A stretch of DNA of 64,000 bases from Bacillota bacterium (GTDB lineage: Bacteria; Bacillota_C; Negativicutes; JAEYSJ01). The position numbers and the translations under genes were made by a program. The DNA is taken from NCBI GenBank assembly GCA_023434855.1, contig JAEYSJ010000384.1, positions 1 through 64,000 of the forward strand. The letters run 5' to 3'. Below the pieces are notes generated by a model. The model saw only the letters and a list, made by a program, of their open reading frames with translations. It was not told the DNA's origin and made no database searches. Shown here piece by piece: positions 1 to 64,000 of the stretch; position 1 is the stretch's first letter, and the number at the start of each line of letters is the position of its first letter.

Positions 1-1
1 C

Positions 2-148
2 ACATAGGCTGCTTCCCGTCAACCCCCCCTTGTAACCCGCATAACATAGGCTGCTTCCCAACGAGTACTCCCTGCTATCCCCGCATGCATTGTAACCCAA
101 GATTTTGCAACCCAAGATTTTGTTTTCCGAGAATGTGCTATCCCCGCA
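2..148. repeat. short direct repeats at left edge
   Basis: Several short words recur here: ACATAGGCTGCTTCCC at 2-17 and 44-59, AACCCAAGATTTTG at 94-107 and 109-122, TGCTATCCCCGCA at 73-85 and 136-148, and TGTAACCC at 31 and 91. The copies look like scrambled modules and not a clean tandem array. An open frame across 19-258 on the minus strand encodes only the translated repeats, so I do not call it a gene. The function is unknown. Confidence 0.6.
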
Positions 149-162
149 GATACTACTAAAAA

Positions 163-199
163 GAATACAGGCGCCAGCATTTTGCCGGCGCCTGTATTC
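163..199 (-). terminator. perfect 13-bp hairpin, terminator-like on minus strand
   Basis: GAATACAGGCGCC at 163-175 is the exact complement of 187-199, with an 11-nt loop. On the minus strand the hairpin is followed by CTTTTTAG. No minus-strand gene ending here is evident to its right before kimA, so the transcript it would terminate is unknown. Between this hairpin and about position 385 I see no gene. Confidence 0.5.
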
Positions 200-388
200 A
201 ATTGCAAATCTACTAAACATGCAGAATACATCTTAATTAATTTTATGATATATAGCATATATACTTAAAATCGCGCAATTTCTTAAAAATACGCGAAATT
301 GTGAACTTTTCCCTGTTTTTAAGAACTCCAGGCACACCTGCTATATGTGGCGGCCCAAAATCAAGCTTTCTTTCTTCCATGAGTATTG

Positions 389-394
389 TATAAT
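389..394 (+). promoter_or_regulatory. possible -10 box for the kimA leader
   Basis: A perfect TATAAT sits about 20 bases before the start of the riboswitch aptamer, a natural place for the leader promoter. I see no good -35 box 17 bases upstream, so the call rests on the -10 match and its position. Confidence 0.3.
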
Positions 395-409
395 TGATTG
401 TGTTAATTA

Positions 410-535
410 ATTTGAAGCCTAATTCTTTTCCAAGAAGCGGAGGACCCATTTTCCAGGGGTTAATTCTGCCTTAGGGCAGAAAGGATGTTTTAATCTCTTG
501 CCATCCTACCCGTCAGCTAACTTCGCCGGCTAAAA
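410..535 (+). ncRNA. cyclic-di-AMP (ydaO/yuaA) riboswitch
   Basis: The conserved blocks of the ydaO aptamer appear in order: GCGGAGGACCC near 437-447, GGGGTTAATTCTGCC with its GGCAGA partner (457-480), an AAGGATG...CATCCTACCCGTCAGCTAACTTCG core (481-524), and closing bases GCC (about 418) with GGC (about 528). From memory this follows the solved Thermoanaerobacter aptamer closely. The RNA binds c-di-AMP, and ligand binding normally turns expression of potassium and osmolyte transporters off. It lies just before a terminator and kimA, a gene known to be under this riboswitch class in Bacillus. Confidence 0.9.
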
Positions 536-549
536 CAAGGGGTCCCAAA

Positions 550-580
550 AAGACCGCCCATTGGTCTTATTTTTTATTTT
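550..580 (+). terminator. riboswitch expression-platform terminator
   Basis: AAGACC (550-555) pairs with GGTCTT (563-568) across a 7-nt loop and is followed by ATTTTTTATTTT. It lies between the c-di-AMP aptamer and kimA, so it probably is the switchable terminator that stops kimA transcription when c-di-AMP is bound. The competing antiterminator pairing was not worked out. Confidence 0.75.
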
Positions 581-634
581 CCTGCAAAAGTAATTTATAG
601 CAAATAAGCACATAATATATGTGGAGGTAGATGA

Positions 635-2482
635 ATGATGATGCGGTTGGTAAGGCGCTTACTTATCGGCAGGCCATTGCACAATCAGGAAATGGCTCAT
701 GAAAAGTTGCCAAAATGGAAAGCTTTGGCTATATTTTCCTCAGATGCGTTATCCTCTGTAGCATATGGTCCTGAGCAAATCATGCTAATCTTAGCTGTAC
801 CGGGACTTATAGCCTACGGTTATCTGGGCCCGGTTGCGATAGCCATTCTTTTGCTGCTGGCTGTTGTGACAATTTCCTATGTACAAGTGGCCAAAGCCAA
901 TCCAGGCGGGGGAGGCTCATATTCAGTAGCAATACACAACTTAGGGGAATATCCCGCGCTTACTGCCGCGGCTGCATTATTTGCCGATTATACCCTAACA
1001 GTTGCAGTAAGTGTTTCGGCCGGAACAGCAGCAATAATTTCAGCTTTCCCCAAACTAACGCAATATGAAGTAAGTATTGACCTCTTCGTTTTGTTTGCAA
1101 TTTTAATGCTGGTAAATTTACGTGGCGTAAGGGAATCTTCTACTGCATTTGTTTTTCCGACATATAGCTTTATTTTCGGTATTTTTGCACTTATTATCAC
1201 TGGTTTCTACCAAGCGTTAACCCAACAAACTCCGGTCATTCCACCTGAATCTTTAGCCAAACAATGGGATTGGACAATATTGTTTTTAATTCTGCGGGCC
1301 TTCGCCAATGGCTGCAGTTCCATGACCGGGATTGAAGCTATCTCCAACGGTGTGCCTATGTTTAAAAATCCTGAAGTCCGTAATGCCAGGACAACTACTT
1401 ATTGGATGTCCGGTATCCTTGGACTTATGTTTATCGGTATTTCTTTTTTAATTATGCATTTCCACATCTTGCCCCTAGAAGAGGTAACAGCACTGTCGCA
1501 GGTAGCAGAACTTACCTTTGGACGAGGCTGGCTGTACTACTACATACAAATTACCACCATGCTGGTATTGTACCTGGCAGCAAACACATCATTTAACGGA
1601 TTGCCTCCCTTGCTATCCATACTGGCCAGGGACCGCTACATGCCTCGTTATCTTGGAGCCAGGGGAGAGCGGCTAAGTTTTTCTAATGGTATCATCCTAC
1701 TCAGCATCGTTGCCGGAATACTAATCGTCATGTACCAAGGAAATACCGAACATTTGATTTCTCTATATGCAATTGGTGTTTTCCTTTCCTTCACCATCGC
1801 TCAAACCGGTATGGTGGTGCATTGGCGCCGTGAGCTGGGAAAGTATTGGACATGGAGAGCTGCAATTAATGCCGTTGGTGCCGTAGTTACCGGCGTTGTA
1901 GTCCTAATTATCGGTATCACAAAATTTTTCTACGGCGCATGGCTGGTACTGGTTTTCATCCCAATAATGATTTATATCTTTAAAAAGATTCAATCCCACT
2001 ATATCGATATGGCCGACCAATTGCATCTGCCTGTCGAAGAACTTGATCCGGCAGTTTCCGCCAATATTAAAAAAGGCAAGAATATTGTAATTATGCCGAT
2101 AGCAAGCCCTACCTGTGTCGTTGCTCAGACTTTAAGATATGCCAAAACCATCAGTGATAATATAATCGCTTTACATATTGCCATAGATGAAGAAACCGGT
2201 CGCAAAGTTGAAGAAAAGTGGAAATGCTGGAATCCCGGAGTTCAGTTGGTAACCGTTTATTCGCCTTACCGCTTGGTTATCCATCCTCTTATTGAATATA
2301 TCGAAGAACTGGAAAAGAAAAAAGCGCCTGATGACTATATCACCGTTCTGATCCCTGAATTTGAAACCAGGAAATGGTGGCACCGACTCCTTCACAATCA
2401 AACAGGCTGGGTTCTGCGCACTTTATTGATACTGAAAGAGAATGTTATTGTTACCACAATTCCCTTCCATTGCCAAAAGTAA
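635..2482 (+). CDS. kimA: KimA-type potassium importer (APC superfamily)
   Basis: High-affinity potassium uptake permease of the inner membrane, formerly YdaO. The N-terminus has the KimA signature (LIGRPLHNQE, then LSSDALSSVAYGPEQ) followed by about 12 hydrophobic segments. A hydrophilic cytoplasmic domain fills roughly residues 455-615. The length of 615 aa is usual for the family. The start is one of three tandem ATG codons at 635-643, with GGAGG at 623-627. A c-di-AMP riboswitch and terminator precede it, as known for Bacillus kimA, so expression should fall when c-di-AMP (and hence potassium) is high. It is one of only two plus-strand genes here and is followed by its own terminator. Confidence 0.93.
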   Translation: MMMRLVRRLLIGRPLHNQEMAHEKLPKWKALAIFSSDALSSVAYGPEQIMLILAVPGLIAYGYLGPVAIAILLLLAVVTISYVQVAKANPGGGGSYSVAIHNLGEYPALTAAAALFADYTLTVAVSVSAGTAAIISAFPKLTQYEVSIDLFVLFAILMLVNLRGVRESSTAFVFPTYSFIFGIFALIITGFYQALTQQTPVIPPESLAKQWDWTILFLILRAFANGCSSMTGIEAISNGVPMFKNPEVRNARTTTYWMSGILGLMFIGISFLIMHFHILPLEEVTALSQVAELTFGRGWLYYYIQITTMLVLYLAANTSFNGLPPLLSILARDRYMPRYLGARGERLSFSNGIILLSIVAGILIVMYQGNTEHLISLYAIGVFLSFTIAQTGMVVHWRRELGKYWTWRAAINAVGAVVTGVVVLIIGITKFFYGAWLVLVFIPIMIYIFKKIQSHYIDMADQLHLPVEELDPAVSANIKKGKNIVIMPIASPTCVVAQTLRYAKTISDNIIALHIAIDEETGRKVEEKWKCWNPGVQLVTVYSPYRLVIHPLIEYIEELEKKKAPDDYITVLIPEFETRKWWHRLLHNQTGWVLRTLLILKENVIVTTIPFHCQK

Positions 2483-2489
2483 TCTTTTG

Positions 2490-2519
2490 AAAGCGCCAAT
2501 TAATATTTGGTGCTTTTTT
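2490..2519 (+). terminator. terminator after kimA
   Basis: AAAGCGCCA (2490-2498) pairs with TGGTGCTTT (2508-2516, one G-U pair) and is followed by a T run. It closes the kimA transcript. Confidence 0.8.
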
Positions 2520-2618
2520 GTTATGTTTTTACATCCTTATTTATTACGTTCACTAATATTTTTTGGGCACACTATTGTCAGTTAATATTTATTTAGCTAA
2601 CAACAGGAGGTGTTAACC

Positions 2619-2783
2619 TTGAACAGCTCAGCTGGAGATACCGGCGCCACTCAGCAACATGAGTTTAACAAACATGTCGCAGATTACAAAGTAAATTATG
2701 ATAATCCACCCACAAGTGGTGAAATGCAGGACATCCTACGCCGTACTGAAAGAAGTGCATCTCTCAAATCCAAAGAGCTTTAG
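2619..2783 (+). CDS. small protein of unknown function (54 aa)
   Basis: A TTG start at 2619 follows a strong AGGAGGTG ribosome binding site at 2605-2612. The frame runs 54 codons to TAG at 2781-2783 and encodes a hydrophilic protein rich in Ser, Asn, Lys and Glu (begins MNSSAGDTGATQQHEF, ends RRTERSASLKSKEL). It has no membrane segment and no cysteine. It sits between two terminators, so it is probably its own transcription unit. I do not recognise the family. The ribosome binding site, clean stop and following terminator argue that it is real. Confidence 0.6.
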   Translation: MNSSAGDTGATQQHEFNKHVADYKVNYDNPPTSGEMQDILRRTERSASLKSKEL

Positions 2784-2817
2784 GACTTTGTAACAGGTCT
2801 TCATTTTGTATGTAAAT

Positions 2818-2859
2818 AAAAATGGACCAATTCTATTTATAAGAACTGGTCCATTTTTT
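2818..2859 (+). terminator. terminator after small ORF
   Basis: AAAATGGACCA pairs with TGGTCCATTTT, with a partly paired extension and an A/T-rich loop, followed by six T. It lies 35 bases after the stop of the 54-codon ORF. Confidence 0.75.
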
Positions 2860-2900
2860 CTTAAAGCCATAAAGCTAAATTAAGAAATAAGGAATAAAAA

Positions 2901-2920
2901 GAAAAAAGGCCTAATGCCTT
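2901..2920 (-). terminator. terminator of the tRNA-Leu pair
   Basis: On the minus strand AAGGC-ATTAG-GCCTT is followed by TTTTC, 15 bases after the CCA end of tRNA-Leu(GAG). The stem is short, but its position suits the end of a tRNA transcript. Confidence 0.6.
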
Positions 2921-2935
2921 ATACTTTTGAATGAT

Positions 2936-3021
2936 TGGTGCGGTAGAGTGGATTTGAACCACCACGAGGTTGCCCCCGCCAGCCCCTCAAGCTGGTGCGT
3001 CTGCCGTTCCGCCACTACCGC
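2936..3021 (-). tRNA. tRNA-Leu (anticodon GAG)
   Basis: The minus strand folds as a class II tRNA. The acceptor stem is GCGGTAG/CTACCGC with an encoded CCA. The anticodon stem CCAGC/GCTGG has loop TTGAGGG, giving anticodon GAG. A long variable arm and the T-arm GGTTCAAATCC follow. It lies 24 bases downstream of tRNA-Leu(CAG), probably on the same transcript. Confidence 0.95.
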
Positions 3022-3045
3022 ATATTCAATTGGAAACTTTGAAAT

Positions 3046-3131
3046 TGGTGCGGTCGAGTGGATTTGAACCACCACGAGGTTGCCCCCACTAGCTCCTGAG
3101 GCTAGCGCGTCTGCCGTTCCGCCACGACCGC
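3046..3131 (-). tRNA. tRNA-Leu (anticodon CAG)
   Basis: Class II tRNA on the minus strand. The acceptor stem is GCGGTCG/CGACCGC with an encoded CCA. The anticodon stem CTAGC/GCTAG has loop CTCAGGA, giving anticodon CAG. Outside the anticodon arm and one acceptor pair it is nearly identical to the neighbouring tRNA-Leu(GAG), which suggests tandem duplication. Confidence 0.95.
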
Positions 3132-3172
3132 ATTTTACATTTCTTTATTGCCGCTTCATTAGCGACATTGTT

Positions 3173-3201
3173 ATATTACCATAACATAAAAACGTAGTCA
3201 A
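3173..3201 (-). promoter_or_regulatory. sigma-A promoter for the tRNA-Leu pair
   Basis: Read on the minus strand, TTGACT (3201-3196), a 17-base spacer and TAATAT (3178-3173). It lies about 40 bases before the 5' end of tRNA-Leu(CAG). Confidence 0.75.
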
Positions 3202-3272
3202 GCATTTTCTAGCCTGCCGGAATTCAAATTCATTATTTTTAAAAAAGGCTAAAGTATGCTTGTACCCTTTCC

Positions 3273-4922
3273 TTATTGTACTCTATTGTTTGCCGCGAAA
3301 CCCCACTGCCATGCATTCCACAAATTACCGGCAGGTGTTGGGTTAGGCCGGTAGTTTTCCACAGCGTTTTTAACAGCATCAATATTTGCGCGAAAATACA
3401 GCGGAACTACCGGATATTCGGCAGCAATTATGTCCATGATACGGAAATAAATTTGTTTGCGGGCTTCAATATCCAACGTATGAACCCCTTGTTCGGTAAG
3501 ATCATCTATTTCCGGATTACGCCAGCCGGGATAATTCTGTCCTTCGTAACCATTGGATCTGCTGGGTATTCTTTTTGAATGCCAAAGACTAATATTGTCA
3601 GGATCGATTCCTGCTACCCATGCGTACATAGCGCTGTCAAAACGGCGGTTTTTTAATATATCGCCAAAAAACCGTGGGGCCTCAACAGGGCGAACATTCA
3701 CTTCAATGCCCACTTCTTTTAATTGCTGTGCTATATCCCGGGCGACAAACTCTCGCAGCTTATTGCCGGCCGTAATAGTAAGAGCAAAGGATAGTTTATG
3801 GCCATCTTTGACAAATATGCCCTCAGGCCCAGGCTTCCAGCCAGCCTGTACCAGTAAGTCCCTGGCGGCATTCACATCCCGTGCGGCAGGTTTAAGTGTA
3901 GGATTATATGCCCATGACAATGGCGACTGATCACCAACTGCCGGAGCGGCCACATTTTTCAGCGTCGTATTTATGATACCTTGCCGGTCTATACCAAGTG
4001 CCACAGCCTGTCTTATCCGTACATCCTGAAACAGAACATTATCCAGATTAAAGTCCAAGTGTTCCCAAATCATGTTGGGAGAAATAATAGTACGCACACC
4101 GTCTATAGCTTTTACCTGATCTACTTGCGAAAAAGCAATGTTGCTGGCAATATCAATTTCGCCTGATTTCAACTGGGTTAACAGCATACCAGTGTCAGGT
4201 ATGACTTTATAAGTGATGCCGTCTAGATTTGGCTTACCCCGAAAGTACCCGGGATTCGCCTCCAACACGATAGCTTCAGCCAACCGCCATTCTTTAAATT
4301 TAAATGCACCGGTGCCAATCGGCGCACGATTAAAGGGCGCTGTATTAATGTCATCAACCGTTTCCAGCACATGCTTAGGCAAAATGACCGGGAACAAAGT
4401 CAAAAAAGGGGCATAGTATTCCTTAAATTTCATGACTACGGTGTACTGATCAGGTGTATCTATTGCGGAAATTTTATCATATCCATCCCGTGATACTGCA
4501 CTAAATTTGCCGTTCGTAATCATTTGCCAGGTAAATTTTACATCATCAGCAGTAAAAGGCAAACCATCATGCCAGTTTACTTCCTGCCTGATTTTATAAG
4601 TTACGGTAAGACCATCAGGGCTGACCCCGCCATTTTGTATTGTAGGAACTTCCACGGCTAAATCCGGAATCCATTCCCCTTTGTCATTGGTTAGTACTAA
4701 CCCACTGAATATAAGGCTGCTAACTTCGGCAGTAGCCAGAAGATCTGACATATATGGATTCAGGGTATTGGGTTCCTGCAAACTGCCATATGTTAACTGT
4801 CCACCAGGCTTGATATCTCTTTTTGCAGGATTCTGCTGCTTTGATTTCTGGCTGCCGCATCCTCCGCCTAAGATTAAACTTACTATCAGCAAAATAATCA
4901 ATAGCGTTTTATTCTTACGCAA
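3273..4922 (-). CDS. peptide ABC transporter substrate-binding lipoprotein
   Basis: Family 5 extracellular solute-binding protein (DppA/OppA type), expected to capture oligopeptides for an ABC importer. I place the start at TTG 4922, eight bases after GGAGG at 4931-4935. The longer open frame back to 5054 runs into the upstream gene and lacks a ribosome binding site. The 549-aa product has a charged start, a hydrophobic stretch and Cys22 in LILGGGC, a slightly unusual lipobox with Gly at -3. The mature part carries family hallmarks such as LNPYMSD and the RQAVALGIDRQ block. No permease or ATPase genes are adjacent, so this is an orphan binding protein. It follows a lytic transglycosylase gene by 16 bases. 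Confidence 0.88.
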   Translation of the reverse strand: MRKNKTLLIILLIVSLILGGGCGSQKSKQQNPAKRDIKPGGQLTYGSLQEPNTLNPYMSDLLATAEVSSLIFSGLVLTNDKGEWIPDLAVEVPTIQNGGVSPDGLTVTYKIRQEVNWHDGLPFTADDVKFTWQMITNGKFSAVSRDGYDKISAIDTPDQYTVVMKFKEYYAPFLTLFPVILPKHVLETVDDINTAPFNRAPIGTGAFKFKEWRLAEAIVLEANPGYFRGKPNLDGITYKVIPDTGMLLTQLKSGEIDIASNIAFSQVDQVKAIDGVRTIISPNMIWEHLDFNLDNVLFQDVRIRQAVALGIDRQGIINTTLKNVAAPAVGDQSPLSWAYNPTLKPAARDVNAARDLLVQAGWKPGPEGIFVKDGHKLSFALTITAGNKLREFVARDIAQQLKEVGIEVNVRPVEAPRFFGDILKNRRFDSAMYAWVAGIDPDNISLWHSKRIPSRSNGYEGQNYPGWRNPEIDDLTEQGVHTLDIEARKQIYFRIMDIIAAEYPVVPLYFRANIDAVKNAVENYRPNPTPAGNLWNAWQWGFAANNRVQ

Positions 4923-4938
4923 AAAAAGAACCTCCCAA

Positions 4939-5508
4939 CTACCTTCCATACAGTTCTTGATAGCGTTTTTTGCTATACAATACTTTTCCCACATATTCCC
5001 GGGTCTCACGGAAAGGAATCTGACCAACATCTGTAAAAGCCATTGTCCAGCCATACTGGTTCATCCACTGCCGGACATTTCCTCTGCCACCGTTATATGC
5101 TGCTAATACCAGCACTTCATTACCTTTGAATTCTTTTCTCAATGAAGACAGATACCATGTTCCCAGCCGAATATTTACCTCCGGATTTTCTAGTTCAGAC
5201 AGCACAAAATCAGGATAATCAAGCTGACCGGCCACCCAGTTCGCCGTTTCCGGCATCATCTGCATCAAGCCCAGTGCGCCTTTGACCGAGCGAGCCTGTG
5301 CGATAAATTTACTTTCTGTACGAATAACACCTGCAACCAGAAATGGATCGATCTCGTTTTCCAGGGCAAAGCGATAAACTATATCTTGGTACGGAAAGGG
5401 ATAAAGATATTTCTTTTGAAACCAATCGCTTTTATAGACCCCATAACTGCTAACTACTAGAATTGACAAACTTACTACCAGGATTTTCATCCAGGTTATA
5501 TTACGCAA
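4939..5508 (-). CDS. lytic transglycosylase (SLT domain)
   Basis: Membrane-anchored murein lytic transglycosylase that should cleave the glycan strand of peptidoglycan with 1,6-anhydro product formation. A signal anchor (residues 7-25) precedes the SLT domain. Catalytic Glu65 lies in VIRTESKF, followed by GLMQMMPETA and AAYNGGRGNV, the two other family motifs. The 189-aa length fits small Slt proteins. The start is TTG at 5508 with GGAG nine bases upstream; ATG at 5490 is an alternative. It sits between coaE and a peptide-binding lipoprotein gene, so muropeptide release and peptide uptake might be linked (inference). Confidence 0.9.
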   Translation of the reverse strand: MRNITWMKILVVSLSILVVSSYGVYKSDWFQKKYLYPFPYQDIVYRFALENEIDPFLVAGVIRTESKFIAQARSVKGALGLMQMMPETANWVAGQLDYPDFVLSELENPEVNIRLGTWYLSSLRKEFKGNEVLVLAAYNGGRGNVRQWMNQYGWTMAFTDVGQIPFRETREYVGKVLYSKKRYQELYGR

Positions 5509-5598
5509 CGCTAATCACTCCGTCATTTTTCTCCTGCCTTGCAATTGCCTCTAAAAAAATATGTGTCAAAATGTAAAAAAATGCAGAAACAGACGATT

Positions 5599-6201
5599 TT
5601 AATCAGATGATTCCATTATTTTTTGCCATGCTGCCACCACCTGCCGCCTGGTTTCATCTACATCTTTATTATTGTCAATAATCACATCAGCATAATTAAT
5701 TTTTTCCGACAGGCTCATTTGAGCTTTTATCCTGGCAGCAGCCTGTTCAGGAAGTACATTGCTGCGGGAAATCAAGCGGGATAACTGTGTTGATTCATTA
5801 ACATATACTACCCAGATTTCATCAGCCATGTCCTGCCAGCCGGCCTCAAATAATAATGGTATATCCAATACGGCAACAGCATAGCCTTGATTTCGCACTT
5901 GGCCTAAAATTTGTTCAACCCTTTCTTTAATCCGGTAATGGGTGATTTTTTCCAGCCAAGTCCGCTCACTAATGTTCTCGAAAATCAGATTCCCCAATAA
6001 CTTCCTGTCAATTTTTTCGTCCGGCAGCAATACGTTTTCCCCAAAATGGTCCACTATTTCCCGCCAGGCCGGCTGTCCGGGCGCAACAATTTCGTGTGCT
6101 ATTTTATCCGCATCCACTATATACGCGCCTAACTCGGCCAGCATAGCGCTGACAGTGCTTTTACCGCTGGCTATGCCACCAGTTAAGCCAATAATATACA
6201 T
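5599..6201 (-). CDS. coaE: dephospho-CoA kinase
   Basis: Last step of coenzyme A synthesis: phosphorylates the 3'-hydroxyl of dephospho-CoA with ATP. The P-loop GGIASGKST is at residues 8-16. The substrate and lid motifs DADKIAHE and DIPLLFEAG follow. The length of 200 aa is standard. The start ATG at 6201 has AAGGGG upstream. It lies 12 bases after mutM in the polA-mutM-coaE cluster, the order seen in many Firmicutes. Confidence 0.96.
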   Translation of the reverse strand: MYIIGLTGGIASGKSTVSAMLAELGAYIVDADKIAHEIVAPGQPAWREIVDHFGENVLLPDEKIDRKLLGNLIFENISERTWLEKITHYRIKERVEQILGQVRNQGYAVAVLDIPLLFEAGWQDMADEIWVVYVNESTQLSRLISRSNVLPEQAAARIKAQMSLSEKINYADVIIDNNKDVDETRRQVVAAWQKIMESSD

Positions 6202-6213
6202 TGAAAATTCCCC

Positions 6214-7035
6214 TTACTGTTGACAGTGTGGGCAATAATGCGTGCCTCTTCCGGCTACCTCTATCCTTGCGATAGGTGTGCCGCATTTAGAACAGGGTTG
6301 CCCTTTTCGTCCGTATACCCGCAGATAATGTTGATGACTGCCGCTTTGTCCAGTGCCGTCACGATAGTCGCGGAAAGTAGTCCCGCCGTGAATTATACCC
6401 GCTTCGATGACGGTATTGACGGCATGGTAGAGTTTTTCCACCTCATCACCAGTTAGATCTGCCGCTGTTTTTTCCGGATTAATACCGGCAAGTGCCAGGC
6501 TTTCATCCACATAAATATTCCCCAAGCCACCCACTAATTTTTGATTTAACAGTATTGCCTTAATTTTGCCATGCCGGTTTTTAAGCATATCCTGAAAGTA
6601 ATTTAATGTGAATTCTTCCGACAAAGGTTCCGGCCCCATACCGGATAAACCGGAAATTCGCCAAAGTTCCTGCTGGGGCATCACATAAAGAGTGCCAAGT
6701 GTACGCGTATCGGCATACAGTAAAGCCGCCCCGTTGTCCAAAACAAAGATTATGCGGGTAAACTTATCGTATTCTTCATTGGTTATATAATACAGGCGAC
6801 CGGTCATTCTAAGATGTACCACCATTACAAGGCCGCCATCCAGGTTAAATAATAAATATTTGCCCCTTCTTGCCATATTGATAATTTTTTTACCTGTCAC
6901 CAGAGCCTGGAACTCGGCTGCTGACGGCCACTTGATCAGGCGTGGCAATAATATATCAACTTGTTTAATTACCCGCCCGGATACTTTGTCCAAAAGAGTA
7001 CGGCAGATAGTTTCCACTTCCGGTAATTCCGGCAC
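6214..7035 (-). CDS. mutM: formamidopyrimidine-DNA glycosylase (Fpg)
   Basis: Removes 8-oxoguanine and ring-opened purines from DNA and nicks the abasic site. The N-terminus PELPEVETI supplies catalytic Pro2 and Glu3. The helix-two-turn-helix with GGLGNIYVDESL and a C-terminal zinc finger (CSKCGTP...YCPHCQQ, about residues 247-272) are intact. It starts with GTG at 7035, eight bases after GAGGG. It lies 13 bases downstream of polA, linking lesion removal with gap filling. Confidence 0.96.
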   Translation of the reverse strand: MPELPEVETICRTLLDKVSGRVIKQVDILLPRLIKWPSAAEFQALVTGKKIINMARRGKYLLFNLDGGLVMVVHLRMTGRLYYITNEEYDKFTRIIFVLDNGAALLYADTRTLGTLYVMPQQELWRISGLSGMGPEPLSEEFTLNYFQDMLKNRHGKIKAILLNQKLVGGLGNIYVDESLALAGINPEKTAADLTGDEVEKLYHAVNTVIEAGIIHGGTTFRDYRDGTGQSGSHQHYLRVYGRKGQPCSKCGTPIARIEVAGRGTHYCPHCQQ

Positions 7036-7048
7036 TACGCATCCCTCA

Positions 7049-9670
7049 CTATTTGGCTTCAGCCCAATTTTTGCCTAACTTAACATCAGCTGTCATTGGC
7101 ACTGACAAACTAACCGCCTGTTCCATAGCCTGTTTGACAACCTGGCCTACTAAGTCAGCCTCTTTGGCAACCACCTCAAGCACCAATTCATCATGTACCT
7201 GTAAAAGGATCCTGCTGCATAATTGTTTTTCATGTAAAATGCTATAAACATCTATCATGGCTTTTTTAATGATGTCTGCGGCTGTACCTTGTATCGGCGT
7301 ATTCATCGCCGTGCGTTCGGCAAAAGAACGCTGGTTAAAATTACTACTGGTTATATCAGGCAAATATCGCCGCCTTCCAAATAAAGTGGTAACATACCCC
7401 AACCGGCGTGCATCTGTCAGGATGACGTCAATGAAAGCTTTAACACCATGATATTTAGCAAAGTAACTGTCAATATAGTGACCGGCCTCCTTACGGCTGA
7501 CACCTATATCCCGGGACAATCCATAGTCGCTGATGCCATATACAATACCGAAGTTTACCGCCTTAGCACGGGCCCGCATCTCGGAAGTTACTTGGTCCAT
7601 CGGAACGCCAAAAACTTCTGCAGCAGTCCGGGTATGTATATCCTGATTTTGCTTAAAAGCATCAATTAAATTTTCATCACCTGACATATGGGCCAGTATC
7701 CTTAACTCAATTTGGGAATAATCAGCAGACATTATATAATCAAACCCTTGACCTGGCACAAACAACTCTCTAATTCGCCGGCCTATTTCAGTACGGATAG
7801 GAATATTCTGCAGATTTGGATCAGAACTGCTTAAACGGCCGGTAGCAGTAACTGTCTGATTAAACGTGGTATGTATCCTGTTGGTGCTCACATTGACCAA
7901 GCTTTCCATACCATCAAGATAGGTAGATTTTAGCTTTGTCAGTAAGCGGTATTCCAGCAGCCTGTCTATCAAAGGATGCTGGCCTGCAAGTTTTTCCAGT
8001 ACTTCAGCATCAGTTGAATATCCTGTCTTAGTCTTTTTTATCACCGGCAGTTTAAGCTTTTCAAACAAAATGACACCTAGCTGTTTAGTTGAATTAACAT
8101 TAAATTCCTCGCCTGCCAGCCCGTATATTTCATGCAGCAATGCATTAATTTTCACAGCAATTTCCCCGGACATCGTTCTAAGATATTCAGTATCTACCGT
8201 AATTCCGCAATGCTCCAGTGAAGCTAAGATAGCAGCAAGCGGCATCTCAATTTCGTAATACAATTTTTCCAGGCCGGCTTCTGCCAAGTGTTCCTTAAGC
8301 AAAGGCTGAAGCTCCCCCACAGCGTTAGCTGCCCAGCAGGCAAATGCCGGATCGGCAGTTGTTTTTTCATGCTGTTCTCTGTCTCTGTTCAGATACTTAG
8401 CCAATAAAAGATCCAGCGGATATTCCGCAGCGGTAGGATCAAGCAAATAGGCAGCAAGCAGGATATCGAAGCTAACACCGGCTACCGCAATATTAAGCTT
8501 ATTGCACGCGTTATAAAACTTTTTAGCATCATAGGTTACTTTATTTATATTGCTGTCGGTCAACAAACTTAGCAGCTCGTCCCAACCGCGGACGCCTGCT
8601 GCAATATACACCGCCTGACCTTCTAAAATAAGCGCCATTCCCTGCAGGGTTGCATCAGGAATTTGCCCGGCAATAACAGGATAAAATTTCAAAACGCCAA
8701 TATCCCTTGTTTTACCGACTGCTTCTGCAACTGATTGATAATCTGTCAGCAAAACTGCTTCCGGATAATTCTTACTGACTTTTGTACACTTTAAAGAATT
8801 ACCGGGAAATATGTCATCAATCCTCGTTAGCAGGCTTTTAAATTCGTAGTTGGTTAACAGTCTGAGTAGGTTTTCCCTGTCGGGACAAATATGATAAGCA
8901 TCAGGTTCAAAATCAAGCGCCATATCGCACACAATGGTAGACAATTTTTTCGATAATACAGCCAAGTCCATATTGTTGCGCAGATTTTCCTGCAGCTTTT
9001 TTCCTGATACTTTATCTATGTTGTCAATCAGGTTTTCTATTGAACCAAACTCGGCAATCAATTTTGCTGCTGTTTTTTCACCAATCCCGGGAACTCCGGG
9101 AATATTGTCGGAAGTATCTCCCATAAGGCCCTTTAAATCAATCATTTGGGCTGACGTAATTCCATATTTGTTTTGAAAGGCCTGGCTATCAAACATTTCC
9201 ATGTCTGAAATACCCTTTTTCGTAAGCATAACGTTAACATTTGGTCCTATCAATTGCAAAGCATCTCTGTCACCTGTAACAATAATCACATTATGACCGG
9301 CCTGGCAGGCTTTTACGGATAAAGTGCCTATGATATCATCAGCTTCATATCCTGCCTGTTCCAGCACTGCAATTCCCAAGGCAGCCAATACTTCTTTTAC
9401 TAACGGAAATTGTTCTGCCAATTCGCTTGGTGTAGCCTTACGATGTCCTTTATATTGAGCATAAATATCATTACGAAATGTAATTCTTCCCTTATCGAAA
9501 GCAACAGCTACCGCCTCCGGCTTTACGTCTGAGAGCAATTTTAGCAGCATAGTGGTAAAACCATATACCGCATTAGTATATTGTCCCCCTATGGTAGTCA
9601 ACAGCGGCAAAGCATAAAAAGCCCGATGCATTAAACTGCTGCCGTCAATAATTGCAAATGTGCGTGGCAT
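7049..9670 (-). CDS. polA: DNA polymerase I
   Basis: Family A polymerase for Okazaki-fragment maturation and repair. The N-terminal third is the 5'-nuclease (DGSSLMHRAFYA, then GLMGDTSDNIPGVPGIGEKTA). The central exonuclease-like region lacks the acidic DxE residues, so proofreading is probably absent, as in Bacillus Pol I. The polymerase domain has TATGRLSSSDPNLQNIP, SADYSQIELR and VHDEL. I start it at ATG 9670, eight bases after AGGTGG. The longer frame begins with GTG at 9682, inside the ribosome binding site. The product is 873 aa. It heads the run polA-mutM-coaE. Confidence 0.96.
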   Translation of the reverse strand: MPRTFAIIDGSSLMHRAFYALPLLTTIGGQYTNAVYGFTTMLLKLLSDVKPEAVAVAFDKGRITFRNDIYAQYKGHRKATPSELAEQFPLVKEVLAALGIAVLEQAGYEADDIIGTLSVKACQAGHNVIIVTGDRDALQLIGPNVNVMLTKKGISDMEMFDSQAFQNKYGITSAQMIDLKGLMGDTSDNIPGVPGIGEKTAAKLIAEFGSIENLIDNIDKVSGKKLQENLRNNMDLAVLSKKLSTIVCDMALDFEPDAYHICPDRENLLRLLTNYEFKSLLTRIDDIFPGNSLKCTKVSKNYPEAVLLTDYQSVAEAVGKTRDIGVLKFYPVIAGQIPDATLQGMALILEGQAVYIAAGVRGWDELLSLLTDSNINKVTYDAKKFYNACNKLNIAVAGVSFDILLAAYLLDPTAAEYPLDLLLAKYLNRDREQHEKTTADPAFACWAANAVGELQPLLKEHLAEAGLEKLYYEIEMPLAAILASLEHCGITVDTEYLRTMSGEIAVKINALLHEIYGLAGEEFNVNSTKQLGVILFEKLKLPVIKKTKTGYSTDAEVLEKLAGQHPLIDRLLEYRLLTKLKSTYLDGMESLVNVSTNRIHTTFNQTVTATGRLSSSDPNLQNIPIRTEIGRRIRELFVPGQGFDYIMSADYSQIELRILAHMSGDENLIDAFKQNQDIHTRTAAEVFGVPMDQVTSEMRARAKAVNFGIVYGISDYGLSRDIGVSRKEAGHYIDSYFAKYHGVKAFIDVILTDARRLGYVTTLFGRRRYLPDITSSNFNQRSFAERTAMNTPIQGTAADIIKKAMIDVYSILHEKQLCSRILLQVHDELVLEVVAKEADLVGQVVKQAMEQAVSLSVPMTADVKLGKNWAEAK

Positions 9671-9835
9671 AAATCCCACCACCTATTTTCTTATTTGTTT
9701 GTACTATAATTTAACTGAATATATCAAAATTCCTTTTTAGTTTCTATATTGTAAAAGTAGTTTATACTAAACTTGATTCAAAATAATATTGCACAACGAA
9801 GTAGATGCATTTTCTGAAGCAGCCTCGATACAGAA

Positions 9836-9860
9836 ATAAAAGGCGGTGCTGCAAACCGCC
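9836..9860 (-). terminator. second terminator after L,D-transpeptidase gene
   Basis: On the minus strand GGCGGT-TTGCAGC-ACCGCC is followed by TTTTATTT. It backs up the terminator at 9870-9911 and separates this unit from polA. Confidence 0.7.
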
Positions 9861-9869
9861 CATAGGTGA

Positions 9870-9911
9870 TGGTAAAAACTCCCATCAGTTTTACCTACTG
9901 ACAGGAGTTTC
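9870..9911 (-). terminator. first terminator after L,D-transpeptidase gene
   Basis: AAACTCC pairs with GGAGTTT, followed by a 2x2 internal loop and TCAGT/ACTGA. On the minus strand it ends in a T run. It lies about 50 bases after the L,D-transpeptidase stop. Confidence 0.75.
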
Positions 9912-9963
9912 TTACTAGCAAAATTATACAGTATATAAAGTATCAAGTCAATTGGTATACAAG

Positions 9964-11196
9964 TCAGTTCCTGACCTTCGCTGTCTCCTCAAAAGGATAT
10001 GTTATCTCAACAGTACGGTCCAGCTGATTCCAATATACAAATGCATTTAACCATTCATTAATTTGATTTATTTTAATAAATGGCTCATTCTCAATTATAC
10101 TTACAGGCACATTTTTGCCCTGTATAGTCAAAGTATTTTTTAATCCATCCCACTTTGCTGTCTGCCCTGTTGCCTTAATTACCTCTAAGGCCGGAACTGC
10201 TAATATCCCCTCAGCTGTCTTCACATTTCTGGTAACAACTTTGCCATTTAGCAATACAGTTATAAAATCAAAATCCACACTATTGTCCTCATGGTTCCAG
10301 TTTTGTTGACCGCCAAATAACATCTGGATATTTTCCGGCGTCGTATATAATATATCGCCCTTAATTACACCACTAGCCGTATTTTTCTCGGTTTGTACCA
10401 GGCCTTTTTGTTCATCCCAGATGATATTGGTTTTCAGAACTTCGGCAACCGCCCAAACGGGTACATATACTAAGCCTTGTATATTTACTGCCCAACGGGG
10501 CAGTACTTTGTTATTTATTCTGATGTGAACTAATTGGGCAAATGGAACCTGCTTATTTTGCTCGCCTTGAATTATTTGCAATAGCAATCCGTCACTGACC
10601 AGGCCGTTCAAATGATATTCAGCCAGTTTATTGATGACAGACTCTAAATTTATTCCCTGACAACCATAAACATCCGCGTAAATGCCAATAGAAGCCTGCC
10701 CTTTATTATCAATTCGCAGTCTAACCCGGTCGTAGGTTATACGCACAGGTGTTCCGATGTTTACCTTGCTGTATAATTCCTCAGCATCCTGTTCAAACAT
10801 GCGAATACAGCCATTTGACACCGCAGAACCGATAGCCCAGGGAGCGTTAGTTCCATGTATTCCATAATCGGCTGTAAAGCCCATCCAACGGTAACCTAAT
10901 GGATTAGACGGACCGGAAGGAATTGAAAAGCCCCGTCCCGCCGGAATCCATGCAGGGTCGACCTCCATATACTGGATGGCATAATTCCCTATAGGTGTAG
11001 GTGTTGAAGGCTTGCCAATAGCAACCGGGTATTCCTTTACAAATGTATTGTCAGAATACAGATCCAATGTCCTGCTAGGTAAATTAATTACAATACTTGG
11101 TGCGGCAATAACCTTGCTTTCTTGAGCCCAGGCGGATATTACTACCATAAAAAACAAAAACATTGCTATAGAACCTGCCCTTTTGAATAAGAACAT
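9964..11196 (-). CDS. L,D-transpeptidase (YkuD) with copper amine oxidase-like repeats
   Basis: Exported enzyme expected to form 3-3 cross-links, or to attach proteins, in peptidoglycan. A signal peptide covers residues 1-32. The YkuD domain (about 35-155) contains His114 in GIHGT and catalytic Cys130 in SNGCIRM. The rest (about 200-400) looks like two or three copper amine oxidase N-terminal-type stalk repeats (VLPRWAVNIQGLVYVPV, then VVTRNVKTAEGILAVPA), which are common cell-surface modules in Firmicutes. ATG at 11196 has AAGGGG upstream. That ribosome binding site can pair with two upstream copies of its complement (11247-11308), suggesting translational control. It is monocistronic with two terminators. 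Confidence 0.9.
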   Translation of the reverse strand: MFLFKRAGSIAMFLFFMVVISAWAQESKVIAAPSIVINLPSRTLDLYSDNTFVKEYPVAIGKPSTPTPIGNYAIQYMEVDPAWIPAGRGFSIPSGPSNPLGYRWMGFTADYGIHGTNAPWAIGSAVSNGCIRMFEQDAEELYSKVNIGTPVRITYDRVRLRIDNKGQASIGIYADVYGCQGINLESVINKLAEYHLNGLVSDGLLLQIIQGEQNKQVPFAQLVHIRINNKVLPRWAVNIQGLVYVPVWAVAEVLKTNIIWDEQKGLVQTEKNTASGVIKGDILYTTPENIQMLFGGQQNWNHEDNSVDFDFITVLLNGKVVTRNVKTAEGILAVPALEVIKATGQTAKWDGLKNTLTIQGKNVPVSIIENEPFIKINQINEWLNAFVYWNQLDRTVEITYPFEETAKVRN

Positions 11197-11308
11197 TGAG
11201 CATCCCCTTCTTTGTCCTTAATTTTTATGACTATAAACGTATATGAGGGATGCTCAGGCTATATGCAAGTTTTTTTATCTATCTAAGTTCTTCTTTATAA
11301 GGATGCTC
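11197..11308 (-). promoter_or_regulatory. inverted repeat able to mask the L,D-transpeptidase ribosome binding site
   Basis: Bases 11197-11206, immediately before the start codon and overlapping the Shine-Dalgarno G run, are exactly complementary to 11247-11256 (10 bp, TGAGCATCCC / GGGATGCTCA). A third related copy, AAGGATGCTC at 11299-11308, could pair with the same site. In the mRNA either upstream copy could form a stem that hides the ribosome binding site. The repeat is visible; the regulatory role is inference. Confidence 0.5.
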
Positions 11309-11370
11309 GTTCGTCGGCCGAGTAGAAATTCTTGCACAATCTTGCTGCTGGCTTTGGCCGGACAAGTGCA

Positions 11371-12507
11371 TTATTGCAAGTTAAGAATTTGCTGATGCAC
11401 TACTTTAAGATGACGGATACGATCATCAAAAATCGGTATATATATATGCACTTTAGTACCCCGGGCCTCATTAGCGCTAATATTAATGAATCCACCATGC
11501 TCTGAAACAATCCGGTGGGCTATAGGTAGACCAAGTCCCATGCGGTCGAGTTTCGTAGTATAAAAAGGCTCAAATACTTTGGATAAAATTTCACATGGCA
11601 CACCGCTGCCATTGTCGTGTATAGCTATGACCAGCATATTAAGTTCAGCATTCAGCCATGATTTAACTGTCAATACCCCTTCTTCAGGCATAGCTTCCAT
11701 AGCATTCTGCATAACATTTACTATAGCCTGCTTCATAAGATTACTATCTGCCATTATATCAGGCAGGTTCTTGGCCAATTGCTTATCAATACCTATTTTT
11801 TCACCGCCAAGTTCCTTGAAAGTAAGCATTAACGCCTCTTCAATTGCCCTGTTTACATTAAACCCATATGCTTTCTTTATGGGAGGCTTGGCAAATAGGA
11901 TCAGTTCTTTTACCACATCGTTAATATACGAAACTTCGTCAAGCATTATTTCTAAAAGGTCACGACGCACCGTGTATTGATCATCTTCAAGACGGTTTAG
12001 CATTACTTGCAGATAACCACTAATAGTAGTAAGGGGTGTGCGCACATGATGTGCTATTCCTGCTGCCAGTTCCCCCAGTGACATCAGCATCTGGGTAGTC
12101 TGAATCTGCTTAATCGCAGCTTTTACAGCTGATACATCCTGCATTATTATAATCATTCCAGACACTTCGCCTGACGAATCAATTAACTTCAAGGTATCTA
12201 TATGCAAATATACCACCTGATCCTTAATTTTTAATTTAAGATTTGTCGAGGAAAGTTCTTCATATTCAGAAATAGAAAATATTCTTAAAAACTTATCACC
12301 ATAGTTCTTAAAAACTACTTCAGCCCGCTTTCCCAAAACTTTTAGCCGGTCTAAAGAGCAAATCCTTTCGGCCTCCCGGTTTAAATTTTTAATGCGCATT
12401 GAACTATCTAAATGGATAATACCAGTAGCAGGTGTTTCAAAGTAGTCTTTATATTCATCTTCTCTAACAAGATATACCACTTTACTTTTAAGAGCTTCCG
12501 CAGACAT
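11371..12507 (-). CDS. PAS-domain histidine kinase, orphan, with atypical H-box
   Basis: Soluble sensor kinase without membrane segments. A PAS-like domain (about residues 20-130) precedes HisKA (about 140-210) and an ATPase domain (about 255-365) with NVMQNAMEA, DNGSGVP and GLGLPIAHRIV motifs. The architecture resembles NtrB-like and sporulation (Kin) kinases. The H-box reads GIAHHVRTPL: His153 is the likely phospho-acceptor, but the usual Glu or Asp next to it is His154. No response regulator is adjacent. ATG at 12507 has AGGGGATG upstream. The target is unknown; Spo0A or a phosphorelay is possible but unproven. Confidence 0.88.
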   Translation of the reverse strand: MSAEALKSKVVYLVREDEYKDYFETPATGIIHLDSSMRIKNLNREAERICSLDRLKVLGKRAEVVFKNYGDKFLRIFSISEYEELSSTNLKLKIKDQVVYLHIDTLKLIDSSGEVSGMIIIMQDVSAVKAAIKQIQTTQMLMSLGELAAGIAHHVRTPLTTISGYLQVMLNRLEDDQYTVRRDLLEIMLDEVSYINDVVKELILFAKPPIKKAYGFNVNRAIEEALMLTFKELGGEKIGIDKQLAKNLPDIMADSNLMKQAIVNVMQNAMEAMPEEGVLTVKSWLNAELNMLVIAIHDNGSGVPCEILSKVFEPFYTTKLDRMGLGLPIAHRIVSEHGGFINISANEARGTKVHIYIPIFDDRIRHLKVVHQQILNLQ

Positions 12508-12604
12508 AATTCGCCATCCCCTCTATTGTCCCTAATACTTTAAGGTGTTAGATAACATTCTTGTAAATTATTGTATTTCCTGCTAAATCAGGCCAATTAG
12601 TTTT

Positions 12605-12650
12605 CGTAAAAAACCGACAGCGTGTTACTTATAAAGTAACACGCTGTCGA
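12605..12650 (-). terminator. strong terminator upstream of the kinase gene
   Basis: A perfect 16-bp stem (12615-12630 with 12634-12649, loop ATA) is followed on the minus strand by GGTTTTTTA. It would stop any transcription reaching the kinase gene from the right. Between here and 13080 I find no convincing gene; a frame at 12853-13077 has no ribosome binding site. Confidence 0.75.
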
Positions 12651-13080
12651 AACCCAGTAGTATCCCACTGAAATCCTTATTTTTACTGACTTCTTACGGT
12701 TGCTTCATTCGACATAATATCGCCGGTATAAACCTTTATTTAATGCAATAGTTTATATTAATCACCATTATTCTACATTTACTGTTCTTTATTCCATTAT
12801 TTTACATTTTAATTTTCTGAAAAAAAGCGTAAATACCCTTAAAACATTATGATTGAGAGACAAAGAAGGATTATATTTTATATCCATCTTTCCTTGTGAG
12901 ATGCGGAGCCAGCCGCTCCCTTCATATCCTTCGTCCATTCTTCCGTTCAAAAATTTACATCAAAGCTGGTTAAAGCTAAAAACTTATAAATTTCGATATA
13001 TTCAAGAAAACGGTTATTTCTGGGGAACCGGTATGCTTTTTTTATTATCTTCTTCCCGAAAAACTGCAGTCTTCTGATAA

Positions 13081-13116
13081 TAAATAAAGGCCGGTAGTAT
13101 TACCGGCCTTTATTTA
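13081..13116 (-). terminator. terminator overlapping the stop codon of the 120-aa gene
   Basis: A perfect 16-bp stem (13081-13096 with 13101-13116, loop GTAT) includes the TAA stop codon of the gene on its right. A/T-rich ends allow it to act on either strand. Confidence 0.7.
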
Positions 13117-13476
13117 TTCACCTATGTACTTCTGATGAAAGTAATCCGGATCTACATCCTGGGGAACCACAGCATGGAAGCGCAGCCATTCATTACCTCT
13201 TTCATGTTTATTCAATAAATAAGTTTTTACTGGATAGTCTTTGATATCAACACTCAACAGATCTTTTCCGTTTACAGCCCGTTCTAAGTCATTTTGCGAG
13301 CAAGAATCTGTATAAAAATACTGATCAACTGCCAACAAACTGCCATCATTATCATAGGCAGCACCAAAATAAACTGCGCCGCAATCTATGGTAAATTCAT
13401 AATTGCCATCCTCATTAGCAGTACGGCTGTCGATAAACACTCTTTTAATAGGCAGTTGAGTCATTTGTATTCCCAT
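13114..13476 (-). CDS. conserved-looking hypothetical protein (120 aa)
   Basis: I do not recognise this family. The protein is soluble, acidic and rich in Tyr and Asp, with one CGAVYFGAAYDNDG segment and no signal peptide or membrane segment. ATG at 13476 follows GGAGGTGATAGC, a near-ideal ribosome binding site. ATG 13464 (M5) is a less likely alternative. It has its own terminator and stands alone between the kinase and the DUF3842-cooT pair. The sequence pattern suggests a small mixed alpha/beta fold, but no function can be assigned. Confidence 0.75.
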   Translation of the reverse strand: MGIQMTQLPIKRVFIDSRTANEDGNYEFTIDCGAVYFGAAYDNDGSLLAVDQYFYTDSCSQNDLERAVNGKDLLSVDIKDYPVKTYLLNKHERGNEWLRFHAVVPQDVDPDYFHQKYIGE

Positions 13477-13669
13477 GCTATCACCTCCATTTTATATTAC
13501 GATACCATTTTCCCCAACAATTATTTATTTATACGACCAGGAAAACACTATGCACCTTCAAAAAATTTCAGGAAACTTGCAGATTATATGAATAAGCGGC
13601 TTTCATTTCCGGATCGAAATCTTACTTTGACTTTTCCTGATAGTCAAGGCAATTAACGCCTGATACCTG

Positions 13670-13873
13670 GTGCACATCAATATGAGGCAGCCTGGCGCTT
13701 TTAAAACCCATAGACTTGCACCCATAAGGAAAATTCTTATCCCACGTAACATAAAAATATTTACATTTATAACAATTAATCTGTTGTTGCTTCATATGAT
13801 CATCCTGATATTATGTATAATAATCTTAGTCCTTATTGGGATTAAATTACTCGCCCAACGGCAAGACTTATAA
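13670..13873 (+). CDS. doubtful small membrane protein ORF
   Basis: A 67-codon plus-strand frame with a GTG start and a long hydrophobic C-terminal part (about residues 30-58). No ribosome binding site is visible before the GTG or the internal ATG codons. Otherwise the stretch 13477-13956 shows no gene. It may be chance, or a hydrophobic peptide begun at an internal ATG. Confidence 0.15.
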   Translation: MHINMRQPGAFKTHRLAPIRKILIPRNIKIFTFITINLLLLHMIILILCIIILVLIGIKLLAQRQDL

Positions 13874-13956
13874 CTTTTGTCATTTCTATGCAACTGCTCC
13901 TAAACAGAAAATAAGCCATAAAGAAATGCAAAATTTCCTCATGGCACTTGAGTGAC

Positions 13957-14154
13957 TTAATCCTGTTTTATTCTTTCCAGAATGATCCTGTGATCAATCA
14001 ATTGCAATTCTTTAATACGTGCAGCCAAAGTTTTACGCTGGCCAAATATATTTTCCAAATAAATTTCACCGTCTTTTGGTATAACCCTGTCTACTCTTTC
14101 AAGAAATAACTCTTCCTTACCATTCTCATACAAATATACATTAGCTTCACACAT
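13957..14154 (-). CDS. CooT family nickel-binding protein
   Basis: A 65-aa protein matching the CooT family (PF10133): it begins MCEANVYLY and continues through a beta-rich core to IKELQLIDHRIILE. In Rhodospirillum CooT, Cys2 binds nickel and the protein supports nickel delivery to carbon monoxide dehydrogenase. Cys2 is present here. ATG at 14154 follows GGAGGGATG. It lies six bases downstream of the DUF3842 gene, so the two are one operon. A role in nickel handling for a CODH encoded elsewhere is likely but not shown. Confidence 0.85.
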   Translation of the reverse strand: MCEANVYLYENGKEELFLERVDRVIPKDGEIYLENIFGQRKTLAARIKELQLIDHRIILERIKQD

Positions 14155-14160
14155 GTTTGA

Positions 14161-14574
14161 TCATCCCTCCATGTATCTTTCAATTTGCACCAGTAAAGCA
14201 TCAACTAAATGTGGCAGCGGTTCGGTCTGCAAACCAATTATGTCAACATTACTTCGATGGATGGGCAACAGTAGTTTCCTAGCTTTGCTGCTGGCAATTA
14301 CTTCTGCCATTCTAGGCGTAAGTTCACCTTGCATGGAATTAGCAATAATAATACTCAAAGATCCCACAATCAGATCCACTTCATTTGCGTTATAGGCAAT
14401 AGCGTTTTCGCCGCTGGCACCCTCATTCGCCCCGGCTTTCAGCATGGCGGCAGTAGCAAGAGCATTGGTACCAAAAGCAAATATTTCAATTTTATCGTGA
14501 AATGCATTAAGCATTTTTTCGATGATTACTTTGCCCATACCTCCACCTTGCCCGTCGATAACTGCAATCCTCAT
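14161..14574 (-). CDS. DUF3842 family protein
   Basis: A 137-aa protein with a Rossmann-like N-terminus MRIAVIDGQGGGMGK and a conserved SMQGELTP segment, which I recognise as DUF3842 (PF12953), a family of unknown function mostly found in anaerobes. The glycine-rich loop suggests nucleotide or cofactor binding. ATG at 14574 has AAGGGGGGA upstream. It is cotranscribed with cooT, so a link to nickel or CODH metabolism is a reasonable guess. Confidence 0.82.
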   Translation of the reverse strand: MRIAVIDGQGGGMGKVIIEKMLNAFHDKIEIFAFGTNALATAAMLKAGANEGASGENAIAYNANEVDLIVGSLSIIIANSMQGELTPRMAEVIASSKARKLLLPIHRSNVDIIGLQTEPLPHLVDALLVQIERYMEG

Positions 14575-14609
14575 AAAATCCCCCTTAGAAGTTCAATTAC
14601 GAAACAAAA

Positions 14610-14649
14610 CAATAAAAACCATCAAGGTACTTTAACAACCTTCATGGTT
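14610..14649 (-). terminator. terminator between the protease gene and DUF3842
   Basis: AACCATCAAGGT (14617-14628) pairs with ACCTTCATGGTT (14638-14649) with one C-C mismatch. On the minus strand it is followed by TTTTTATTGTTTT. It separates the HtrA protease transcript from the DUF3842-cooT operon. Confidence 0.75.
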
Positions 14650-14780
14650 AACCATATTCATCAGGTAAATCGTCAATAAAATAAATAGGGTACAGCTTTA
14701 ATTTTGTCAAACTTCAGTCTGACTTATCCATGTAAATCATACCATAAGGCAGTATTTTTGTAAATATACTTGATAACAGG

Positions 14781-14814
14781 AAAGCAGGTAGTTGGCAAAC
14801 CACCTGCTTTTTAT
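14781..14814. terminator. hairpin after the HtrA protease gene
   Basis: AAAGCAGGT (14781-14789) pairs with ACCTGCTTT (14802-14810). The T run is better on the plus strand (TTTTTA) than on the minus strand, so for the protease transcript it may act as a 3'-stabilising hairpin rather than as the main terminator. Confidence 0.5.
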
Positions 14815-14844
14815 CTCTCTTTATCTTTTCAACCTAACTGGGAA

Positions 14845-15945
14845 CTACTGCTGGCTAGGCATTTCCTCCAGTACCACCGATGTTTTGTGCTGCTGACCGT
14901 TGCGGATGAAAACCACTTCTATATTGGCTCCAATCGCCTTGGCATCGATAGCGGATCGTAGGTCAGCCACACTGTTAGTGTCTGTACCAGCTACCCGTAA
15001 AATAATGTCCCCTTTAGTTAAGCCAGCCTTGGCTGCCGGACCATTTTTCACCAGCTGCGCGACATATACCCCTTTGTCCAATTCCAAATCGTACCCATAA
15101 GCCGCGGCGCTCTTACTGTCAAGTGCCCCGACACCCAGGTAAGCTCTGGCCACATGTCCCTTATCAATCAATGACTGCAGGATAGGATGAGCGATATTTG
15201 TCGGAATGGCAAAACCAATTCCCTCCACTCCGGGTACGGAAATCTTGGCACTATTTATACCAATTACCACTCCGTCGGCATTGACCAAAGCTCCGCCGGA
15301 GTTGCCGGGGTTAATGGCAGCATCGGTTTGAATAAGCTTGAATTTTCGTTCGCCAATTTCGATAGACCGGTTGAGTGCGCTAATTACGCCAGTAGTCACG
15401 CTGCCCTGGAATTCAAGACCAAGCGGATTACCGATAGCAATAGCCGGCTCCCCTACCACCAGACTGTCGGAATCACCCAATACCGCAGCTGGCAAGTCGG
15501 TTGCATCCACCTTAACCACCGCCAAATCGGTAACCGGATCAGCCCCTAGTACACGGCCATTCAGGACTCGTCCATCTGCCAATGATACACTGATTTCCTG
15601 GGCTCCTTCGACTACATGATTATTCGTTGCAATATAACCGTTGGAATCAAAAATTACACCTGAACCAACGCCTTTATCCACTAACACTTTCCGATTGGAA
15701 ATATCTCTTGCATAGCTTTTATTGGTAATACCTACTACAGCCGGTCCTACAGACTGAGCTGCCCTGACAATGGCAGTATTGCGGTTATCAGAAATCCCTG
15801 CCGGTATCTGTGCCTGAACAGTTGGCGTATGCAACAAATTGGCCGGCCCGGTTGTTAAATTTTTGCCATAACCCATAACCAAGCTTGTGCCAACAACTGC
15901 AACAAAAGCGGTGACCAAACAATAGGTTATTATTTTCTTATACAT
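14845..15945 (-). CDS. HtrA/DegP-type serine protease with PDZ domain
   Basis: Envelope-anchored trypsin-like protease that degrades misfolded exported proteins. An N-terminal hydrophobic anchor (residues 5-25) precedes the protease domain with catalytic His110 (TNNHVV), Asp140 (VTDLAVV) and Ser216 (GNSGGAL). One PDZ domain fills about residues 275-360. I start it at ATG 15945, eight bases after GGAGG, giving 366 aa; the longer frame to 15993 lacks a ribosome binding site. It is monocistronic, flanked by tRNA-Ala and the DUF3842-cooT operon. Confidence 0.94.
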   Translation of the reverse strand: MYKKIITYCLVTAFVAVVGTSLVMGYGKNLTTGPANLLHTPTVQAQIPAGISDNRNTAIVRAAQSVGPAVVGITNKSYARDISNRKVLVDKGVGSGVIFDSNGYIATNNHVVEGAQEISVSLADGRVLNGRVLGADPVTDLAVVKVDATDLPAAVLGDSDSLVVGEPAIAIGNPLGLEFQGSVTTGVISALNRSIEIGERKFKLIQTDAAINPGNSGGALVNADGVVIGINSAKISVPGVEGIGFAIPTNIAHPILQSLIDKGHVARAYLGVGALDSKSAAAYGYDLELDKGVYVAQLVKNGPAAKAGLTKGDIILRVAGTDTNSVADLRSAIDAKAIGANIEVVFIRNGQQHKTSVVLEEMPSQQ

Positions 15946-16122
15946 TTTCTCATCCTCCATGAAGTTTCTTCCAATACAATACCAAAAAATCATGACAATT
16001 TTATGACATTACCTGTTTATATTTTTAGATTAATCTTGTTACGCTTGCTATATCCATTTTTCCTGTTGCAACAGGGGATGAGATGAGATAGAAGAACCGT
16101 CCCCATGTCTCATATTTACGGC

Positions 16123-16151
16123 AAAAAAAGGATTTGCATATTGGCAAACCC
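16123..16151 (-). terminator. terminator of tRNA-Ala
   Basis: On the minus strand GGGTTTGC-CAATAT-GCAAATCC (one G-U pair) is followed by seven T, 11 bases after the tRNA 3' end. Confidence 0.75.
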
Positions 16152-16161
16152 TTGGAATTTC

Positions 16162-16237
16162 TGGTGGAGATAAGCGGGATCGAACCGCTGGCCTCTTGAA
16201 TGCCATTCAAGCGCTCTCCCAGCTGAGCTATACCCCC
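16162..16237 (-). tRNA. tRNA-Ala (anticodon GGC)
   Basis: A 76-nt tRNA including the encoded CCA. The acceptor stem GGGGGTA/TATCTCC carries the alanine identity pair G3-U70. The anticodon stem CTTGA/TCAAG has loop ATGGCAT, giving GGC. The T-arm GGTTCGATCC is standard. Confidence 0.95.
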
Positions 16238-16263
16238 ACGTTATTATCTTGCTGACATTAGCT

Positions 16264-16293
16264 ATTATAACGTATGTAGCGATATGATGTCAA
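16264..16293 (-). promoter_or_regulatory. sigma-A promoter for tRNA-Ala
   Basis: Read on the minus strand, TTGACA (16293-16288), an 18-base spacer and TATAAT (16269-16264). Both boxes are perfect, about 27 bases before the tRNA. Confidence 0.8.
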
Positions 16294-16329
16294 CAGTCTT
16301 TCTTTACTATTCCTGCCGGGAAATATTAA

Positions 16330-17241
16330 CTAAAGAATCTTTTTATCAATTAGTTCTATGAGCTGGCCAATTTCCGGCTTGGATATTTGACCATCAGCTC
16401 CGATTACTAACCCTTTTTGCCGCATTTCCTCGTTAATCAATGAAGAGAAAATAATTGTAGGAAGAATCTGCAAATGACGGTCTGCTTTAATTCTCTTTAT
16501 CAGATGATGTCCGTCCATTTGCGGCATTTCAATATCTGTAATGACCAATTGCACCTTATTTTCAACAGGGGTCCCGTCGCTGATCAAAGCTTGCAATCCT
16601 TCCCAGGCTTCCTTCCCATTATTATATGCTTTGACATTTGCGTACCCGGAACTTTGCAGGGTATTTACCAAAAGTTCTCTTAACATAATTGAGTCTTCGG
16701 CAATTAATATGGTTTTGCTGTGTCGCATTTGGTCTAAATCGGGAGTACTCTGGGAAATTGAAGTCAGTTTTAGATTCATATCTGGGTTAATATCTGCCAC
16801 TATTTTTTCAAAATCCAACAGGACAATTATCTTTTCGTCCATCTTAATGATACCGACAACCATATCCGAATTAGTAATGCTGGGCGGTGGTTCCATCGCG
16901 GTCCAGGAAATCCTGTGGATGCGGGATACTTCATTTACCAAAAAACCCACATAAAAATTGTTTAGCTCGCTGACAATAATGTTTTGTCCGGCGGAATCCT
17001 GCTGACAGTCCAATACGCGTGGCAAATTTACCAGCGGCATAACCCGCCCCCTCAAGGTAAATACACCATCCACATAAGGATGGGAATGCGGCATTTTAGT
17101 AACAGTGACAGGGTTTATCACTTCTCTTACTTTCGCTACATTAATTCCATAATGTACCTTACCGACCGTGAATTCAATAATTTCAAATTCATTGGTACCT
17201 GTCTCAAGTAATATACCTTTTTGGGAAAATCCTTCATTCAT
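16330..17241 (-). CDS. cheV: chemotaxis protein CheV (CheW-REC fusion)
   Basis: Couples chemoreceptors to the CheA kinase and helps adaptation. A CheW-like domain (about residues 15-155) is followed by a response-regulator receiver domain (about 177-303) with acidic pocket AEDS and phospho-acceptor Asp236 in VITDIEMPQMDG. I start it at ATG 17241, eight bases after AGGGGG, giving 303 aa; the longer frame to 17286 lacks a ribosome binding site. It stands alone, away from any other chemotaxis gene in this window. Confidence 0.93.
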   Translation of the reverse strand: MNEGFSQKGILLETGTNEFEIIEFTVGKVHYGINVAKVREVINPVTVTKMPHSHPYVDGVFTLRGRVMPLVNLPRVLDCQQDSAGQNIIVSELNNFYVGFLVNEVSRIHRISWTAMEPPPSITNSDMVVGIIKMDEKIIVLLDFEKIVADINPDMNLKLTSISQSTPDLDQMRHSKTILIAEDSIMLRELLVNTLQSSGYANVKAYNNGKEAWEGLQALISDGTPVENKVQLVITDIEMPQMDGHHLIKRIKADRHLQILPTIIFSSLINEEMRQKGLVIGADGQISKPEIGQLIELIDKKIL

Positions 17242-17408
17242 ATAAACGCCCCCTGCCGTATTATTTGGCTGCCAAGCATGTAGCACAATTCTTTTAAATA
17301 AAGCTATATTCGCCCTCAGCAGGCTAAGGTTGGCTAACTATCCTATTGCATATACTAATTAATCTAATTTGACAAAGGCAATGGAAATTCCTGCATTAAT
17401 CACCTTAT

Positions 17409-17420
17409 TTCGACAAAAAT
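17409..17420 (-). promoter_or_regulatory. possible Spo0A box upstream of cheV
   Basis: The minus strand reads ATTTTTGTCGAA, containing the TGTCGAA core of the 0A box, about 170 bases before cheV. One short motif can occur by chance. It suggests, at most, sporulation control of cheV. Confidence 0.25.
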
Positions 17421-17466
17421 ATAGTAGAAATAATTTGTCACTCGAAAATTGTAGCTTTAACGGCTT

Positions 17467-18327
17467 TTAGCGAAGATATGTCCATCCTTCCCGCTGCTCT
17501 ATCAACCCTAATTTCATCAATTTGCCTATCGCTCTTTTAAATGCAGCTTTACTAATATTGAACTTTTCCTTAATAATTTCCGGCGCCGTATCATCGGTAT
17601 AGGGCATTTTTCCGGCACGAGAACGAAGAAACTCAAGTATTTCATCGGCATCAGCATCAATGGCATCTTCCTTAAGCGGACGCATCGATACATTAATACG
17701 TCCATCATCCCGCACAAAAGTTATGCGGACAGTGATCTCTTCACCTACTTTGGGACGTGATACCATTTCGTCATTATGTAAAAAAGCAATATAACGTTCT
17801 TTGGTAAACAGGAACGCTCCCTCTTCACTATAATTATATACTGAACCGGTTACCATATCGCCGGCTTTAGCCTCCGCAGCCGGTTTAGCTGCCCGCCTTA
17901 GTTCATCTTCGACTTCCATAGTCACAGCCTGCCGCCCGGATTTGTCGCGATATAACTTAACCCATACCTTATCCCCTTTGCGTACCTTGCCGCGCATCCC
18001 GGCAAAAGGCATGAATATACCCCTTTCACCGCCTATGTCCACAAAAGCCCCATCTTTTGAAGTATTAACTACAGTAACCCGGGCAACCTGTCCTTCCTTC
18101 ATTTGCGGCAAACGCATACTGGCTGCCAGCCGTCCCTTCGGATCAACATACAGATTAACTTTTACTTCATCGCCAACTGCCACTTCGTGCGTCTGTTGTG
18201 CTTTATGCAGCAGAATATCATCAGATGTATTCCCTGTACCGGCATCCAAAAAAGCCCCTAGTTCATTTACCCTGGCCACTTTGAGAGTTTCAATGCCGCC
18301 AGGCTTTAATTTCGCATTATTATTCAT
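17467..18327 (-). CDS. cvfB: S1 RNA-binding domain protein, CvfB/YitL type
   Basis: RNA-binding protein related to CvfB, which affects virulence-factor expression in Staphylococcus. About three S1-like OB domains (residues 15-70, 75-145, 150-220) precede a C-terminal winged helix ending in IGKLMKLGLIEQREGWTYL. The start is ATG 18327 with AGGTG six bases upstream; that motif overlaps the rsfS stop. The longer frame begins at GTG 18336. The product is 286 aa. It is cotranscribed with, and probably translationally coupled to, rsfS. Confidence 0.88.
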   Translation of the reverse strand: MNNNAKLKPGGIETLKVARVNELGAFLDAGTGNTSDDILLHKAQQTHEVAVGDEVKVNLYVDPKGRLAASMRLPQMKEGQVARVTVVNTSKDGAFVDIGGERGIFMPFAGMRGKVRKGDKVWVKLYRDKSGRQAVTMEVEDELRRAAKPAAEAKAGDMVTGSVYNYSEEGAFLFTKERYIAFLHNDEMVSRPKVGEEITVRITFVRDDGRINVSMRPLKEDAIDADADEILEFLRSRAGKMPYTDDTAPEIIKEKFNISKAAFKRAIGKLMKLGLIEQREGWTYLR

Positions 18328-18336
18328 CAAAATCAC

Positions 18337-18687
18337 CTAATCGATATACATATGGGATTTAGCATCGCCCCACAATCGTTCCAGGTTATAAAAGTTTCTA
18401 TCCTCTTCCACAAAGATGTGAACTACACATGTCCCGTAGTCGAGTAAAATCCACCTTCCCTCACGGTAGCCTTCTTTGTGCAACAATTTAATACCGGACT
18501 CCTCAAGCTTCTCCTCTATATTGTCAGCGATTGCCTGTACTTGAGTAGTAGAGTTGGCACTACAAATAATGAAATAGTCAGTAACCATTGAAATATTCTG
18601 CATATCGAGAATAGTAATATCTTTGGCTTTTTTATCACTGGCCGCCTTGGCAATCATTTCAGGCATATCAATCGTAATTTCGGTCAT
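18337..18687 (-). CDS. rsfS: ribosomal silencing factor RsfS
   Basis: Binds ribosomal protein L14 and blocks 30S-50S joining in starved cells. The 116-aa product shows the family core: DIQNIS-like segment near residue 27, DYFIICSANSTTQVQAI, then GRWILLDYGTCVVHIF. ATG at 18687 follows GGGAGG. In many Firmicutes the order is nadD-yqeK-rsfS; here an LCP gene separates yqeK from rsfS. Confidence 0.95.
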   Translation of the reverse strand: MTEITIDMPEMIAKAASDKKAKDITILDMQNISMVTDYFIICSANSTTQVQAIADNIEEKLEESGIKLLHKEGYREGRWILLDYGTCVVHIFVEEDRNFYNLERLWGDAKSHMYID

Positions 18688-18840
18688 GCTGTACCTCCCG
18701 GAAATATAAATTAACCTATTTTAGTTATTTTCATTACAGGAATATTCTATTCTTGCAAAACATCAAGTTTCCTGCAAAAAAAATAAGAAAACCGCTAACG
18801 CGGCCTTTTGGTGTCATTACGAACGCAATTTCTTATATTT

Positions 18841-18872
18841 AGAAAAAGCCTGTAGTGCAATCACTACAGGCT
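18841..18872 (-). terminator. terminator after the LCP gene
   Basis: AGCCTGTAGTG (18847-18857) pairs perfectly with CACTACAGGCT (18862-18872). On the minus strand it ends in TTTTTCT. It lies five bases after the LCP stop. A smaller GC hairpin with a T run (about 18792-18808) follows further downstream. Confidence 0.85.
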
Positions 18873-18877
18873 CTACA

Positions 18878-19852
18878 TCAATTGCTCCGGGTAGTATCGT
18901 TAAAAACCCCGCTCATTTTAGCATTATCTGTCGCAAATATTCTTTCAACCATTAGCCTTGTCTGTTCCTTATCCGGAACCCAGTAACTCAAACCATCAAT
19001 GGTTGCAAAAGTACCGGGCACCATTTCAGCTTGCAGTCCGCTGGCACGGAAGGTTTTTAAAGTATTAGCCAGTTTTACCATAGTAAGCAAACTCATATCC
19101 GTTTGTACGTATTTATTAATCGTGCTCGCCAAAGCCGGCAGTTTTATGATGGTGCCTGCCTGTAACATTTCACTGCTAAGCGCTTTTAAAAAACGTTGCT
19201 GACGTTGAACCCGGCCAATATCACCAAGTTCATCGTGACGGTATCGTACATATTCACCTGCTTTTTCCCCATCCAAATGCTGATATCCTTTGTTAAGGTG
19301 AATACTTAGATTAGCATAGGGATCTTCATAGTTCATATCATTCTCAACATATAAATCTACCCCACCGAGAATATCAACAACTTTTATAAATGCCTGCCAC
19401 TCAATTACTACATAATAGTTGATAGGAATATGCAATAATTCCTCAACTGTACGCTCAGATAAATCGGAACCGCCATACGCATAGGCATGAGTAATTTTAT
19501 CATACCCCTTGCGCCCGGGAATGCTGACTTTGGTATCACGGGGAATTGATAACAGATTGATACTACTGTCTTCAGGATTAATACTTGCCACCATCATCGT
19601 ATCAGACCGCTGTGGCGCGCCCGGAACCTCGTTGTCACCGTCATCTAAACCAAGCAATAGTATATTAATTCGTTTGTTTAAAACATCTGAGTGTTTATTT
19701 GCCGTTGTTTTTGCAGTTGTTGAAATACTTCCGTTTAACGCGCTTGTAATAGCATATACCGCCCCCCAGACCAATGAGGTTACAGCCGCAAGCAGGATAG
19801 CAACAACAATGAATACCCTTGCCCAACGGATTCTGCGACGCGTAGAAGCCAT
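18878..19852 (-). CDS. LytR-CpsA-Psr (LCP) family cell-wall ligase
   Basis: Membrane enzyme that transfers undecaprenyl-linked glycopolymers (teichoic acid, capsule or similar) to peptidoglycan. An N-terminal transmembrane segment (about residues 12-36) precedes the LCP domain with NILLLGLDDGD, RSDTMMVASI, SIPRDTKVSIPG and YVRYRHDELGDIGRVQRQQ, including the conserved Arg and Asp residues. The 324 aa begin at ATG 19852 after GGAGG. It lies between yqeK and rsfS and has its own terminator, so it separates these two normally linked genes. Confidence 0.93.
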   Translation of the reverse strand: MASTRRRIRWARVFIVVAILLAAVTSLVWGAVYAITSALNGSISTTAKTTANKHSDVLNKRINILLLGLDDGDNEVPGAPQRSDTMMVASINPEDSSINLLSIPRDTKVSIPGRKGYDKITHAYAYGGSDLSERTVEELLHIPINYYVVIEWQAFIKVVDILGGVDLYVENDMNYEDPYANLSIHLNKGYQHLDGEKAGEYVRYRHDELGDIGRVQRQQRFLKALSSEMLQAGTIIKLPALASTINKYVQTDMSLLTMVKLANTLKTFRASGLQAEMVPGTFATIDGLSYWVPDKEQTRLMVERIFATDNAKMSGVFNDTTRSN

Positions 19853-19945
19853 ATAAACCGCCTCCTTCCTAAAAACATAAGAAAAGAATTCTTATGTCGC
19901 AAAAAGCGCTTAACTATCCCCGAAGTAACATATATAAAATATTTT

Positions 19946-20524
19946 CTATCTGTCAATTGCCTGCATTTTTATTAATAAACTATTGCGTCCGGCAACTGTG
20001 GCCGGATGAATTAAACCGCCTTCCCCGACGATATATCGTAAGGTCTGATCATAAGCGGCCAGTAAAGCTGCTTCTAAATCTTTTTCAGCTAATAGCCGCA
20101 GCTTGTCTACCCCAGGACAAGAACGTCCCGGTTCAATAAAATCGGCCAGATAGATAATTTTATCAAGCAACGTCATCTCCGGTCCACCTACTGTATGCGA
20201 AACAATAGCCCGGCAAATTTCAATATCATCTATTCCATATTCCACACGGGCCACTTCAGCTCCTAAAGGTGCATGCAATAAAACAGGTTCTTGACGTTCT
20301 ACATCATCAACCACTATACCAAAGGCTTCAGCCCTTTGCAATAGGGTATTCCTGGGGATCTCCCGCGCACAATCATGCAAAATGCCTGCTGTTTGCGCTT
20401 TGTTCGTATCAGCGCCGAACCTTTCGGCCAAGATCACGGCAGTTTCGCTTACCCCCATAGAATGTTTATATCTTTTCGCCGATAAACGTTGGGCCAACTT
20501 TTTTGTAATAGTTTCATAATCCAT
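19946..20524 (-). CDS. yqeK: YqeK, HD-domain Ap4A hydrolase
   Basis: HD superfamily phosphohydrolase; the family hydrolyses diadenosine tetraphosphate symmetrically to ADP. The metal ligands are in KHSMGVSE (His near 21), AGILHDCARE (HD near 50) and LHAPLGAE, with IVSHTVG and ADFIEPGR downstream. The length of 192 aa is usual. ATG at 20524 has GGGTGA upstream. It follows the RRM gene and a terminator, so it probably has its own promoter, unlike the compact nadD-yqeK arrangement of Bacillus. Confidence 0.92.
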   Translation of the reverse strand: MDYETITKKLAQRLSAKRYKHSMGVSETAVILAERFGADTNKAQTAGILHDCAREIPRNTLLQRAEAFGIVVDDVERQEPVLLHAPLGAEVARVEYGIDDIEICRAIVSHTVGGPEMTLLDKIIYLADFIEPGRSCPGVDKLRLLAEKDLEAALLAAYDQTLRYIVGEGGLIHPATVAGRNSLLIKMQAIDR

Positions 20525-20573
20525 CTAAATCACCCGTGTGATAAAATTCGCTAATACTTCCCTAAATCCTTCT

Positions 20574-20607
20574 TAAAAAAAACAAAAGCCTCCTTTATTT
20601 AGGAGGC
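20574..20607 (-). terminator. terminator after the RRM protein gene
   Basis: On the minus strand GCCTCCT-AAATAA-AGGAGGC is followed by TTTTGTTTTTTTT. It separates the RRM gene from yqeK. Confidence 0.85.
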
Positions 20608-20641
20608 ATTTTACGCCAAGAATTGCCGTATAATTGCGTTA

Positions 20642-20893
20642 TTAGCCCTGGCGAGGCTTTGCTTCATTGACTACAATCTGACGTCCGCCAAAATCACTGC
20701 CATTCATAGAAGAAATCATCTTGTCGGCATCATCATCTTCTACTTCAACGAAACCAAAGCCTCTTGAACGGCCTGTTTCTTTATCGGTAATAATTCTGCT
20801 TGAAATCACCGTACCATGTGCGCGGAAAGCATCAGCCAAGCTGGTATCGGTAGTGGACCATGGTAGATTGCCCACATAGAGAGTTTTTGCCAT
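20642..20893 (-). CDS. RRM-domain RNA-binding protein
   Basis: A single RNA recognition motif. RNP2 is LYVGNL near residue 5 and RNP1 is RGFGFVEV near residue 45, with the aromatic RNA-contact residues present. I start it at ATG 20893 with GAGGTGA upstream, giving 83 aa; the longer frame to 21013 lies in the nadD leader and is not supported. Such small RRM proteins occur in cyanobacteria and some anaerobes and may act as RNA chaperones or in cold response (inference). It sits between nadD and yqeK, with its own terminator. Confidence 0.93.
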   Translation of the reverse strand: MAKTLYVGNLPWSTTDTSLADAFRAHGTVISSRIITDKETGRSRGFGFVEVEDDDADKMISSMNGSDFGGRQIVVNEAKPRQG

Positions 20894-21024
20894 CGGGGAA
20901 ATCACCTCTCTTTCCATGAATTCTAAATATGCTGCATTAACATTATTTGCGTATTGATGGTATTTCATGCCTGCCTTTATTTGGATAGCAAGAGGCTGCC
21001 GCAAATGGCCCATCTGCCAGTTTT

Positions 21025-21642
21025 TTAACCACTGTACAATCCTTCTTTTAAAATATAGCTTTCCACGCTTTCCGGAACAATGTATTTTATCGAACGCCCA
21101 TTTTTTACACGCTCCCTGATATCGGTAGATGATATCTCAAGCGCAGGAGCTGCCAGGCGGTGAATCGCTGTGCGTCCTTTATTGCCAAACAGTTTGATTA
21201 CAGCATCAAGTGTGCTTATACAGCCGGGACGGGTTACTGAGATAAAATGGCATAGTTCAAGTAAACGGTCAATATCTTTCCAGGTAGTTAAATCCTGTAC
21301 AGCATCGGTGCCGGTAATAAAGTAAAAATCAGTTTGTACACCATATAGTTCAATTAATTCCACTACTGTGTCGATAGTATAGGAAGGACCCGGCCTCTCC
21401 ATTTCAATTGACGAAACATAAAAATGGGGATTAGAGTATGTAGCCATAACAGTCATAATATAACGATGCATCGATGGAGTAACCAGCGAATCTTGCTTAT
21501 GCGGAGGATTGGCGGCAGGTATAAATAAGACCTTATCCAGGCCATATTCAATTCGTACTGCTTCAGCGATTACCAGGTGGCCGATATGAATAGGGTCAAA
21601 CGTTCCACCCATTATGCCAACCTTGCGTTTGGTGTCTAACAT
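21025..21642 (-). CDS. nadD: nicotinate-nucleotide adenylyltransferase
   Basis: Forms nicotinic acid adenine dinucleotide from NaMN and ATP in NAD synthesis. The nucleotidyltransferase signature GGTFDPIHIGHL is at residues 12-23 and the second motif ISSTDIRERVKNGRSIKYIVP is near the C-terminus. The length of 205 aa is standard. ATG at 21642 follows GGGGAGAG. Confidence 0.95.
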   Translation of the reverse strand: MLDTKRKVGIMGGTFDPIHIGHLVIAEAVRIEYGLDKVLFIPAANPPHKQDSLVTPSMHRYIMTVMATYSNPHFYVSSIEMERPGPSYTIDTVVELIELYGVQTDFYFITGTDAVQDLTTWKDIDRLLELCHFISVTRPGCISTLDAVIKLFGNKGRTAIHRLAAPALEISSTDIRERVKNGRSIKYIVPESVESYILKEGLYSG

Positions 21643-21742
21643 TAAGGCACTCTCCCCATATATGACATTTTTGCAAATAATAATATATCAAGCTGCTCAT
21701 CAAGTATATTACTAAACAGGCAATATGGCAAAATTACCGTCC

Positions 21743-21880
21743 TCAACTTAAAATATCGACCGCAACTCGGACGATAGCCATAACGGCAGCAATAATGATT
21801 ACCGCCCTGATATAATCCATAATATCATGCCTGGCTTTATCAGATTTCAAATAATTTATGATAGCATATATATAGCCCAT
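21743..21880 (-). CDS. small membrane protein of unknown function (45 aa)
   Basis: ATG at 21880 follows a strong GGAGG with five-base spacing. The frame runs 45 codons to TGA. The product starts MGYIYAIINYLKSDKARHDI and continues as one hydrophobic helix (about residues 26-43), so it should be a single-pass membrane peptide. It stands in the nadD-proB interval on the same strand as both. I do not recognise the family. The ribosome binding site and amphipathic-then-hydrophobic layout support coding. Confidence 0.6.
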   Translation of the reverse strand: MGYIYAIINYLKSDKARHDIMDYIRAVIIIAAVMAIVRVAVDILS

Positions 21881-22000
21881 AAAATCCTCCAAATTATTCC
21901 TATTCATATTCTATCATAAGATTCATAATAATATAATATTTTAAAAAAATATTGCCTAATGACGCACGTACTAAAGATTTGGCCGACAATCAATACTATG

Positions 22001-22030
22001 AAGCAAAAAGCAGCCATATAGACTGCTTTT
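22001..22030 (-). terminator. terminator downstream of proB
   Basis: AAAAGCAG (22006-22013) pairs with CTGCTTTT (22023-22030), and on the minus strand a T run follows. It lies about 100 bases after the proB stop and before the 45-aa ORF. Confidence 0.7.
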
Positions 22031-22123
22031 GGCCGGATCTTACAATATTACTTATAGATACCGCATTGCTTCCGGACAACCGCTAAGATTCTCTCCGGCC
22101 ATTGAAAAGAGACTGGTTCAAGA

Positions 22124-23251
22124 TTAAATCAACAATACCATATTATCGCGATGTACAACCTCATCGTACGGTTTACAGCCCAAAATCGCAGCAATCTCAT
22201 TAGTATGAGCACCCATAATTTTTTGCACTTCTTCTACAGCATAATTAGCTAAACCTCTGGCAATTTCCCTGCCTTCCAGAGTAGTAATACTAATAGTGCT
22301 TCCATGCTCAAAATCACCATTAACTTTTTTGATACCGGCAGCAAGCAAACTTGAGCCACCTGCCAAAATAGCCTGTTCACAGCCTTTATCAATCGTCACC
22401 TTGCCGCGAATTCGCGCGCCGAAAGCCAGCCAGCGCTTACGTATCTGCAAACGGTTTTCCCTCGATAAAAAAATAGTACCCGCATTGACACCGTTTAATA
22501 TATCGCGCACTACACCGTCCCGGCAACCAGAGGCAATAACCATGGTTACTCCGGAATTGACGGCAATTTTCCCGGCCTGAATTTTTGTATACATTCCGCC
22601 GGTACCTCGCAGTGAGCCGGGTTCCCCGGACAACGCTTCAATTTCCGGCGTAATATCACTGATCTCCGGAATAAGCCGGGCCTTGGGATTTTTTTGCGGA
22701 TTATCCGTATATACTCCTTCTATGTCTGACAGGATAATTAGCACATCAGCATCTACAATACTTGCCACCATTGCAGATAACGTGTCATTATCACCAATTT
22801 TCAACTCGTCAATAGCTACTGCATCATTTTCATTGATAACCGGAATAACACCCATCTGCAAAAGGGTCAACAAGGCATTGCGGGAGTTGGCATAGCGTTT
22901 GCGTTTAACCGAATCCTCCCTGGTTAACAACACTTGCGCTACTACCTGGCCATACTCAGCAAATAATTTCTCATAAGTATGCATCAATATTCCTTGACCG
23001 ACAGCAGCAACTGCCTGTTTTTCCGGAATAGTCTTTGGTTTTTCCTTTAGCCCCAGACGATCCATCCCTGCACCGACAGCGCCGGAAGTAACCAGGATTA
23101 TCTCCTTGCCTTGGTTCGCCAGATCAGATAATTCCCTTACCATTTTTTCAATACGAAAAAAGTTTAACTTGCCAGTACTGTGGGACAATGTACTGGTACC
23201 GACTTTCACCACCAAACGCTTGGCGGTAGCCAAATTATCTCTGGTAAACAT
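22124..23251 (-). CDS. proB: glutamate 5-kinase with PUA domain
   Basis: First enzyme of proline synthesis: phosphorylates the gamma-carboxyl of glutamate. The amino acid kinase domain (about 1-255) has VKVGTSTL, VTSGAVGAG and GTGGMYTKIQAG; a C-terminal PUA domain follows (about 275-365). I start it at ATG 23251, about eight bases after GGGGG, giving 375 aa; the frame extends to 23281 without a ribosome binding site. proA is not adjacent. It follows yhbY and obgE, with a palindromic repeat between. Confidence 0.94.
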   Translation of the reverse strand: MFTRDNLATAKRLVVKVGTSTLSHSTGKLNFFRIEKMVRELSDLANQGKEIILVTSGAVGAGMDRLGLKEKPKTIPEKQAVAAVGQGILMHTYEKLFAEYGQVVAQVLLTREDSVKRKRYANSRNALLTLLQMGVIPVINENDAVAIDELKIGDNDTLSAMVASIVDADVLIILSDIEGVYTDNPQKNPKARLIPEISDITPEIEALSGEPGSLRGTGGMYTKIQAGKIAVNSGVTMVIASGCRDGVVRDILNGVNAGTIFLSRENRLQIRKRWLAFGARIRGKVTIDKGCEQAILAGGSSLLAAGIKKVNGDFEHGSTISITTLEGREIARGLANYAVEEVQKIMGAHTNEIAAILGCKPYDEVVHRDNMVLLI

Positions 23252-23326
23252 CCTTCTCTCCCCCACCTGCCTGTTGGCCATTGGTGCTAAGAAAACGCGA
23301 TTGCACTTGAAATATTAAAAACCTTC

Positions 23327-23406
23327 TAACCGCCAAGAACGCCAAGACCGCCAAAGGAATTTTATAATAGCAAACCCCTTGGCGTCCTTGGCGCTCTTGG
23401 CGGTTA
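23327..23406. repeat. palindromic element of 9-nt CGCCAAG units, copy 1
   Basis: The left arm carries three tandem 9-nt units of the form NCGCCAAGN after TAAC. The right arm (about 23377-23406) is the inverted counterpart and ends in GGTTA. The arms pair along almost their whole length; mismatches fall at the unit joints. The element fills the gap between proB and yhbY. Related copies are at 25585 and 49878. It is not a typical terminator because the T run is missing. Confidence 0.85.
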
Positions 23407-23421
23407 AATATTATAGCTCAG

Positions 23422-23721
23422 CTATGGCAGTTCAATCCTGGCATTTTCCGGATTTCGTTTATATAGCAGGCCGTTGCGGCCAATAATCTGCACAAGTTCA
23501 GCCCCTGTAGCCTCAGCTAACACGCTGATTGCCTCCGCTGGCTCAGCGGGACTGTTTTGCAGCACCCGCACTTTAATCAATTCACGGGCAGTCAGCACAT
23601 CTTCCGCACTAGTAATCACCGAGCCAATTACTCCGGCTTTGCCGATTTGCACAACCGGATCTAAAGTACTGCCTATAGCCCGTAAATAACGTTTCTGTTT
23701 TCCTGTAAGTGTACTAAGCAA
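23422..23721 (-). CDS. yhbY: YhbY, ribosome assembly RNA-binding protein
   Basis: CRM-domain protein that associates with pre-50S particles. The 99-aa product starts LTGKQKRYLRAIGSTLDPVVQIGKAG and includes the GRNGLLYKR loop typical of the family. The start is TTG at 23721, nine bases after GGGGG. It lies between obgE and proB, among other ribosome maturation genes. Confidence 0.93.
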   Translation of the reverse strand: MLSTLTGKQKRYLRAIGSTLDPVVQIGKAGVIGSVITSAEDVLTARELIKVRVLQNSPAEPAEAISVLAEATGAELVQIIGRNGLLYKRNPENARIELP

Positions 23722-23831
23722 AAATAAAATCCCCCTAGAAATATTTCAAAACTTCCATTTGGATCAATGCTTTATATCGCAACATTTGGAACCGGTCTTT
23801 TCAAATAAGTACGCAATCTTTCAAACATACT

Positions 23832-25208
<1,377 letters not shown>

Positions 25209-25218
25209 TCAGCAACGA

Positions 25219-25446
25219 TCAGGCTTTACGCTGGCAATTAACCTGTTGTACATGCATGCGTAGCGGGTCCGACACCAAATTAGGGTCTTTAGCCATATCC
25301 TCAATATATTTCATTGCTTTTTCCGATCTTCCAAGCTGCAGCATGGCATGAATAACCTGTATATGATTAATAAAATCATGGCGTTGCACCTTAAGCAGCC
25401 TGATTAGCTCGTCACACACATCAGTATTTGCCGTTTTAATTGCCAT
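25219..25446 (-). CDS. Spo0B-like phosphotransferase, helical hairpin only
   Basis: A 75-aa protein with the Spo0B alpha-helical hairpin. The motif RHDFINHIQVI (phospho-acceptor candidate His23) matches the RHDWMNKLQ type of Bacillus Spo0B. In Bacillus, Spo0B (about 190 aa) passes phosphate from Spo0F to Spo0A and carries a C-terminal ATPase-like fold; here that domain is absent and only 115 bases remain before obgE. Position between rpmA and obgE is that of Bacillus spo0B, so orthology is likely. I start it at ATG 25446 after GGAAGGAAGG; the frame extends to 25467. Whether it functions as a phosphotransferase is open. Confidence 0.8.
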   Translation of the reverse strand: MAIKTANTDVCDELIRLLKVQRHDFINHIQVIHAMLQLGRSEKAMKYIEDMAKDPNLVSDPLRMHVQQVNCQRKA

Positions 25447-25584
25447 TATAATCCTTCCTTCCGTCATTGGCAGTTGATGTATAATTTCGCCTAATAAGGC
25501 GAAATTCCTGTCTCACGGCATAAGAAAAACGCCCAGCGTCTTTAAATATTCATTAGGCAACCACAATATTGTTAAAAACATGTC

Positions 25585-25687
25585 TAACCGCCAAGAACGC
25601 AAAGGTCGCCAAGAAAAGCATTGGATTATAAATTCTGATCCAGAAATATAAAAATTCCCTTGGCGTTCTTGGCGTCCTTGGCGGTTA
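25585..25687. repeat. palindromic element of 9-nt CGCCAAG units, copy 2
   Basis: Left arm 25585-25614 with units CCGCCAAGA, ACGCAAAGG, TCGCCAAGA. Right arm 25658-25687 is the inverted form with units ending in GGCGGTTA. The central 43 bases are A/T-rich and differ from copy 1. It lies between the Spo0B-like gene and rpmA. Confidence 0.85.
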
Positions 25688-25717
25688 ATCGTTTTCTCTG
25701 GCGGCCTCAAAAATATT

Positions 25718-25751
25718 AAATAAACCTGCGGTGCAAGCCGCAGGTTTATTT
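25718..25751 (-). terminator. terminator after rpmA
   Basis: AAATAAACCTGCGG pairs perfectly with CCGCAGGTTTATTT across a six-base loop. On the minus strand it follows the rpmA stop by 16 bases and closes the rplU-prp-rpmA operon. Confidence 0.8.
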
Positions 25752-25767
25752 AAAAAATCCTTTTATG

Positions 25768-26058
25768 TTACATTGCCTCTTCAGCTGCATACACGCTTAC
25801 TTGCCTGTCATAACGGCCTTTACGCTCAAAGGAAACGCGCCCGGCAACTTTAGCGTACAAGGTATCATCCTTGCCAATACCTACATTTTGCCCGGGATGG
25901 AAATGGGTTCCTCTCTGGCGGACTAATATACTGCCGGCCGTTACCACTTCTCCTGCATGGCGTTTTACGCCAAGGCGTTTAGCTTCACTATCACGACCGT
26001 TACGTGAACTACCTACCCCTTTTTTATGCGCAAATAACTGTAAGTCAAATTTAAACAT
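25768..26058 (-). CDS. rpmA: 50S ribosomal protein L27 with cleavable N-terminus
   Basis: L27 reaches the peptidyl transferase centre with its N-terminus. The sequence starts [18 protein letters not shown]; in Firmicutes such a nine-residue extension ending in F is removed by the protease Prp so that the mature protein starts AHKKG. Prp is encoded next to it. I start it at ATG 26058, nine bases after GGAGGTG; a GTG at 26070 lies within the spacer. The product is 96 aa. Confidence 0.97.
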
Positions 26059-26066
26059 CTCGTGAT

Positions 26067-26387
26067 TCACCTCCTGTGCTCAAAAATACGAACACTTTTC
26101 GGATTTATTTGGACGATTTCTTTTAACCCAAGCAACATTGTTTCTAAAACGGCACCTGTTAAATCATCAGGCGCGCTGTCAAGTTCAACCTTAAGTTTGC
26201 CACTGGCAATATCAAGGTGAACACTGCGTCCCAGATGCCTTTCCAGTCCTAACACCGCAGTCTGTGCCAAAACGGATACGGCAGCACAGACAATATCCTG
26301 TCCGTGGGGTGCGGTATTAGCATGACCGGTAACGCTGAATCCTGTTATGGCATTGGATGAGTTTCTGTAAATCTCTATTCTGACCAT
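26067..26387 (-). CDS. prp: ribosomal-processing cysteine protease Prp
   Basis: Cleaves the N-terminal extension of L27 (known in Staphylococcus; formerly YsxB). The catalytic pair is His22 ([10 protein letters not shown]) and Cys34 (DIVCAAVS). The length of 106 aa is standard. It lies in the conserved order rplU-prp-rpmA; start ATG 26387 is only two bases after the rplU stop, so translation is probably coupled. Confidence 0.95.
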
Positions 26388-26389
26388 TT

Positions 26390-26701
26390 TTAGGCATAGA
26401 TCTTTTCAATAACAACTTTAGTATACGGCTGACGATGGCCTTGGCGTCTGCGGTAGTTAGATTTGGCTTTATACTTGAATACCAAAATCTTTTTGGCTTT
26501 GTCCTGGGCCACTACCTTGCCAGCTACTTTAGCTCCGGCTACCATGGGCTTGCCAATCATGACCTCGCCGTCTTTTACCACAGTGAGTACCTTGTCAAAC
26601 TCCACGACATCGCCTTCATTGGCATCAAGTTTTTCAACAATAACTACATCGCCTTCAGTAACGCGGTATTGCTTTCCGCCTGTTTGAATAATTGCGTACA
26701 T
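26390..26701 (-). CDS. rplU: 50S ribosomal protein L21
   Basis: Begins [14 protein letters not shown] and ends [21 protein letters not shown], both typical of L21. The length of 103 aa is standard. ATG at 26701 follows GGGAGGTG. It is first in the rplU-prp-rpmA operon. Confidence 0.97.
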
Positions 26702-26739
26702 TATTACACCTCCCTGTTTAGATACTCGCCGAATACGGT

Positions 26740-26760
26740 ATATCAGCGGAAAGCTGATAT
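26740..26760 (-). promoter_or_regulatory. leader hairpin before rplU
   Basis: ATATCAGC (26740-26747) pairs with GCTGATAT (26753-26760), about 40 bases before the rplU start. It could be part of an L21 leader that responds to ribosomal protein, as in Bacillus, but I cannot confirm the full L21 leader consensus. Confidence 0.35.
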
Positions 26761-26848
26761 TTTCTCTACCTCTCCGTGCGGTTTGGGAACAAGTAAGCTT
26801 AAATCGCCTACAGCATTAAATTTTAGCATATTGGTAATAGTTTGTCAA

Positions 26849-28297
26849 TTATTGCTTTTCACTTTCAGACAAAATCGAAAACACCTCATCATGCATGGTT
26901 GGTACCGCTTCGACTGTCAGTGTCTGCGACAATTCCTGACCCAAGCGAACTAAGTCCGCCCGTTCAAGGGCTTTAATCACCCGCGGATGAGCTTGAATAA
27001 CAAGACGGCCTTGCGTTCTTCGTTGTGAGCTAATTCTTCTGAGTTCACGTTTAATATTAATGACTACCGTTTCCGGCGAGTAAACACGGCCACGCCCCTC
27101 ACAACAGGGACACTGGCTGTAAAGCATGCCATCAAGGTTTTGTCTTGCTTTTTTACGGGTCATTTCCACCAGCCCCAGGCCGGTGAGTCCCAACACGTTA
27201 GTCTTGGTACGGTCCTGTTTCAACTTTTCTACCAAAGCCTCAAGAACAGCTTGTTTATGTTCTTCTTTATCCATATCAATCAAGTCAATGATAATGATGC
27301 CGCCAATATCTCTAAGACGTATTTGCCGGGCAATTTCCGCCGTTGCTTCCAAATTAGTCTGAAAGACGGTATCTGCCAGATTAGTGCAACCGACAAATTT
27401 GCCTGTGTTAACATCAATAACAGTGAGCGCTTCAGTTTTATCAATTACTATATAACCGCCACACTTAAGTTCAACAATCCGTTGCCCTAACTTATTAAAT
27501 TCACTATCAAGCCCATAATGCGTAAAAATATCATCAGCACCTTGATATAGACTAATTTTCGGCACCAATTCCGGCGAACTATAATTCAGCAAATCGCATA
27601 CCCGTCCGTAGGCTTCACGGCTATCAAGGATAAATTCTTCCACATCAGCCGTCAAATAGTCTCGCACAAGCCGTATGACTAAATCAACATCACGGTACAA
27701 CAAAGTCGGAGCATGAACTAATTTATTTCTGGCCACTAAAGAATTCCATAGACTATGTAGATAATCTATATCTTTTTGTAAATCTTCTTCGCTTTTTCCT
27801 TCAGCCATCGTACGGACAATAACACCCATGCCGGCCGGCCGGACTTTATTGGCTAGTTCTTTTAAGCGATCCCGTTCCATTTCGCATAAAATCCGCCGCG
27901 ACATGCCAACATATTCTACGGTAGGCATAAGTACGACATATCTTCCCGGCAATGTCAAATGAGTAGTGGCCCTGGGCCCCTTTGTACCAATAGCGTCTTT
28001 TACAATTTGAATTATTATATCTTGTCCCGCCGTTAATGTCATACCAGTTCTGGTTGCCTCGGCAGGCATGCCTGGATGCACCTCGCCAATATATAAAAAA
28101 GCATTCTTCTCTCTGTCAATATCCACAAACGCGGCCTGCATGCCTGGCAAAACATTTTTTACCTTACCCTTATATATATTGCCAACGATATGTCCTCTTT
28201 CCGCCCGTTCCACCGACACTTCCATTAGCTCGCCATCTTCTATCAAAGCCATCCGGGTTTCTTCCGGCATAGTGGCGACAATAATTTTTTGGGACAT
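26849..28297 (-). CDS. rng: ribonuclease G (RNase E/G family)
   Basis: Endoribonuclease for 5S/16S rRNA and mRNA processing. An S1 domain (about 38-120) is followed by the catalytic core with LTVIDVNTGKF and IIIIDLIDM supplying the metal-binding aspartates. The Zn-link is CPCCEGRGR near residue 402. The 482-aa size fits RNase G. ATG at 28297 follows GGAGGGGGG. It lies downstream of the TIGR03960/TIGR03936 genes, an arrangement common in Clostridia and Negativicutes. Confidence 0.95.
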   Translation of the reverse strand: MSQKIIVATMPEETRMALIEDGELMEVSVERAERGHIVGNIYKGKVKNVLPGMQAAFVDIDREKNAFLYIGEVHPGMPAEATRTGMTLTAGQDIIIQIVKDAIGTKGPRATTHLTLPGRYVVLMPTVEYVGMSRRILCEMERDRLKELANKVRPAGMGVIVRTMAEGKSEEDLQKDIDYLHSLWNSLVARNKLVHAPTLLYRDVDLVIRLVRDYLTADVEEFILDSREAYGRVCDLLNYSSPELVPKISLYQGADDIFTHYGLDSEFNKLGQRIVELKCGGYIVIDKTEALTVIDVNTGKFVGCTNLADTVFQTNLEATAEIARQIRLRDIGGIIIIDLIDMDKEEHKQAVLEALVEKLKQDRTKTNVLGLTGLGLVEMTRKKARQNLDGMLYSQCPCCEGRGRVYSPETVVINIKRELRRISSQRRTQGRLVIQAHPRVIKALERADLVRLGQELSQTLTVEAVPTMHDEVFSILSESEKQ

Positions 28298-28388
28298 AAG
28301 CCCCCCTCCTACTCATGCATTCGAAATTAAACATTGAAAACTTGGCATGAAACACCTTACGCACAACCAAGATGTTGCCGTGAATCCA

Positions 28389-29087
28389 TTATAGTTCGAG
28401 CGGTGATAGTCGCAAGTTTTTATCAGTCACATACAGCCCGGTGCGATGAATTAGTGCCGCGTTTTTATCCACCGGCAAACCATACAGGTTGACAAGTGCC
28501 GTCAATACTTCACCAGGTTTTACACTGCCTGTAGGCGTAACCCTGATAGCCAGCTTAAGTTCCAGCATCTCCTGGGCCCTGATTATTTCAGCATTACTAA
28601 AAATATATTGCTTGATATTAATTTCCCGCTTACCTTTAGGCGATTCTTTTGTATATAAAACCTCTGAAGCAGCATTGAACAGTCTAATGCAATCTTCTAT
28701 TTTAGCAAAATCATTGCCAGGCAGAATAGGTGCAGTTACTTTATATTCCGCCATATTTACTACCGCCATTAATGCCGGACTACGGTCAGGCATATATTGG
28801 GCGCGTTTAATGAGGATGCCCTGTGGCAAACTGGCAGACAGCCTGTTTTGCAAAACAGCTGCGCCAATTTCGCCAGTCAGCTCAACATCCAGATATTCGG
28901 CCTCACTGGTCACGCCTACCGCAAGAGCGGAAGCAAAGGCAAGTTTCATATGAGGATTAAAGCCTTCTGAATACATGGCAGGCAGCTTGGCCCGCCGTAT
29001 TGCCCGTTCCAGGGCACCGGCATAATCCAGATGCGAGATATAGCGAATCTCTTCTCCTTTGGTTATTTCTAAGCGTAATTTGGCCAT
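28389..29087 (-). CDS. TIGR03936 radical-SAM-linked protein (DUF2344)
   Basis: A 232-aa protein with family features such as RYISHLDYAGALERAIRRA and YSEGFNPHMKLAFASAL. It occurs next to, or fused with, a TIGR03960 radical SAM protein. The function is unknown; a role in tRNA or protein modification has been suggested because of the rng/rplU context. Its ATG shares the last base of the TIGR03960 stop codon, so the two are coupled. Confidence 0.93.
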   Translation of the reverse strand: MAKLRLEITKGEEIRYISHLDYAGALERAIRRAKLPAMYSEGFNPHMKLAFASALAVGVTSEAEYLDVELTGEIGAAVLQNRLSASLPQGILIKRAQYMPDRSPALMAVVNMAEYKVTAPILPGNDFAKIEDCIRLFNAASEVLYTKESPKGKREINIKQYIFSNAEIIRAQEMLELKLAIRVTPTGSVKPGEVLTALVNLYGLPVDKNAALIHRTGLYVTDKNLRLSPLEL

Positions 29088-30940
29088 TAGGCTTTATTCC
29101 CCCAATCAAGTACCTCTACACCAAGCCCCTGACAAACACCACAACCATGGCAGGCTTCCCGCCGGCAATCATGGGTAGGTTTTTCGATAACGGCCTGTTG
29201 GTACTCCCGCACCAGAAACGTTTTAGTAACACCTGAACTTAAATGTTCCCACGGCAAAACTTCATCTTGCTTGCGTTCCCGGCCGGCATAAAAATATGGT
29301 TCTAGTCCGGTTGTTTTAAAGGCTTCCAGCCACACATCATACTTGAAGTATTCTGACCATCCGTCAAACTTGGCCCCATTTTTCCATGCTTCTAAGATCA
29401 CTTGTGAGAGCCTGCGGTCACCGCGGGAAAATACTCCTTCCAGCACACTGGTATGAGCATCGTGCCAGTTAAATGAAATATCGCGGCTTTTAAATAACGA
29501 TTTTAACAGTTTTTGTTTCTCTTCTATCTGTTCCACGGAGTTTTGTCCGAACCATTGAAAAGGGGTATGCGGTTTCGGTACAAACGAAGATACGCTTACG
29601 GTTACTTTGGCACCCCGACGGCCTTTGATTCCTCTGTATAATTCAAGCACCCGGTGTGCCATGTCGGCAATGCCTGCAACGTCTTCCTCAGTTTCCGTAG
29701 GCAATCCAATCATAAAATACAACTTCACTGTCGACCAGCCTGCCCGGAAAGCTGCACTTACCGCTTCCTCCAAGTCTTCTTGGGTTACTCCCTTATTAAT
29801 TACGTTGCGCATACGCTGTGTCCCCGCTTCCGGTGCAAAGGTCAGCCCGCTTTTGCGAACTTGCTGCACTTCTTTGGCCAACTGAATGGAAAAACTGTCA
29901 ATCCTGAGGGACGGCAAGGACACACTAACGCCCTGATCTTTAAACCTAGTGATTAATGCCTCAACAAGGCCGTGAAGACAGGAATAGTCGGCCGAACTTA
30001 GCGAGGTAAGGGACATTTCATTATAGCCGGTATTATCAACAAGCTGTTGAGCAAGCTCTAACAAAGTTTCCAGGCGGCGTTCCCGTACCGGTCGGTACAG
30101 CACCCCTGCCTGGCAGAAACGACAGCCGCGGGTGCAGCCACGGAATAACTCAAGCATGATCCGGTCATGAACAATATCCAAATATGGCACTACCGGTTTG
30201 GTCGCGTAACCAACATTGTCAAGGTCCTTAACAAGCCGTTTGGTAATAACAGGCTTAGCCTCCGCACAGTTAGGTGTTATCCCGGCCACCGTTCCATCTT
30301 CATTATAAGCCACATCATAGAAAGCCGGTACATAAATACCTTCCAATTGAGCAACTTTCTTTAAGAAACCGATACGCCCCTCAGGTTTTCCGGCTTTTTT
30401 CCAGTCAGCTAAAACAGATACTACTTCCTCAATAACTTCTTCCCCTTCACCTAGAATAAAAAAATCAAAGAAATCGGCGACCGGCTCAGCATTGTAAGCA
30501 CATGGACCTCCCCCTGCAACAAACGGGTGCTGTCCGTTGCGCTCTGCCGCCGACAGTGGTATCCTGGCTAAATCCAGCATATTGATCACATTGGTGTAGC
30601 TCATCTCGTACTGCAGGGAGAAGCCTACCAGGTCAAAATCAGCTACCGGCTTAAAACTCTCCAGAGTATATAACGGGATATGATGCTTTCGCATATCCTC
30701 CTCCATGTCCACCCACGGAGCATAGACCCGTTCAGCGGCAGTATCTGTACGGTCATTCAATATCTGGTATAGGATTTTTAGACCGAGATTAGACATACCA
30801 ACCTCGTATACATCAGGCAGTGCCAGGGCAACCGTCACTACTACCTTTGAATGGTCCTTGGCTACACTATTCCACTCATGACCTGTATAACGGCCAGGCT
30901 TAATCACCTGGCTTAAAATAGCGGGATCTGACGTGATCAT
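29087..30940 (-). CDS. TIGR03960 B12-binding-type radical SAM protein
   Basis: A 617-aa radical SAM enzyme. The N-terminal Rossmann-like part resembles B12-binding domains. The cluster motif is CTRGCRFCQAG (about residues 268-278, CxxxCxxC). Downstream are LTSLSSADYSC and SLRIDSFS. The C-terminus has a cysteine-rich tail (CRREACHGCGVC) that may hold another Fe-S cluster. The substrate is unknown. ATG at 30940 follows TTGGAGG. It forms one unit with the DUF2344 partner gene. Confidence 0.94.
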   Translation of the reverse strand: MITSDPAILSQVIKPGRYTGHEWNSVAKDHSKVVVTVALALPDVYEVGMSNLGLKILYQILNDRTDTAAERVYAPWVDMEEDMRKHHIPLYTLESFKPVADFDLVGFSLQYEMSYTNVINMLDLARIPLSAAERNGQHPFVAGGGPCAYNAEPVADFFDFFILGEGEEVIEEVVSVLADWKKAGKPEGRIGFLKKVAQLEGIYVPAFYDVAYNEDGTVAGITPNCAEAKPVITKRLVKDLDNVGYATKPVVPYLDIVHDRIMLELFRGCTRGCRFCQAGVLYRPVRERRLETLLELAQQLVDNTGYNEMSLTSLSSADYSCLHGLVEALITRFKDQGVSVSLPSLRIDSFSIQLAKEVQQVRKSGLTFAPEAGTQRMRNVINKGVTQEDLEEAVSAAFRAGWSTVKLYFMIGLPTETEEDVAGIADMAHRVLELYRGIKGRRGAKVTVSVSSFVPKPHTPFQWFGQNSVEQIEEKQKLLKSLFKSRDISFNWHDAHTSVLEGVFSRGDRRLSQVILEAWKNGAKFDGWSEYFKYDVWLEAFKTTGLEPYFYAGRERKQDEVLPWEHLSSGVTKTFLVREYQQAVIEKPTHDCRREACHGCGVCQGLGVEVLDWGNKA

Positions 30941-30972
30941 GGATAACCTCCAAAAGCTTTATGTAATTTAAG

Positions 30973-31002
30973 GACTCCCGCTTCATAATGGGAGTTTTAT
31001 TT
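30973..31002 (+). terminator. hairpin upstream of the TIGR03960 gene
   Basis: ACTCCC pairs with GGGAGT across a 10-base loop, with TTTTATTTTT following on the plus strand. No plus-strand gene ends here; on the minus strand it could be a leader hairpin or a weak end for spoIVFB. Confidence 0.4.
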
Positions 31003-31085
31003 TTCACAATAACAACCTCTTATATTGTGCCCAATAAATAGTCCAGATTTTACCCTACTTTCTACATAATAAAAAAAAATCCTGC

Positions 31086-31961
31086 CTATTGCAGAAATTC
31101 GCCTATTTCGGCATACATCCCCTGAGAAGGCAAGGCTTCCCACAGTTCTGTTTCAGTTAATGAGCCCCGAATACGCAAAGCTTCATCTACCACCAAAATA
31201 ACATAATATTTATCTGGTTCAAGTAAGCAAATGAGTTCTTTAACAGGTGTCGTGGCAATTATTGCAAAATGACTGGCTGGCATCAGTCCCCGCGCCTTAA
31301 GCTCAGCCTTTTTATTAGCAAGAATTCGCATAGTACGAAAACCAGCCATCCTGCTTTCGGCTTTAGACGCCACATAAAGAATTGTAGCAGCAACTATAAA
31401 AGTCAGATTAATAGTGCTGAATTGTATATAATTATGAATTACCACCAATATTAGTAATAGACTAATACATTTACTTAATCTCACTACAATCCAGGTAGCA
31501 CGCCCATACCCCAGTGACAAAGCAAGCCATGCCCGCAGCATCCGGCCACCATCCAGCGGTAATCCAGGTGCCAGATTAAATACCGCTAACATTATGTTAA
31601 TATTATAAAAAAACAACAGTAATTCTTCCATCCCTAACTTGTATGATACGCCTAAATACGAAGCAGCCGCCAGAACCATGCTAGCTACTGGTCCGGCAGC
31701 TGCTATCATCATTTCATTTTTGGCTCCTACCTCTCCCAGTCGTTCAATGCGGGCTACCCCGCCAAAGGGCAGGAGCTCAATTTCACGGACTTTAAAACCT
31801 AACGCTCTGGCAACGGCAGCATGTGCCAATTCATGCCACAATATCGCGCTAAAAACGATTAAGATTTTAACACTCATCCCCGCAAGGGAAAATAATACAA
31901 TTAAAACGAGAAACCAACTATTTAACACTAACTGTGCACCGGCGATTTTGCAAACCCGCAA
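31086..31961 (-). CDS. spoIVFB: SpoIVFB, intramembrane metalloprotease (M50)
   Basis: Site-2-type protease that cleaves pro-sigma-K in the mother cell. Zinc ligands are His43, Glu44 and His47 (WHELAH) and Asp137 (LPLDGGR), the same positions as in Bacillus SpoIVFB. About six membrane segments cover residues 10-205. A C-terminal CBS-like region (about 225-291) is thought to sense ATP in the family. The start is TTG at 31961, four bases after the spoIVFA stop. The length of 291 aa is typical. Confidence 0.94.
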   Translation of the reverse strand: MRVCKIAGAQLVLNSWFLVLIVLFSLAGMSVKILIVFSAILWHELAHAAVARALGFKVREIELLPFGGVARIERLGEVGAKNEMMIAAAGPVASMVLAAASYLGVSYKLGMEELLLFFYNINIMLAVFNLAPGLPLDGGRMLRAWLALSLGYGRATWIVVRLSKCISLLLILVVIHNYIQFSTINLTFIVAATILYVASKAESRMAGFRTMRILANKKAELKARGLMPASHFAIIATTPVKELICLLEPDKYYVILVVDEALRIRGSLTETELWEALPSQGMYAEIGEFLQ

Positions 31962-31965
31962 AGCT

Positions 31966-32694
31966 TCACTTCCCTTCTTCAGCAGGAAACTCGCCTTTCA
32001 ACCTGGTCATAGGATCAATAGGTTTGCCATTTTCTCTTATTTCAAAATATAACATTGGCGTATTCGTTATACCGCTTTTACCTGTTCGCGCGACCACTTG
32101 CCCCTGACTTACAGTATCTCCTTCTTTGACAAGGACCTCGCTTAAATGGCCATACACTGTTTCAATATCCTTACTATGTTCAACTATCAGCGTTTTACCA
32201 TAATGCGCACTATCAGTGACAGCTTTTACTTGGCCGGCAGCAGTCACACGAACATTAGTGCCTACTGCGGCTTCAATGTCAATACCGTCATGCATCATTT
32301 CCTGTTTCAAAACCGGATGTGTTCGCCACCCAAAAGGAGACAAAATCTTTCCATTTACCGGTTTGTTCATGTACATTAACGGATCGGCAGGCTTAGACAT
32401 TGCAGTCTGTACCTTTTTTAATACAGATGAATCAATGTTACGCGGGGTATATTTTATTACCTGCTCAGCTGCATAATTCCAATCAGTTTCAGTTGTCAAT
32501 ATATAATGAACACCATCGTCTACGGCACGTCCCAGGCTTGATTCAGTAATATGCAGTCCATAAAATATAGCAAAAATGCAAACTGCTGCTATTGTTTTTT
32601 TTAGCCAGCAATAATCTATTTCGTCCTCCCGGTACTGCCAGAGACAGTCTCTGCTGTCCCCGCGGCTGCTCCATTTGTTCCAAAGCTTTGTCAT
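31966..32694 (-). CDS. spoIVFA: SpoIVFA-like protein with degenerate M23 domain
   Basis: Partner of SpoIVFB; in Bacillus SpoIVFA anchors and inhibits the protease until the SpoIVB signal arrives. One membrane segment (about residues 33-51) precedes a LytM/M23-type domain (about 115-225). HxxxD is kept (MHDGID), but the HxH motif is replaced by PMLYF, so the domain is probably not an active endopeptidase, as in Bacillus. I start it at ATG 32694 with GGGGGTGA upstream, giving 242 aa. A sigma-E-like promoter lies just upstream. Confidence 0.9.
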   Translation of the reverse strand: MTKLWNKWSSRGDSRDCLWQYREDEIDYCWLKKTIAAVCIFAIFYGLHITESSLGRAVDDGVHYILTTETDWNYAAEQVIKYTPRNIDSSVLKKVQTAMSKPADPLMYMNKPVNGKILSPFGWRTHPVLKQEMMHDGIDIEAAVGTNVRVTAAGQVKAVTDSAHYGKTLIVEHSKDIETVYGHLSEVLVKEGDTVSQGQVVARTGKSGITNTPMLYFEIRENGKPIDPMTRLKGEFPAEEGK

Positions 32695-32729
32695 ATACTC
32701 ACCCCCCACGCCCCACATCTCTTATTCAA

Positions 32730-32757
32730 TGTATATGACAAAAAAAGGTAAATATGA
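32730..32757 (-). promoter_or_regulatory. candidate sigma-E promoter of the spoIVF operon
   Basis: On the minus strand TCATATT (32757-32751) and CATATACA (32737-32730) are separated by 13 bases. These resemble the sigma-E consensus (kmATATT, 14 bases, CATACAnT), and spoIVF is a sigma-E operon in Bacillus. The spacer is one base short. Confidence 0.5.
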
Positions 32758-32795
32758 AACAAAAAAAAGCGCTATCGGCGCTTTAGGGATACGAC

Positions 32796-32960
32796 TAACC
32801 GCAGAGGTCACAGAGGACACAGAGGGATTTATTATTACTTGTATTCCCTGCTATGTTCCAAACTCATCTATTTCACTTTATCACTGTTAAGTAAATATTT
32901 ATCCTTGCGCGATGTATATCGCGTCGTTCCACTCCGTGTCCTCTGTGTCCTCTGTGGTTC
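32796..32960. repeat. palindromic element of 9-nt CACAGAG units
   Basis: Left arm 32796-32825: TAACCGCAGAGG, TCACAGAGG, ACACAGAGG. Right arm about 32929-32960: inverted units GTGTCCTCT repeated, ending CTGTGGTTC. The arms have the same three-unit 9-nt design as the CGCCAAG elements but a different unit and a loop of about 100 bases. It fills the gap between spoIVFA and rodA; no gene is present in 32760-33040. Confidence 0.85.
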
Positions 32961-33005
32961 AAAAACACTAGCCCAAAACTAATCTATACATTCTGATACT
33001 AGCAC

Positions 33006-33035
33006 AAAATGCACAACCATGAGGGTTGTGCATTT
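33006..33035 (-). terminator. terminator after rodA
   Basis: AAATGCACAACC (33007-33018) pairs perfectly with GGTTGTGCATTT (33024-33035). On the minus strand a short T run follows. It lies just after the rodA stop. Confidence 0.65.
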
Positions 33036-33040
33036 TACGA

Positions 33041-34147
33041 TCAAAATAAGATTTTCTGCCTGCGCATATAAATGTTCAATAAGATTCCGATAGCAACCAT
33101 ATTAGTCGTCAAAGAGCTTACACCATAACTCATTAGCGGCAGAGGTATACCAGTCACCGGCATGATGCCGGCAGTCATGCCTACATTAACAAGCACATGA
33201 AAGGTGAGCATCGAAGTAATTCCCGTGGCTAAAAGCGTTCCAAAGTTGTCTCTGGCTAACCCGGCAATTTTTATCCCTCGATACAATAACACAAAATAAA
33301 GCAGCAGGATGGTTACAGCCCCAATAAATCCTAATTCTTCACCAATAACGGCAAAAATAAAATCAGTATGATTTTCCGGCAGAAAGTTCAGCTGACTTTG
33401 AGTCCCCCCAAATAAACCCTTGCCAAACAGCATTCCGGAACCGATGGCAATTTTGGACTGGATAATGTGATAGCCGGAACCCAAGGGATCAACATTAGGA
33501 TCAATAAATACAGTCAGCCTTTTCTTTTGATAATCCTTTAAAAAATGCCAAAATATCGGCATAAAAGCTGCTGCCGCCCCAAAAATCATCGCAAGATGTT
33601 TTGTACTGATACCGGCCACAAAAATCATACCAAACAAAATTGCTAAAAATACTAAAGAAGTTCCCAAATCAGGCTGTTTCAACACCAGAAGGAACGGAAT
33701 ACCTACATAAATAAATATTGGGATAATATCTTTCAAAGAATTTAATTTGCCTGTTCGCTTGTCAAGCAAGTTAGCTAGCGCAATTATCATTATAAGCTTA
33801 GAGAACTCTGAAGGCTGCAAATTAATTGGACCAATTTGTATCCAGCGCTGCGCTCCCAAAGCAGACTGTCCTACAAACATAACCGCTAAAAGCATAACAA
33901 GATTGATGCCGTACAGCCAATTGGCAACCTTCCCCAAAGATTTGTAGTCAAAATGCAGCATAATAAAGACAATAAAGAGATTAAAAATAGCAAAAATACC
34001 CTGACGCTGCACAAACCAGTAGCGTTCGTCACTTGGAGAATTAACGTGGGTGGCACTGCCAATAATCACCAGACTTATAAGTATGATAGTGGCAGTAACG
34101 ACAATCACAACCAAATCAAGATTTCTCAATAGACGCCGTGTGAGCAT
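33041..34147 (-). CDS. rodA: SEDS peptidoglycan polymerase RodA
   Basis: Polytopic glycosyltransferase that polymerises lipid II during cell elongation, working with PBP2. About ten membrane segments, with SEDS signatures RWIQIGPINLQPSEFSK, KQPDLGTSLVF, ENHTDFIFAVIGEELGF and the terminal VTGIPLPLMSYGVSS. The length of 368 aa is usual for RodA. ATG at 34147. It lies next to minCDE and the mrdA-mreDCB cluster, so the elongation machinery is encoded together. Confidence 0.95.
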   Translation of the reverse strand: MLTRRLLRNLDLVVIVVTATIILISLVIIGSATHVNSPSDERYWFVQRQGIFAIFNLFIVFIMLHFDYKSLGKVANWLYGINLVMLLAVMFVGQSALGAQRWIQIGPINLQPSEFSKLIMIIALANLLDKRTGKLNSLKDIIPIFIYVGIPFLLVLKQPDLGTSLVFLAILFGMIFVAGISTKHLAMIFGAAAAFMPIFWHFLKDYQKKRLTVFIDPNVDPLGSGYHIIQSKIAIGSGMLFGKGLFGGTQSQLNFLPENHTDFIFAVIGEELGFIGAVTILLLYFVLLYRGIKIAGLARDNFGTLLATGITSMLTFHVLVNVGMTAGIMPVTGIPLPLMSYGVSSLTTNMVAIGILLNIYMRRQKILF

Positions 34148-34280
34148 TTTTTACCCTTACCTTCCATAACTAACGACTTGTCTAGTATATTATAATAGTA
34201 TTTCCCGTTTACGTCTAGTAATAGCAGCTGATTAACTCCTTTTAATCAAATCCCGAATTTATTGCGGATACGAGAAGCAG

Positions 34281-34323
34281 AAAAAAACTACGGCATAAAG
34301 GCCTTTCCCCCTGTGCCGCAGTT
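34281..34323 (-). terminator. terminator after minE
   Basis: On the minus strand ACTGCGGCA pairs with TGCCGTAGT (one G-U) and is followed by seven T, eight bases after the minE stop. Confidence 0.8.
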
Positions 34324-34330
34324 GTAGCTG

Positions 34331-34609
34331 CTATTCTTTTACCGCAATACCCCGTTTCATTCTGTTGACCGGAATATTTGCCACCAGCGCCACTGATGAA
34401 TTAGTATTGGTAAGATTTACTTCCATATCCTTTTCATTAATCTCCATATAATTAGAAATCACTTTTATCATATCATCTTTAAGGATTTCCAAAAACTGTG
34501 GCGATACATTAGCCCGGTCATGAACCAGCACTAACCGCAACCGTTCCTTAGCGATATCCTTTGAGCCATTCGGCTCTCTGCCAAATATTCTCTGAATTAG
34601 CTCTAACAC
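34331..34609 (-). CDS. minE: cell division topological factor MinE
   Basis: Drives pole-to-pole oscillation of MinD and so confines MinC to the poles. The 92-aa product has an amphipathic N-terminus (LELIQRIFG), RLRLVLVHDRANVSPQFLEILKDDMIKVISNYM in the anti-MinCD region and a beta domain at the end. It starts with GTG at 34609 after GGGAGG. It is last in minC-minD-minE. Confidence 0.95.
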   Translation of the reverse strand: MLELIQRIFGREPNGSKDIAKERLRLVLVHDRANVSPQFLEILKDDMIKVISNYMEINEKDMEVNLTNTNSSVALVANIPVNRMKRGIAVKE

Positions 34610-34621
34610 AGTCAGTCCTCC

Positions 34622-35413
34622 CTAAAATCTAAAAATTTTTTTTAGTTTATGAAAAAAACCTTCATTTGTTTCAATAGACATCAATGGTACATTTTCTCCA
34701 CATAATCGCCGTACAATGTTTTTATAAGCACTGCTGGCAGAGGAAACCGGGTTGACTACGGCAGGTTCGCCCCGGTTCGTTGAGATAACTATATACTCGT
34801 CTTCCGGGATAATGCCAAGCAGGTCTACCGCCAGAATCTCAATAATATCGTCAATATCCATCATATCCCCTTTTTTAACCATTTGCGGACGAATCCGGTT
34901 AACAATTAATTTGGGGTTATGCTTTCCTTCTGATTCCAATAGCCCAATAATACGATCAGCATCCCGAACCGCCGACACTTCCGGAGTAGTAACAATTATC
35001 GCCTTGTCGGCGCCGGCGATGGCGTTTTTAAACCCTTGTTCAATACCTGCCGGACAGTCGATAATAACATAATCAAATTCCTGCACCAAATCAGCGCATA
35101 ATTGCTTCATTTGCTCCGGGTTTACTGCCGTCTTGTCCCGGGTTTGAGCGGCAGGTAGAAGATATAGTGTCTCGTAACGCTTGTCCTTGATCAAAGCTTG
35201 CTTCAGGCGGCAATTACCTTCAGTTACATCAACCAAGTCATATACAATGCGGTTCTCCAGTCCCATTACAACATCCAGATTTCTTAAACCGATATCAGCA
35301 TCCACTAAAACCACTTTTTTGCCTTGCAGCGCAAAACCGGTTCCGAGATTGGCAGTTGTGGTAGTCTTACCGACACCACCCTTACCTGATGTAATTACAA
35401 TTACTTCACCCAT
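34622..35413 (-). CDS. minD: septum site-determining ATPase MinD
   Basis: Membrane-cycling ATPase that recruits MinC. The deviant Walker A motif GKGGVGKTT is at residues 10-18; DADIGLRNLD and DCPAGIEQGF follow. The C-terminal amphipathic membrane helix is FFHKLKKIFRF. The length of 263 aa is standard. It overlaps minC by eight bases. Confidence 0.97.
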   Translation of the reverse strand: MGEVIVITSGKGGVGKTTTTANLGTGFALQGKKVVLVDADIGLRNLDVVMGLENRIVYDLVDVTEGNCRLKQALIKDKRYETLYLLPAAQTRDKTAVNPEQMKQLCADLVQEFDYVIIDCPAGIEQGFKNAIAGADKAIIVTTPEVSAVRDADRIIGLLESEGKHNPKLIVNRIRPQMVKKGDMMDIDDIIEILAVDLLGIIPEDEYIVISTNRGEPAVVNPVSSASSAYKNIVRRLCGENVPLMSIETNEGFFHKLKKIFRF

Positions 35414-36059
35414 ATAAGAAAAGCCCTCCTAATTTATTGGCTGGTTCAATTATTACGGCCCCATCTTTTATCCTTGCTGTCTCAACATGCTGCGGTTCAT
35501 CCAACTTATCGGGAGCCCTGGCAATAAGTCCGGCAATTCTAAGCTGAGAAGCCAGCAATTTATTGGCGGTGATAGTCGCTTGTTCATCACCATTAGCACC
35601 GGCATGCGCTACGCCCCGGCATGTTCCATAAATTACAATATCCCCGCCTGCTATCACCTTTGCTCCGGGATTGACATCACCTATTATCACTATTGATCCG
35701 CTGTGTGATATCACTTGCCCATTACGTATCATCTTGGTAATGATTACAGTATGAGGTTTAGCCTTTTCCGGTTCCTTTTTTACCAATGGCTGATTCGGTT
35801 TTGCCTGTTCACTGCTTGATACTTCTTTCCAGTTCAATCCATAACCGGCAAAAAGATCAATTAATTGTTCCCGTTGCTCTGCCGTCAGCAGACGCACAAC
35901 GGAAGGCGGCACTTTGACTGTCGTGCCACTAGTAAAAAATTGGGTAGCAGATTCTAATTTAGCTTTTAACTGTTTCAAAATGACCTCAAAATCGGCGGTT
36001 TCATTCAGCATCAACTGTAAGCCGGATTTATTTCCTTTAAAGACCACATTTTCGCGCAT
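35406..36059 (-). CDS. minC: septum site-determining protein MinC
   Basis: Inhibits FtsZ assembly when bound to MinD. An N-terminal FtsZ-interacting domain (about 1-95) is joined to a C-terminal beta-helix (about 110-217) with SGSIVIIGDVNPGAKVIAGG. I start it at ATG 36059, six bases after GGGAGAG, giving 217 aa; the longer frame to 36101 has no ribosome binding site. First gene of minCDE. Confidence 0.95.
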   Translation of the reverse strand: MRENVVFKGNKSGLQLMLNETADFEVILKQLKAKLESATQFFTSGTTVKVPPSVVRLLTAEQREQLIDLFAGYGLNWKEVSSSEQAKPNQPLVKKEPEKAKPHTVIITKMIRNGQVISHSGSIVIIGDVNPGAKVIAGGDIVIYGTCRGVAHAGANGDEQATITANKLLASQLRIAGLIARAPDKLDEPQHVETARIKDGAVIIEPANKLGGLFLYG

Positions 36060-36145
36060 AGTTCTCTCCCAAATTTTACCATCATTGCATACTATCTGCA
36101 AATAAAAAAATTCGCGTTATTTAGCAATATTCCTGCAATAAATTA

Positions 36146-36177
36146 CAAAAAAACAGGACAGTTTCGTCCTGTTTTTT
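36146..36177 (-). terminator. terminator after mrdA
   Basis: AAAAAACAGGAC pairs with GTCCTGTTTTTT across a short loop; A and T runs on both sides make it bidirectional. It overlaps the mrdA stop region and separates mrdA from minC. Confidence 0.85.
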
Positions 36178-38008
36178 AAATTGCAGTTCCTGGTTTATAA
36201 ACTTTGGCATCTTCTGCAGGCGACTGGTTAATATTGAAAGCTGCTTCCATAATTTTTCTGGCAATCGGTACCGCCGAAGTAGAGCCATATCCTCCTTGTT
36301 CCACAATAACTACTACAGCAATACGTGGATCATCAAATGGCGCATAAGCGACAAACCAGCCATGGTCTCTGCCGTGGGAATTTTCCGCTGTTCCGGTTTT
36401 ACCAGCAATAGGAACGGGAAAATTGCGAAATTCCTGAGCAGCAGTACCACCCTCCATCGCTACTTCCTTTAACGCCTCACGAATAAGATTGAGGGTCCGC
36501 TCCGACATAGTAACCTGCCCTACTTCTTCAGGGAAAAATGTCTTTAGCACTTCGCCGTTTGGTGCGACAATTTTGCTTACCAGATAGGGACGGTAACGGT
36601 GCCCGCCATTTGCCACCTGGCTGATGATTTGGGCCATTTGCATCGGAGTGGCCAATTGGAAGCCTTGACCAATTGCCGCATCAAAGGTTTCTGACAAATA
36701 CCAGTCTTCACCATATGTCTTTTCTTTATAGCGACGATTAGCAACTAAACCATCAGCCTCTTCAGGCAAATTAATGCCGGTGGCTGTCCCCAGGCCAAAC
36801 ATACGGGCGTATTTCTCCAGATTATCAATTCCTAAACGGTTGCCCATTTCATAAAAGTACACATTATCGGACTTTGATAATGCTTCTTTGAAGCTGATCC
36901 AGCCTAAAGCCTCACCAGCAGCATTACCTTTGGCAATAATCCAATGCTTGCCGGTATCTAGGATTTTTTCCTCCGGTGTAACCTTACCAAGCTCTAACGC
37001 TGCTGTGCCTGTGACAATTTTGAACGTGGATCCTGGTGGATATTCGCCGGAAATAGCTTTATTATCCATAGGATGGTACGGATTCTCATTAAGCAGCTTC
37101 CAATCTTTTGACGAAATACCACCGGCAAACAAATTCGGATTAAAAGCAGGACGGCTTACCATTGCCAAAATTTCTCCGGTTTTTGGATTAATAACAACGG
37201 CAGCAGCTGCCCCGGCATTAACATTTTCGGTTTTCGTCTGCAGATACTGCAATTGTTCATCTATCGCAGTTTCAGCCGCCTTTTGTATACGACTGTCAAT
37301 TGTCGTTATAATATTATCGCCTGGCACTGGTTCCTTTTTGCCTAATTCTTGGACAGGGCGTCCATTGACATCGACTTCCACCTGCCCACCACCGTCAATA
37401 CCGCGCAACTCCTTATCATAAACTTTTTCCATGCCAAATTTACCGACAATATCACCGGACTTATAGCCTTCATCCTTGCGTTTTTCCAGTTCACTATCAT
37501 TAATCTCACTGACATAACCAAAGATATGCGCACCCATTTCGTTGTTAATGTAATTCCTGATTGGCTGAATTTCAATAACAACTCCCGGCAGTTCACCACG
37601 GCGCTCCTCAATCTTAGTAACGATATCAGGGCCAATGTCACTCTTTATCCGGATGGGCTCGAATGTCCCCGTATGTTGAGCAACTTTGTCATGAATATCT
37701 TTGACACTTATCCCCAGAATACCGGCCAGTTTGGCAATAACATCGTTGGCAACAGGCCCGGTAAGCGGCAATAAAGATACTGTGAAACCCGGACGGTTAG
37801 AAACCATGGCAACACCATTACGGTCGTAAAAAATACCTCTAGGAGCCATCGTCGGGATCAGTCTGATACGGTTGCCATCTGCCAGTTGCCCGTAATACTT
37901 TCCTTGTGCCACTTGTAAATAGCCCAGACGGGTGATAAGCGCCATAAATACGAGTAACACAATTACCACAAACACGTCCAATCTCGGGCTTGGACGTCTA
38001 ACCAGCAT
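36176..38008 (-). CDS. mrdA: penicillin-binding protein 2 (elongation transpeptidase)
   Basis: Class B PBP that cross-links new peptidoglycan with RodA. One N-terminal membrane segment (about 10-30), a dimerisation domain, then the transpeptidase with SxxK (PPGSTFKI), SxN (SKSDNVYF) and KTG (AGKTGTAE) motifs. The length of 610 aa is typical. ATG at 38008 follows AGGAGG. It follows mreD in the mreBCD-mrdA operon. Confidence 0.96.
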   Translation of the reverse strand: MLVRRPSPRLDVFVVIVLLVFMALITRLGYLQVAQGKYYGQLADGNRIRLIPTMAPRGIFYDRNGVAMVSNRPGFTVSLLPLTGPVANDVIAKLAGILGISVKDIHDKVAQHTGTFEPIRIKSDIGPDIVTKIEERRGELPGVVIEIQPIRNYINNEMGAHIFGYVSEINDSELEKRKDEGYKSGDIVGKFGMEKVYDKELRGIDGGGQVEVDVNGRPVQELGKKEPVPGDNIITTIDSRIQKAAETAIDEQLQYLQTKTENVNAGAAAAVVINPKTGEILAMVSRPAFNPNLFAGGISSKDWKLLNENPYHPMDNKAISGEYPPGSTFKIVTGTAALELGKVTPEEKILDTGKHWIIAKGNAAGEALGWISFKEALSKSDNVYFYEMGNRLGIDNLEKYARMFGLGTATGINLPEEADGLVANRRYKEKTYGEDWYLSETFDAAIGQGFQLATPMQMAQIISQVANGGHRYRPYLVSKIVAPNGEVLKTFFPEEVGQVTMSERTLNLIREALKEVAMEGGTAAQEFRNFPVPIAGKTGTAENSHGRDHGWFVAYAPFDDPRIAVVVIVEQGGYGSTSAVPIARKIMEAAFNINQSPAEDAKVYKPGTAI

Positions 38009-38056
38009 TGCAACAACCTCCCTATAGAAATTTTCTTAAAAATTAAGCCGGGGTAC

Positions 38057-38551
38057 CTAGAATCTGGTACCCCTTTTGTTTACCAATATACGGTATACTA
38101 TTTGATGCACCGGAATGGATACAAGAATATTATAGCCTAAAACCGGCAATATGGAATAGGTTAATGTTGCGGAATAATCAACTTTATATCCCAGTAAAAA
38201 CAATATCGCCATCATTGCCATACCATTGCCCACTGTCGCCAATGCCATTGCCAGGATAGGCAGCAGGATGTGCTCCTTAAATACCTTTTGCTCTGCCAGT
38301 CCGAAAAGGTACCCGGTAGCCAGTTTTGACAAAGCATTCAGACCAAAAATATTACCTGATGCCAAATCCTGCAACAAGCCGGAGAAGAATCCCATCCCGA
38401 CCCCTTTTTCTTTTCCCAGAAGCAAGGCTGTTGACACTACCACAATTAGCAACAAATCAGGTCTGATACCGTTAATAGCTATAAATGGTACAAGGGTTGT
38501 CTGAACAATCAGTGTCAAGAATAGCAAACAAGCCCAAATTACCGCTGTCAT
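38057..38551 (-). CDS. mreD: rod shape-determining protein MreD
   Basis: Small integral membrane protein of the elongasome. 164 aa with about five hydrophobic segments and the conserved NGIRPDLLLIVVV and GLLQDLASGNIFG motifs. The start overlaps the mreC stop by four bases. Confidence 0.94.
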   Translation of the reverse strand: MTAVIWACLLFLTLIVQTTLVPFIAINGIRPDLLLIVVVSTALLLGKEKGVGMGFFSGLLQDLASGNIFGLNALSKLATGYLFGLAEQKVFKEHILLPILAMALATVGNGMAMMAILFLLGYKVDYSATLTYSILPVLGYNILVSIPVHQIVYRILVNKRGTRF

Positions 38552-39462
38552 CGCCCGGCCCCTTTCGGCGGGAGTGCAGGAACAGCAGGATTAGCTACGG
38601 GATTCTGGGTTGGCTGTGGAAGAACAGGCATAGGTTCACGGGAGCGTATAACAACAAAAACCTCTTCCAGTCTATCAAAATCTACCGCCGGCTTAATGAC
38701 TGCGTATTTGAGCAGTCCGCCTTCCTCATTAACAATATCTGTCACTTCACCCACCAACAACCCTTTGGGATAAATTCCGCCGAACCCTGATGTGATAATT
38801 GTATCACCCTTAATAATGTCAGCGTCTCGTGCAAGATTTACCATATGTGGTGTTAACGGATTAGGCCCATAGCCTTCAACAATAGCAGCTACCCGTGATT
38901 CCAAACGTTGTACCAGAGAACCAACGGCACTGCGCGGATCAAGGATGAGTTGCACCTTGGCCGTTTTGCTGTATACGCTTACCACACTTCCGGCTAGCCC
39001 CTGTGGCGTAATAACCGGCATATCTTTGGCAATGCCGTCAGCGGTTCCGCGGTTAATAACAATTGTGCTGGTCCAGCTTCCAGGATCACGCCCTATTACT
39101 GTAGCAGTTACCAAGTCAAACTGAGTCGCTCCTTTTTTATAATCGAGCATCGCCCGCAATCTGGCATTTTCCGCCAGAATTTCAGTGGAGTCAATACTAT
39201 TTTGACGAAGCTCCGCATTTTCCGCCCGAAGCGCCTGGTTATCCCGATATACCGTCATAAGCTGCCCGGAGAATGAGCCAGCCTGCCGCAAACTGTAACC
39301 AATTTTAGCCACAACATACTCGACAGGCGCCAGGATTGTGGTTACGAATCCCTCGGTAAAAGTAAATTGATATTTTCCAAGCGCCGCACCGCTGGCCAGC
39401 AAAAAGACGGTTGACACAGCCACCACCAGGATGACCGTCTTTTTGTTAAAAAATCCCACCAT
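38548..39462 (-). CDS. mreC: rod shape-determining protein MreC
   Basis: Bitopic protein that activates PBP2-RodA. An N-terminal membrane segment (about 9-28), a coiled coil with DNQALRAENAELRQNS (about 68-100), then paired beta domains (about 115-270). The proline-rich C-terminal tail (about 278-304) is probably unstructured. The length of 304 aa is typical. ATG at 39462 follows GAGGAG. Confidence 0.95.
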   Translation of the reverse strand: MVGFFNKKTVILVVAVSTVFLLASGAALGKYQFTFTEGFVTTILAPVEYVVAKIGYSLRQAGSFSGQLMTVYRDNQALRAENAELRQNSIDSTEILAENARLRAMLDYKKGATQFDLVTATVIGRDPGSWTSTIVINRGTADGIAKDMPVITPQGLAGSVVSVYSKTAKVQLILDPRSAVGSLVQRLESRVAAIVEGYGPNPLTPHMVNLARDADIIKGDTIITSGFGGIYPKGLLVGEVTDIVNEEGGLLKYAVIKPAVDFDRLEEVFVVIRSREPMPVLPQPTQNPVANPAVPALPPKGAGR

Positions 39463-39521
39463 CTAGGCTCCTCTCTATTCAATTATTACAACATATATAC
39501 CAACATTCCCTCAGAAATAAG

Positions 39522-40571
<1,050 letters not shown>

Positions 40572-40592
40572 CTAACCCGAGTAAACGACTAT

Positions 40593-41300
40593 TTATATTA
40601 TTCCCTTTTCTTTTAAACTAACATACTTACTATCTCCAATAATCACATGATCAAGTACTGAAATATCCAAAAGCCTACCTGCCTCAACCAATTTTTTCGT
40701 TATTGCAATATCTTCCTGACTGGGAGCAGGGTCTCCGCTTGGATGATTGTGCACTAAGATTACCGCAGCAGCGGAATAGTTAATGGCTTCCCGGAATACT
40801 TCCCTGGGATGCACGATTGATGCATTCAGACTACCTACTGAGATAACAGGTGTTGCCAAAACGTGATTCTTGGTAGACAGCAATAAAATAATAAAATGTT
40901 CCCTGGCTTCGTACCTTAATCTGGCCATCATCAAATTCGCAGCGTCCTGAGGTGAATGTATCACCGGTCGTTCAATAACCGCCTGAGAATTCAGCCGCTT
41001 GCCAAGTTCAATAGCTGCTGCCACCGTTACTGCTTTAACCGGCCCGATTCCCTTTACTTTGCTCATCTCCTGCGGCGACATGTTTCCCAAGGCACCAAGC
41101 CCTATTTCTCCATATTTTTTTAATAATTTTTCGGCTATTCGTACAGCTGAATCCTGTTTAGTACCTGTTCTGAGCAAAATAGCGAGTAATTCGGCATTGC
41201 TTAAAGACTGGCAGCCTTTAGCCAACATCTTTTCCCTTGGTCGTTCGTCCTCCGGCAATTCTTTTATTGTTAAAGGTTTTTCTACAACGCTTGATGTCAT
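40593..41300 (-). CDS. radC: RadC family JAB-domain protein
   Basis: 235 aa. A helix-hairpin-helix region (about 50-100, MSKVKGIGPVKA) is followed by an MPN/JAB metalloprotease-like domain with the zinc motif HNHPSGDPAPSQED. The family was once linked to DNA repair, but its role is unsettled. It overlaps maf by four bases and lies directly upstream of mreB, the common Firmicute order. Confidence 0.94.
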   Translation of the reverse strand: MTSSVVEKPLTIKELPEDERPREKMLAKGCQSLSNAELLAILLRTGTKQDSAVRIAEKLLKKYGEIGLGALGNMSPQEMSKVKGIGPVKAVTVAAAIELGKRLNSQAVIERPVIHSPQDAANLMMARLRYEAREHFIILLLSTKNHVLATPVISVGSLNASIVHPREVFREAINYSAAAVILVHNHPSGDPAPSQEDIAITKKLVEAGRLLDISVLDHVIIGDSKYVSLKEKGII

Positions 41301-41872
41301 AACAGGTAAACCCCCGCCATATTTAGCAAGTTGCGCAATGTTGCCAGCGGCAAACCCACCACGTTAGTATAACATCCATTAATTCTTTCGACAAACAATG
41401 CCCCAACGCCCTGAATAGCGTACGCTCCTGCTTTATCCATTGGTTCACCGGTAGCAACATATCGTTCAATTTCTTCTTTCGTCAGCTGGGCAATATGAAC
41501 TGTGGTAACAGAAAAGTCAGTCCAACTTCTGCCTGTACCACATTCTACAATTGCCACACCGGTTACTACCTGGTGTTCGCGGCCTGACAAATCAGACAAC
41601 ATACGACAAGCGTCATAAGCATCAGCCGGCTTGCCAAATACCTGGCCATCAAGCACAACAATGGTGTCTGCTCCAATAACTATATCACCGGAATTAAGTT
41701 TACCAGCCACATCAGCGGCTTTGGCTTTAGCCTGAACAACTGCCAGCTCATTTGGTGGCAAATCCTGAGTATTATCCTCAATAACGCTGCTGGTAATCAC
41801 TTCAAAATCGCACCCTACCTGGGTTAAAAGTTCTTGCCTCCTGGGTGATGCAGATGCAAGAATTATTGACAT
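41297..41872 (-). CDS. maf: Maf family nucleotide pyrophosphatase
   Basis: Hydrolyses non-canonical or modified NTPs such as dTTP, UTP and modified forms. The N-terminus IILASASPRRQELL and the DTIV motif (IGADTIVVLDG) are diagnostic, with Y-QGVGALFVERINGCYTNVVGLP near the C-terminus. The length of 191 aa is standard. ATG at 41872 follows GGGAGG. Confidence 0.95.
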   Translation of the reverse strand: MSIILASASPRRQELLTQVGCDFEVITSSVIEDNTQDLPPNELAVVQAKAKAADVAGKLNSGDIVIGADTIVVLDGQVFGKPADAYDACRMLSDLSGREHQVVTGVAIVECGTGRSWTDFSVTTVHIAQLTKEEIERYVATGEPMDKAGAYAIQGVGALFVERINGCYTNVVGLPLATLRNLLNMAGVYLL

Positions 41873-41889
41873 ACTATTATGATACCTCC

Positions 41890-42162
41890 CTAAAAACGTT
41901 TGAAAAGAAATGCTGCCGCTACTATACCCAATATGCTAATCAGATTTGGATGCAGTGAAAAACCAAATATTAGTTTAATGACATATAGATTAATGGTTAT
42001 TGGCGGCAAATCAAAGATAGGAAAGGTTTTAACCAAATAAGGAGCCACTCCTGACATCATAGTAGAAGTTGCTATAATCTCTCCTAATATCCCGCCTAAA
42101 ACAGCACCGGTAACTAAAAACAAAGCCAATACACCATAACCTTTAGTATTGCCACCACGCAA
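41890..42162 (-). CDS. DUF4321 family membrane protein
   Basis: A small protein with two hydrophobic regions (about residues 8-27 and 53-85 from the chosen start) and the GAVLGGILGEI segment typical of DUF4321. The function is unknown. The start is uncertain. I chose TTG at 42162, eight bases after a run of five G. TTG at 42192 (100 aa) with AAGGAG further upstream is the alternative. It lies 17 bases upstream of maf. Confidence 0.8.
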   Translation of the reverse strand: MRGGNTKGYGVLALFLVTGAVLGGILGEIIATSTMMSGVAPYLVKTFPIFDLPPITINLYVIKLIFGFSLHPNLISILGIVAAAFLFKRF

Positions 42163-42298
42163 CAACATTACCCCCAACATTATATTTGGCAACTTACCCT
42201 ATACTCCTTCTACAAGAAACGGAAGAAATCCTGGAATTATTACAAGGATTTTTGCATATTTGCACATTTTTTTACAACATGGTTGGTATTGCTTTATA

Positions 42299-42814
42299 TT
42301 ACGCTAAATTAAGTTTAGAAACTTTAGTTAAAAAATAGGCAGTAGTAAATCCGGTGGCCAAACCTGTAGGCACAGCAAACAGCACCAGATAAGGCAGGTA
42401 CCACAGCAAGCTGGAGCTGACTACCACTAGCGCTGCTACCAAAATCTGCGCCAAATTATGCACAACCGCCCCGATTACACTAACACCGACTATCGAAAAA
42501 GGCGGCTGCCAGAAACGAAAAACAAATGCCATAACCGCTGTGCTTATCAATGCTCCGCTGATACTCATGGCAAAAGCCGGTCCAAGAAACGCTCCACCAA
42601 ACAATGAACCGATAAGAACCCTTAAAATTGCAACAAAAAAAGCGTCCTGCCAACCGTATATGGCAATAACAACCAATGAAACAATATTAGCCAGGCCAAG
42701 CTTAATGCCCGGCACAGGCAATGGCAAAGGTATCCAGGCTTCAACCACATGCAGAACACTGGCAATGGCCACAAATAGCGCCAATAATACCATTCGTCTT
42801 GTGTTATTATGCAT
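42299..42814 (-). CDS. Gx transporter family membrane protein
   Basis: A 171-aa polytopic protein (about five to six membrane segments) of the Gx transporter / heptaprenyl diphosphate synthase component I-like family, with LPVPGIKLGLANIVSL and IGAVVHNLAQI motifs. I start it at ATG 42814, six bases after AGGTG; the frame extends to GTG 42823. It follows a NusG domain II gene, a pairing seen often in Firmicutes and, to my memory, like the EetB-EetA pair of flavin-based electron export. The substrate is unknown. Confidence 0.85.
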   Translation of the reverse strand: MHNNTRRMVLLALFVAIASVLHVVEAWIPLPLPVPGIKLGLANIVSLVVIAIYGWQDAFFVAILRVLIGSLFGGAFLGPAFAMSISGALISTAVMAFVFRFWQPPFSIVGVSVIGAVVHNLAQILVAALVVVSSSLLWYLPYLVLFAVPTGLATGFTTAYFLTKVSKLNLA

Positions 42815-42823
42815 TTTTTTCAC

Positions 42824-43201
42824 CTAACGCGCAATATCGTCAATATCAGTATCTTTCTGAGACACAACCTTAATGACCACCCGCCAAGGCAGGCATACTA
42901 TTTGTTGTGGTGCGGTACTTACCCAGCCTGTACGCACACATATCTGGTCAGGACAATCAGCATCCCGCACACGAATATGCCCGTCCTGAACTTCAATAAT
43001 ATTGTAATGTTCAGTGCCGCCAATGCGGAATTCTTCACGGTAGCCTGCCCTGAGCGGCATAGTTTTTATCAGCATGCCGTCTTTCCATATTTCCGCCGTG
43101 CGATTGCCTGCTGCTGGAAAGAAAAACAGACCGGCACCAGCCCCGCACACCGCTGCTATAAGCAATAGGCCAACAAGCCATTTATCGGCCCGTGTTAACA
43201 T
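42824..43201 (-). CDS. NusG domain II-containing membrane-anchored protein
   Basis: A 125-aa protein with an N-terminal membrane segment (about residues 8-28) and an extracytoplasmic NusG_II beta domain with RDADCPDQICVRTGWVS and QQIVCLPWRVVI. The conserved CPDQIC and CLP cysteines are present. It is unrelated to transcription factor NusG despite the name. The start is ATG 43201 after GGTGG; GTG at 43213 is less likely. It is coupled to the Gx transporter gene. Confidence 0.88.
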   Translation of the reverse strand: MLTRADKWLVGLLLIAAVCGAGAGLFFFPAAGNRTAEIWKDGMLIKTMPLRAGYREEFRIGGTEHYNIIEVQDGHIRVRDADCPDQICVRTGWVSTAPQQIVCLPWRVVIKVVSQKDTDIDDIAR

Positions 43202-43290
43202 TCCACCAGCCACCCTATCTGTATGAATATAGCTTATTTTACCTTAAAATGACTTGTCATGCAAGAAAAGGTAATACATATAGTTAAGAA

Positions 43291-43340
43291 AAAAAGTAAA
43301 AAGCCGTTGTCATTATAACAAGATACTGACAATGGCTTTT
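43291..43340 (-). terminator. terminator of the spoIIIA operon
   Basis: AAAAGCCGTTGTCA pairs with TGACAATGGCTTTT (one G-U) and on the minus strand is followed by TTTTT and further T-rich sequence, seven bases after the spoIIIAH stop. Confidence 0.85.
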
Positions 43341-43346
43341 ATATTT

Positions 43347-43886
43347 TTATGGTTTTGCACTGATTGTTATATCTTCTGCTTTTACCCCGGAAACCCTGCT
43401 GATAATATCAGCTACCTGAATAACCTCCTCGCGGGATAGCGAAGTAGTTTTTACAACTACACTTACAGAATTATCACGGATAAAAACCAGCGCATCGGCA
43501 AAACCGCGGGCCTTTATCAAATTCTCCATTTCGGCCTCATGCTGTTTTTCCTGCATAAGCTTTAATATTGCATCTTGCGAATGCTGCCTTGCTTCCTCGC
43601 TACTGGCAGTTTTTATGCTCTCCCGCAATAAGTCCGACCGTTCACTGCGATTCTTGTCCCGTTCAAGCCTGTATTCAGTAAAAAAGTCAGGACTGGCAGC
43701 CGGCACAACTTGCTCAACCGTCACCGTTTTAGTCACCTGCATAGCATTAGAACGGTCCGCTTTTACTTGCCGGTAATATTCAATACCCGCCAATCCCGCT
43801 ATACCCAATATGACTACCATAATAACAGCCAACCCAGCCATAACAGCAATAATTTTCTTTGCTCTGCCTACAGTAAAAATAACCAT
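43347..43886 (-). CDS. spoIIIAH: stage III sporulation protein AH
   Basis: Mother-cell half of the SpoIIIAH-SpoIIQ channel across the two membranes around the forespore. One N-terminal membrane segment (about 12-34), a charged coiled region, and a C-terminal YscJ/FliF-like ring-building domain (about 100-179) ending in ISRVSGVKAEDITISAKP. The 179-aa length is a little short of Bacillus SpoIIIAH. Last gene of the operon. Confidence 0.92.
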   Translation of the reverse strand: MVIFTVGRAKKIIAVMAGLAVIMVVILGIAGLAGIEYYRQVKADRSNAMQVTKTVTVEQVVPAASPDFFTEYRLERDKNRSERSDLLRESIKTASSEEARQHSQDAILKLMQEKQHEAEMENLIKARGFADALVFIRDNSVSVVVKTTSLSREEVIQVADIISRVSGVKAEDITISAKP

Positions 43887-43896
43887 CTGCCTAACC

Positions 43897-44502
43897 TCAC
43901 TTCCTTTGCGGTATTACCGTAATCTTATACGCTGGAATCCCTAAGCCAGCCTCCACAGCTCTGGTTAGGTTTGCTTTAACTGTAGAATCATATGCACCTT
44001 CGGCAATTACTAGCACGCCTTTAATAACTGGTTTTAATTCCCTAAGCATTACCGGATGATCTACGCCATTTTCCTTGCTTAACAATATTTGTTCAGTTTC
44101 CTTGATTTCTGTCGTGGTGCGAATGCCACCGCCTGTGTCTTTTTCCTGTATAGTCTTGCTTTCCTTGGTAATATTTCTGGCAGGCTCCTGGGTACCGCCG
44201 TTTTCCAAAGTAATATTAACAGCTACCGCCCCTGCTCCTTTTACTTGTGATAATAAATTGGCCAGCTTAGCCTCCAGAGCTTCCTCATAATTACGAACTT
44301 GTGCCGGAGCACTTTTGGCTACTTCGGCAGGTGTTTCGACTTTGGATTTGTTCGGCTGGGAGTCCAGCAGTCCGCCGGATATCAGTAAAATTACTCCCAG
44401 AATTCCCAGCCAAACAAGCCGCATATTAAGCACACCACTTTTAAATAGTTGTGCGGGCCATATTTTTTTTGTTTTTTCGATAACTGCGTTAAAACTTGAC
44501 AT
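43897..44502 (-). CDS. spoIIIAG: stage III sporulation protein AG
   Basis: Ring-forming component of the SpoIIIA channel. One membrane segment (about 28-44), then a ring-building domain with YEEALEAKLANLLSQVKGAGAVAVNITLENGG and a C-terminal VIAEGAYDSTVKANLTRAVEAGLG. 201 aa. ATG at 44502 follows AGGAGG. A palindromic repeat separates it from spoIIIAF. Confidence 0.93.
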   Translation of the reverse strand: MSSFNAVIEKTKKIWPAQLFKSGVLNMRLVWLGILGVILLISGGLLDSQPNKSKVETPAEVAKSAPAQVRNYEEALEAKLANLLSQVKGAGAVAVNITLENGGTQEPARNITKESKTIQEKDTGGGIRTTTEIKETEQILLSKENGVDHPVMLRELKPVIKGVLVIAEGAYDSTVKANLTRAVEAGLGIPAYKITVIPQRK

Positions 44503-44544
44503 CCTTCTAGCCTCCTTCTCAAAATAGTTTTTCCTCCTTAAGGT

Positions 44545-44737
44545 GGGAACTGCTTATAAACCGCCATCTGCTTCGTTGTTCCTGCGATCCTCACTCCAAC
44601 GTACTTCCAGTACGCTTCCGTTGCGGTTCTCGTCTCGCCCGGTTTGGTTAATGTCTACCTTGTAGTATCTAAATCGTTATTCGCAATAAGTTAGAACTAT
44701 GAAACGGTGCATCTGACGATTTCTAAGCAGTTCGAGG
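44545..44737. repeat. spoIIIA-type palindromic element, copy 1 (spoIIIAF/AG gap)
   Basis: It starts GGGAACTGCTTATAAACCGC, continues with CATCTGCTTCGTTGTTCCTGCG, a CGTACTTCCAGTACG centre and CTCGTCTCGCC, and ends GCATCTGACGATTTCTAAGC followed by AGTTC. Ends are inverted relative to each other. About 65 bases (44640-44705) are inserted compared with copies at 45433 and 59301. The gap is otherwise without genes. Confidence 0.85.
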
Positions 44738-44768
44738 CATCTGATCTGAATATTTACTTCAAGTTACT

Positions 44769-45395
44769 TCAAAATAACTTTTGAATACTTATCTGCTCCT
44801 TGGGTAATTGGTACAGTTCGGCGATAGTGCGGGTTATTTTTTCTTTGAGCTCGGGGTTTAAATCCTCTTGGCCGGCTTGGGACTGCTCGGTGGCGGCTTT
44901 ACTGCCGATTGATACCGGCGGTACTTTGGTTACCTTTTTTTCCCCGGGCGAAATACCAGGCATCACATAGACCATAATCTTTTTGATACTGCCTGCCGGA
45001 TTTGCGCCGCCGGTATTCACATCAACGATTACTTTAGCGTCAGCCACACCGTCAACAGCCATCACCATCGCTTTTATTTGTTTAGCAAGGTCTCTTTTGT
45101 ACATTTCGTACGACAGCCGCTCCCGTTCGCCGGATACAGAAGCCACGGCGCTGACAATATCTGTCGCTTGAGACGAATTATTAATACTAGTACTTAGCGC
45201 GACTACATGATCATTGCCCCACCGGCTTTGGATAATATCAATAAACGGATTAAGAATGGCCAGCATGATAAACAATCCCATAATCACCCTGATAAACCGC
45301 TGCATATTGCTATTAGGAAGTAAAAGCTCCAGAAATGAAGCGAATAATACTACTAAAATAATCCCTTTAACCCATGCTGTAATTATCGCGATCAT
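44769..45395 (-). CDS. spoIIIAF: stage III sporulation protein AF
   Basis: Membrane protein of the SpoIIIA complex. Two N-terminal membrane segments (about residues 5-55, with LELLLPNSNMQRFIRVIMGLF), then a soluble ring-building-like domain (about 95-208). 208 aa. ATG at 45395 follows AGGTAGGTGA. Palindromic repeats lie on both sides, between it and spoIIIAE and spoIIIAG. Confidence 0.92.
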   Translation of the reverse strand: MIAIITAWVKGIILVVLFASFLELLLPNSNMQRFIRVIMGLFIMLAILNPFIDIIQSRWGNDHVVALSTSINNSSQATDIVSAVASVSGERERLSYEMYKRDLAKQIKAMVMAVDGVADAKVIVDVNTGGANPAGSIKKIMVYVMPGISPGEKKVTKVPPVSIGSKAATEQSQAGQEDLNPELKEKITRTIAELYQLPKEQISIQKLF

Positions 45396-45432
45396 TCTAT
45401 CACCTACCTGTTAACATCTACTCAATCAAGAT

Positions 45433-45560
45433 GGGAACTGCTTATAAACCGCCATCTGCGTCGTTGCTCCTGCGGTCCTCACTCCAACGTACGACCTAGT
45501 ACGCCTCCGTTCCGGTCCTCGTCGCGCCTAGCACCTGACGATTTCTAAGCAGTTCGAGGC
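45433..45560. repeat. spoIIIA-type palindromic element, copy 2 (spoIIIAE/AF gap)
   Basis: Same layout as copy 1 without the insertion: GGGAACTGCTTATAAACCGC at the left end, CATCTGCGTCGTTGCTCCTGCG, centre CGTACGACCTAGTACG, and TGACGATTTCTAAGCAGTTC at the right end. The first and last 16 bases are imperfect inverted repeats. It fills the whole gap between spoIIIAF and spoIIIAE. Confidence 0.88.
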
Positions 45561-45580
45561 ATTTTGAGAACCTGGCAGGC

Positions 45581-46741
45581 CTACCTCAGCATCATCGCCG
45601 CACTGCCGACACCAATAATCATCGTAATAGCTAAAAAAAACATTACTGCAACTGTTATCACCGCCCCAAAAATCAACAGCAGATTATTACCCATAGCATC
45701 CAGGCATTTGGCCATTTTTTCATCCCCCATCGGCTGAACCAAAGCACCGGCAATTTTTATGACAAGAATAAGAGCCAGCAATTTTATCACCGGAAAGGCA
45801 CAAATCATAAAAATTGCCACTACCCCGAATATACCTATTGCGTTCTTTAGCAATAAAGATGCGCCCATTACTACTTCCACTGTATCAGCAAGCATCTTGC
45901 CCACAACCGGAATAAAAGTGGCTGTAGCAAATTTAGCAGTCCGTAAAGTTACCCCGTCAGCTACACTGCCTGTCACCCCTTGAATAGTAATCATCCCGAT
46001 AAAAGCGACCATGGCAAAACCAAGCACCACCATGCCTGCCTGTTTAAACAGTCCGGACAGATTGCTTAAATGATATTTATCAGATAAATTGTTAACGCAC
46101 TCCAAAACAGCAGTCAGAAACAGTAGCGGCAGTACCGCATCTTTTACCACCACGCTAATTGTATTAACAACAAATAACATCAACGGCGTAAATAATGACG
46201 CCGAAGTCAGGGCACCTACGCCTGCCAGCAGGGAAATCAACAGCGGCAAAAGTGCTTCCATAAAACCGACCATATTTGCTACAGTTTGACTTGCCAGTGT
46301 CAAGGCACCAAACATGGCATTCAGTACTATGACCACCAAAAAAATATAGCACAAACTATAGGCCAATAATGATATTCCAGAATGCTCAAAGGAATTTTGC
46401 AAGTTTTGCAGCAAGGCACACAATACGGCTAAAAACACCAGCTTACCCATTAAATGGAGGTTGGTTGACAGTTCCCTAAACAACCGTGCAATAAAAGTCT
46501 GCCAGACGGTTTGCCAATTAAATGTCAGTCCTTTACCGGCAATATCTTTTAGAATGTCACCATTGAGCAAAGGAATGTCTTCATTTAGTTCACTGTTAAT
46601 TTTGCTGATAAACTGATTGACATTGTCGGTAGATAACGTATCCAACAGCTGCTGCCCAATAGCATTACTGTCAAGCGGCGCTGCTGCTGCACCTGCCGTA
46701 TATGCCAGCAATATGAGTAAAGTTATTAGCAATTTCTTCAT
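45581..46741 (-). CDS. spoIIIAE: stage III sporulation protein AE
   Basis: Polytopic component of the channel. A signal sequence (1-21, ending AGAAAA) is followed by about eight membrane segments, with GVTGSVADGVTLRTAKFA and PVIKLLALILVIKIAGALVQP as conserved blocks. 386 aa, as in Bacillus. ATG at 46741 follows AAGGTGG. Confidence 0.94.
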   Translation of the reverse strand: MKKLLITLLILLAYTAGAAAAPLDSNAIGQQLLDTLSTDNVNQFISKINSELNEDIPLLNGDILKDIAGKGLTFNWQTVWQTFIARLFRELSTNLHLMGKLVFLAVLCALLQNLQNSFEHSGISLLAYSLCYIFLVVIVLNAMFGALTLASQTVANMVGFMEALLPLLISLLAGVGALTSASLFTPLMLFVVNTISVVVKDAVLPLLFLTAVLECVNNLSDKYHLSNLSGLFKQAGMVVLGFAMVAFIGMITIQGVTGSVADGVTLRTAKFATATFIPVVGKMLADTVEVVMGASLLLKNAIGIFGVVAIFMICAFPVIKLLALILVIKIAGALVQPMGDEKMAKCLDAMGNNLLLIFGAVITVAVMFFLAITMIIGVGSAAMMLR

Positions 46742-46792
46742 CTTATTCCACCTTAAAAGCGTGTTTCAAGAAACACGCAACCTCAAGCTAAG

Positions 46793-46918
46793 GAGGTTGT
46801 TTAAAAATGTCCAGATGCGAGGCGCGATGAGGATTGCGCAACGCCGCGTACCGGGTTTGTACGCAAGTAAGCAACCGCAGGAGCAACGAAGCAGATGGGC
46901 GTTTTTTAACAGCCTCTC
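46793..46918. repeat. spoIIIA-type palindromic element, copy 3, variant ends (spoIIIAD/AE gap)
   Basis: In opposite orientation to copies 1 and 2. The core CAGATGCGAGGCGCGATGAG and GCAGGAGCAACGAAGCAGAT is shared, but the ends read GAGGTTGTTTAAAAATGTC and GGCGTTTTTTAACAGCCTC. These still pair with each other. It abuts the spoIIIAD stop codon. A separate hairpin GCGTGTTT-CAAG-AAACACGC lies at about 46759-46778. Confidence 0.85.
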
Positions 46919-47305
46919 TTAGGGGACAAACTTTACAACAGTATCAAGCACCAACGCAATAATCGGAATAGCTATTACCATTACCAAAACCTTGCCGGCA
47001 AACTCTATTTTTCCGGCCACAGCCCCTTCTCCCGCATCCCGGCATACTTGTGCTCCAAATTCGGTAATATAGGCGATACCGATAATTTTTAAAATTGTAT
47101 TTAAATATATCTGGCTGATACTGGCCTTCTCCGCCAAATCCCTGAACAAATTAAGGACAACATTAATTTTGGCAAGCACTAGCAAGAAAATAATAGTTGC
47201 CAGTGTCAGACTCAACTGCACAGCAATTTCCGGTTTTTCCCGTCTGATTATTAAAATAAGTAATGTCACCACAAATCCCAGTCCAATGATTTGAACGATC
47301 TCCAT
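46919..47305 (-). CDS. spoIIIAD: stage III sporulation protein AD
   Basis: Small membrane protein, distantly like holins or stator subunits, in the SpoIIIA complex. 128 aa with four hydrophobic segments, starting MEIVQIIGLGFVV as in Bacillus. I start it at ATG 47305, eight bases after AGAGG; the frame extends to GTG 47314. It follows spoIIIAC by about 40 bases. Confidence 0.93.
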   Translation of the reverse strand: MEIVQIIGLGFVVTLLILIIRREKPEIAVQLSLTLATIIFLLVLAKINVVLNLFRDLAEKASISQIYLNTILKIIGIAYITEFGAQVCRDAGEGAVAGKIEFAGKVLVMVIAIPIIALVLDTVVKFVP

Positions 47306-47344
47306 GCCGTACACCTCTTATAGAGCGTGTTGAAAACACGTCTC

Positions 47345-47545
47345 TTAGAATAGTTTAAATACGTCCTGCACCGTGGTGAACAACCGTCCCAACAATTGTA
47401 CAACCCACAACAATACCAAAGTAAACCCGGCCAATGTACATAAATGTGCCATATCTTCCTTACCTGCCTGTTTTAGTGCTGTATGAAAAACTGCTACCAG
47501 GATGCCAACCCCGGCAATTTTAAAGAGCACGTCCAAGCCCACCAT
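47345..47545 (-). CDS. spoIIIAC: stage III sporulation protein AC
   Basis: A 66-aa protein with two membrane helices (about 5-25 and 35-58), beginning MVGLDVLFKIAGVGILVAVFH, close to Bacillus SpoIIIAC. GGAGG lies five bases before ATG 47545; GTG 47542 with eight-base spacing is also possible. Confidence 0.93.
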   Translation of the reverse strand: MVGLDVLFKIAGVGILVAVFHTALKQAGKEDMAHLCTLAGFTLVLLWVVQLLGRLFTTVQDVFKLF

Positions 47546-47631
47546 CCCCACCTCCGTCTCTCAATCTCCGATTTTAAAATATTTTGAATCAGTCTCGTTT
47601 AATTAAGGTACCTGTATGTTAAAATACACCC

Positions 47632-48153
47632 TCATAGCAAGAGAATTATCACAGCTAAACTGCCGCAAACACCAAGGTAACGGTACATTTTTGTATTCTG
47701 GTCCCGTATTTTTATAGCATCAGACTCAATTTGGGCCAATTGCTGCTGCACCATATCTAAATATTTCTCTTGTTCTTCACGGCTTACATACCCTAAGTTG
47801 GCCCCTAAAGCAGCTAAAATTTCTGTCTCGGGTTTGCATAGTACCAATTTGCCTTTTGCCTGAACCAATGCTTGATCTATAGCTTCCTGTGGCGTCATCC
47901 AGCCATTGCACTGTAGAATGTCCGCCACATTTGTAAACAGTTCAGCCACCGGGCCTTCTGTGCCTGTCACACAACGGTCCAAGGCATCAGGCAGCGGCAT
48001 GGCAACATAATTGATATATGATTTCAAAGACGCCAGACAGCCGATAATCTGCCTAATTTGCCGCGGACGTTCACTGCAGCGTGCTGCCATTTGAAAACCA
48101 ATAAGTGTGCCTGCAATCACTACCAGTGTACTGCCGAAGATTTTTAGCCACAT
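47632..48153 (-). CDS. spoIIIAB: stage III sporulation protein AB
   Basis: GspF-like membrane protein of the SpoIIIA machine. 173 aa with membrane segments near both ends (about 5-22 and 155-173) and the family motif ERPRQIRQIIGCLASLKSYINYVAMPLPDAL. It overlaps the spoIIIAA end by ten bases. Confidence 0.93.
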   Translation of the reverse strand: MWLKIFGSTLVVIAGTLIGFQMAARCSERPRQIRQIIGCLASLKSYINYVAMPLPDALDRCVTGTEGPVAELFTNVADILQCNGWMTPQEAIDQALVQAKGKLVLCKPETEILAALGANLGYVSREEQEKYLDMVQQQLAQIESDAIKIRDQNTKMYRYLGVCGSLAVIILLL

Positions 48154-49145
48154 ATTTTTACTCCTTTCGCCGCATACATAATTTCGCCGTTTTTTACAGA
48201 GATAATTTCTTCCACAGTACCAACCTCCGGCTCATTACTGAGCACAATATAACGATCAAAATATTTATAACGGATCAGTTCGCCGATAAATGGGCGATGC
48301 AAAACCTCTTCAGCATCTCCGCCATGTACACTGGCAATTACACTAACGCCAGCATTTACCGCCTCTCGAACCGCCCAGGCATCCTCCTCGCGTCCCAGTT
48401 CATCAGTAACAACTACCTGCGGGGCCATGGAGCGGATTAGCATTAACAGGCCATCAGCTTTAGGACAACCATCAAGTACATCCACCCGGCAGCCTAAATC
48501 TACTGTGGGAATACCATTTTGACAGGCGGCAATTTCTGAACGTTCATCCACAACTCCAACCTGTACGCCGCTAAATTTGCCGCATAAACTGCCACCGCTG
48601 ATATGTCTGATAATATCCCTCAATATTGTTGTTTTACCGCAGCGCGGCGGAGAAATCAGCAATGTATTCAGCACATGCCTGCCCCCTGTAATAATGTAGG
48701 GAATGATTTGATCGGCGCAGCCTTTCACTTCTCTGGCGATGCGAATATTCATTGAATTAATGTTCTTTAAAGTTTTGATTTTGCCGTTTTCCACTATTGC
48801 CTGTCCAGCCAGACCGACCCGGTGTCCACCATTAATAGTCAGAAATCCTGTTTTTAGTTCTTGTTCAAAAGCGTACAAGGAATTTTTACTGATTAGCTGC
48901 AATGTTTTTGCTAAATCATCCCTGCTGCATACATAAGCTTCACTAAACGTGTCTATTGCCTGGCCACTCAAATTTAACATGACATCAGTATTACTCAGTA
49001 CCAAAAGCAAAGGCAGTTCTGCCCGTAAACGCACTTCAGTTACCTGATTTAATAATATATTCGGCGTTCCCTGCAGTACCGAGACTAACTGAGGAGACAG
49101 TACCGGGAAAACGCTTTCTTTCAGAACATTGCTGACATCACCCAT
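48144..49145 (-). CDS. spoIIIAA: stage III sporulation protein AA, secretion-type ATPase
   Basis: Cytoplasmic ATPase related to type II/IV secretion ATPases, thought to power the SpoIIIA channel. Walker A is PPRCGKTT (around residue 155), followed by VGVVDERSEIA and VVTDELGREEDAWAVREAVNAG. 333 aa. ATG at 49145 follows GGAGGATTTAAG. First gene of spoIIIAA-AH; a sigma-E-like promoter precedes it. Confidence 0.95.
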   Translation of the reverse strand: MGDVSNVLKESVFPVLSPQLVSVLQGTPNILLNQVTEVRLRAELPLLLVLSNTDVMLNLSGQAIDTFSEAYVCSRDDLAKTLQLISKNSLYAFEQELKTGFLTINGGHRVGLAGQAIVENGKIKTLKNINSMNIRIAREVKGCADQIIPYIITGGRHVLNTLLISPPRCGKTTILRDIIRHISGGSLCGKFSGVQVGVVDERSEIAACQNGIPTVDLGCRVDVLDGCPKADGLLMLIRSMAPQVVVTDELGREEDAWAVREAVNAGVSVIASVHGGDAEEVLHRPFIGELIRYKYFDRYIVLSNEPEVGTVEEIISVKNGEIMYAAKGVKICG

Positions 49146-49171
49146 CTTAAATCCTCCAATCTTTCTTTACA

Positions 49172-49200
49172 TAGATATGGAGCAGCAAAAAACTTTATGC
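49172..49200 (-). promoter_or_regulatory. candidate sigma-E promoter of the spoIIIA operon
   Basis: On the minus strand GCATAAA (49200-49194), 14 bases, CATATCTA (49179-49172). Both resemble sigma-E boxes. It lies about 25 bases upstream of spoIIIAA, an operon transcribed by sigma-E in Bacillus. Confidence 0.5.
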
Positions 49201-49201
49201 C

Positions 49202-49239
49202 AAAAAAAAATAAAAATCCCGGACAAACCGGGATTTTTT
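49202..49239 (-). terminator. terminator after the CD1247-type gene
   Basis: AAAAATCCCGG pairs with CCGGGATTTTT; on the minus strand a long T run follows. It lies 18 bases after the stop of the zinc-ribbon protein gene and separates it from spoIIIA. Confidence 0.85.
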
Positions 49240-49256
49240 GTTAACGTTTTTTAACT

Positions 49257-49739
49257 TCATACACCTGGATGAATACCATGTTTAAGTGTTGCACCGGATG
49301 AGTCGGCCTCAACATCAATTAAATCAGCATCAACAAGGCTGTCACTATCGTCAAATTCCAATGTATTGTCGTATACGACTCCGCCACAATAGGGACAAGT
49401 AACTTCCACTGCATCATCCTCATCCAGGATGTCAGATTCAAAAGTAACCGATTCATGACAAACCGGGCAGTCAACTTCAACAAAGTCATCGTCAATTTCG
49501 GTGTCTGCCAGTTCTTCTTCATAAACCTCTTCTTCCAGATCAGTTAAATCTTCATCAATTGTTTCCAGATAATTCTCCAGATCTTCCTGGACCAGATTCA
49601 TTGTTTGCATTTCCTCAGCCATATCATCAAGCACGTCAATGATATTAATCAACAATTTCCCTTCTGATGAATGTTCATTAACATTAAGTCCTTGTGTTAA
49701 ACCCTGTAAATACGCAACTCTTTCTTTAATATTCCCCAT
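49257..49739 (-). CDS. CD1247 N-terminal domain protein with zinc ribbon
   Basis: Acidic 160-aa protein. The N-terminal helical part starts MGNIKERVAYLQGLTQGL, which I associate with the CD1247 N-terminal domain family of Clostridia and Negativicutes. A zinc ribbon follows, CPVCHE and CPYCGG (about residues 88-123). Long Asp/Glu runs surround it. The function is unknown. I start it at ATG 49739, eight bases after GGGGG; the longer frame to 49808 lacks support. Confidence 0.85.
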   Translation of the reverse strand: MGNIKERVAYLQGLTQGLNVNEHSSEGKLLINIIDVLDDMAEEMQTMNLVQEDLENYLETIDEDLTDLEEEVYEEELADTEIDDDFVEVDCPVCHESVTFESDILDEDDAVEVTCPYCGGVVYDNTLEFDDSDSLVDADLIDVEADSSGATLKHGIHPGV

Positions 49740-49877
49740 GGTAAAAACCCCCTTTGATACTATGTTCATTATGGATATTGGTATTATGCCCAATATCCGC
49801 AAAAACATAAACTATGAAAAATAAAAAAACCGTCAGGTGTCTTTGAATATCATTTGACAATAAACACATCAAATATC

Positions 49878-49940
49878 TAACCGCCAAGGCCGCCAAGAGC
49901 GCCAAGAAAACATTGGCGTTCTTGGCGGCCTTGGCGGTTA
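49878..49940. repeat. palindromic element of 9-nt CGCCAAG units, copy 3
   Basis: The most compact copy: left arm TAACCGCCAAGG, CCGCCAAGA, GCGCCAAGA, loop about eight bases, then the inverted units TTGGCGTTC, TTGGCGGCC, TTGGCGGTTA. The arms pair with one mismatch. It lies between efp and the CD1247-type gene. Confidence 0.9.
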
Positions 49941-50010
49941 ACCGTTTTTCCCGCTCGCTAGCTAGTATTTCTTCCTAAAAACGCTACCGATCTGGCAACC
50001 TCAAAAATAT

Positions 50011-50039
50011 AAAATAAAAAAAGCGCTCACGCGCTTTTT
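50011..50039 (-). terminator. terminator after efp
   Basis: AAAAGCGC (50019-50026) pairs with GCGCTTTT (50031-50038); on the minus strand a T run follows, ten bases after the efp stop. Confidence 0.8.
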
Positions 50040-50048
50040 CTTAGAAGT

Positions 50049-50603
50049 TTATGCTCTTTCAATATAATCCCCGGTACGGGTATCAATGCGCAGTACATCG
50101 CCTATGTTAATAAACAACGGCACTCGCACTACACAGCCTGTTTCCATTTTAGCGGGTTTAGTACCACCTGTTGCAGTATCGCCGCGAATACCCGGGTCTG
50201 TCTCGACAACGGTCAATTCCACTGAAGTTGGCAAGTCAACCCCAATAACAGTTCCCTGGAAGAACATAATACCAATATTCATATTTTCTTTTAAATACTT
50301 GGTAGCGTCACCTAATTGTTCAGCCGTCAAAGCAATTTGATCGAAGGTTTCATTGTCCATAAAATTATAGCCATCGCTCTCATACAAGAACTGCATCTCC
50401 CGACGGTCTATCCGCGCTTTAGGCAACTTTTCACCTGGGTTAAAAGTACGCTCAACTACCGCACCAGTCCGTACATTTTTCATTTTAGTACGTACAAATG
50501 CAGCGCCTTTACCTGGTTTAACGTGCTGGAAATCCACAATCTGCCAGACATCATTGTCAATTTCAATGGTAACACCTGTACGAAAGTCACTAGTTGTAAG
50601 CAT
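50049..50603 (-). CDS. efp: elongation factor P
   Basis: Relieves ribosome stalling at proline runs. 184 aa in three OB-like domains. The tip loop is [14 protein letters not shown] with Lys32, the residue modified in some bacteria. The C-terminal motif [21 protein letters not shown] is intact. ATG at 50603 follows GGAGG. It is downstream of an M24 peptidase gene, the yqhT-efp order of Bacillus. Confidence 0.97.
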
Positions 50604-50655
50604 TATATAACCTCCAAATTACATATTACAAACCTGCAGCCTTGCAACGCAGGCC

Positions 50656-51729
50656 TTATAACTCAATTAGCTGCTTGTCACTGGCAGTCAGGATATCGGC
50701 GCCGTCATTGATGACTACTACTGTATCTTCAATACGTAAGCCGCCCCAGTCAGGCAAATAAATACCTGGTTCTACCGTTACTGTCATATTATCGGCCAGC
50801 TTTACAGTAGTATTAGCAGGAGACAGTCGAGGATCTTCGTGAATAGCCAAGCCAACACCATGACCCAGGCCATGGCCGAAATATTCCCTATAACCAGCAT
50901 CTTCAATTACTTTCCTGGCTGCAGCATCAACATCACAGCATAGCTCTCCCGCCTTAACAGCGCGAACACCCGCTAACTGTGCTCCTAATACAATCTGATA
51001 AATTTCCCGCTGTTTAGCACTGGCTTTACCAATTACAACTGTGCGGGTAATATCAGAATGATAACCGTGATATACCGCACCAAAATCCATAGTAACGAAA
51101 TCACCGGGCTCAATTTTTTTGTCTGAGGCCTGACCATGGGGTAATGCACCCCGCTTGCCGGAAGCTACAATTATGTCAAAGGCTGCTTTTTCAGCGCCTA
51201 ACTGACGCATCTTGTATTCCAGTTCAACTGCTACATCGTATTCTTTAATGCCAGGTTTCAAAAAAGATAAAATATGGCTGAATGCATTATCAGCAATTTC
51301 AACAGCCTGTTTTAACAGGGTGAGTTCGCCCTTATCCTTTACCATACGCAAGCTATCCAGCTTAACAGGCATTAGCTCTAAACCTGGTAAAGCAGTACTT
51401 AAAGTACGATAACTGTCATAAGTTACGAAATCGCTTTCAAACCCAACCTTGTGCAATCCCAAGCTTTTTGCTGCCGTTCCCAGCACCTCATAAAGGCTGT
51501 TCGGAGCAGCATCGTAACGAATAATCTGATACAACGGCGCCTGCTGAGTCGCCTGCTCGACATATCTAAAATCTGTCAGCAGTCTGTTATCCTTATCGCT
51601 GATAACCAGTATACCCGCCGAACCTGTAAAACCGCTGAAATAGCGCCGGTTTTCCGGCTTATTAATAATTATTCCGTCTAACTGGTTTTCCTTAATAAAC
51701 GCCCGAAGACGCTTTAAGCGCTGATCCAT
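50656..51729 (-). CDS. Xaa-Pro peptidase, M24B family
   Basis: Cytosolic metallopeptidase that cleaves peptides at proline. An N-terminal creatinase-like domain (about 1-125) precedes the pita-bread domain with metal ligands in VTMDFGAVYHGYHSDITRT, GHGLGHGVGLAIHEDPRL and TVEPGIY...GLRIEDTVV. I start it at ATG 51729 with GGAGG nine bases upstream, giving 357 aa. It is the YqhT-like neighbour of efp. Confidence 0.93.
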   Translation of the reverse strand: MDQRLKRLRAFIKENQLDGIIINKPENRRYFSGFTGSAGILVISDKDNRLLTDFRYVEQATQQAPLYQIIRYDAAPNSLYEVLGTAAKSLGLHKVGFESDFVTYDSYRTLSTALPGLELMPVKLDSLRMVKDKGELTLLKQAVEIADNAFSHILSFLKPGIKEYDVAVELEYKMRQLGAEKAAFDIIVASGKRGALPHGQASDKKIEPGDFVTMDFGAVYHGYHSDITRTVVIGKASAKQREIYQIVLGAQLAGVRAVKAGELCCDVDAAARKVIEDAGYREYFGHGLGHGVGLAIHEDPRLSPANTTVKLADNMTVTVEPGIYLPDWGGLRIEDTVVVINDGADILTASDKQLIEL

Positions 51730-51850
51730 CTGATCCTTCCTCCAATTAACCGGATGGAGCATGCAAAAAAAATTTTCGCCCCATTCATTAACTTTTATAT
51801 TTTACCATAACTTTATTCAATTGCCTATATATTCATGCAAAATTTTCAAA

Positions 51851-53185
51851 TTACTGTCCGCTCACAGTTATATTGCTTATCCTCATGCTGGGCGCGCCTT
51901 GGGCGCCAAAAAAACGCAAGTCATCACCAATCCCGTCAACCTGGCTGAACAATTCCAGAATATTGCCGGCAATGGCTACTCCCCGTACCGCCTGCGTAAA
52001 CTGCCCGTCCTTAATCCATACCCCTGCTGCCCCGACAGAAAAATCACCGGAAATCGGATTGGCGGTATGCATACCCATCACATTTGTCACATAGAACCCA
52101 TTTTTTATCCCGCTAATAAGCTCGTCCCGCCTGGCAGTTCCCGAGTGAATAAATAAATTTGTCGGGCCGACTTCCGGCATGCTCTTAAATGTGCTGCGCA
52201 TTCCATTGCCGGTGCTGGCCACATCATCCTTGGCAGCAGTGTAAGTATTATGTAAGAACCCTTGCAAAACACCATTAACAATCAACTCTGTCTGCCCTGT
52301 GGGCACACCTTCACCATCAACCGGACGGGAAGCAATCCCGCTATGCAGCCGCCCGTCATCAATCAAAGTAACAAGGGGCGATACAACTTTCTGACCAACT
52401 TTTCCTTTAAACAAAGACCGGCCTTTTTGTACAGCGTCAGCCGAAAGCGCCGGAATAAGTATGGCAAAAAAACTGGTGGCAATGTACGGACTTAAGAGTA
52501 ACGTAGCCTTGGTGGTAGCAACGCTTTTTGCCTTTAACAACAAACCTGCGTCCCTGGCTGCCTCTTCGCCCACAATCTTAGGATCCAGTGCCGCAAAATC
52601 CCGTGTATAGTTCAAGCTCATTCCAGACTGCACATCACCATCTTCTTCTGCCAATACCATCCCGTAGAGCCCTGCGTACCCTGACCGGTAGTATGCAGCC
52701 AACCCTTGGGAATTTGCCAGCGCTACGCCGTATTCCGCGTCTTCGTATACACAACGTTCAGTACGCTTAACACGCTTATCCGCCTGACGGGCAGCTAATT
52801 CAACCTGTTTGGCCATATTAATTTTTTCTTCCACACTTGTGGCGGCAATCTTCTCATCCAACAATTTCATCTCCGGAATATTTTGCGGTTTTTCCGGTAA
52901 AACATTGAACTTATCAGCATGGCTGTTCCTACTATTGTCCAAGGCCTGCCTGGCCAATGCCTCTAAGTTGTCCAAACTGGTCGAATAGGCGAACCCCACT
53001 GTACCCTGCCGGGAAAATAGCCTGATGCCAATCCCCATCTCCTCAGACAACTTCAAAGTTTCTATTTCCTGATTGGCTACTTCAACTGTCAACGACTTGG
53101 CATCAAGCACGTATGCTTCGGCAGCATGCCCACCGATCGATTGCGCTATGTCGACCGCCCTTCCGGCAATTTGTAAATAATCCAT
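51851..53185 (-). CDS. TldD/PmbA family metallopeptidase
   Basis: Related to TldE/PmbA, which with TldD degrades or matures peptides in E. coli. 444 aa with an N-terminal alpha/beta domain and a C-terminal beta domain ending in GIGDDLRFFGAQGAPSMRISNITVSGQ. The HExxxH zinc motif of TldD is absent, which fits the TldE-type partner. No tldD gene is adjacent. I start it at ATG 53185, eight bases after GGAGG. Confidence 0.9.
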   Translation of the reverse strand: MDYLQIAGRAVDIAQSIGGHAAEAYVLDAKSLTVEVANQEIETLKLSEEMGIGIRLFSRQGTVGFAYSTSLDNLEALARQALDNSRNSHADKFNVLPEKPQNIPEMKLLDEKIAATSVEEKINMAKQVELAARQADKRVKRTERCVYEDAEYGVALANSQGLAAYYRSGYAGLYGMVLAEEDGDVQSGMSLNYTRDFAALDPKIVGEEAARDAGLLLKAKSVATTKATLLLSPYIATSFFAILIPALSADAVQKGRSLFKGKVGQKVVSPLVTLIDDGRLHSGIASRPVDGEGVPTGQTELIVNGVLQGFLHNTYTAAKDDVASTGNGMRSTFKSMPEVGPTNLFIHSGTARRDELISGIKNGFYVTNVMGMHTANPISGDFSVGAAGVWIKDGQFTQAVRGVAIAGNILELFSQVDGIGDDLRFFGAQGAPSMRISNITVSGQ

Positions 53186-53269
53186 AACTTTGTCCTCCAT
53201 ACATCCAGCTATTATAACTCACTTCTTCCAGACCAACTAGAACGAATTAAAGTTTTTCACATTACAATC

Positions 53270-53340
53270 GGCAGCAAAGGGGGGACGGAACTCTAGCACT
53301 TGCGAAGATGGCAGCGAAATTCCGCCCCCCCTTTGCTGCC
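53270..53340. repeat. GC-rich 21-bp palindrome
   Basis: GGCAGCAAAGGGGGGACGGAA (53270-53290) pairs with 53320-53340 with a single mismatch, around a 29-base loop that itself contains another GGCAGCG. It is much richer in G and C than its surroundings and lies between the PBP stop and the TldD/PmbA-type gene. No T run follows, so it is not a standard terminator; a mobile palindromic repeat is more likely. Confidence 0.75.
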
Positions 53341-53398
53341 AGACCATCCTAGACTGCGTCTAATTCTTTAGCGCATTCCAACAAGAACATGTTTGTTT

Positions 53399-55057
53399 CT
53401 ATTTTGCCAAAATCTCAGAAAATATTTCCCGGAAAATTGGTGCCGCTACATTGCCCCCGGACATACCTTCCTCCACAAAAACCACTGCTGCAAACTGGGG
53501 ATTATCAAGCGGCGCGTACCCTGCAAACCATGCATGGTTAATACTCTGCCCCGCGGCATTGAGCCGGCCTGTTTCAGCTGATCCTGTTTTCCCAGCTGAC
53601 CCTACTCCCTCCACATAGGCTGCCTGCCCTGTACCATAACGGGTAACCGCAGTCATCATTTCCCGCATTTCCCTTGCCGTACGCCTTGACAGCACACGCG
53701 TTCCCCGGGATGCAGGAAAGTTTTTTATTACTACCCCTTCGGTGGTAGCAAATTTACTAACAATATATGGATCAACTTTTATACCGTCATTGACAATAGT
53801 AGCTACCAGTGACACAATCTGCAGCGGGGTAGCTTCAAAGCTTCCCTGTCCAATAGACAGATTGGCAAGTTCTCCCGGATAAATATTTTCCGGAGAAGGC
53901 AAATTGCCATCAGCTTCCCCATCAAACTCCAGCCTGGTACGGTGTCCGAAACCTAAACTTTGCGCATAAGAGATTAATTTTTCCGCCCCCAGCTTCAGAC
54001 CTACCTCAATTAAGGCCGGATTGCTGGAATAGGCCATGGCATCGGTAAAAGTAATCCAGCCCCGGCCCCCTTTTTCATAGTCCCAGCCATTAAACCGTAT
54101 ACCATTCACATTAATATACCCGGGATCAAAAAACCTGTCATTAGGCTTTACTACCTCACATTCTAAAGCTGCCGCCGCCACTACCAGCTTAAACACCGAA
54201 CCCGGCTGATAGGCGGACAAAGCCCGGTTGAGCAGGGGGGCGGCATCTTGCGATAAGTACTGACTTAAATTATTGGCATCAAAATTAGGCCGGGAAGCCA
54301 TGGCCAGAACTTCGCCGGTTGACGGATGAAGAACTACTACCGCCCCTTTAAGAGCATGGCGATCCATTACTTCTTCAACTATTTTTTGTATACGGCTGTC
54401 TAATGTCAGAACAACATTACTGGGACCTGGCCCATTACCAAACCTTATATGTTTATAACCGAGGCCGGGAATAATTTGCTGTCCGGCGTCCACCAGTACG
54501 GCAGTATATTCCGGTTGGCTGCTCCGCAGCACCTCGTCATACATACTTTCAATACCGCTGACTCCCCGGTTATCGGCAACATTAATATACCCGGATACAT
54601 GAGCAGCTAATGGGCTATAGCCATAACGCATCTTTTCCGTTACCGCTAAAACTCCCGGTATTTTAAGAGTATTTATTTTTTGCGCAGTAACACCGTCGAT
54701 ATTTGTTTTTAGCTTAAACGGTTTACCCTCTTCTGCAATTGTTGCCATAATCTTATCTGGCGCTATCCCGGTAAACACGCTGAGCTTACCCACCGTGGCA
54801 GATACATCAGCCAACAGAGAAGGAAAAACAATAATGCTGAAATGCTGTGCAGTATTAGTCAGCGGCAGCCCATTACGGTCCAGGATTTCCCCCCTGGCAA
54901 TGTCCATGGGCACTTCCTGAATACGCCCTCCTAATCCTAATACAGCCAGCCTTGGCCCTTCGACTATCTGCAGATAAAACAGGCGGGCAATCAACAGACT
55001 GCTAATTACCAGAAAAAAAATCCCTAATTTGTATATCCGCCAAACATTAAATGCCAT
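53399..55057 (-). CDS. class B penicillin-binding protein (transpeptidase)
   Basis: Peptidoglycan transpeptidase with one membrane segment (about 8-28), a dimerisation domain and a penicillin-binding domain with SVFK (AYQPGSVFKL), SSN (YSSNPAL) and KTGS (AGKTGSAETG) motifs. There is no PASTA domain. 552 aa. It resembles PbpB/SpoVD-type enzymes and could serve sporulation or division. ATG at 55057 follows GAGGTG. It follows DUF4911 and U32 peptidase genes, outside the usual mra cluster. Confidence 0.9.
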   Translation of the reverse strand: MAFNVWRIYKLGIFFLVISSLLIARLFYLQIVEGPRLAVLGLGGRIQEVPMDIARGEILDRNGLPLTNTAQHFSIIVFPSLLADVSATVGKLSVFTGIAPDKIMATIAEEGKPFKLKTNIDGVTAQKINTLKIPGVLAVTEKMRYGYSPLAAHVSGYINVADNRGVSGIESMYDEVLRSSQPEYTAVLVDAGQQIIPGLGYKHIRFGNGPGPSNVVLTLDSRIQKIVEEVMDRHALKGAVVVLHPSTGEVLAMASRPNFDANNLSQYLSQDAAPLLNRALSAYQPGSVFKLVVAAAALECEVVKPNDRFFDPGYINVNGIRFNGWDYEKGGRGWITFTDAMAYSSNPALIEVGLKLGAEKLISYAQSLGFGHRTRLEFDGEADGNLPSPENIYPGELANLSIGQGSFEATPLQIVSLVATIVNDGIKVDPYIVSKFATTEGVVIKNFPASRGTRVLSRRTAREMREMMTAVTRYGTGQAAYVEGVGSAGKTGSAETGRLNAAGQSINHAWFAGYAPLDNPQFAAVVFVEEGMSGGNVAAPIFREIFSEILAK

Positions 55058-55097
55058 ACCGTCACCTCAGTGATAGTATGGCATCGTTGTTGGAGTT

Positions 55098-55304
55098 TTA
55101 TTGCAGCATTACTTCAGCAGGCACCGGTAAATTTTCTAAAATCAGCTTTACATCCTCAAAAGTGTCAGGCGTAACCCTGACAATCAGAATTCCTTTCGCC
55201 CTGTCCACTGTGCTCACCACACCTAAATATTCATATCCTTCCATAATCCGGTTCACGTAATGAATATGCCGCGGGTCAACGCGGATATAGATAGCTTCAG
55301 CCAT
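55098..55304 (-). CDS. DUF4911 family protein
   Basis: A 68-aa protein matching DUF4911, with ferredoxin-like alternation (IYIRVDPRHIHYVNRIMEGYEYLGVVSTVD...ILIVRVTPDTFEDVKLIL). The function is unknown. It overlaps the end of the U32 gene by eight bases and is probably translationally coupled to it. Confidence 0.82.
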   Translation of the reverse strand: MAEAIYIRVDPRHIHYVNRIMEGYEYLGVVSTVDRAKGILIVRVTPDTFEDVKLILENLPVPAEVMLQ

Positions 55305-56529
55305 CGCTTACCCTGCGGCGCAGCATGGCGAATGGAACTACCGGCCGGCTCATTGGCATGGTGATAATTTGTTGAGGATGGGGAGCTACAGTGATGGGAC
55401 TGCCTTGATCATCAAGCATTGTCTGAATGATCTGATTAAAATTGGGATATCCTGGCTGAGCTATCTCTATTTCTTCGCCTGTCTTCATATTGTTGCGTTG
55501 CTCAACCACTGCCATACGGGTGACAGCATCATAGGATTTCACCAAACCCACAAAATCATGAGTTTGTGTATAGGAGGACGTTCCATAAATTTGATCTTGC
55601 TGGGTGGTATTATTAAAATAAAAACCGGTAGTATATGCCCGGTGGGAAATTTTATCAAGTTCTTCCACCCATTCCGGTTTAACACTATAATTTTCTGGAT
55701 TGGCAGCATAGCTGTCAATGGCTTCCCGGTAAACCTTGGCCACTGTGGCTACATAGTGAACGCTTTTCATCCGGCCTTCGATTTTAAAACTACTTAGCCC
55801 GGCAGCTGCCAGATCTGGAATATATGGTAATAAACACAGGTCTTTGGAATTAAAAATGTAAGTGCCTTGCTCATCTTCCAAAACAGGATAATATTCACCT
55901 GGACGTTTTTCCTCTGCCAGCGAGTATCTCCAGCGGCAAGGCTGAGCACATTCACCCCGGTTGGCATCACGTCCGGTAAGATAGTTGCTTAACAAACATC
56001 TGCCAGAATAGGATATACACATAGCCCCATGGATAAAGGCCTCAAGTTCCAACTCCACCCTTTCCCTTATTTCCCTGATTTCAGCCAGTGACAGTTCTCT
56101 GGCCAGCACAATTCGCCTGGCGCCCAGTTCCTGCCAGCAAAGAGCTGATGACCAGTTTGTATTGTTAGCCTGGGTGCTAATATGCAGCGGCAGGTCAGGG
56201 ACTACCTGGCGGGCCAGCCGGTATACACCCAAATCTGAAATAATTATACCATCGGCTCCGCTATCCTGCAGAAACCTTAGATAATCCGGCAAAGCCGGCA
56301 AGTCTCCATTATGGGGAAATATATTCACAGTTACATAAGCCTTTTTGTGTAAGCTATGGGCTAATGCAATGCCTTCCCGCAATTCATCTTCCGCAAAATT
56401 ATCGCTAAAAGCCCTGAGTCCGAAAGCCTTGCCACCCATATAAACAGCGTCGGCCCCATACACTAACGCCATTTTCAGTTTTTCCAGATTGCCGGCCGGA
56501 GCCAGCAGTTCCGGTTTTCTTGTTAACAC
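55297..56529 (-). CDS. U32 family protein, TrhP-like tRNA hydroxylation factor
   Basis: Peptidase-U32-type protein. The hallmark GAMCISYSGRCLLSNYL...NRGECAQPCRW supplies conserved cysteines for an Fe-S cluster. In Bacillus the matching genes yrrN/yrrO lie next to yrrM and act with prephenate-derived chemistry in tRNA U34 hydroxylation (TrhP). 410 aa; start GTG at 56529, overlapping the methyltransferase gene by seven bases. Bacillus has two such genes; here there is one, with DUF4911 after it. Confidence 0.9.
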   Translation of the reverse strand: MLTRKPELLAPAGNLEKLKMALVYGADAVYMGGKAFGLRAFSDNFAEDELREGIALAHSLHKKAYVTVNIFPHNGDLPALPDYLRFLQDSGADGIIISDLGVYRLARQVVPDLPLHISTQANNTNWSSALCWQELGARRIVLARELSLAEIREIRERVELELEAFIHGAMCISYSGRCLLSNYLTGRDANRGECAQPCRWRYSLAEEKRPGEYYPVLEDEQGTYIFNSKDLCLLPYIPDLAAAGLSSFKIEGRMKSVHYVATVAKVYREAIDSYAANPENYSVKPEWVEELDKISHRAYTTGFYFNNTTQQDQIYGTSSYTQTHDFVGLVKSYDAVTRMAVVEQRNNMKTGEEIEIAQPGYPNFNQIIQTMLDDQGSPITVAPHPQQIITMPMSRPVVPFAMLRRRVSDG

Positions 56530-57137
56530 AGTTCTTCGCTCCCTTGAAATATGGAAATAGACAACCCATCACCATCATGATGAACAGTTGTGGAAAATCG
56601 TGGATCATTAGTGACAAATTCCAGGTATTGCCGCAGCCGTCTGACAAGTGTCCTATAGCGCCTTGGTGGTTCATCCCCGCTTGTTACCAAACCGCGAAAC
56701 AGGACATTGTCAGCCATTACAACCGCACCCTGAGAAAGTTTGCCCATAACTTTATGCAGATAGTCAAGATACTGACCTTTAGCTGCGTCGATAAATACCA
56801 TGTCAAACGGTCCGGTAAGCCGTGGCAGAATTTCACCGGCGTCGCCGCATAGTATTTCTATCTGCTCAAGCATTCCCGCCTTGGCAACAAAATCCTTAGC
56901 AATGTCAACTCTTTCCCGGTCAAGTTCAATCGAAACAATTCTGGCACCAACAGGCATTTCCGCCGCCATCCGCAGCGTAGAATAGCCAATTGCCGTACCT
57001 ATTTCCAGTATAGACTGAGGCTGCCATTTTCGTACTGCCTCCGTTAGTAGCCTTCCTCCTGCCCGGGAGATAACAGGCACATGCCATTGTACTGCGAATT
57101 CTTCCAGCTGTTCAAGCAAATTATTTATGCAGTCCAC
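56523..57137 (-). CDS. trmR: O-methyltransferase, TrmR-type
   Basis: SAM-dependent class I methyltransferase of the catechol-O-methyltransferase-like family. Motif I is ILEIGTAIGYSTLRMA (about 40-55), followed by VSIELDRERV and MVFIDAAKGQYLDYL. In Bacillus the equivalent gene yrrM makes 5-methoxyuridine in tRNA from the hydroxyuridine formed by TrhP. 204 aa; GTG start at 57137, two bases after the mltG stop. The trmR-trhP order supports the tRNA role. Confidence 0.88.
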   Translation of the reverse strand: MDCINNLLEQLEEFAVQWHVPVISRAGGRLLTEAVRKWQPQSILEIGTAIGYSTLRMAAEMPVGARIVSIELDRERVDIAKDFVAKAGMLEQIEILCGDAGEILPRLTGPFDMVFIDAAKGQYLDYLHKVMGKLSQGAVVMADNVLFRGLVTSGDEPPRRYRTLVRRLRQYLEFVTNDPRFSTTVHHDGDGLSISIFQGSEELC

Positions 57138-57139
57138 TT

Positions 57140-58141
57140 CTATTTACGCACCTTCTCGATTGTAGCCAGATGTTCTTCATAGGTTTGACTAAAATGGTGG
57201 GCTCCATGCTTGTCCGCCACAAAATATAGATAATCGGTCTCTGTTGCATTAAGCACTGCATTAATTGCCGCAAGACCAGGATTAGCGATAGGCCCTGGCG
57301 GCAAACCGGCGTTCTGGTAGGTATTAAAAGGTGAAGCTATCTCGGTATCCTGGATGCTGAGCTCTGGTTTAGGATATCCCAAAATATACTGAATAGTAGC
57401 ACAGGACTGTAAAGGCATTCCCAGTCTCAGGCGCTTAAGAAAAACCCCTGCGATAATTGGACGATCTTTGTCCAACTGAGCTTCTTTTTCAACTAAAGAT
57501 GCCAATGTTATGACATTCCCGATTGTTAATCCCATTTCCGTGGTTTTCTGCCGCATCTCCGGCGTAAACTGTTCATCAAATTGATGGACCATCATTTCAA
57601 GAATTTGCTCTTCGGTCATGCCTTTACTAACCCGGTAAGTGTCAGGAAACGCATAACCTTCGGCCTTGTACTCCACACCCGTCCTGGCCTCCATATATCC
57701 AAAGGTAGCAGAAACTTGCGCGGCAGCCTTAAATTTAACCGCACTTCCCATCTTTTTTTCCGCTATCAAATTAGCAATCTGATCAATAGTATAACCTTCA
57801 GGAATAGTCAGCAGACGATAAGATGTTTCCCCCTTGGCTAATATGCCGACAATCTGTTGAACTGACATATCCTTAGTAAATGCATATTCGCCGGCTTGCA
57901 ACAAATTCTGCGCTCCCTGCACCTTAATTGCCATCTGGAATAATACCACACTTTTAATTACACCCTGTTTATATAATAAATTCCCGATCTCATCAGCGGA
58001 CATGCCAGGCTTAACTATAATTGGAACAGGCTCCCCTGCGGCAGATGACACTGGTTGAGCCAACCCATAGACAAATCCCCCAAGAAAAATAACGAAAACT
58101 GTTATAGCCAGCAACCATTTATTTGTTCTAAATCTATACAC
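57140..58141 (-). CDS. mltG: endolytic murein transglycosylase MltG
   Basis: Membrane enzyme that cuts nascent glycan chains and sets their length. An N-terminal membrane segment (about 8-27), a LysM-like region (about 38-105), and the YceG domain with ITLASLVEKEAQ (catalytic Glu near 218) and SPFNTYQNAGLPPGPIANPG. 333 aa. GTG start at 58141 after GAGGTGA. It lies in the conserved alaS-ireB-ruvX-DUF1292-mltG-trmR order. Confidence 0.94.
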   Translation of the reverse strand: MYRFRTNKWLLAITVFVIFLGGFVYGLAQPVSSAAGEPVPIIVKPGMSADEIGNLLYKQGVIKSVVLFQMAIKVQGAQNLLQAGEYAFTKDMSVQQIVGILAKGETSYRLLTIPEGYTIDQIANLIAEKKMGSAVKFKAAAQVSATFGYMEARTGVEYKAEGYAFPDTYRVSKGMTEEQILEMMVHQFDEQFTPEMRQKTTEMGLTIGNVITLASLVEKEAQLDKDRPIIAGVFLKRLRLGMPLQSCATIQYILGYPKPELSIQDTEIASPFNTYQNAGLPPGPIANPGLAAINAVLNATETDYLYFVADKHGAHHFSQTYEEHLATIEKVRK

Positions 58142-58300
58142 CTTATCATCACCTCACTTGCAAAAACAAAAGTATCTTCTTTGTACAATGACTCTATTAT
58201 ACACTTATAAGCACTAATTGTACAACTTCCAGCCACATGCAGCAAAAGCAGGCATCTACCCTGGATATTAATGCAATTTTCCGGCAAACTACCAATTTAA

Positions 58301-58331
58301 AATGAAAAATACCACCGCGTAAGGTGGTATT
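58301..58331 (-). terminator. terminator between DUF1292 gene and mltG
   Basis: AATACCACC pairs with GGTGGTATT across a six-base loop; on the minus strand TTTTTC follows. It ends the DUF1292 transcript, so mltG probably has its own promoter. Confidence 0.75.
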
Positions 58332-58357
58332 AGCAAAGCTGGAAAAAAGAAGCCTGG

Positions 58358-58699
58358 TTAGGCTTCACAATCATCATCTTCCATTAAATCCTCATAAGCC
58401 TGACGAACTTCCTCAAACTCCTCATCAGTAGGATCAAGGTATACCTCTTCACCATTTTCATCGGTATCAATACGGGCGATATATACGTCTGTTTCTTCAT
58501 CGCAGCCGCAATCGCAATCACTATCTGTGCATTCACTATCTCCGTCAATATCGATAGGTACCAAAATGGCATAACGTTTTTCACCAATAGGAATGATCAT
58601 TTCTTCCCGATAATAATACTCGTTACCTTCTTCGTCGGTCATAACCACCACAAGCTCTTCTTCAAACTCTTCGAGGTCATCTTTTTCAAAGTCGGCCAT
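58358..58699 (-). CDS. DUF1292 family protein
   Basis: Acidic 113-aa protein (YrzB-like) with the core VVMTDEEGNEYYYREEMIIPIGEKRYAIL. A cysteine cluster (SECTDSDCDCGC, about residues 57-68) is inserted in the middle and could bind metal. The function is unknown. ATG at 58699 follows GAGGTGA. It belongs to the ireB-ruvX-DUF1292 group. Confidence 0.88.
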   Translation of the reverse strand: MADFEKDDLEEFEEELVVVMTDEEGNEYYYREEMIIPIGEKRYAILVPIDIDGDSECTDSDCDCGCDEETDVYIARIDTDENGEEVYLDPTDEEFEEVRQAYEDLMEDDDCEA

Positions 58700-58780
58700 T
58701 ATATATCACCTCTTTTTTATATGCTGCTGTAATTTTATACTAGAAAACTTATCCTGTCAAGGAAACAACTGGTGTAGTAC

Positions 58781-58835
58781 AAGGCTGGTTAGAAATGTTC
58801 AAATACCAGGCGTTGCCGCAGGACACCTATAATCA
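58781..58835. repeat. possible decayed copy of the spoIIIA-type element
   Basis: AGGCTGGTTAGAAATGTTC and the next 25 bases resemble the left end of the element at 46793, followed by GCCGCAGGA like its inner part. It is shortened and diverged. It lies between ruvX and the DUF1292 gene. Confidence 0.35.
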
Positions 58836-58838
58836 GTC

Positions 58839-59255
58839 TCAGTGCGGTAAACTATCCAGATAGCCCTGCAAAATAAACACTGCAGCCATCTTGTCAATTA
58901 CTTGCCGACGCTTGGCTCTGCTTACATCTGCAGCAATAAGAGATTTTTCTGCCGCCACAGTTGACAAGCGTTCATCCCAAAGTTTGAGTTTCATCTCCGG
59001 AAAGTTCTCACTCAGTTTATCAGCAAATTGTTTAACCAATTCGCCTCTGGGACCAACTGTTCCGTTCATATTTTTGGGAAAACCGACAACAATAGTATCC
59101 ACTTCATACTGAGTGATTATTTCGCCCAGCCTGGCAAAGTCTTTGGCGACAGAAGTCCGCCGGATAACTTCTACCCCTTGCGCTGTCAACAGCAATGCAT
59201 CACTAACAGCTACACCAATAGTCTTATCCCCCACATCAAGTGCTAGTATGCGCAT
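58839..59255 (-). CDS. ruvX: YqgF/RuvX family nuclease-fold protein
   Basis: RNase H-fold protein required for 16S rRNA 5'-end maturation (pre-16S nuclease); earlier called a Holliday junction resolvase. It starts [19 protein letters not shown] and has [31 protein letters not shown] and [14 protein letters not shown] with the acidic catalytic residues. 138 aa. ATG at 59255 follows GGAGG. Confidence 0.95.
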
Positions 59256-59300
59256 AGATCCTCCAATTTATACCTAACTTTAGACTTTTCTCCTAAAGTT

Positions 59301-59427
59301 AGGAACTGCTTATAAACCGCCATCTGCTTCGTTGCTCCTGCGATCCTCACTACAACGTACTTCCAGTACGCCTCCGTTGCGGTTCTCATCGCGCCTCGCA
59401 TCTGACAATTTCTAAGCAGTTCGGGGC
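59301..59427. repeat. spoIIIA-type palindromic element, copy 4 (ruvX/aldo-keto reductase gap)
   Basis: AGGAACTGCTTATAAACCGC, CATCTGCTTCGTTGCTCCTGCG, centre CGTACTTCCAGTACG, TCTCATCGCGCCTCGCATCT and GACAATTTCTAAGCAGTTC. It is nearly identical to copies 1 and 2, with inverted ends. The rest of 59256-59498 shows no gene. Confidence 0.88.
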
Positions 59428-59498
59428 ATTTGATGGCCCCTAGCCATTAAGTTTAAATAATCATTTGGGATACCTTTTAAACTATCTTTAAACATTCT

Positions 59499-60452
59499 TT
59501 AAACAATCTTTAGACAGAACTCTGGGCAGTGGGCGCCGCAGTAGCCGCAGAGGACGCATTTTTGCATGTTGGGGATGGCTTTGTTGTGGTCGATGGTTAT
59601 TGCTCCCATCGGGCATTTTGCGGCGCATTTGCCGCAGCCTTGGCACCAGTCTTCAACAAGTAGCCGGCGCCGTCTGGCTGTAACCTTGTCGAGGAGGCAT
59701 TTGTTTACCGGCTGTCCGGTGAACAACGCGCAGTTTAGAGCAACTTCATCGCCGGACTGCATGCCAACGGCAATAGCACTAATAGCAGGCTGCTTCAAAA
59801 CCCACGCCAAAGCATCCTGAGAATGTTGGCTCAAATGTCCTCCACCCAGTGCCTTCATCGTGTATATGCCTTTACCCATTGACGATGCAAAAGAAATGGC
59901 TTCAAGCATTTCCTGCACTGTGCCGTCGCAAATGCCAATACCGTGCATATTTAGTATTGGATGAATAACATCGATTTCGTCATACAATGCGGCAGCCCGT
60001 ACTACCTCGACGGTATGAGTGGATACCCCTGCTGCCCGCACCATTCCCTGTTTTTTAGCCTGCGCCAAATAAGACAGCGCATCTTGGTGTCCCTTCAACG
60101 TCAAACGGGAAGTCTGCTCATGCAGCAGAAAAATATCCACATAATCCCGTCCAAGTTCATGGCAGGCTTTTTCTAAACTGCACCGCATCGCTTCACGACT
60201 ATATGCATAGGATTTCGAAGCAATTATGACATCCTCTTTACCGGCGAAACCTTGTAATGCCTCCCGGATATAACCATAAGTATGGTAAAGCTCTGCTGTA
60301 TCGATAAAATTAACCCCTGCATCCAGCGCTTCCTTAATCACGGCAGCACCTTGATCCAGGGGCAGATTTGCCTGCAACGGTCCAATAGTAAGCGCACCAA
60401 AGCATAACCGCGATACTTCTAAACCAGTACGGCCTAAAAAACGGTATTTCAT
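59499..60452 (-). CDS. aldo-keto reductase with two C-terminal 4Fe-4S clusters
   Basis: Oxidoreductase of the ferredoxin-containing AKR group. The barrel (about residues 1-255) has GRTGLEVSRLCFGAL, FIDTAELYHTYG and the catalytic Asp/Tyr/Lys/His set (D near 47, Y52, K near 79, H near 111). The C-terminus holds CQGCGKCAAKCP and CVLCGYCGAHCP, two cluster-binding motifs. The substrate is unknown. I start it at ATG 60452, one base after the ireB stop, giving 317 aa; the frame extends to 60491 inside ireB. It is an addition to the conserved ireB-ruvX order. Confidence 0.9.
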   Translation of the reverse strand: MKYRFLGRTGLEVSRLCFGALTIGPLQANLPLDQGAAVIKEALDAGVNFIDTAELYHTYGYIREALQGFAGKEDVIIASKSYAYSREAMRCSLEKACHELGRDYVDIFLLHEQTSRLTLKGHQDALSYLAQAKKQGMVRAAGVSTHTVEVVRAAALYDEIDVIHPILNMHGIGICDGTVQEMLEAISFASSMGKGIYTMKALGGGHLSQHSQDALAWVLKQPAISAIAVGMQSGDEVALNCALFTGQPVNKCLLDKVTARRRRLLVEDWCQGCGKCAAKCPMGAITIDHNKAIPNMQKCVLCGYCGAHCPEFCLKIV

Positions 60453-60453
60453 T

Positions 60454-60711
60454 TTACTTATCTTTAAGATATGCCCTGACCAGTTCTTCAAGCAGCTCGT
60501 CCCGCTCCAGTTTACGAATCAGCCCGCGGGCATTGTTATAACTTGTAATATATGTGGGATCACCGGATAAAAGGTATCCGACAAGTTGGTTAATTGGATT
60601 GTATCCTTTATCTTTTAAAGCCTGATTCACGGTGGCGATAATATTTGCCGCCGCATTATTTTCTTCGTTGTCAACACGAAACATCATGGTCTCTTGGGAT
60701 AAATTGGACAT
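60454..60711 (-). CDS. ireB: IreB family regulatory phosphoprotein
   Basis: An 85-aa protein of the IreB/YrzL family (DUF965), which in Enterococcus is phosphorylated by the PASTA kinase IreK and restrains cephalosporin tolerance. N-terminal Ser/Thr residues ([12 protein letters not shown]) and the [29 protein letters not shown] core are present. ATG at 60711 follows GAGGAGG. It lies next to alaS, its usual place. Confidence 0.94.
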
Positions 60712-60859
60712 TGAGCATCCTCCTCCGTCATATTATCTCCCTGTATGTACCATATATATTCGACCCTCGCAATTTTTTTCCTTTAAATAAACTTTAAATA
60801 AATTACAGATTATGTAATTTATTTTTGAATGGCGGTAGTGTTACCCGCAGTTGCCAAAT

Positions 60860-63481
60860 CTATTTTCTTACCTGCTTTTGTACTACCTCTAATGCCATAT
60901 TTAATGCATCGCCAATCTTTTCCGGCTGTTTTCCGCCAGCTTGAGCCATATCCGGACGGCCGCCGCCGCCGCCGCCAGCTACTTTGGCTACCTCTTTTAT
61001 TATATTACCGGAATGTATGCCTTTAGCAACTGCAGCACTTGTTGCCATTACTACAAAGTTGACTTTATCATTATTCACTGCTCCCAGAGCAACTACTCCG
61101 CATGCAAGGCGGTCACGCACCATATCGGCGACCGTTCTGAGACCGTCGATATCATTAACGGTTACTTGCCCGGCAATTACCTCCACACCATCAATTTCCT
61201 GCCTGCGGGCAAGCAGTTCCTGCACCTCGGCTTTGGCCATTTTCGTATTGAGTACCGCCAATTCATGTTCTAATTCTTTTACACGGCCCGACAACCCCTC
61301 GATACGTACAGCCAATTCTTCCGGCCGCGTTTTTAAAGCTGTTGCCGCACCCAGTAATATATTGTCCCTGTTCTTAATATAATCCAGCGCACCATAGCCG
61401 GTAACGGCCTCAATCCTTCTGATACCTGAACCGATACCTGCTTCGCTGACAATTTTAAATAACCCGATTTTGGCAGTGCTATGCACATGAGTTCCGCCGC
61501 AAAGTTCCCTGCTGAATTTACCGATCACCACCACACGAACTTGGTCGCCGTATTTCTCACCAAATAAGGCGGTAGCACCCATCTCTTTTGCCAGTTCCTG
61601 CGAAGTTTCAATCACACCTACCGGTGTGTTTTTCAATATTTCATCATTGACAATCAATTCTACTTCTACCAACTGTTCTGCAGTTAATGGCGCAAAATGA
61701 GAAAAGTCAAACCTCAACCTGTCGGGACTGACCTGTGAACCGGCCTGATTTACATGACTGCCCAATACCTGTCTGAGAGCTGCATGCAGCAAATGGGTAG
61801 CAGTATGATTACGCGCCGAATCGCGGCGTTTGGGTTTATCTAAATCCAACCGCACGTTATCCCCGGCTTTTAAGGTGCCTTCAACAACATGCCCTAAATG
61901 ATAGATAGTGCCATCAGGTAATTTTTTCGTTGTGACAACTTGCAGTTTACCTAACGGACTGCTAATCATGCCGCTGTCGCCGACTTGTCCGCCCCCTTCG
62001 GCATAGAATGAAGTGATATCAAGTACTACTGCGACTTCTTCGCCATCGTGAGCTGCATCAACTACCTTGCCGTCTTTCCATAATAATACGATTTTACCAT
62101 TGCCGGCATTTTCATCATACGCAAGGTTATCACTTACCAGACCGGAAAGGTCAGGTATGATTACCCTTTCTTCACTATCCTGACGGGCAGCCCGGGCGCG
62201 TTCCCGCTGCTCATTCATTGCCTGATCAAACCCTTGCTTGTCAAGTTCCATTTCGTGCTCGTCCAATATTTCCAAAGTAAGTTCCCAGGGGAAACCAAAA
62301 GTATCATATAGCTTAAAAGCAGTCGCCCCATCCAGGCATTTTTGCCCGGCTTGCTGAAGCTTTTCGATATGATTGTTTAAAAGTTCCATACCCTGAGCCA
62401 ACGTCGCCTGAAAACGTTCTTCTTCAAGTTGAATAACTTTCTTAATATAATCCTTCTTTTCCGCAATATCAGGATAAGCTTCAGCAAAAATATCAGTTAC
62501 TACATCCACAATCCCTGCCAGGAAGGTTTTTTCAATCCCCATAAGCCGTCCATGCCGTACCGCCCGGCGTAAAATCCGGCGCAAAACATAGCCCCGTCCC
62601 TCATTGGAAGGCAGTACACCATCGCCAATCATGACAGTCATACTGCGACCATGGTCGGCAATTACCTTTAAAGAAACATCGGTTTTCGGGGAGTTGCCAT
62701 ATACGACACCGGCTAGTTGGGAAGTATGTGCGATGATCGGGAATAACAAGTCTGTTTCAAAATTGGACTTTTTATGCTGTAGTACAGAGGCAATACGTTC
62801 AAGACCAGCACCTGTATCAATATTCTTCTTGGCCAGCGGGGTATAATTACCTGCTTCGTCCCGGTCATATTGGGTAAATACCAGGTTCCAGATTTCCAGA
62901 TAACGGTCACAGTTGCACCCTACGCCGCAGCCTTCTTTACCGCAACCCCGGTCTTCACCAAGATCAATGTAAATTTCGGAGCACGGTCCGCACGGCCCTG
63001 GTCCAATTTCCCAGAAATTATCTTCCATGCGCACAATCCGGTCAACAGACACGCCGATATCATTGCGCCAAATATCAAAAGCTTCGTCGTCTTTAGTATG
63101 TATCGTAATCCACAATTTGTCTTGCGGCAATTCCAGATGCTTAGTAATAAATTCCCAAGCCCAAGCAATCGCTTCCTTTTTAAAATAATCCCCGAAGGAG
63201 AAATTTCCCAGCATCTCAAAAAAGGTATGGTGGCGCGCTGTGCGTCCTACATTTTCAATGTCACCTGTACGCACACACTTTTGGCTGGTAGAAATTCTAG
63301 GGTGAGGCGGTTTCATTTTTCCGGTAAAAAACGGTTTGAAAGGCGCCATACCGGCGCCAATTAGTAGTAATGTCGGATCGTTTTCCGGAATAAGCGGAAA
63401 ACTTTGCAGTATTAGATGATCTTTGCTGGCAAAAAACTGCAGGAATTTCTTGCGCAGTTCATTTCCGGTCATTTGAATCAA
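60860..63481 (-). CDS. alaS: alanyl-tRNA synthetase
   Basis: Charges tRNA-Ala. The class II catalytic domain (about 1-245) has HHTFFEMLGNFSFGDYFKK. The editing domain has the zinc motifs NHTATHLLHAAL (near 560) and CGGTHVHSTAKIG (near 663). The C-Ala domain ends in a glycine-rich segment and RPDMAQAGGKQP. I start it at TTG 63481, nine bases after GGGGG, giving 873 aa; TTG 63490 and ATG 63472 are alternatives. No T-box fits in the short leader. A consensus promoter lies upstream. Confidence 0.96.
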   Translation of the reverse strand: MIQMTGNELRKKFLQFFASKDHLILQSFPLIPENDPTLLLIGAGMAPFKPFFTGKMKPPHPRISTSQKCVRTGDIENVGRTARHHTFFEMLGNFSFGDYFKKEAIAWAWEFITKHLELPQDKLWITIHTKDDEAFDIWRNDIGVSVDRIVRMEDNFWEIGPGPCGPCSEIYIDLGEDRGCGKEGCGVGCNCDRYLEIWNLVFTQYDRDEAGNYTPLAKKNIDTGAGLERIASVLQHKKSNFETDLLFPIIAHTSQLAGVVYGNSPKTDVSLKVIADHGRSMTVMIGDGVLPSNEGRGYVLRRILRRAVRHGRLMGIEKTFLAGIVDVVTDIFAEAYPDIAEKKDYIKKVIQLEEERFQATLAQGMELLNNHIEKLQQAGQKCLDGATAFKLYDTFGFPWELTLEILDEHEMELDKQGFDQAMNEQRERARAARQDSEERVIIPDLSGLVSDNLAYDENAGNGKIVLLWKDGKVVDAAHDGEEVAVVLDITSFYAEGGGQVGDSGMISSPLGKLQVVTTKKLPDGTIYHLGHVVEGTLKAGDNVRLDLDKPKRRDSARNHTATHLLHAALRQVLGSHVNQAGSQVSPDRLRFDFSHFAPLTAEQLVEVELIVNDEILKNTPVGVIETSQELAKEMGATALFGEKYGDQVRVVVIGKFSRELCGGTHVHSTAKIGLFKIVSEAGIGSGIRRIEAVTGYGALDYIKNRDNILLGAATALKTRPEELAVRIEGLSGRVKELEHELAVLNTKMAKAEVQELLARRQEIDGVEVIAGQVTVNDIDGLRTVADMVRDRLACGVVALGAVNNDKVNFVVMATSAAVAKGIHSGNIIKEVAKVAGGGGGGRPDMAQAGGKQPEKIGDALNMALEVVQKQVRK

Positions 63482-63539
63482 TTTAATCAACCCCCACTGG
63501 AATTAGGCACATAATTTGCTTTTACACACTAGTTCATTT

Positions 63540-63569
63540 ATTATACAGTAAATAACATTACAGTGTCAA
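63540..63569 (-). promoter_or_regulatory. sigma-A promoter of alaS
   Basis: On the minus strand TTGACA (63569-63564), an 18-base spacer and TATAAT (63545-63540), about 60 bases before the alaS start. Both boxes are perfect. Confidence 0.8.
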
Positions 63570-63579
63570 TAATTGGCGG

Positions 63580-64000
63580 TCATACCAGCACTTTCACAAA
63601 ATGCCTTAGAAAGACTTTGGCTATTGCCGCCAAAGGTACCCCCAGCAACATTCCGGCAAAACCTCCTAACTCACCGCCAACAAAAACATAAAAAATCACT
63701 GCTAAAGGATGAAGCCCTACACTTTCTCCCAGAATTTTCGGGTGGATAATTGTGCCTTCCAGTTGATGGATTACCAGAAATAAAACACCTACCTTTATTG
63801 CCAGCCAAGGTGATTGCAATAAAGCTAAAGTGACGGCCGGCGCAGCACCAATAAATGCACCGAAATAAGGTATGAAATCAAGCATACCCGCCAAAATGCC
63901 AATCAGTAAAGCAAAGCTAACATTCATGTAATAAAGCCCGACAGTTACCAGTATACCAACAATAACCGCTACTAGTATCTGGCCGCGAATGACACCGCTC
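63580..64000 (-). CDS. AI-2E family transporter (PerM-like), 5' part outside window
   Basis: The minus frame stays open to the window edge, so this is the C-terminal part (about 140 aa) of a larger protein. It shows the AI-2E/PerM hallmarks VIRGQILVAVIVGI, LAGMLDFIPYFGAFIGAAPA and HQLEGTIIHPKILGESVGLHPLAVI, with several membrane segments. The family exports small molecules or ions and is rarely proven for AI-2. The stop is 11 bases before the alaS promoter. Confidence 0.93.
   Translation of the reverse strand, partial: SGVIRGQILVAVIVGILVTVGLYYMNVSFALLIGILAGMLDFIPYFGAFIGAAPAVTLALLQSPWLAIKVGVLFLVIHQLEGTIIHPKILGESVGLHPLAVIFYVFVGGELGGFAGMLLGVPLAAIAKVFLRHFVKVLV

Follow-up and report, generated by a model that had tools for sequence, protein, structure and literature searches.

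The window (the whole stretch of DNA analysed here, 64,000 nucleotides of the Negativicutes contig JAEYSJ010000384.1) contains a complete spoIIIA operon on its minus strand (Table 1); the NCBIfam models spore_III_AA to AG all found matches in it, AB and AG slightly below their curated cut-offs, and the gene names of the original prediction thus hold. The spoIIIAD/AE, AE/AF and AF/AG gaps (177, 185 and 266 nt, respectively) each harbor an imperfect palindrome (c1, c2 and c3), at the places where that prediction, made from the letters alone, had located three related ones. Allowing up to 3 mismatches, we recovered their core CATCTGCNTCGTTGCTCCTGCG four times in the window versus never in 100 shuffles, and a covariance model run over the window matched c1-c3 and a further copy, c4, with no others. 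The idea of a single family of elements of about 130 bp accordingly stands as regards the shared family, but has to be amended for c4, which lies outside spoIIIA, and for c3, which is long by a 66-bp insert. Several copies in another genome (G017) carry a module of ~70 nt at the same site as that of c3, and others carry modules elsewhere. Designating the strand that reads CATCTGC as S, we found that in c1 the S strand is the mRNA strand and that its first base directly follows the spoIIIAD stop codon, an S-sense position typical of the element family; c2 and c3 are antisense to spoIIIA, the mRNA bearing the complement of S in c2. One copy is therefore inverted, as had been claimed, but the inverted one is c1. 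The hairpin GCGTGTTT..AAACACGC outside c1 was also found beside related copies in other genomes, at an offset of 12-14 nt (five measured, including c1).

Table 1. Features of the spoIIIA locus and of the element copies in the window.
Feature	Position	Strand	Remarks
spoIIIAA-AG operon with insertions	43897..49145	-	NCBIfam and ORFs
spoIIIAA	48144-49145	-	
spoIIIAB	47632-48153	-	
spoIIIAC	47345-47551	-	
Standalone CGTGTT..AACACG hairpin	47323..47344	-	30-nt spoIIIAC/AD gap
spoIIIAD	46919-47314	-	
Copy c1	46793..46918	-	spoIIIAD/AE gap; GAGGCTGTT subfamily; covariance model 124 bits
Terminal hairpin GCGTGTTT..AAACACGC	46759..46778	-	just outside c1 outer stem
spoIIIAE	45581-46741	-	
Copy c2	45433..45560	+	spoIIIAE/AF gap; GGGAACTGC subfamily; covariance model 112 bits
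spoIIIAF	44769-45395	-	
Copy c3, long form	44545..44737	+	spoIIIAF/AG gap; 45.7 bits, score cut by insert
c3 internal module, 66 nt	about 44641..44706	+	in 3'-arm internal loop
spoIIIAG	43897-44502	-	
ORF beside c4	58839-59255		
Hairpin abutting c4	59274..59302	+	perfect 10-bp stem, 9-nt loop
Copy c4	59303..59428	+	outside spoIIIA; covariance model 105 bits
ORF beside c4	59499-60491		

The first of the two ORFs flanking c4 is one which we take to be yqgF/ruvX-like; the hairpin between this ORF and c4 ends exactly at the 5' edge of the copy, which is the geometry of the young insertions at terminators described below. None of the four copies of the window is flanked by direct repeats of the duplication type (best repeat scores 6-9). 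The gaps between spoIIIAA and spoIIIAD had been described as free of repeats; this does not hold for the 30-nt spoIIIAC/AD gap, which contains a standalone CGTGTT..AACACG hairpin. Among the loci searched for this pattern, every other instance adjoins a c1-type copy, and none was detected in 800 kb sampled from genomes G017 and G095; the hairpin may be what remains of a c1-type copy that had been the operon's fourth insertion. Intrinsic-terminator calling returned no terminator-like site within the three spoIIIA palindromes, a single mRNA-strand call, at 46799-46778, starting in the terminal part of c1 and extending into its linker. Rfam searches of the whole window at the gathering cut-off placed no family on the palindromes, and with E-values up to 10 over 44500-46950 the only hit on them was salivarius-1 (E 1.8, below its gathering score).

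Searches with a model built from 40 copies (R1; these form alignment A1, left from 64 first hits once partial and duplicate copies had been discarded) recovered the element far beyond the operon. In the family group of G002 all 12 genomes matched R1 (E <= 1e-5), as did 57 of 200 sampled genomes of the class (E <= 1e-7, scoring 16 candidates in each) and, at E <= 1e-9 with 11 scored per genome, 6 of the 299 in a phylum sample, including G017. In G017, 137 matches came from 150 scored of 904 candidates, and an evenly spaced sample of 20 x 20 kb (400 kb) yielded 15 copies there and four in G095, which extrapolates to ~180 copies in G017. This genome also contains the window's own subfamily, though the SpoIIIAE proteins of the two are just 65% identical. 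The spoIIIA palindromes thus belong to a dispersed chromosomal repeat of Negativicutes. Clusters are seen at other genes as well: in three genomes (loci L201, L202 and L205) the surroundings of transketolase genes contain three copies within ~2.6 kb, and neighbor pairs less than 2.4 kb apart number 7 in G017 versus 2.7 expected (for 75 listed copies, of the 137 matches). Single queries of plasmid records with c2, of phage records with c1, and of viral contigs with one exact pattern returned no match. Likewise, a survey at the level of titles and abstracts, covering few subscription papers, of the literature on Negativicutes repeats, ERIC-like and other palindromic repeats, and terminator-associated elements found no description of the family.

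We then compared the operon across relatives gathered by SpoIIIAE similarity (15 loci plus genome searches), of which 37 other Negativicutes genomes remained after removal of ten duplicates. The AD/AE, AE/AF and AF/AG gaps in these are at most 54, 51 and 43 nt long (gap starts extrapolated from tblastn; AF/AG beyond reach for one locus), and none of the 37 has an element copy in any of them. A genome of another lineage (G073) has a c1-type copy immediately behind its AC stop codon, in the spoIIIAC/AD gap. The spoIIIA gaps of the relatives, of the kind that c1-c3 entered, offer little space for a terminator, which speaks against terminators as the entry points of these copies. These data bear on the role originally proposed for the palindromes, namely that they have been selected within spoIIIA to adjust the stoichiometry of the channel proteins via mRNA processing or partial termination. 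Such a role is favored by the presence of three copies between cistrons of a single operon, by the strong hairpins on the mRNA strand with their preserved pairing, and by the copy in the G073 operon; yet we consider it very unlikely, given that the three gaps are empty in 37 of 37 other genomes, that the family occurs genome-wide and also clusters around transketolase genes and in the G017 pairs, that c1 is oriented opposite to c2 and c3, that the palindromes contain no called terminator-like site, and that the young copies lie at terminators of unrelated genes. Since the three gaps are short and copy-free in the other 37 genomes, the palindromes are not a conserved spoIIIA device.

Folding of the mRNA strand rendered each palindrome as a long hairpin (z-scores of -2.19, -3.22 and -2.98 for c1, c2 and c3). 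When 98 copies (96 distinct) were aligned, both sides proved to have changed at 27 of the 31 pairs, and standard pairs fill 91.7% of the cells as against 75.1% after shuffling and 30-39% with the arms slid, though these numbers are flattered by an alignment fitted to the structure and by many related rows. No shuffle of 500 attained any of the observed pairing measures. The nine most strongly covarying column pairs all lie within the structure, with the tenth (columns 40 and 183) falling outside, and the outer stems are of 95 distinct kinds among 138 elements. The same is visible by eye at a single orthologous site: orthologous copies in a transketolase gap of sister species display compensatory replacements (GATGCTGGTT/AACCAGCATC, GCGGATGGCT/AGCCATTCGC, GCGGGTGGCT/AGCCGCCCGC), and in the upstream transketolase gap the class of the inner domain varies between species, again by eye, with unchanged outer stems. 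Hence, the observation that the outer ends differ between copies and still remain complementary is borne out, as is the covariation anticipated from it: one fold is maintained across copies through compensatory change. We also considered wobble pairs as a clean discriminator between folding as RNA and as DNA, and found that they point both ways. The outer stem on the mRNA strand has 25 G-U versus 8 A-C cells (five of the cells stemming from the misaligned L183), the core pairs show G-U on the S strand regardless of direction, and the complement of S folds better than S itself in 116 of 138 elements; mismatches of S between conserved pairs are mostly pyrimidine-pyrimidine by eye, so that tandem G.A pairs are possible in the complement. 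In G017 copies we had suspected that pairing continues outside the outer stem, but the complementarity there did not clearly exceed the level between different copies: in three groups the observed mean was equaled or surpassed by 269, 74 and 29 of 300 permutations.

The genomic context was tabulated for 140 copies (c3 not among them; 7 without flanking ORFs) from mechanical ORF calls, the rows being non-independent as orthologs and subfamilies are counted separately. For 104 copies an ORF was called on either side at no more than 400 nt; the flanking ORFs are co-directional at 77 of them, convergent at 17 and divergent at 10. Within 200 nt, 44 of these non-independent rows are S-sense versus 19 others, and the median distance from the upstream stop codon is 5.5 nt for 52 S-sense copies against 53 nt for 25 antisense ones. 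A comparison of the flanks of the 140 copies, which are mostly older, detected long direct repeats at four (L142, L096, L212 and L238; 0.1 expected), each repeat being a whole hairpin. With two of these four as queries we retrieved young copies, from the best 46 of 188 listed matches (172 and 16), and kept 31 after dropping duplicates (>= 90% identity over > 100 nt). Direct-repeat flanks scoring at least 12 occur at 22 of these 31, versus 0.15 expected with permuted partners, and at 20 of 29 when the two queries, picked for having the duplication, are left out. Copies with repeats come from G001, G015, G017, G088 and G102, with the earlier-found L142 coming from G095; none of the four G135 copies in the young set has repeats, and G135 copies are up to 97% identical.

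The repeats are specific to each locus and 16-35 bp long, and 21 of the 22 fold as hairpins with stems of 5-12 bp. Between the left repeat and the outer stem there are 0-3 nt, and between the outer stem and the right repeat 12-18 nt (5 nt in L337), the latter interval usually being filled by a tail like TTTGTCTACAAGCTG. A T-rich stretch follows the right repeat in 17 of 22 and an A-rich stretch precedes the left one in 14 of 22, as at two-way terminators; an S-sense ORF ends within 130 nt upstream in 18 of 22. As a control we counted opposite-sense ORFs whose end lies no more than 130 nt downstream; 13 of 22 have one (both kinds in 12), indicating that many targets lie between convergent genes; the overlap of the two counts led us to abandon a firm direction of insertion at young sites. 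The thiC locus provides both a filled site and empty ones. Downstream of thiC in G088 we found a hairpin, the element (141 bp between the repeats) and then an identical 26-bp hairpin with a T-run. G001, whose ThiC protein is 95% identical, has the same hairpin once and no element, and G135, G095 and G015 have one terminator of related sequence, again with no element. Among the eight thiC loci fetched (the gene end was unreadable in three more distant genomes), the element model found a copy in that of G088 only. It follows that the element enters intrinsic terminators and doubles the stem-loop, leaving a complete terminator downstream; the young subfamilies thus insert at a hairpin, mostly an intrinsic terminator beside a gene end. 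At L307 and L142 the right terminator stem reaches into the tail of the element, for which a simple staggered cut does not account. The possibility that outer stems are captured from target hairpins was set aside, as by eye the outer stem is unlike the target hairpin in L142, L096, L212 and L238.

Taken together, the palindromes very probably belong to a small mobile element of Negativicutes chromosomes that is non-coding, keeps its fold and inserts at hairpins, mostly terminators. The element is a hairpin of ~125 bp with a short 3' tail and optional internal modules of ~40-70 nt. We propose that a putative enzyme recognizes the hairpin by its shape, in extruded or single-stranded DNA or in RNA, and thereby guides integration. 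In the young subfamilies the inserted element sits between two copies of the whole stem-loop, so that the downstream terminator copy keeps its T-run, and the length of the duplication is set by the hairpin rather than being fixed; insertions would be benign on account of the working terminator retained. By the same or a laxer route c1-c3 might have entered the spoIIIA gaps, where they would be transcribed as spacer hairpins, and any effect of theirs on decay of the spoIIIA mRNA or on stoichiometry is possible as a putative side effect. As none of the window's four copies has a duplication, the entry route of c1-c4 is read from the family, and the case for terminator targeting by the window's GGGAACTGC subfamily is an indirect one.

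The element could instead be a classical MITE or ERIC-type repeat, with terminal inverted repeats, a DDE transposase supplied by an absent or unrecognized insertion sequence, and a fixed short duplication. It is small, non-coding, palindromic, intergenic and present in high copy, as are ERIC and other MITEs (PMC2229807, PMC10969869). Nonetheless, we regard this as unlikely: inverted repeats at both extreme ends together with a fixed short duplication are not what we observed, for the outer inverted repeat stops short of the 3' end, with a tail of 5-18 nt beyond it, and the duplication varies and is itself a hairpin in 21 of 22 cases. Further, there is no clear copy-specific pairing outside the outer stem, and no transposase-like ORF was noticed by eye between or beside the copies at the loci inspected, only host-gene-like ones. 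In particular, we rejected the idea that paired copies enclose a transposase or RAYT gene, as pairs 1.1-1.3 kb apart by eye flank host genes such as the transketolase subunits, and half-elements of G017 as the ends of a bigger element, as no transposase-like ORF was apparent by eye beside L338-L341 or L343.

Hairpins are typical substrates of Y1 HUH enzymes, and PF01797 (Y1 transposase) matches were recovered in 10 of 12 genomes, as would suit a REP/RAYT-like system moved by such an enzyme. It is, however, extremely improbable that the family is of this type. G015 has no PF01797 match, yet its young copies L309, L315 and L327 lie between duplicated hairpins; G088 has only a Y1 fragment with stops; G135 too is without a match, its copies being without duplication; and a copy is present at one of 30 loci around Y1 genes. 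Nor do the size and the duplication fit, the element measuring ~125-190 bp as opposed to REPs of 20-40 bp that depend on a Y1 gene. Reverse-transcriptase copying at a terminator, as in an RNA-mediated SINE-like element, would agree with the RNA-like covariation, the asymmetric ends, the variable-length duplications and the lean toward the coding strand (the 44 versus 19 above). This we deem highly improbable, in that G095, G088 and G102, which hold copies flanked by duplicated hairpins, as well as G135, gave no RVT_1 match, and the direction at young sites is mixed (18 S-sense versus 13 opposite, overlapping). The absence of Y1 and RVT_1 genes is provisional, as most of these assemblies are fragmented.

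Beyond being mobile, the family may constitute a new class of element that is guided by shape, a bolder reading which we offer tentatively and hold to be rather doubtful: such an element would take folded terminator hairpins of any sequence as its target, enter at their base and leave a whole working terminator downstream. Its 3' end would lack an inverted repeat, and its own fold, in single-stranded DNA or in RNA, would serve as the substrate; at least one host of young copies (the draft genome G088) yielded neither an intact Y1 nor an RVT_1 gene in the searches. To our knowledge, the ERIC, YPAL and BOX palindromic repeats have been known for decades, with their movement and the selection on their fold mostly open. 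The present family offers both a dense record of covariation and young insertions with an empty site, and the latter show the target (intrinsic terminators) as well as the product (a duplicated terminator). The element would accordingly matter as a new kind of targeting and not as a sporulation switch; this reading predicts a hairpin-reading integration enzyme that is now searchable, and it carries the warning that hairpins internal to an operon need not mean gene-specific regulation.

Among known systems, group IIC introns insert beside terminator hairpins; these are large ribozymes with a reverse transcriptase and make no target duplication, unlike the present element of ~140 bp with its target duplication. 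ERIC/IRU of enterobacteria, as summarized in PMC2229807, resembles it in length (127 bp), in forming a long imperfect hairpin, in its high copy number and in being cotranscribed with its neighbors, and alters mRNA stability in an orientation-dependent manner; it differs in its terminal repeats, in the TA dinucleotide at its ends and in its duplication, with no TA duplication or TA junction detected in the young copies, whose junctions lie at hairpin bases. The small NEMIS or Correia elements of Neisseria, the transcript hairpin of which is cut by RNase III according to PMC2229807 and PMC10969869, are set apart by true terminal repeats, TA dinucleotides at the ends (PMC2229807) and another host. 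The Chunjie MITE of Geobacter uraniireducens sits in an operon without disturbing it, going by a title cited in PMC10969869, and is distinct in its conserved terminal and direct repeats and its length of 178-235 bp (PMC10969869). Nearest in kind, by its description in PMC2229807, is YPAL/RU-2 of Yersinia, an intergenic palindromic element of ~168 bp. Its inverted repeats are described there as internal, not terminal, its ends as lacking TA, and its target duplications as variable (3-26 bp), at targets spanning or next to dyad symmetry. By that account the two have in common internal inverted repeats, ends without TA, an intergenic location and a variable duplication at or next to dyad symmetry, the last being found at 22 of our 31 young copies. 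The likeness is one of description, and there are differences: the present element inhabits an unrelated host group, possesses conserved internal loops, covarying stems and optional internal modules, and has as its target an intrinsic terminator, which is duplicated whole.

At the orthologous copies of the ~125-bp palindromic element in the intergenic gaps at transketolase genes (L181-L189), the outer stems are retained and the inner hairpin domain varies among sister species, as if the inner domains had been swapped by recombination between element copies. Differing modules are inserted at internal positions in copies from these transketolase gaps (L182, L183, L185) and at L119, L120, L123 and L339; in the copies measured, these modules are ~40-70 nt in size, and several share one internal loop of the element. 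At three further loci (L209, L206 and L207), the tktN/tktC gap carries short hairpins where Sporomusa has the element. The hairpin in L209 contains the CAGATGGACGTTTTC end of the element and is likely a deletion relic of it. The spoIIIAB/AC gap of Sporomusa species (L002, L003; 145-154 nt) shows no match to the element family.

In a separate genome, contig G021:C1 has four element matches of equal score (at 22905, 48653, 74401 and 100149) spaced by exactly 25,748 bp; either the segment is duplicated in tandem or the regular spacing is an artefact of the assembly. The window additionally contains a second palindromic repeat family, a short direct repeat and a riboswitch match, as tabulated below.

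Other repeats and the riboswitch match in the window
Feature	Sequence	Copies	Position
Second palindromic family	TAACCGCCAAGAACGCCAAG .. CTTGGCGTTCTTGGCGGTTA	1	23322-23407
Second palindromic family	TAACCGCCAAGAACGCCAAG .. CTTGGCGTTCTTGGCGGTTA	1	25580-25688
Second palindromic family	TAACCGCCAAGAACGCCAAG .. CTTGGCGTTCTTGGCGGTTA	1	49873-49941
Short direct repeat, window start	CACATAGGCTGCTTCCC..	2	1-79
Short direct repeat, 53.6 kb	CACATAGGCTGCTTCCC..	1	53612-53648
Match to c-di-AMP riboswitch			406-546

At the thiC site of G088 (L361) and in the G095 copy flanked by a duplicated hairpin (L142), the tail, i.e., the short stretch 3′ of the element's outer stem, takes in an extension of the right-hand terminator stem. 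The tail bases forming this extension are complementary to the T-side flank of the terminator, as though they were the product of fold-back synthesis.
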